This document shows positions 1-10,429 of a DNA stretch of 10,429 nucleotides, piece after piece. The stretch spans positions 1-10,429 of the forward strand of contig JAHFAK010000088.1 of the NCBI GenBank assembly GCA_023250585.1. Direction: 5' to 3'. Position numbers and translations under genes: made by a program. The stretch's first letter is position 1. Each line of letters starts with the position of its first letter. Below the pieces are notes generated by a model, which ran no database searches, was not told the DNA's origin, and saw nothing but the letters and a program-made list of their open reading frames with translations. The DNA comes from Deltaproteobacteria bacterium (GTDB taxonomy: Bacteria > Bdellovibrionota_F > JAHFAK01).

Positions 1-1672
1 TAATAGCAGTAAAAGAAAAACGTTTGTTCTTCATTTGTTTATTCTTTAATTCATTCAAGGTCTCATAAATTTTATGGATATCGTAAGGTCGTCCATCAAG
101 GGGAAGATAGAATGTATGAATAGAGTGTTGACCATTGTGGTTGGTGAAAAAGTTCCCTCCATACGCTTCAATTATTTCACGAGGAATAGAAAGAGAATGA
201 CTTAACAATGAAAGTTCAGGAAAAAAACTATCATACGAGAATCGATCGAATGTTTTGTTTTGCTTTTCAGTTTTAATAGTGAAGCATATAAAAGAATTAC
301 GTAAAAAGTATGCTTTATTTTTGAAAATTTCTTGAATATTTTCTAATTTGAGTTCTTTAGCATCAGTGAGTTCAACATGCATCTCAATTGAACTGTGAGG
401 CTCTTGATTGCGTATATTTTGATCGAAGAGAGAAATAAAAATGCGCATAAAGTCGTCATAATGACCAAAGAGAGACAGGTTGCTTTCTATTTTTGGTATA
501 ACAGTAATGGATTTTTTATTGAGCTCTGGTTCGAAGTAACTGATAACTTCATGAATGAGTTTTTCTATCTTAATGAGAGCTTGTGGTTGTTCTAAACTTT
601 GCACGCGTTGTGCTGCCTTAAGAAGATGCGTAGAAACTGTCTGGAGATGTTTCATTGTTTTTTCTATATGGGTAAAATTTTCTGCTTCTCTACTTTGGAG
701 AGACAGAGCTTTTTTTAAAGTATCCAGATGAGTTTCTGCCAGTGAAAGTGGTGTTTGTAATTCTTGAGCACACATATGAAGAAGAGTATTTTTTGAGGCG
801 TCAGAATTTTCTAGATGTATTTTTTCATCCATCAATTTTTTTATTCGTAAAACATATTCAAGATTACGAGATACTTCTTGAATGATTGCATAAAAAAATC
901 GTACATCATGTTTTTCAAATTTTTTCCCCGAAGCGAGCTCAACTAATCCATATGGTAAATCATCAGATGCAAGAATGGGAAGAGTAAGATACGTTAATTT
1001 TTCTTTCGCGAGGTCATTTCTTTCTTTTGAGGAAACTTCACTTGTTGTAATTAATAAATCTTCAAATCTATATTCCTTTTGAAGAAGGTTCTGATATGAA
1101 CTTAAAATTCTTTCGAGGTACGCTTTGATATCTTTTTCTTTGAGGTGTCCTCTTAAGATCACATTAGTTTTAACTTGTGTCTTTTCACGTATCAAAAGAG
1201 TAGCAATAGAAAATGGGAGATAATCGATAATCCTTTTTTTGAGAAGTTCTATAGCTTCCCGTGGGTCAAAATTTTTGAGAGGTTCTGTTGCCAATTGAAA
1301 AAGAATGTTTCGTTCATATTCATTCATGTATACAGAAAAAAGCTCATCGACTTTTGTCGTAATTGCACAGCGATCGTCTTTTACATAGAGATTTGTTATT
1401 CCTAATGAGCGAAAATCTTCAAGGTCCTTTAATGTAGTTCCTACAATAATAAGTTGTGCTGTGTGATTCTCTTGAATGATCTCGGTCACTATTTTGAGAG
1501 CTCGTTTATAATTGATAGTTGCATCAATAATTATGCAGAAGCTTTCTTTGAGAAAAGGTCTAATGATTTCAAGCTCATATTTCTTGTTTGTCATAATTGA
1601 GTAAGAGGCATGAAACTCCTCGAAAAAGTGTTCCTCGGCAGCTTCAGTTATATAAAGGATATGCTTATTCAC
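1..1672 (-). CDS. Degenerate sensor histidine kinase-like protein (receiver-GAF-pseudoHisKA-pseudoHATPase), 3' end off window
   Basis: An uninterrupted minus-strand frame of 557 codons runs from a GTG at 1672 to the left edge, with no stop inside the window. No in-frame ATG lies upstream of the GTG; the first in-frame ATG is codon 27. Residues 1-105 look like a receiver domain: a beta strand HILYIT, then CIIID with D50 where the phospho-acceptor Asp sits, and LYVK with K98 where the conserved Lys sits. The acidic pair after strand 1 is weak (TEAAEE). Residues about 120-275 look like a GAF domain. Residues about 290-360 form a HisKA-like helical pair whose H-box reads AQELQTPL, with Q303 in place of the phosphorylated His. 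Residues about 370-530 resemble a HATPase fold, ending in IPREIIEAYGG (G505, G506). The N-box Asn positions are Ser and Gln, and no DxGxG box is visible. The domain calls come from motif alignment by eye. I infer a non-phosphorylating regulatory or scaffold protein. It is divergent from the gene at 1727, and the Shine-Dalgarno is weak (GGGAAG upstream of GTG). Confidence 0.82.
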   Translation of the reverse strand, partial: MNKHILYITEAAEEHFFEEFHASYSIMTNKKYELEIIRPFLKESFCIIIDATINYKRALKIVTEIIQENHTAQLIIVGTTLKDLEDFRSLGITNLYVKDDRCAITTKVDELFSVYMNEYERNILFQLATEPLKNFDPREAIELLKKRIIDYLPFSIATLLIREKTQVKTNVILRGHLKEKDIKAYLERILSSYQNLLQKEYRFEDLLITTSEVSSKERNDLAKEKLTYLTLPILASDDLPYGLVELASGKKFEKHDVRFFYAIIQEVSRNLEYVLRIKKLMDEKIHLENSDASKNTLLHMCAQELQTPLSLAETHLDTLKKALSLQSREAENFTHIEKTMKHLQTVSTHLLKAAQRVQSLEQPQALIKIEKLIHEVISYFEPELNKKSITVIPKIESNLSLFGHYDDFMRIFISLFDQNIRNQEPHSSIEMHVELTDAKELKLENIQEIFKNKAYFLRNSFICFTIKTEKQNKTFDRFSYDSFFPELSLLSHSLSIPREIIEAYGGNFFTNHNGQHSIHTFYLPLDGRPYDIHKIYETLNELKNKQMKNKRFSFTAI

Positions 1673-1726
1673 CGGTTTGCTTCCCAGTTGCGAAAAAAAA
1701 ATATGTGTGCTAGAAAGCCCTAGAGT

Positions 1727-3367
1727 ATGAAGAATTTTATTATAACGCAAGAAAAGATTAATGAGATCTTTGATACGTCTAACCCTGAGCATGAGTTCCA
1801 AAAACTTCCTATGCAGACAGCTTTTTATGCCATTAAAAGCCGTGGATTCGATGATGCTACGGATTTAATTACTCTTGCCAGCACGGAACAAATAATTGGT
1901 TTTCTTGACCTTGACTGCTGGGATAAAGACATAATTGATCTTCCCAATCTGTATCAGTGGTTATCCTTACTTACCCATACATCTGAAGATAAACTTGCTG
2001 AAGTGCTTAAAACAATTGACCTTGAAATACTTTCATATCTTTTTACCATGCATACAAGAATCTATCGTAATAATGATTCGCTTGATATTAGAATTTTACG
2101 CAATTTCTTTTATACCGCCGATAATCAATATGTTATTGAAGTGACGAAAAAAGATTATTTCGAAGTAATCAAAAAAATTGCATATAAAATTGGAGAGGAT
2201 GATGTAGCTTTTGTTGTAAATTTTTTTGAATCAATTGCGTATACTCTGCCGAGTACCCTTGAAGAGACGGCTTATGAACAACGTAAGGCTCGACTTGAAG
2301 ATCTTGGTATTATTGATTTTTATGATGCGCAAGATATTTATAGCTATGTAAAACCCACAGTCGGTGCTTCGCTTTCAGACGATACATCTTTTATTGAAAA
2401 AATTTCCGAAGAATCTATAATTTTTCTTCCAACAATATTCTGGGAATCCGGTCGAAAGGAAATGTTCTTAGACCAGGCTATAAGTCAAATCAATGACGTT
2501 GTTTTTTTGAATAGCTTAAAGACACAACTGTTGTATCTTGCCAATAAGCTTATCTCTGCTCATAGAATTAATTTTTCGTCGATGGAAAATATACAAGAAA
2601 GAATGGAGGAGCTTCGAGCTACCCTCAATTTAGGGCTTGAGTACGCATCTCAAGGAAACATTACGACTGCACAGGAATTACTGAAAAAAAAGAGCGTGAT
2701 GTATCTTTTTAAATTAGGATTTAGTTTAACCCTTGATCTCAAACGCCACATTCAATCCTTTCTCCCGTTATTTGTAATTTATTCACAAGCTCAACTCATC
2801 GATTTTTTCGGTGAACACTATGGTAGTATGATTAAAGGTTTGATGTATAAAAGGCCTGTTCTTTTATCGAGTAATGGAGAGATCCATTTTATTGATAGCA
2901 CAGCTGCCTATAAAAAAACATTTGATACTATTCATTATCTACAAAATATTTTAGAGTTTCTTACTCAACACGGAAATTTTAGTTTTACGTGGTTGAATAA
3001 ACTTGACCAAAAGCAATTAGGTTTAGTTGAAAAAAAGGAAATAACTTTTGTTCATATACTCAATACTTTAGTCGCGCAGCACATGCTTGCTAATCGGAAG
3101 AATAGTGAAGCGTTAGATGAACATGAGCTTTTTAAGTTTATTCGTATGGCACAGAGTTCGAATATTCGAGAAATTGTTAAAAATGAAATATGTTCGTTGA
3201 CGAATCATAATTTCTCTCCCGCATTTTATCATGATATACTCAAAGATTCGTTTGATATATTTACTGCAGAAATAAGAGATATAAAGCTTACAGATTTTGA
3301 GGCACGTTATGTTACGACAATTCTGGTAAAACCAAGAGAGGGGATCAATCCTCAAGACATTCAATAA
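1727..3367 (+). CDS. DUF6178-like protein of unknown function, 546 aa
   Basis: The 546-codon frame starts at ATG 1727; an upstream ATG at 1702 hits a stop in its own frame. The protein has no signal peptide or membrane segment, is rich in helix-forming residues, and is probably cytoplasmic. Landmarks are LPMQTAFYAIKSRG (residues 27-40), ASTEQIIGFLDLDCW (51-65) and ETAYEQRKARLEDLG (180-194). From memory these match DUF6178 proteins of deltaproteobacteria and relatives, which carry an 'LDLDCW..D..D...WL' segment and an 'EE.AY..R..RL.DLG' segment, and the length fits. No activity is known to me for that family, and I see no catalytic motif. It lies 54 bp from the divergent pseudokinase gene, so the two could share a control region. 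Its last 23 bp overlap the convergent MerR-like gene. The family call is by recollection; that the frame is coding is much more secure. Confidence 0.75.
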   Translation: MKNFIITQEKINEIFDTSNPEHEFQKLPMQTAFYAIKSRGFDDATDLITLASTEQIIGFLDLDCWDKDIIDLPNLYQWLSLLTHTSEDKLAEVLKTIDLEILSYLFTMHTRIYRNNDSLDIRILRNFFYTADNQYVIEVTKKDYFEVIKKIAYKIGEDDVAFVVNFFESIAYTLPSTLEETAYEQRKARLEDLGIIDFYDAQDIYSYVKPTVGASLSDDTSFIEKISEESIIFLPTIFWESGRKEMFLDQAISQINDVVFLNSLKTQLLYLANKLISAHRINFSSMENIQERMEELRATLNLGLEYASQGNITTAQELLKKKSVMYLFKLGFSLTLDLKRHIQSFLPLFVIYSQAQLIDFFGEHYGSMIKGLMYKRPVLLSSNGEIHFIDSTAAYKKTFDTIHYLQNILEFLTQHGNFSFTWLNKLDQKQLGLVEKKEITFVHILNTLVAQHMLANRKNSEALDEHELFKFIRMAQSSNIREIVKNEICSLTNHNFSPAFYHDILKDSFDIFTAEIRDIKLTDFEARYVTTILVKPREGINPQDIQ

Positions 3368-3767
3368 TCGTTTCTAATTCTCTGCGCAAGTGAAGAAGAT
3401 TTCTTCGAGTACTTTCTTTTAAAGAATCAAACTCTTTGATTGTTTTTTCATAGGAAAGTTTAAAGGCGGCATTTGGTTCTTGAACTTTCTTTTCTTCTCG
3501 ATGATCGCTTTCAAGTTGCTTCTTCGCACCTGCCAGAGTAAAGCCTTGTTTGTAAAGCAGTTCTTTAATACCGATGAGTTTACTAATCCCCTTTTTATCG
3601 TAGATACGTTGATTGGTTGATGTCTTTTGAGTTTTAATGTGAAATTCATGTTCCCAAAAACGAAGCACGGAAGTCTTGACCTCTAAGAGCTCAGCGACCT
3701 CTCCGATTTTATAATACATTTTATGCGGATTTAGCTGTTTTTCTGTTGCGAGTGCTTCAAATTGCAT
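3345..3767 (-). CDS. MerR-family DNA-binding regulator following rplT, 140 aa
   Basis: Residues 17-86 form a MerR-type winged helix-turn-helix: YYKIGEVAELLEV (18-30), then SVLRFWEHEF, then the wing NQRIYDKKG, then IKELLYKQGFTLAGAKKQL. No metal-binding Cys set is visible. The C-terminal part (about 105-140) is charged and Leu-containing and may form the dimer coiled coil typical of MerR proteins. The effector and targets cannot be read from the sequence. The ATG at 3767 lies 7 nt after the rplT stop, which argues for cotranscription. Neither this start nor the alternative Met17 (3719) has a clear Shine-Dalgarno, so the start is uncertain. In many bacteria, including deltaproteobacteria, pheS and pheT follow rplT and a MerR gene of this type comes later; here the MerR gene follows directly. 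The 3' end overlaps the convergent gene by 23 bp. Confidence 0.9.
   Translation of the reverse strand: MQFEALATEKQLNPHKMYYKIGEVAELLEVKTSVLRFWEHEFHIKTQKTSTNQRIYDKKGISKLIGIKELLYKQGFTLAGAKKQLESDHREEKKVQEPNAAFKLSYEKTIKEFDSLKESTRRNLLHLRRELETIIECLED
3425..3448 (+). terminator. Possible intrinsic terminator for the 1727..3367 gene, inside the opposing merR-like gene
   Basis: On the plus strand AATCAAA (3425-3431), a CTC loop and TTTGATT (3435-3441) form a perfect 7-bp hairpin. It is followed by G and six T (3443-3448), about 58 nt after the stop at 3367. The stem has only one G-C pair, so it would be weak. Its position after a gene with no other terminator in view is the main support. It could equally be a chance palindrome within the opposing coding sequence. 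Confidence 0.3.
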
Positions 3768-3774
3768 AGTTTAA

Positions 3775-4128
3775 TTATAAAACACTTTGTGCTTTTTTTA
3801 CAAGTTCTCCAAAACCTTTCTGATCGTGAATAGCGATTTCAGAAAGCATCTTTCGGTTGAGGGTAATATTTGCTTTATTTAAGCCATGCATAAAATTGGT
3901 ATAGTTGATTCCCAATGTTCGGCAAGCAGCTCCAATACGAGTAATCCAAAGCTGGCGAAAATTTCTCTTGCGTTGTTTACGGCCTGCATATGCATAAATC
4001 CATCCCTTTTCAACAGCTTCTTTTGCTGTTTTGAAAAGTCGATGTTTTGCGCCTCTATATCCTTTTGCAGCTTTTAAATATTTTTTACGTCTTTTTACGC
4101 CTTTTACTCCACGTTTAATTCTTGGCAT
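3775..4128 (-). CDS. rplT: Large-subunit ribosomal protein bL20
   Basis: This 117-aa, strongly basic protein is full length for bL20, which binds 23S rRNA early in 50S assembly. Recognisable segments are the N-terminal MPRIKRGV, KAAKGYRGAKHRLFKTAKEAV, the YAGRKQRKRNFRQLWITRI block and the C-terminal GLNKANITLNRKMLSEIA. The start at 4128 has a good Shine-Dalgarno, AAGGAG, about 7 nt upstream. It lies downstream of rpmI in the usual infC-rpmI-rplT order, but 74 bp away instead of a few bases; the gap contains a palindromic repeat. In enterobacteria bL20 represses its own operon by binding the mRNA leader, but I see no clear equivalent structure here. Confidence 0.98.
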   Translation of the reverse strand: MPRIKRGVKGVKRRKKYLKAAKGYRGAKHRLFKTAKEAVEKGWIYAYAGRKQRKRNFRQLWITRIGAACRTLGINYTNFMHGLNKANITLNRKMLSEIAIHDQKGFGELVKKAQSVL

Positions 4129-4147
4129 AATCTATCTCTCCTTATAA

Positions 4148-4187
4148 AATGTCATTGCTTCTTTGCTATCGCTCCTCGCATGACATT
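4148..4187 (-). repeat. 40-bp imperfect palindromic interspersed-repeat-like element between rpmI and rplT
   Basis: The ends are perfect 8-bp inverted arms, AATGTCAT (4148-4155) and ATGACATT (4180-4187). The pairing extends by GC/GC across a one-base bulge. Read on the minus strand, the core is ATGCGAGGAGCGATAGC followed by AAAGAAGCAATGACATT. From memory this resembles a widespread bacterial repeat of the form GTCATTGCGAGGAGCG...GCGACGAAGCAATC found between genes in many unrelated genomes. No second copy is visible in this window. It would form a hairpin in the mRNA between rpmI and rplT. It is probably a non-autonomous repeat of the REP or MITE type, though a gene-specific regulatory hairpin is possible. 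Confidence 0.6.
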
Positions 4188-4202
4188 CTCTGTTTTACAT
4201 TC

Positions 4203-4403
4203 TCAAAAATTTCCCACAAGTAGTTTTCGTACCATTTTAATATTTGCGCTATGTACCATTTCGCTTTTTCGTAATCCGCGTTTTCTATCCTGATTTTTAC
4301 TGGTCAACAGATGTCGTCTATTTGCTTTTGTTCGTTTTACTTTTCCTGTTCCCGTTATTTTAAATCGTTTCATAGCTGCTCTATTTGTCTTCATCTTTGG
4401 CAT
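4203..4403 (-). CDS. rpmI: Large-subunit ribosomal protein bL35
   Basis: This 66-aa, very basic protein is the normal length for bL35. The N-terminal [20 protein letters not shown] and the internal [19 protein letters not shown] are typical of the family. The start at 4403 is preceded by a good Shine-Dalgarno (AAGGAG) and lies 13 nt after the infC stop, so the two genes are almost certainly cotranscribed and probably translationally linked. The protein is a structural component of the 50S subunit. Nothing is missing or unusual in the coding sequence. Confidence 0.98.
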
Positions 4404-4416
4404 AGTAATTTTCTCC

Positions 4417-4971
4417 TTAATCTTTCTTAACCTTTGGGATTAAAACCATGGTCATATTGCGACCTTCCATTTTAGTGTTTTGCTCAACGTCAATGAGAGA
4501 TTGCAAGTCTTCTTTAATTCGTGTCAGTATAGTTTCTCCCAATTCTTTATGAGAAAGCTCGCGGCCTTTAAATTTAACGGTTACCTTTGCCTTATTTCCT
4601 TCTTCTATAAATCGTTCGATATGTTTTACTTTAAATTGATAGTCATGTTCTTCTGTTTTTGGTGTAAATTTTATTTCTTTTAACTGAATGACCGTTTGCT
4701 TTTGTTTTGCCGCATGTTCCTTTTTCTTTTTTTGGTATTTGAATTTTCCAAAATCAATAATCTTACATACGGGAGGTTTTGCATTTGGTGATATTTCAAC
4801 TAAATCAAGTCCTTTTTCCATTGCAAGCTTCACCGCTTGTTCAGTTGGAAGGACACCAATTTGTTGTCCCTCATCATCGATAACGCGAACTTCTGGAACC
4901 CGAATTCGTCGATTTACTCTCGTATAATCTTTATCTCGATCACCTCGAAACGGTCTTTCATTTTCTCTCAC
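4417..4971 (-). CDS. infC: Translation initiation factor IF-3
   Basis: The 184-aa protein binds the 30S subunit, prevents premature 50S joining and checks start-codon and initiator-tRNA selection. The N-terminal domain (about residues 18-90) shows [20 protein letters not shown], then [20 protein letters not shown] and [12 protein letters not shown]. The C-terminal domain (about 100-184) shows [21 protein letters not shown] and MTMVLIPK. The start is GTG at 4971, which overlaps the thrS stop (TGA, 4968-4970) as GTGA and suggests translational coupling. An in-frame TAA lies two codons upstream, so the GTG is the first usable start. AAGGAG (4986-4991) is 14 nt upstream, longer than usual. infC often uses a rare start such as AUU under self-control; here the apparent start is GTG. 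Confidence 0.97.
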
Positions 4972-6884
4972 TGTTTACTCTGTTTCTCCTTAACTTCTTT
5001 CAGTATTTTTTCAAGAAATATATCAAGCTTAACATCTCGCTCTTCGTTTCCAGCTCTATTTCGTACTGAGAGTGTTTTTGTATTTGTTTCATTATCACCT
5101 ATGATAACAACATAGGGAATTTTCTGAAGTTGTGCTTCACGAATTTTGAAGCCCAGCTTTTCATTACGAAAGTCTTCTTCTATTCTAATACCAAATTTTT
5201 TGCAAGTGGTAAATATTTCATGGGCAAATTCGGCAGAGCGGTCAGTAATGGATAGAACACGAACTTGAGTTGGAGCAAGCCATAAGGGAAATGCTCCTTT
5301 ATAATGCTCAATGAGACAACCCATAAAGCGTTCGATTGAGCCGAGAAGCGCTCGGTGAATCATGATCGGTCTATGCGAGCTTCCATCACTCCCAACATAA
5401 TTAATATCGAATCTTTCTGGTAGGTTAAAGTCGGCTTGAATTGTGGAGCATTGCCATGAGCGATTGAGCGCATCTTTAATTTTAATATCAATTTTCGGGC
5501 CATAGAAAACGCCTTCTCCCGGATCAATGTGATAGGTGAGGTTACATTTTTCGAGCGCATGTTGCAGAGCTCGTGTAGCTTTATCCCAATTATCTGGAGT
5601 TCCTACAAATTTTTCCGGACGAGTAGAAAGATAAATATCATAACGATCAAAACCAAAAGCAGAGAGCATGTGTATGCAAAACCGTAATGTCCGTTCAATT
5701 TCTTCACTCATTTGATCTTCGCGAATAAATATGTGCGCATCATCTTGAGTAAATCCCCGAACGCGTAAGAGTCCATGGAGAACACCTGACTTTTCATAGC
5801 GGTACACTGTACCGAGCTCTGCCCAGCGAATTGGAAATTCGCGATAGCTCCAGAGTTTATTTTTGTACATTGTTACATGAAAAGGGCAATTCATTGGCTT
5901 TGCAAGATACTTTTGATTTTCAACATCCATGGGTGAATACATGTTTTCACGATAGAACCCCGTGTGGCCACTTGTTTCCCAGAGATTTATTTTTGCTATA
6001 TGCGGAGTATAAACAATATCGTATTCATTGTGAATGTGTTCATCTTTCCAAAAAGATTCAATAAGATGACGAATCATTCCGCCTTTTGGATGCCAGCATA
6101 CAAGGCCTGGGCCAATTGTTTCATTGATGCTAAAAAGATCCAAATCTTTTCCAAGCTTTCTATGATCGCGATCTTTTGCTTCTTGAAGTAATTTGAGGTA
6201 GGTTTGTAAATCATTTTTATCATTAAAAGCAGCTCCATAAATTCTCTGCATCATGGGATTTTTTTCGCTGCCTCTCCAATAAGCCCCAGCTACACTTAAA
6301 AGCTTAAATGCTTTTACATAACCTGTCGAAGGTACATGCGGGCCACGGCATAGATCAGTAAAGCCATTGTGTTTGTAAGTGGAAAGGATTTTCCCATCTA
6401 ATTCTTCGATGAGTTCTTTTTTATACCGATCGCCTTCAAATTTTTTCAAAGCTTCTTCTTTTGAAATTTCTTCGCGTTCGAATTTGAAATTACCTTTAAT
6501 CATCTCCTGCATTTTTGCTTCGATTTTTGGCAGATCAGTTTCTGAAAATGTTTGCTTCACATCAAAGTCGTAATAAAAGCCATTTTCAATAGTAGGACCA
6601 ATGCCAAGTTTTACATCTCCATAGAGCTCAGCAACTGCTGATGCCATAATATGTGCTGTCGAATGTCTCACTACTTCGAGGCCATCAGGTGAATTAAGGT
6701 ACACCGGCAACAACTCGGCATCATGATCAAGATTTGTATGCAGATCTTTAATTTCTTCTCCGATTTTTACAGCAATAATGTACTTTTTATCTTTGAGCTC
6801 AATTTGTTCAATAATCTTTCCGATAATCGTATTTTTTTCGATTTCGAAAGTTTTATTTTCAATAATGATTTTCATCGTTCCCAT
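4968..6884 (-). CDS. thrS: Threonyl-tRNA synthetase
   Basis: The 638-aa enzyme is close to the usual length. It charges tRNA-Thr and clears mischarged Ser-tRNA-Thr. In order: an N-terminal TGS domain (about 1-65); an editing domain with HxxxH (H74, H78) and the LCRGPH segment (C179, H183); a class II catalytic core with the zinc ligands C333 (KPMNCPFH), H384 (DDAHIF) and H510 (MIHRA), motif 2 around YRYEKSG (R362, E364) and motif 3 ending in R519; then the anticodon-binding domain (about 535-638). All expected editing and zinc residues are present. Two starts are possible, ATG 6884 or ATG 6875 (codon 4). Neither has a strong Shine-Dalgarno, though a GGGA lies close to the second. The tRNA-Val gene ends 24 nt upstream, which leaves no room for a T-box or a long operator leader. 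Confidence 0.98.
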   Translation of the reverse strand: MGTMKIIIENKTFEIEKNTIIGKIIEQIELKDKKYIIAVKIGEEIKDLHTNLDHDAELLPVYLNSPDGLEVVRHSTAHIMASAVAELYGDVKLGIGPTIENGFYYDFDVKQTFSETDLPKIEAKMQEMIKGNFKFEREEISKEEALKKFEGDRYKKELIEELDGKILSTYKHNGFTDLCRGPHVPSTGYVKAFKLLSVAGAYWRGSEKNPMMQRIYGAAFNDKNDLQTYLKLLQEAKDRDHRKLGKDLDLFSINETIGPGLVCWHPKGGMIRHLIESFWKDEHIHNEYDIVYTPHIAKINLWETSGHTGFYRENMYSPMDVENQKYLAKPMNCPFHVTMYKNKLWSYREFPIRWAELGTVYRYEKSGVLHGLLRVRGFTQDDAHIFIREDQMSEEIERTLRFCIHMLSAFGFDRYDIYLSTRPEKFVGTPDNWDKATRALQHALEKCNLTYHIDPGEGVFYGPKIDIKIKDALNRSWQCSTIQADFNLPERFDINYVGSDGSSHRPIMIHRALLGSIERFMGCLIEHYKGAFPLWLAPTQVRVLSITDRSAEFAHEIFTTCKKFGIRIEEDFRNEKLGFKIREAQLQKIPYVVIIGDNETNTKTLSVRNRAGNEERDVKLDIFLEKILKEVKEKQSKQ

Positions 6885-6908
6885 AACTTAAAACTTACAA
6901 CTAATAAC

Positions 6909-6982
6909 TAGGCACAGACGGGCTCGAACCGACGACCTCTACCACGTCAAGGTAGCGCTCTAGCCAACTGAGCTATGTGCCT
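6909..6982 (-). tRNA. tRNA-Val (anticodon GAC)
   Basis: The 74-nt cloverleaf reads on the minus strand. The acceptor stem AGGCACA/TGTGCCT has 7 pairs. The D stem is GCTC/GAGC with GG in the loop. The anticodon stem CTACC/GGTAG holds the loop TTGACGT, giving anticodon GAC, which decodes the Val codons GUC and GUU. The T arm carries TTCGAGC; its stem pairs except for a T50-T64 mismatch. The discriminator is A at 6909 and no CCA is encoded. It sits 24 nt upstream of thrS on the same strand with no terminator between, so it probably heads the thrS operon transcript and is cut out by RNase P and 3' processing. Confidence 0.97.
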
Positions 6983-6988
6983 GTAAAT

Positions 6989-7015
6989 AGTATATAAAAA
7001 AACATGAGGTATCAA
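6989..7015 (-). promoter_or_regulatory. Candidate promoter of tRNA-Val and the thrS operon
   Basis: On the minus strand TTGATA (7015-7010) and TATACT (6994-6989) resemble -35 and -10 boxes, separated by a short 15-nt spacer. The -10 box ends 6 nt before the mature tRNA 5' end, so transcription would start almost at the tRNA. A consensus TTGACA further up (7034-7029) has no good -10 at normal spacing, although the TTGATA region overlaps where that -10 would lie. This is the only promoter-like site I can see for the cluster. Confidence 0.4.
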
Positions 7016-7017
7016 TG

Positions 7018-7072
7018 AATAATCGGGATGTCAAATAATCGGAATATTCGGAAGTTGTGGGCCTGATTATTT
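7018..7072. repeat. AATAATCGG motifs in direct and inverted orientation upstream of the tRNA-thrS cluster
   Basis: AATAATCGG occurs at 7018-7026 and again at 7034-7042, 16 bp apart. AAATAATC (7033-7040) is mirrored by GATTATTT (7065-7072), a perfect 8-bp inverted repeat with a 24-nt interval. The three sites lie just upstream of the candidate tRNA promoter and between two divergent transcription units. They could be binding sites for a regulator, but AT-rich chance is a real alternative. The rest of 6983-7119 shows no gene. Confidence 0.3.
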
Positions 7073-7119
7073 AAAATACTTTTATTGTAATTTTTTAAGC
7101 ATCGGATACGTAAAGAATT

Positions 7120-7148
7120 TTGATTCTCACAAGTTTCATTGCTATAGT
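7120..7148 (+). promoter_or_regulatory. Candidate sigma-70-type promoter giving a leaderless transcript
   Basis: TTGATT (7120-7125), a 17-nt spacer and TATAGT (7143-7148) form a good -35/-10 pair. The -10 box ends 7 nt before the ATG at 7156, so the predicted start of transcription falls at or next to the first base of the start codon. No Shine-Dalgarno fits in that space, so the 70-aa gene would be translated from a leaderless mRNA. Confidence 0.5.
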
Positions 7149-7155
7149 ATTTGGC

Positions 7156-7368
7156 ATGGATAGTAGAAAACAATCCTTGCAAGATCCGTGGTTAGAAGCG
7201 AAAGAATTTGGTATTGATACGATGCAACTTTCTTCTAATCTTAAAATTTCTTACGAAGCACGAGCTATGAGGCATCAACAAGCGCTCGATTTGATTTCTC
7301 AACTTATTGAGGCTAAACAATCTCATGAAAAATCTAAACAATCTCATTCAGATTCTTCAAAAAGCTAA
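7156..7368 (+). CDS. 70-aa helical protein paired with the nucleotidyltransferase (possible antitoxin)
   Basis: I chose the ATG at 7156, because the same frame upstream offers only a TTG (7120) inside the promoter. The protein has a predicted helical core, DPWLEAKEFGID (10-21), LSSNLKISYEARAMRHQQAL (25-44) and ISQLIEA (47-53), then a polar Ser/Lys/His tail. The layout 'EA..fGID...L..NL.....ER..RH..AL.l...L' is, from memory, that of small proteins encoded just before AbiEii-like nucleotidyltransferase genes in diverse bacteria. Its last 44 bp overlap the next gene in another frame, which suggests coupled translation. I infer that it controls or binds the downstream protein, perhaps as an antitoxin. 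No DNA-binding motif is evident, and the function is not shown by the sequence. The tail contains a 14-bp repeat with a 21-bp period. Confidence 0.75.
   Translation: MDSRKQSLQDPWLEAKEFGIDTMQLSSNLKISYEARAMRHQQALDLISQLIEAKQSHEKSKQSHSDSSKS
7313..7347 (+). repeat. 14-bp direct repeat with 21-bp period across the overlap of the two genes
   Basis: CTAAACAATCTCAT occurs at 7313-7326 and 7334-7347. The period is 21 bp, seven codons, so both reading frames stay open. It gives KQSHEKSKQSH in the small protein and LNNLMKNLNNL around the nucleotidyltransferase start. The first copy runs into the ATG at 7325; the second ends in CTCATT and lacks it. It looks like a local tandem duplication that grew the overlap. 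Confidence 0.65.
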
Positions 7369-7804
7369 CATCGATTTTGTTATTGTTGGTGGTTATAGTG
7401 CTGTTCTCCATGGAAGTTCCATGGTTACCCAAGACTTAGATATTTGTATTCATTTTCATGAATCAGAGATCTTGAACTTACGAAAGGCACTTGAATCTTA
7501 TCATCCTGTTCATCGCATGACACCTCAAAGACTTTCTTTTTTAGAGTATCCTCAAGAGATAAAAAATGTAAAAAACATTTATTTGGAAACCGATCTTGGG
7601 ATTCTAGATATATTGGGCTTTGTAGGCGGAGTAGGGACTTTTGAAGATGTTAAGAAAAATGCTTTGAAGATAGATTTTTTTGGACATCAGTGTTTTCTTT
7701 TATCAATTCAGGATTTGATTCAAGCAAAGAAGTATCTAGGAAGACCAAAAGATATCATGGTAGTTAAAGAACTTGAATGTATTTTAAAAAAAGAAAACGA
7801 GTGA
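7325..7804 (+). CDS. Nucleotidyltransferase-fold protein (AbiEii/MNT-like), possible toxin
   Basis: The 159-aa protein starts at ATG 7325, with a GAGG about 12 nt upstream. A TTG at 7307 in the same frame is less likely. The pol-beta-type nucleotidyltransferase signature is complete: VGGYSAVLHGSSMVTQDLDI (residues 21-40) with G22-G23 and the metal-binding pair D37/D39, a candidate third carboxylate D95 in GILDILG, then GGVGTFEDV. The C-terminal segment LIQAKKYLGRPKD (131-143) is the 'K...GR.KD' region of this family. The length fits a minimal single-domain enzyme. Relatives include AbiEii-type toxins and minimal nucleotidyltransferases that transfer nucleotides to tRNA or proteins; the substrate here is unknown. 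Pairing with the overlapping small gene supports a two-gene module. It lies beside a tRNA gene and the translation operon, and I see no sign of a mobile element. Confidence 0.85.
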   Translation: MKNLNNLIQILQKANIDFVIVGGYSAVLHGSSMVTQDLDICIHFHESEILNLRKALESYHPVHRMTPQRLSFLEYPQEIKNVKNIYLETDLGILDILGFVGGVGTFEDVKKNALKIDFFGHQCFLLSIQDLIQAKKYLGRPKDIMVVKELECILKKENE

Positions 7805-7814
7805 CCTGATTTTT

Positions 7815-7955
7815 TTACTCCATATATTCACTATATTCACTGCAATCATCGAGACGTTGAGGATCTTTTTCGCGGAGATCTATTCCATGTTCAAGATAGG
7901 CCTTAAGGTTGGTGAGAAAATAAGTCCAGCAAGTTTGGCAATTTACATTCCACAT
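7815..7955 (-). CDS. Possible 46-aa Cys-containing protein in frame after a TAG stop
   Basis: ATG 7955 to TAA 7815 encodes a 46-residue protein with a CQTCW motif near the N-terminus, a third Cys in DDCSEYSEYME, and an otherwise balanced soluble composition. A 9-bp tandem repeat encodes SEYSEY. No Shine-Dalgarno is visible before the ATG. The frame stays open upstream to the TAG (7986-7988) that ends the 239-aa gene, in that same frame. It could be a real small gene, the remnant of a longer tail, or chance. Nothing else gene-like lies in 7805-7985. Confidence 0.35.
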   Translation of the reverse strand: MWNVNCQTCWTYFLTNLKAYLEHGIDLREKDPQRLDDCSEYSEYME

Positions 7956-7985
7956 GACTTTTTTAGTATTATTGAATTTGACGTA

Positions 7986-8705
7986 CTATTTTAATGCAGT
8001 TGTTTTTTTATGGGATCCTCTATTTTTTGATTTTTCTATGACCGTTTCTTTTGGATAGTAATATATGGTTCCTTCTACATGGAAATCATTTTTTTGAAGA
8101 TACATTTTTCCATTAATGAGTAATATCAACCCGTCTTTTCGGTCACACGCAGGAACACCTTCATTATCCGACTTGAGATCACACAAAAAGTTGCTTTCAA
8201 ACACCTGAGGCTTGAGCGTCTCAATTTCTTGTAACTCCTGATCAGAAAACTTTTTCTTATTTAAGATCATAAGTCCATAGAGGGCTTCTCCGCTGACATA
8301 AATGTCCTTAATAATATTTCGTAAAGAAAAATTTTCTTGGGTTATATAGATAAATTTCAAATTGGGAAAAATAACAATACTTCCTCGAATCGTTTCAATG
8401 ATTTTTCCCTCGATTCCTTTTATTTCATATGCAGCGTCTCCTTTTAAATTCTTTTGATAGTTCTGAGCCAGTACAGTGACATATTGTTTAGTCGTGCCAG
8501 TAAAGAGGTCATTTAAATGAAATTGGAATGCTTCCCAATCGACAATCTGTTTTGTAACGGTTTCTCCTTCGCATTGAACGCTTTCCAACTCGCACGGGTC
8601 GGGAAACGGATTTTTGTCCTCATTGATTGCATCTTCCGCGTAAGCAATGTTTAAAGAAATAGTAAAAAAAAGAGCTAAGAAATAATAAAATTTTAAAGTT
8701 TTCAT
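7986..8705 (-). CDS. Sec-secreted protein of unknown function, 239 aa
   Basis: I do not recognise the family. Residues 1-23 form a clear signal peptide: a basic start (MKTLKF), a hydrophobic core (YYFLALFFTISLNI) and AYA before Glu24, so the mature protein should be periplasmic or exported. There is no lipobox. The mature part has four Cys in two close pairs, C38/C45 and C175/C187, a pattern that fits two local disulfides. Alternating hydrophobic stretches such as GSIVIFPNLKFIYIT and GTIYYYP suggest a beta-rich fold. The C-terminus is basic (KSKNRGSHKK). The ATG at 8705 follows GGGG at about 9 nt, an acceptable ribosome binding site. It ends at a TAG, with a small open frame continuing in phase behind it. 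It could share a transcript with the secreted protein gene upstream, but the 298-bp gap makes a separate promoter likely. Confidence 0.8.
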   Translation of the reverse strand: MKTLKFYYFLALFFTISLNIAYAEDAINEDKNPFPDPCELESVQCEGETVTKQIVDWEAFQFHLNDLFTGTTKQYVTVLAQNYQKNLKGDAAYEIKGIEGKIIETIRGSIVIFPNLKFIYITQENFSLRNIIKDIYVSGEALYGLMILNKKKFSDQELQEIETLKPQVFESNFLCDLKSDNEGVPACDRKDGLILLINGKMYLQKNDFHVEGTIYYYPKETVIEKSKNRGSHKKTTALK

Positions 8706-9003
8706 TTTTTAACCCCGAATTAAGTTAGTATTAATAAAAAGCCTTCTATCATAAATAATGCTTAATGTCAAGTTTTTATGATAATCTGCTCTGGAGTTAC
8801 CCCAAAATATAATTATAGGATTTTTTCTAAGTTAGGAAAGGTAAGTTCGAGTTGAGGAGAGGGTTTAGGTTTAAAGAGCCTCATAATTTTTTTTGTAATG
8901 GAGCCCACGGCTAAAGTCATGGTACTCTGCGAAGGTGGATAGAAAAGACAAAGGATTAGTCGCAGTAGATGTTCGATCAAATGATAAGCATTAAAAGTAT
9001 TTT
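8706..9003. other. 298-bp spacer between two secreted-protein genes
   Basis: The part next to the 239-aa gene holds a possible minus-strand promoter, TTTATG (8755-8750), 17 nt, AATACT (8732-8727), which is weak. A consensus TTGACA on the minus strand (8771-8766) has no matching -10 at normal spacing. The middle carries one short open frame (listed separately). I find no terminator hairpin with a T run, no repeat and no RNA gene here. Confidence 0.4.
8813..8920 (-). pseudogene. Short open frame, possible gene remnant
   Basis: ATG 8920 to TAA 8813 gives 35 codons ending in RLFKPKPSPQLELTFPNLEKIL minus its first residues. The same frame is open for about 30 more codons upstream, back to a TAA within the 3' end of the neighbouring gene, and reads ...FNAYHLIEHLLRLILCLFYPP with no ATG. 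The composition looks protein-like, which suggests the tail of a decayed gene. I cannot name a family, and a 65-codon open run in DNA of this composition could be chance. Confidence 0.22.
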
Positions 9004-10429
9004 TTATTCTGAAGCTTTAATTTTCCATACATGAACAATAGGATCCTCTCCGTTAGATTGGACGACATACAAAAGACCTTGTCTTTTGTCAAAGGTAGCG
9101 GCACCCATCGTATAGCTACAAATAGGGAAAAAAACATCGGTTATTGCAAAAGTTGCATAGGGAAGAACTTCTTGGGTTTCTTTTTTTCCTTCCGCTACGA
9201 GGGCAAGTTCTGCAGGATCATAGAGAAAAAACTCAGCTGCATATGGATAACAATGGTAGCCTTTTCCGCTGTCGCAGGGGTCATTGCATGCTTCAGGAGT
9301 TCCATAGCAGTCCTCTCCAAGCGCTTTTCGACCGGCAAAGAGCACCGCCGATTTCTCCTGTGATTCAATCCATACGGCACCTTCCCATACATCACAGGCG
9401 CTCCATTCAGGAAAGTATTCGGCTCCATTATTTGGTGGATAATAGAGAAGGACGTTACTTGATAATTCTGTAGTATTTGCAAGATTACTATCAGCCGGTG
9501 GAGGCAGAACGGCAAAAAGAGCAGGACCGTGACTATTCCCCGCATTACCGGCTCCATTGGCTTTTCCTGTTCCAATATATTTGCCGGGAACATACTCGTC
9601 GGCCCAAGCTTTAGGAATTTCGAGCATATAATTTGCTGTCTTTTTTTGATGATAGAGTGGATCTCCGTATGGACCTATGTGCCAAATTCCTTGGGCTTGT
9701 GGATGAGCTATAGTAAGTTGTGACCGCCCATGTGTTGCATAATCATTTTCATTGAGAGGCTGGACAGAATAGTATTGAAAGAAGCTCCAATATATAAGAT
9801 TGTCCCATGGGGCATAGAGGAGTCCGCCAAATACATCAAGATCATCGGCCATAACTGTGTCTTTCAGCCCTCCCGTAATATCAGCAAAATTTTGAAGTTG
9901 TGTTGCTCGCGGAAGATCCTTGATATTCTTATTGAGCGAAATAATAGGAGCGGGAATAGATGCTTCACCAACGAGATTATCATACACATGACTTGAACCA
10001 AAGAGCGATCCCGGATGTCCATCATCATTTCCATTCGGATCTCCCTGAGGATAGAACGTCAAAGCATATGCTCCATATCCCCACCGAGAGCCTCCCTGTG
10101 TTCCTTGAGGAAATAAGAATGCGCCTTCATATATCAGATCTTCAGGTTGCAAAAGGCGAGATTTCTTGGGCTCTTCTGCTGTTTCTTCTTGTATATCCGC
10201 TGATTGTTTTTCGGGATAAACAATAGGCGATCCACACCCTTCAGGACAAGAGCAAATGCCGTGTTCGTCTATACATGAATTTTGAGAATTGTTGTTATTT
10301 GTCGGCTTCACCTCGATGTCTGGTGAATTCAGGGAGTCGAGAGTCTCTTCAGAACTTGTTGTGCCTAGAGAATTTTCTGGAATTTTATCATCTTCACTAC
10401 TAAGACAAGAAATGTTTAAAACTATTATA
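9004..10429 (-). CDS. Probable lipoprotein with a beta-propeller-like domain, 5' end off window
   Basis: The frame is open from the stop at 9004 to the right edge (474 codons), so the true start lies outside; the GTG at 10311 is internal. The first visible residues, IIVLNISC (Cys codon 10405-10407), look like the end of a lipoprotein signal peptide, although Asn at -3 is not the classic lipobox. A Ser/Asp/Glu/Thr-rich linker follows, then an EGF-like Cys cluster (SCIDEHGICSCPEGCG), then a large domain rich in Gly, Tyr and Trp. The domain opens with LIYEGAFLFPQGTQGGSRWGY, contains GNSHGPALFAVLPP and a second Cys cluster (EDCYGTPEACNDPCDSG), and ends LLYVVQSNGEDPIVHVWKI. From memory the opening and the final '.GLLY.VQ..G..P.VHVW' recur in secreted bacterial proteins that look like beta-propellers. 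I see no catalytic motif. The role is unknown; surface binding or display is a guess. Confidence 0.83.
   Translation of the reverse strand, partial: IIVLNISCLSSEDDKIPENSLGTTSSEETLDSLNSPDIEVKPTNNNNSQNSCIDEHGICSCPEGCGSPIVYPEKQSADIQEETAEEPKKSRLLQPEDLIYEGAFLFPQGTQGGSRWGYGAYALTFYPQGDPNGNDDGHPGSLFGSSHVYDNLVGEASIPAPIISLNKNIKDLPRATQLQNFADITGGLKDTVMADDLDVFGGLLYAPWDNLIYWSFFQYYSVQPLNENDYATHGRSQLTIAHPQAQGIWHIGPYGDPLYHQKKTANYMLEIPKAWADEYVPGKYIGTGKANGAGNAGNSHGPALFAVLPPPADSNLANTTELSSNVLLYYPPNNGAEYFPEWSACDVWEGAVWIESQEKSAVLFAGRKALGEDCYGTPEACNDPCDSGKGYHCYPYAAEFFLYDPAELALVAEGKKETQEVLPYATFAITDVFFPICSYTMGAATFDKRQGLLYVVQSNGEDPIVHVWKIKASE

Follow-up and report, generated by a model that had tools for sequence, protein, structure and literature searches.

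The gene that opens the window (the whole stretch of 10,429 bp that was analysed, which is the complete contig C2 from a draft genome of 2.24 Mb) is well supported as encoding a pseudo-histidine kinase. As far as can be read from the sequence, its product has the phospho-acceptor His and all of the ATP/Mg-binding motifs replaced, while the residues that mark the kinase fold are kept. The most economical reading is that of a docking protein gated by its receiver-like and probable GAF regions; its main rivals are a phosphatase gated likewise and an inhibitor that heterodimerises with a kinase. The features on which these statements are based are collected in Table 1.

Table 1. Features of the pseudo-histidine-kinase gene and of its divergent neighbour, in window coordinates
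Feature	Position	Strand	Basis
Pseudo-histidine-kinase gene, 5' part	2..1672	-	GTG start at 1672; 557 of 644 codons in the window
Receiver-like domain, residues 1-115	1328..1672	-	Single-sequence AF2, Foldseek
T9-E10 at the receiver acidic-pair position	1643..1648	-	End of strand 1
D50, phospho-acceptor Asp position	1523..1525	-	End of strand 3
K98, conserved receiver Lys position	1379..1381	-	End of strand 5
Divergent GAF domain (probable), residues 119-270	863..1318	-	hhalign; best genome matches are GAF-HK proteins
DHp (HisKA-like) helical hairpin, residues 290-360	593..805	-	Alignment and AF2 model
Gln303 (CAA) at the phospho-acceptor His	764..766	-	Column is H in 17/17 kinases
E304-L-Q-T307, H-box ExxT retained	752..763	-	Alignment; role of Thr from PMC3510030
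CA (HATPase-like) domain, residues 362-528	89..589	-	AF2 model and structural match
Lost N-box, N to S414 and N to Q418	419..433	-	N in 17/17, both columns
Lost G1 box, D,G,G to F461,C463,T465	278..292	-	D,G,G in 17/17
Lost G2 box, three Gly to L489,S491,S493	194..208	-	G in 17/17, each column
C-terminal extension start, residues 529-557	2..88	-	Residues 558-644 lie on contig C88
Divergent neighbour, DUF6178 protein	1727..3367	+	Pfam E 1.2e-96; 54 bp from the GTG start

A kinase core without catalytic residues

The kinase core can be recognised by several types of sequence comparison. The Pfam HisKA and HATPase_c families match the protein below their curated cut-offs only, NCBIfam kinase models match residues 278-445 with a best E of 9.9e-10, and a profile built from 17 canonical kinases aligns to residues 283-525 with 75 bits. 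Since the seeds of this last profile were selected for their similarity to the pseudo-kinase, it is the NCBIfam matches that provide independent evidence for the core.

In the alignment with the 17 kinases all ten catalytic columns are changed (H303Q, D404H, N414S, N418Q, D461F, G463C, G465T, G489L, G491S and G493S); nine of these columns are invariant in the 17 kinases, and the D404 column is Asp in 16 of them. The original prediction of a glutamine at the H-box His, of Ser and Gln at the two N-box Asn positions and of a missing DxGxG is confirmed in this way, and its claim that all catalytic elements are lost is borne out to a larger extent, as D404 and the G2 glycines have also disappeared. 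Residues marking the fold are retained, namely E304, P308, L309, L351, F475, F478, L494, G506 and P524. The H-box ExxT (E304 and T307), which had not been mentioned before, is retained too. In the HisKA motif H-E/D-x-x-T/N, phosphatase activity depends on the T/N residue and kinase activity on the acidic one, neither residue being required for the other activity (PMC3510030). The loss of motifs is not a habit of the lineage, because each of the 13 further kinase cores in the genome still has its His, its two N-box Asn and the glycines of G2. Neither the acceptor His nor any of the nucleotide-binding N, G1 and G2 boxes of a functional histidine kinase is found in this protein, and a HisKA/HATPase_c core is present as a fold, by sequence and fold similarity over both DHp and CA. 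The kept fold, the lost catalytic residues and the intact frame agree with a pseudo-histidine kinase of the DivL/RetS kind, which would in addition regulate a partner by binding. With the acceptor His and the ATP/Mg motifs replaced, ATP-driven autophosphorylation would not be expected.

The AF2 models cover the part of the protein that is encoded in the window. Prediction from the single sequence gave an overall pLDDT of 41.6, with low confidence in the kinase region. The second model was given 51 kinase cores as its alignment, most rows of which came from a tighter five-kinase alignment, and it reached a pLDDT of mostly 85-95 over residues 361-440 and of 81-87 over residues 490-520 of the CA domain, with good confidence for the DHp hairpin; this model is pulled toward the kinase fold because its alignment consists of canonical kinases. 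Its CA domain superimposes on the catalytic domain of ThkA with Z 18.9, 144 aligned residues and an rmsd of 1.8, and further structural matches are DivL (4q20, Z 18.0) and RetS (6dk7, Z 18.2). Foldseek and VIA-align searches with the kinase-aligned model return histidine kinases, RetS, DivL and LvrB among them, and the first Foldseek match is LvrB, a REC-DHp-CA kinase that aligns along the entire model. Structure prediction, which had been suggested as a check, does produce the DHp and CA folds, with an alignment built from kinases that favours such a result. The proposal of a kinase-dead protein with a HisKA/HATPase fold is supported by the NCBIfam matches, the alignment, AF2 and the structural matches.

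The N-terminal regions and the C-terminal extension

In the single-sequence model, residues 1-100 form alternating strands and helices in a receiver-like arrangement, with blocks of pLDDT up to about 80, and the corresponding Foldseek search is led by RssB, RcsB, NarL and other receivers, although weakly (best E 0.011). Pfam returns no Response_reg match in the N-terminus up to E 10, the hhalign score against receivers is not above that of shuffles and the sequence comparison with them is not significant, so that it is the predicted fold that suggests a receiver. The D50 and K98 of the original prediction are present, at the end of strand 3 and of strand 5 respectively. However, to call the receiver intact was an overstatement, because Thr-Glu stands at the acidic pair and the conserved Thr/Ser column corresponds to G78 or T79. 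By its residues, the domain would be a partly degenerate receiver, and with such an acidic pair its phosphorylation is uncertain.

A GAF domain in residues 119-270 is weakly supported. The region scored 22.1 over 127 columns in hhalign against a profile of 26 GAF sequences, a match along nearly the whole domain whose score none of 400 shuffles equalled, but with a probability of 10.6% only, and the best genome matches of the pseudo-kinase are GAF-HK proteins. It has no Pfam or HMMER match and is of low confidence in the kinase-aligned AF2 model. The GAF input of the original prediction has the same weak support.

The C-terminal extension comprises about 115 aa, lies mostly outside the window and matched nothing in family searches. 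A GGDEF domain was considered for it, given a likeness by eye to the tail of a kinase on contig C6, and found no support from hhalign or from pairwise shuffles. The C6 kinase itself (C6:15770-16903; L192:6747-7976, minus strand) looks active, with HELRTP and GTGLGL motifs, and carries after its CA domain a fused GGDEF-like domain with EGEEF in place of the GGDEF motif.

The gene, its context and its relatives

The frame is open on the minus strand from 1672 to 2, preceded by the sequence GGGAAG 7 nt upstream of the GTG, and it is interrupted by the contig end and not by a stop codon. Contig C88 ends in an exact copy of the first 120 bases of C2, and on it the frame extends by another 87 codons. 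The full protein appears to have 644 aa through this join, for which the evidence is the 120-bp overlap. The 557 codons counted originally are indeed open, but they belong to a longer protein that the contig end had cut. The codon usage of the gene (LLR per codon 0.068) falls within the values of 0.045-0.116 of the reference genes of the genome, as do its GC contents of 0.46, 0.27 and 0.26 at the three codon positions; among the other frames, one reverse frame scores 0.017, and the remaining two reverse frames and both forward ones have scores below 0. The chance of 644 open codons at 33% GC is about 1e-21.

The next gene on C88, a radical-SAM-like ORF, is convergent to the pseudo-kinase gene, which therefore appears to be monocistronic and without an adjoining response regulator. 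On the other side, the region of the divergent starts of the pseudo-kinase and DUF6178 genes showed no sigma-70-like promoter. A search of DUF6178 neighbourhoods in other genomes gave no gene similar to the pseudo-kinase. DUF6178 itself scores above the family cut-off in 21 of the 241 genomes searched, and the papers searched make no mention of the family; in the genome G009 (L056) its gene adjoins an infC-like gene, and in the window it lies near infC-rplT. A MerR-type gene (window 3345-4128) directly follows rplT. In many of the loci retrieved with ThrS the same MerR-type gene is placed about 5 kb farther from thrS, which leaves space for other genes, usually pheST. A tRNA gene (Rfam; window 6909-6982, minus strand) lies just upstream of thrS, and a 474-aa open frame without a Pfam match (window 9004-10428) runs off the contig with a GC content of 0.44, compared to about 0.33-0.39 in most other genes checked.

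Orthologues were sought in 98 and in 386 relatives, in a collection of genome contigs, in 32 genomes (31 of which are MAGs retrieved with ThrS), in the G009 phylum and in viral contigs, and none was found; the matches returned were generic kinase-like proteins of 17-29% identity. The two best of them (L308 and L309) are kinases in which a GAF domain accompanies normal H, N and G boxes. G001, the one further member of the class among the genomes searched, has no match, and two single-kinase scans were also negative. Relatives by ThrS are for the most part MAGs of deltaproteobacteria and Nitrospirae, with 55-63% identity. Within its own genome, a protein search for a closely similar kinase returns the pseudo-kinase gene alone. 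The pseudo-kinase is thus one sequence in one draft genome, and we infer that the gene is maintained from its open frame and its genome-typical codon usage, the two observations that sustain the original statement that it is maintained and not decaying.

Several other signalling proteins of the genome deserve a mention. Four paralogous kinases on contigs C101, C153, C102 and C5 (L173, L179, L177 and L178) have HD-x-x-S H-boxes and C-terminal receiver-like domains with the common motif SDYEL.GE..TGLD; the receiver-like part of the C101 protein reaches a weak Pfam score only. Two paralogues of about 930-1050 aa on C14 and C91 (L181 and L180) have two receivers and then a helical tail behind the kinase core; in this tail FHDMKKLH and FHDLKKPH resemble an H-box or a phosphotransfer motif. 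An NtrC-like regulator on C3 (L194:4035-5411, plus strand) has a receiver without the usual acceptor Asp (VICGEEV) and matches Response_reg with an E of 0.005 only.

Proposed function and alternative explanations

We think that there is about an even chance that the protein is a pseudo-histidine kinase which is gated by its receiver and GAF regions and acts by binding other proteins. In the predicted order of receiver-like domain, probable GAF, DHp hairpin, CA and C-terminal extension, the receiver and/or the GAF would sense an upstream state, and this state would alter the coiled DHp stem. The surface of the DHp might then dock a partner, either a phosphorylated response regulator or the DHp of another kinase, and the docking would set the activity of that partner. 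With no partner gene adjacent, the partner would be encoded elsewhere in the genome, in which 18 receiver domains above the Pfam cut-off and the 13 other kinase cores are candidates. By analogy with DivL and RetS, a phosphorylation-sensing or scaffolding role is plausible, and dead kinases that act by binding have precedents in DivL (PMC4211667), RetS (PMC5992135) and the ChrS pseudokinase (PMC9491836).

The retained E304 and T307 suggest another possibility, in which the protein would be dead as a kinase and competent as a phosphatase, its DHp dephosphorylating a response regulator through the ExxT under the control of receiver and GAF; RetS, with its degenerate HATPase, is a transmitter phosphatase via HExxT (PMC5992135). 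We consider this rather unlikely. Here the acceptor His is lost, unlike in RetS, and E and T are so frequent in other HisKA sequences that the two retained residues may be due to chance or to structural needs; moreover, DivL, in which a CA fold is present and the His absent, is inactive both as a kinase and as a phosphatase (PMC4211667). A related proposal, that of an ATP-free regulator with phosphorylation of its own receiver as the input and either dephosphorylation by the ExxT or reading of a phosphorylated regulator by the DHp as the output, seems to us equally doubtful. The DHp might instead pair with that of an active kinase and block or modulate it, as RetS does with GacS. The modelled DHp hairpin, the RetS chains among the top structural matches and the inhibition of GacS autophosphorylation by the RetS core (PMC5992135) speak for such a heterodimer, which we nevertheless hold to be unlikely, as the search of its own genome finds no closely similar kinase.

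Two further explanations concern the gene more than its mode of action. It could be an ex-kinase under relaxed selection in which a stop codon has yet to arise, since changes affect every catalytic motif as well as part of the receiver pocket and no orthologues were found that would show constraint. Against such decay stand the 644 open codons, far beyond chance at this GC content, with their genome-typical codon usage, and the persistence of fold residues after the loss of ten catalytic columns, which points to a long residence without stop or frameshift; decay is in our opinion improbable. An activity by a non-canonical route, with another acceptor residue and another nucleotide site, could invoke the remaining CA-like fold and N419, one residue past the lost N-box Asn. 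As no G1 or G2 glycine and neither N-box Asn is retained, and as no HisKA enzyme is known to us that can dispense with all of these residues, this is the explanation to which we would give hardly any credit.

Comparison with known systems

The closest precedents for the proposed docking protein are kinases that have been disarmed to different extents. DivL of Caulobacter crescentus, whose kinase fold lacks the His, senses a phosphorylated regulator without being active as a kinase or phosphatase (PMC4211667). It resembles the pseudo-kinase in the replaced acceptor His, in the structural match and in the role proposed here, that of a sensor of a phosphorylated regulator. However, DivL has PAS domains, a Tyr in place of the His and its N, G1, F and G2 boxes kept, whereas the pseudo-kinase has lost the His together with N, G1 and G2 and has a receiver and a probable GAF as its input part. 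That the protein could be an orthologue of DivL was ruled out by Gln303, by the lack of a PAS family match and by the lost N and G boxes.

RetS of Pseudomonas aeruginosa lacks the G-boxes, keeps the His and the HExxT, and inhibits GacS in three ways, one of them as a transmitter phosphatase (PMC5992135). It shares with the pseudo-kinase the degenerate HATPase without G-boxes and the ExxT, besides being a structural match, and differs from it in its H-box His and in its hybrid-kinase architecture with other domains; its partner, GacS, is also known. In LvrB of Leptospira, phosphorylation of the receiver reshapes the coiled stem and releases the CA domains (PMC13269768). The common point is the REC-kinase chassis, with an N-terminal receiver ahead of DHp-CA; LvrB is active (H161, D56), with the composition Rec-DHp-CA and without GAF or C-terminal extension (PMC13269768). 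The ChrS pseudokinase variant of Corynebacterium glutamicum, which arose from a frameshift in laboratory evolution and in which the acceptor His remains (PMC9491836), is likewise a catalytically dead histidine kinase and still acts on signalling; its laboratory origin and its His set it apart from the pseudo-kinase.

Judged by its residues, the pseudo-kinase is more completely disarmed than DivL and RetS as described in PMC4211667 and PMC5992135. Few bacterial pseudo-histidine kinases have been characterised, and the two best known have lost only part of the catalytic set, the His in DivL and the G-boxes in RetS. We think that a natural loss of the His and of the N, G1 and G2 boxes, with the fold and the ExxT kept, would help to separate scaffold binding from catalysis.
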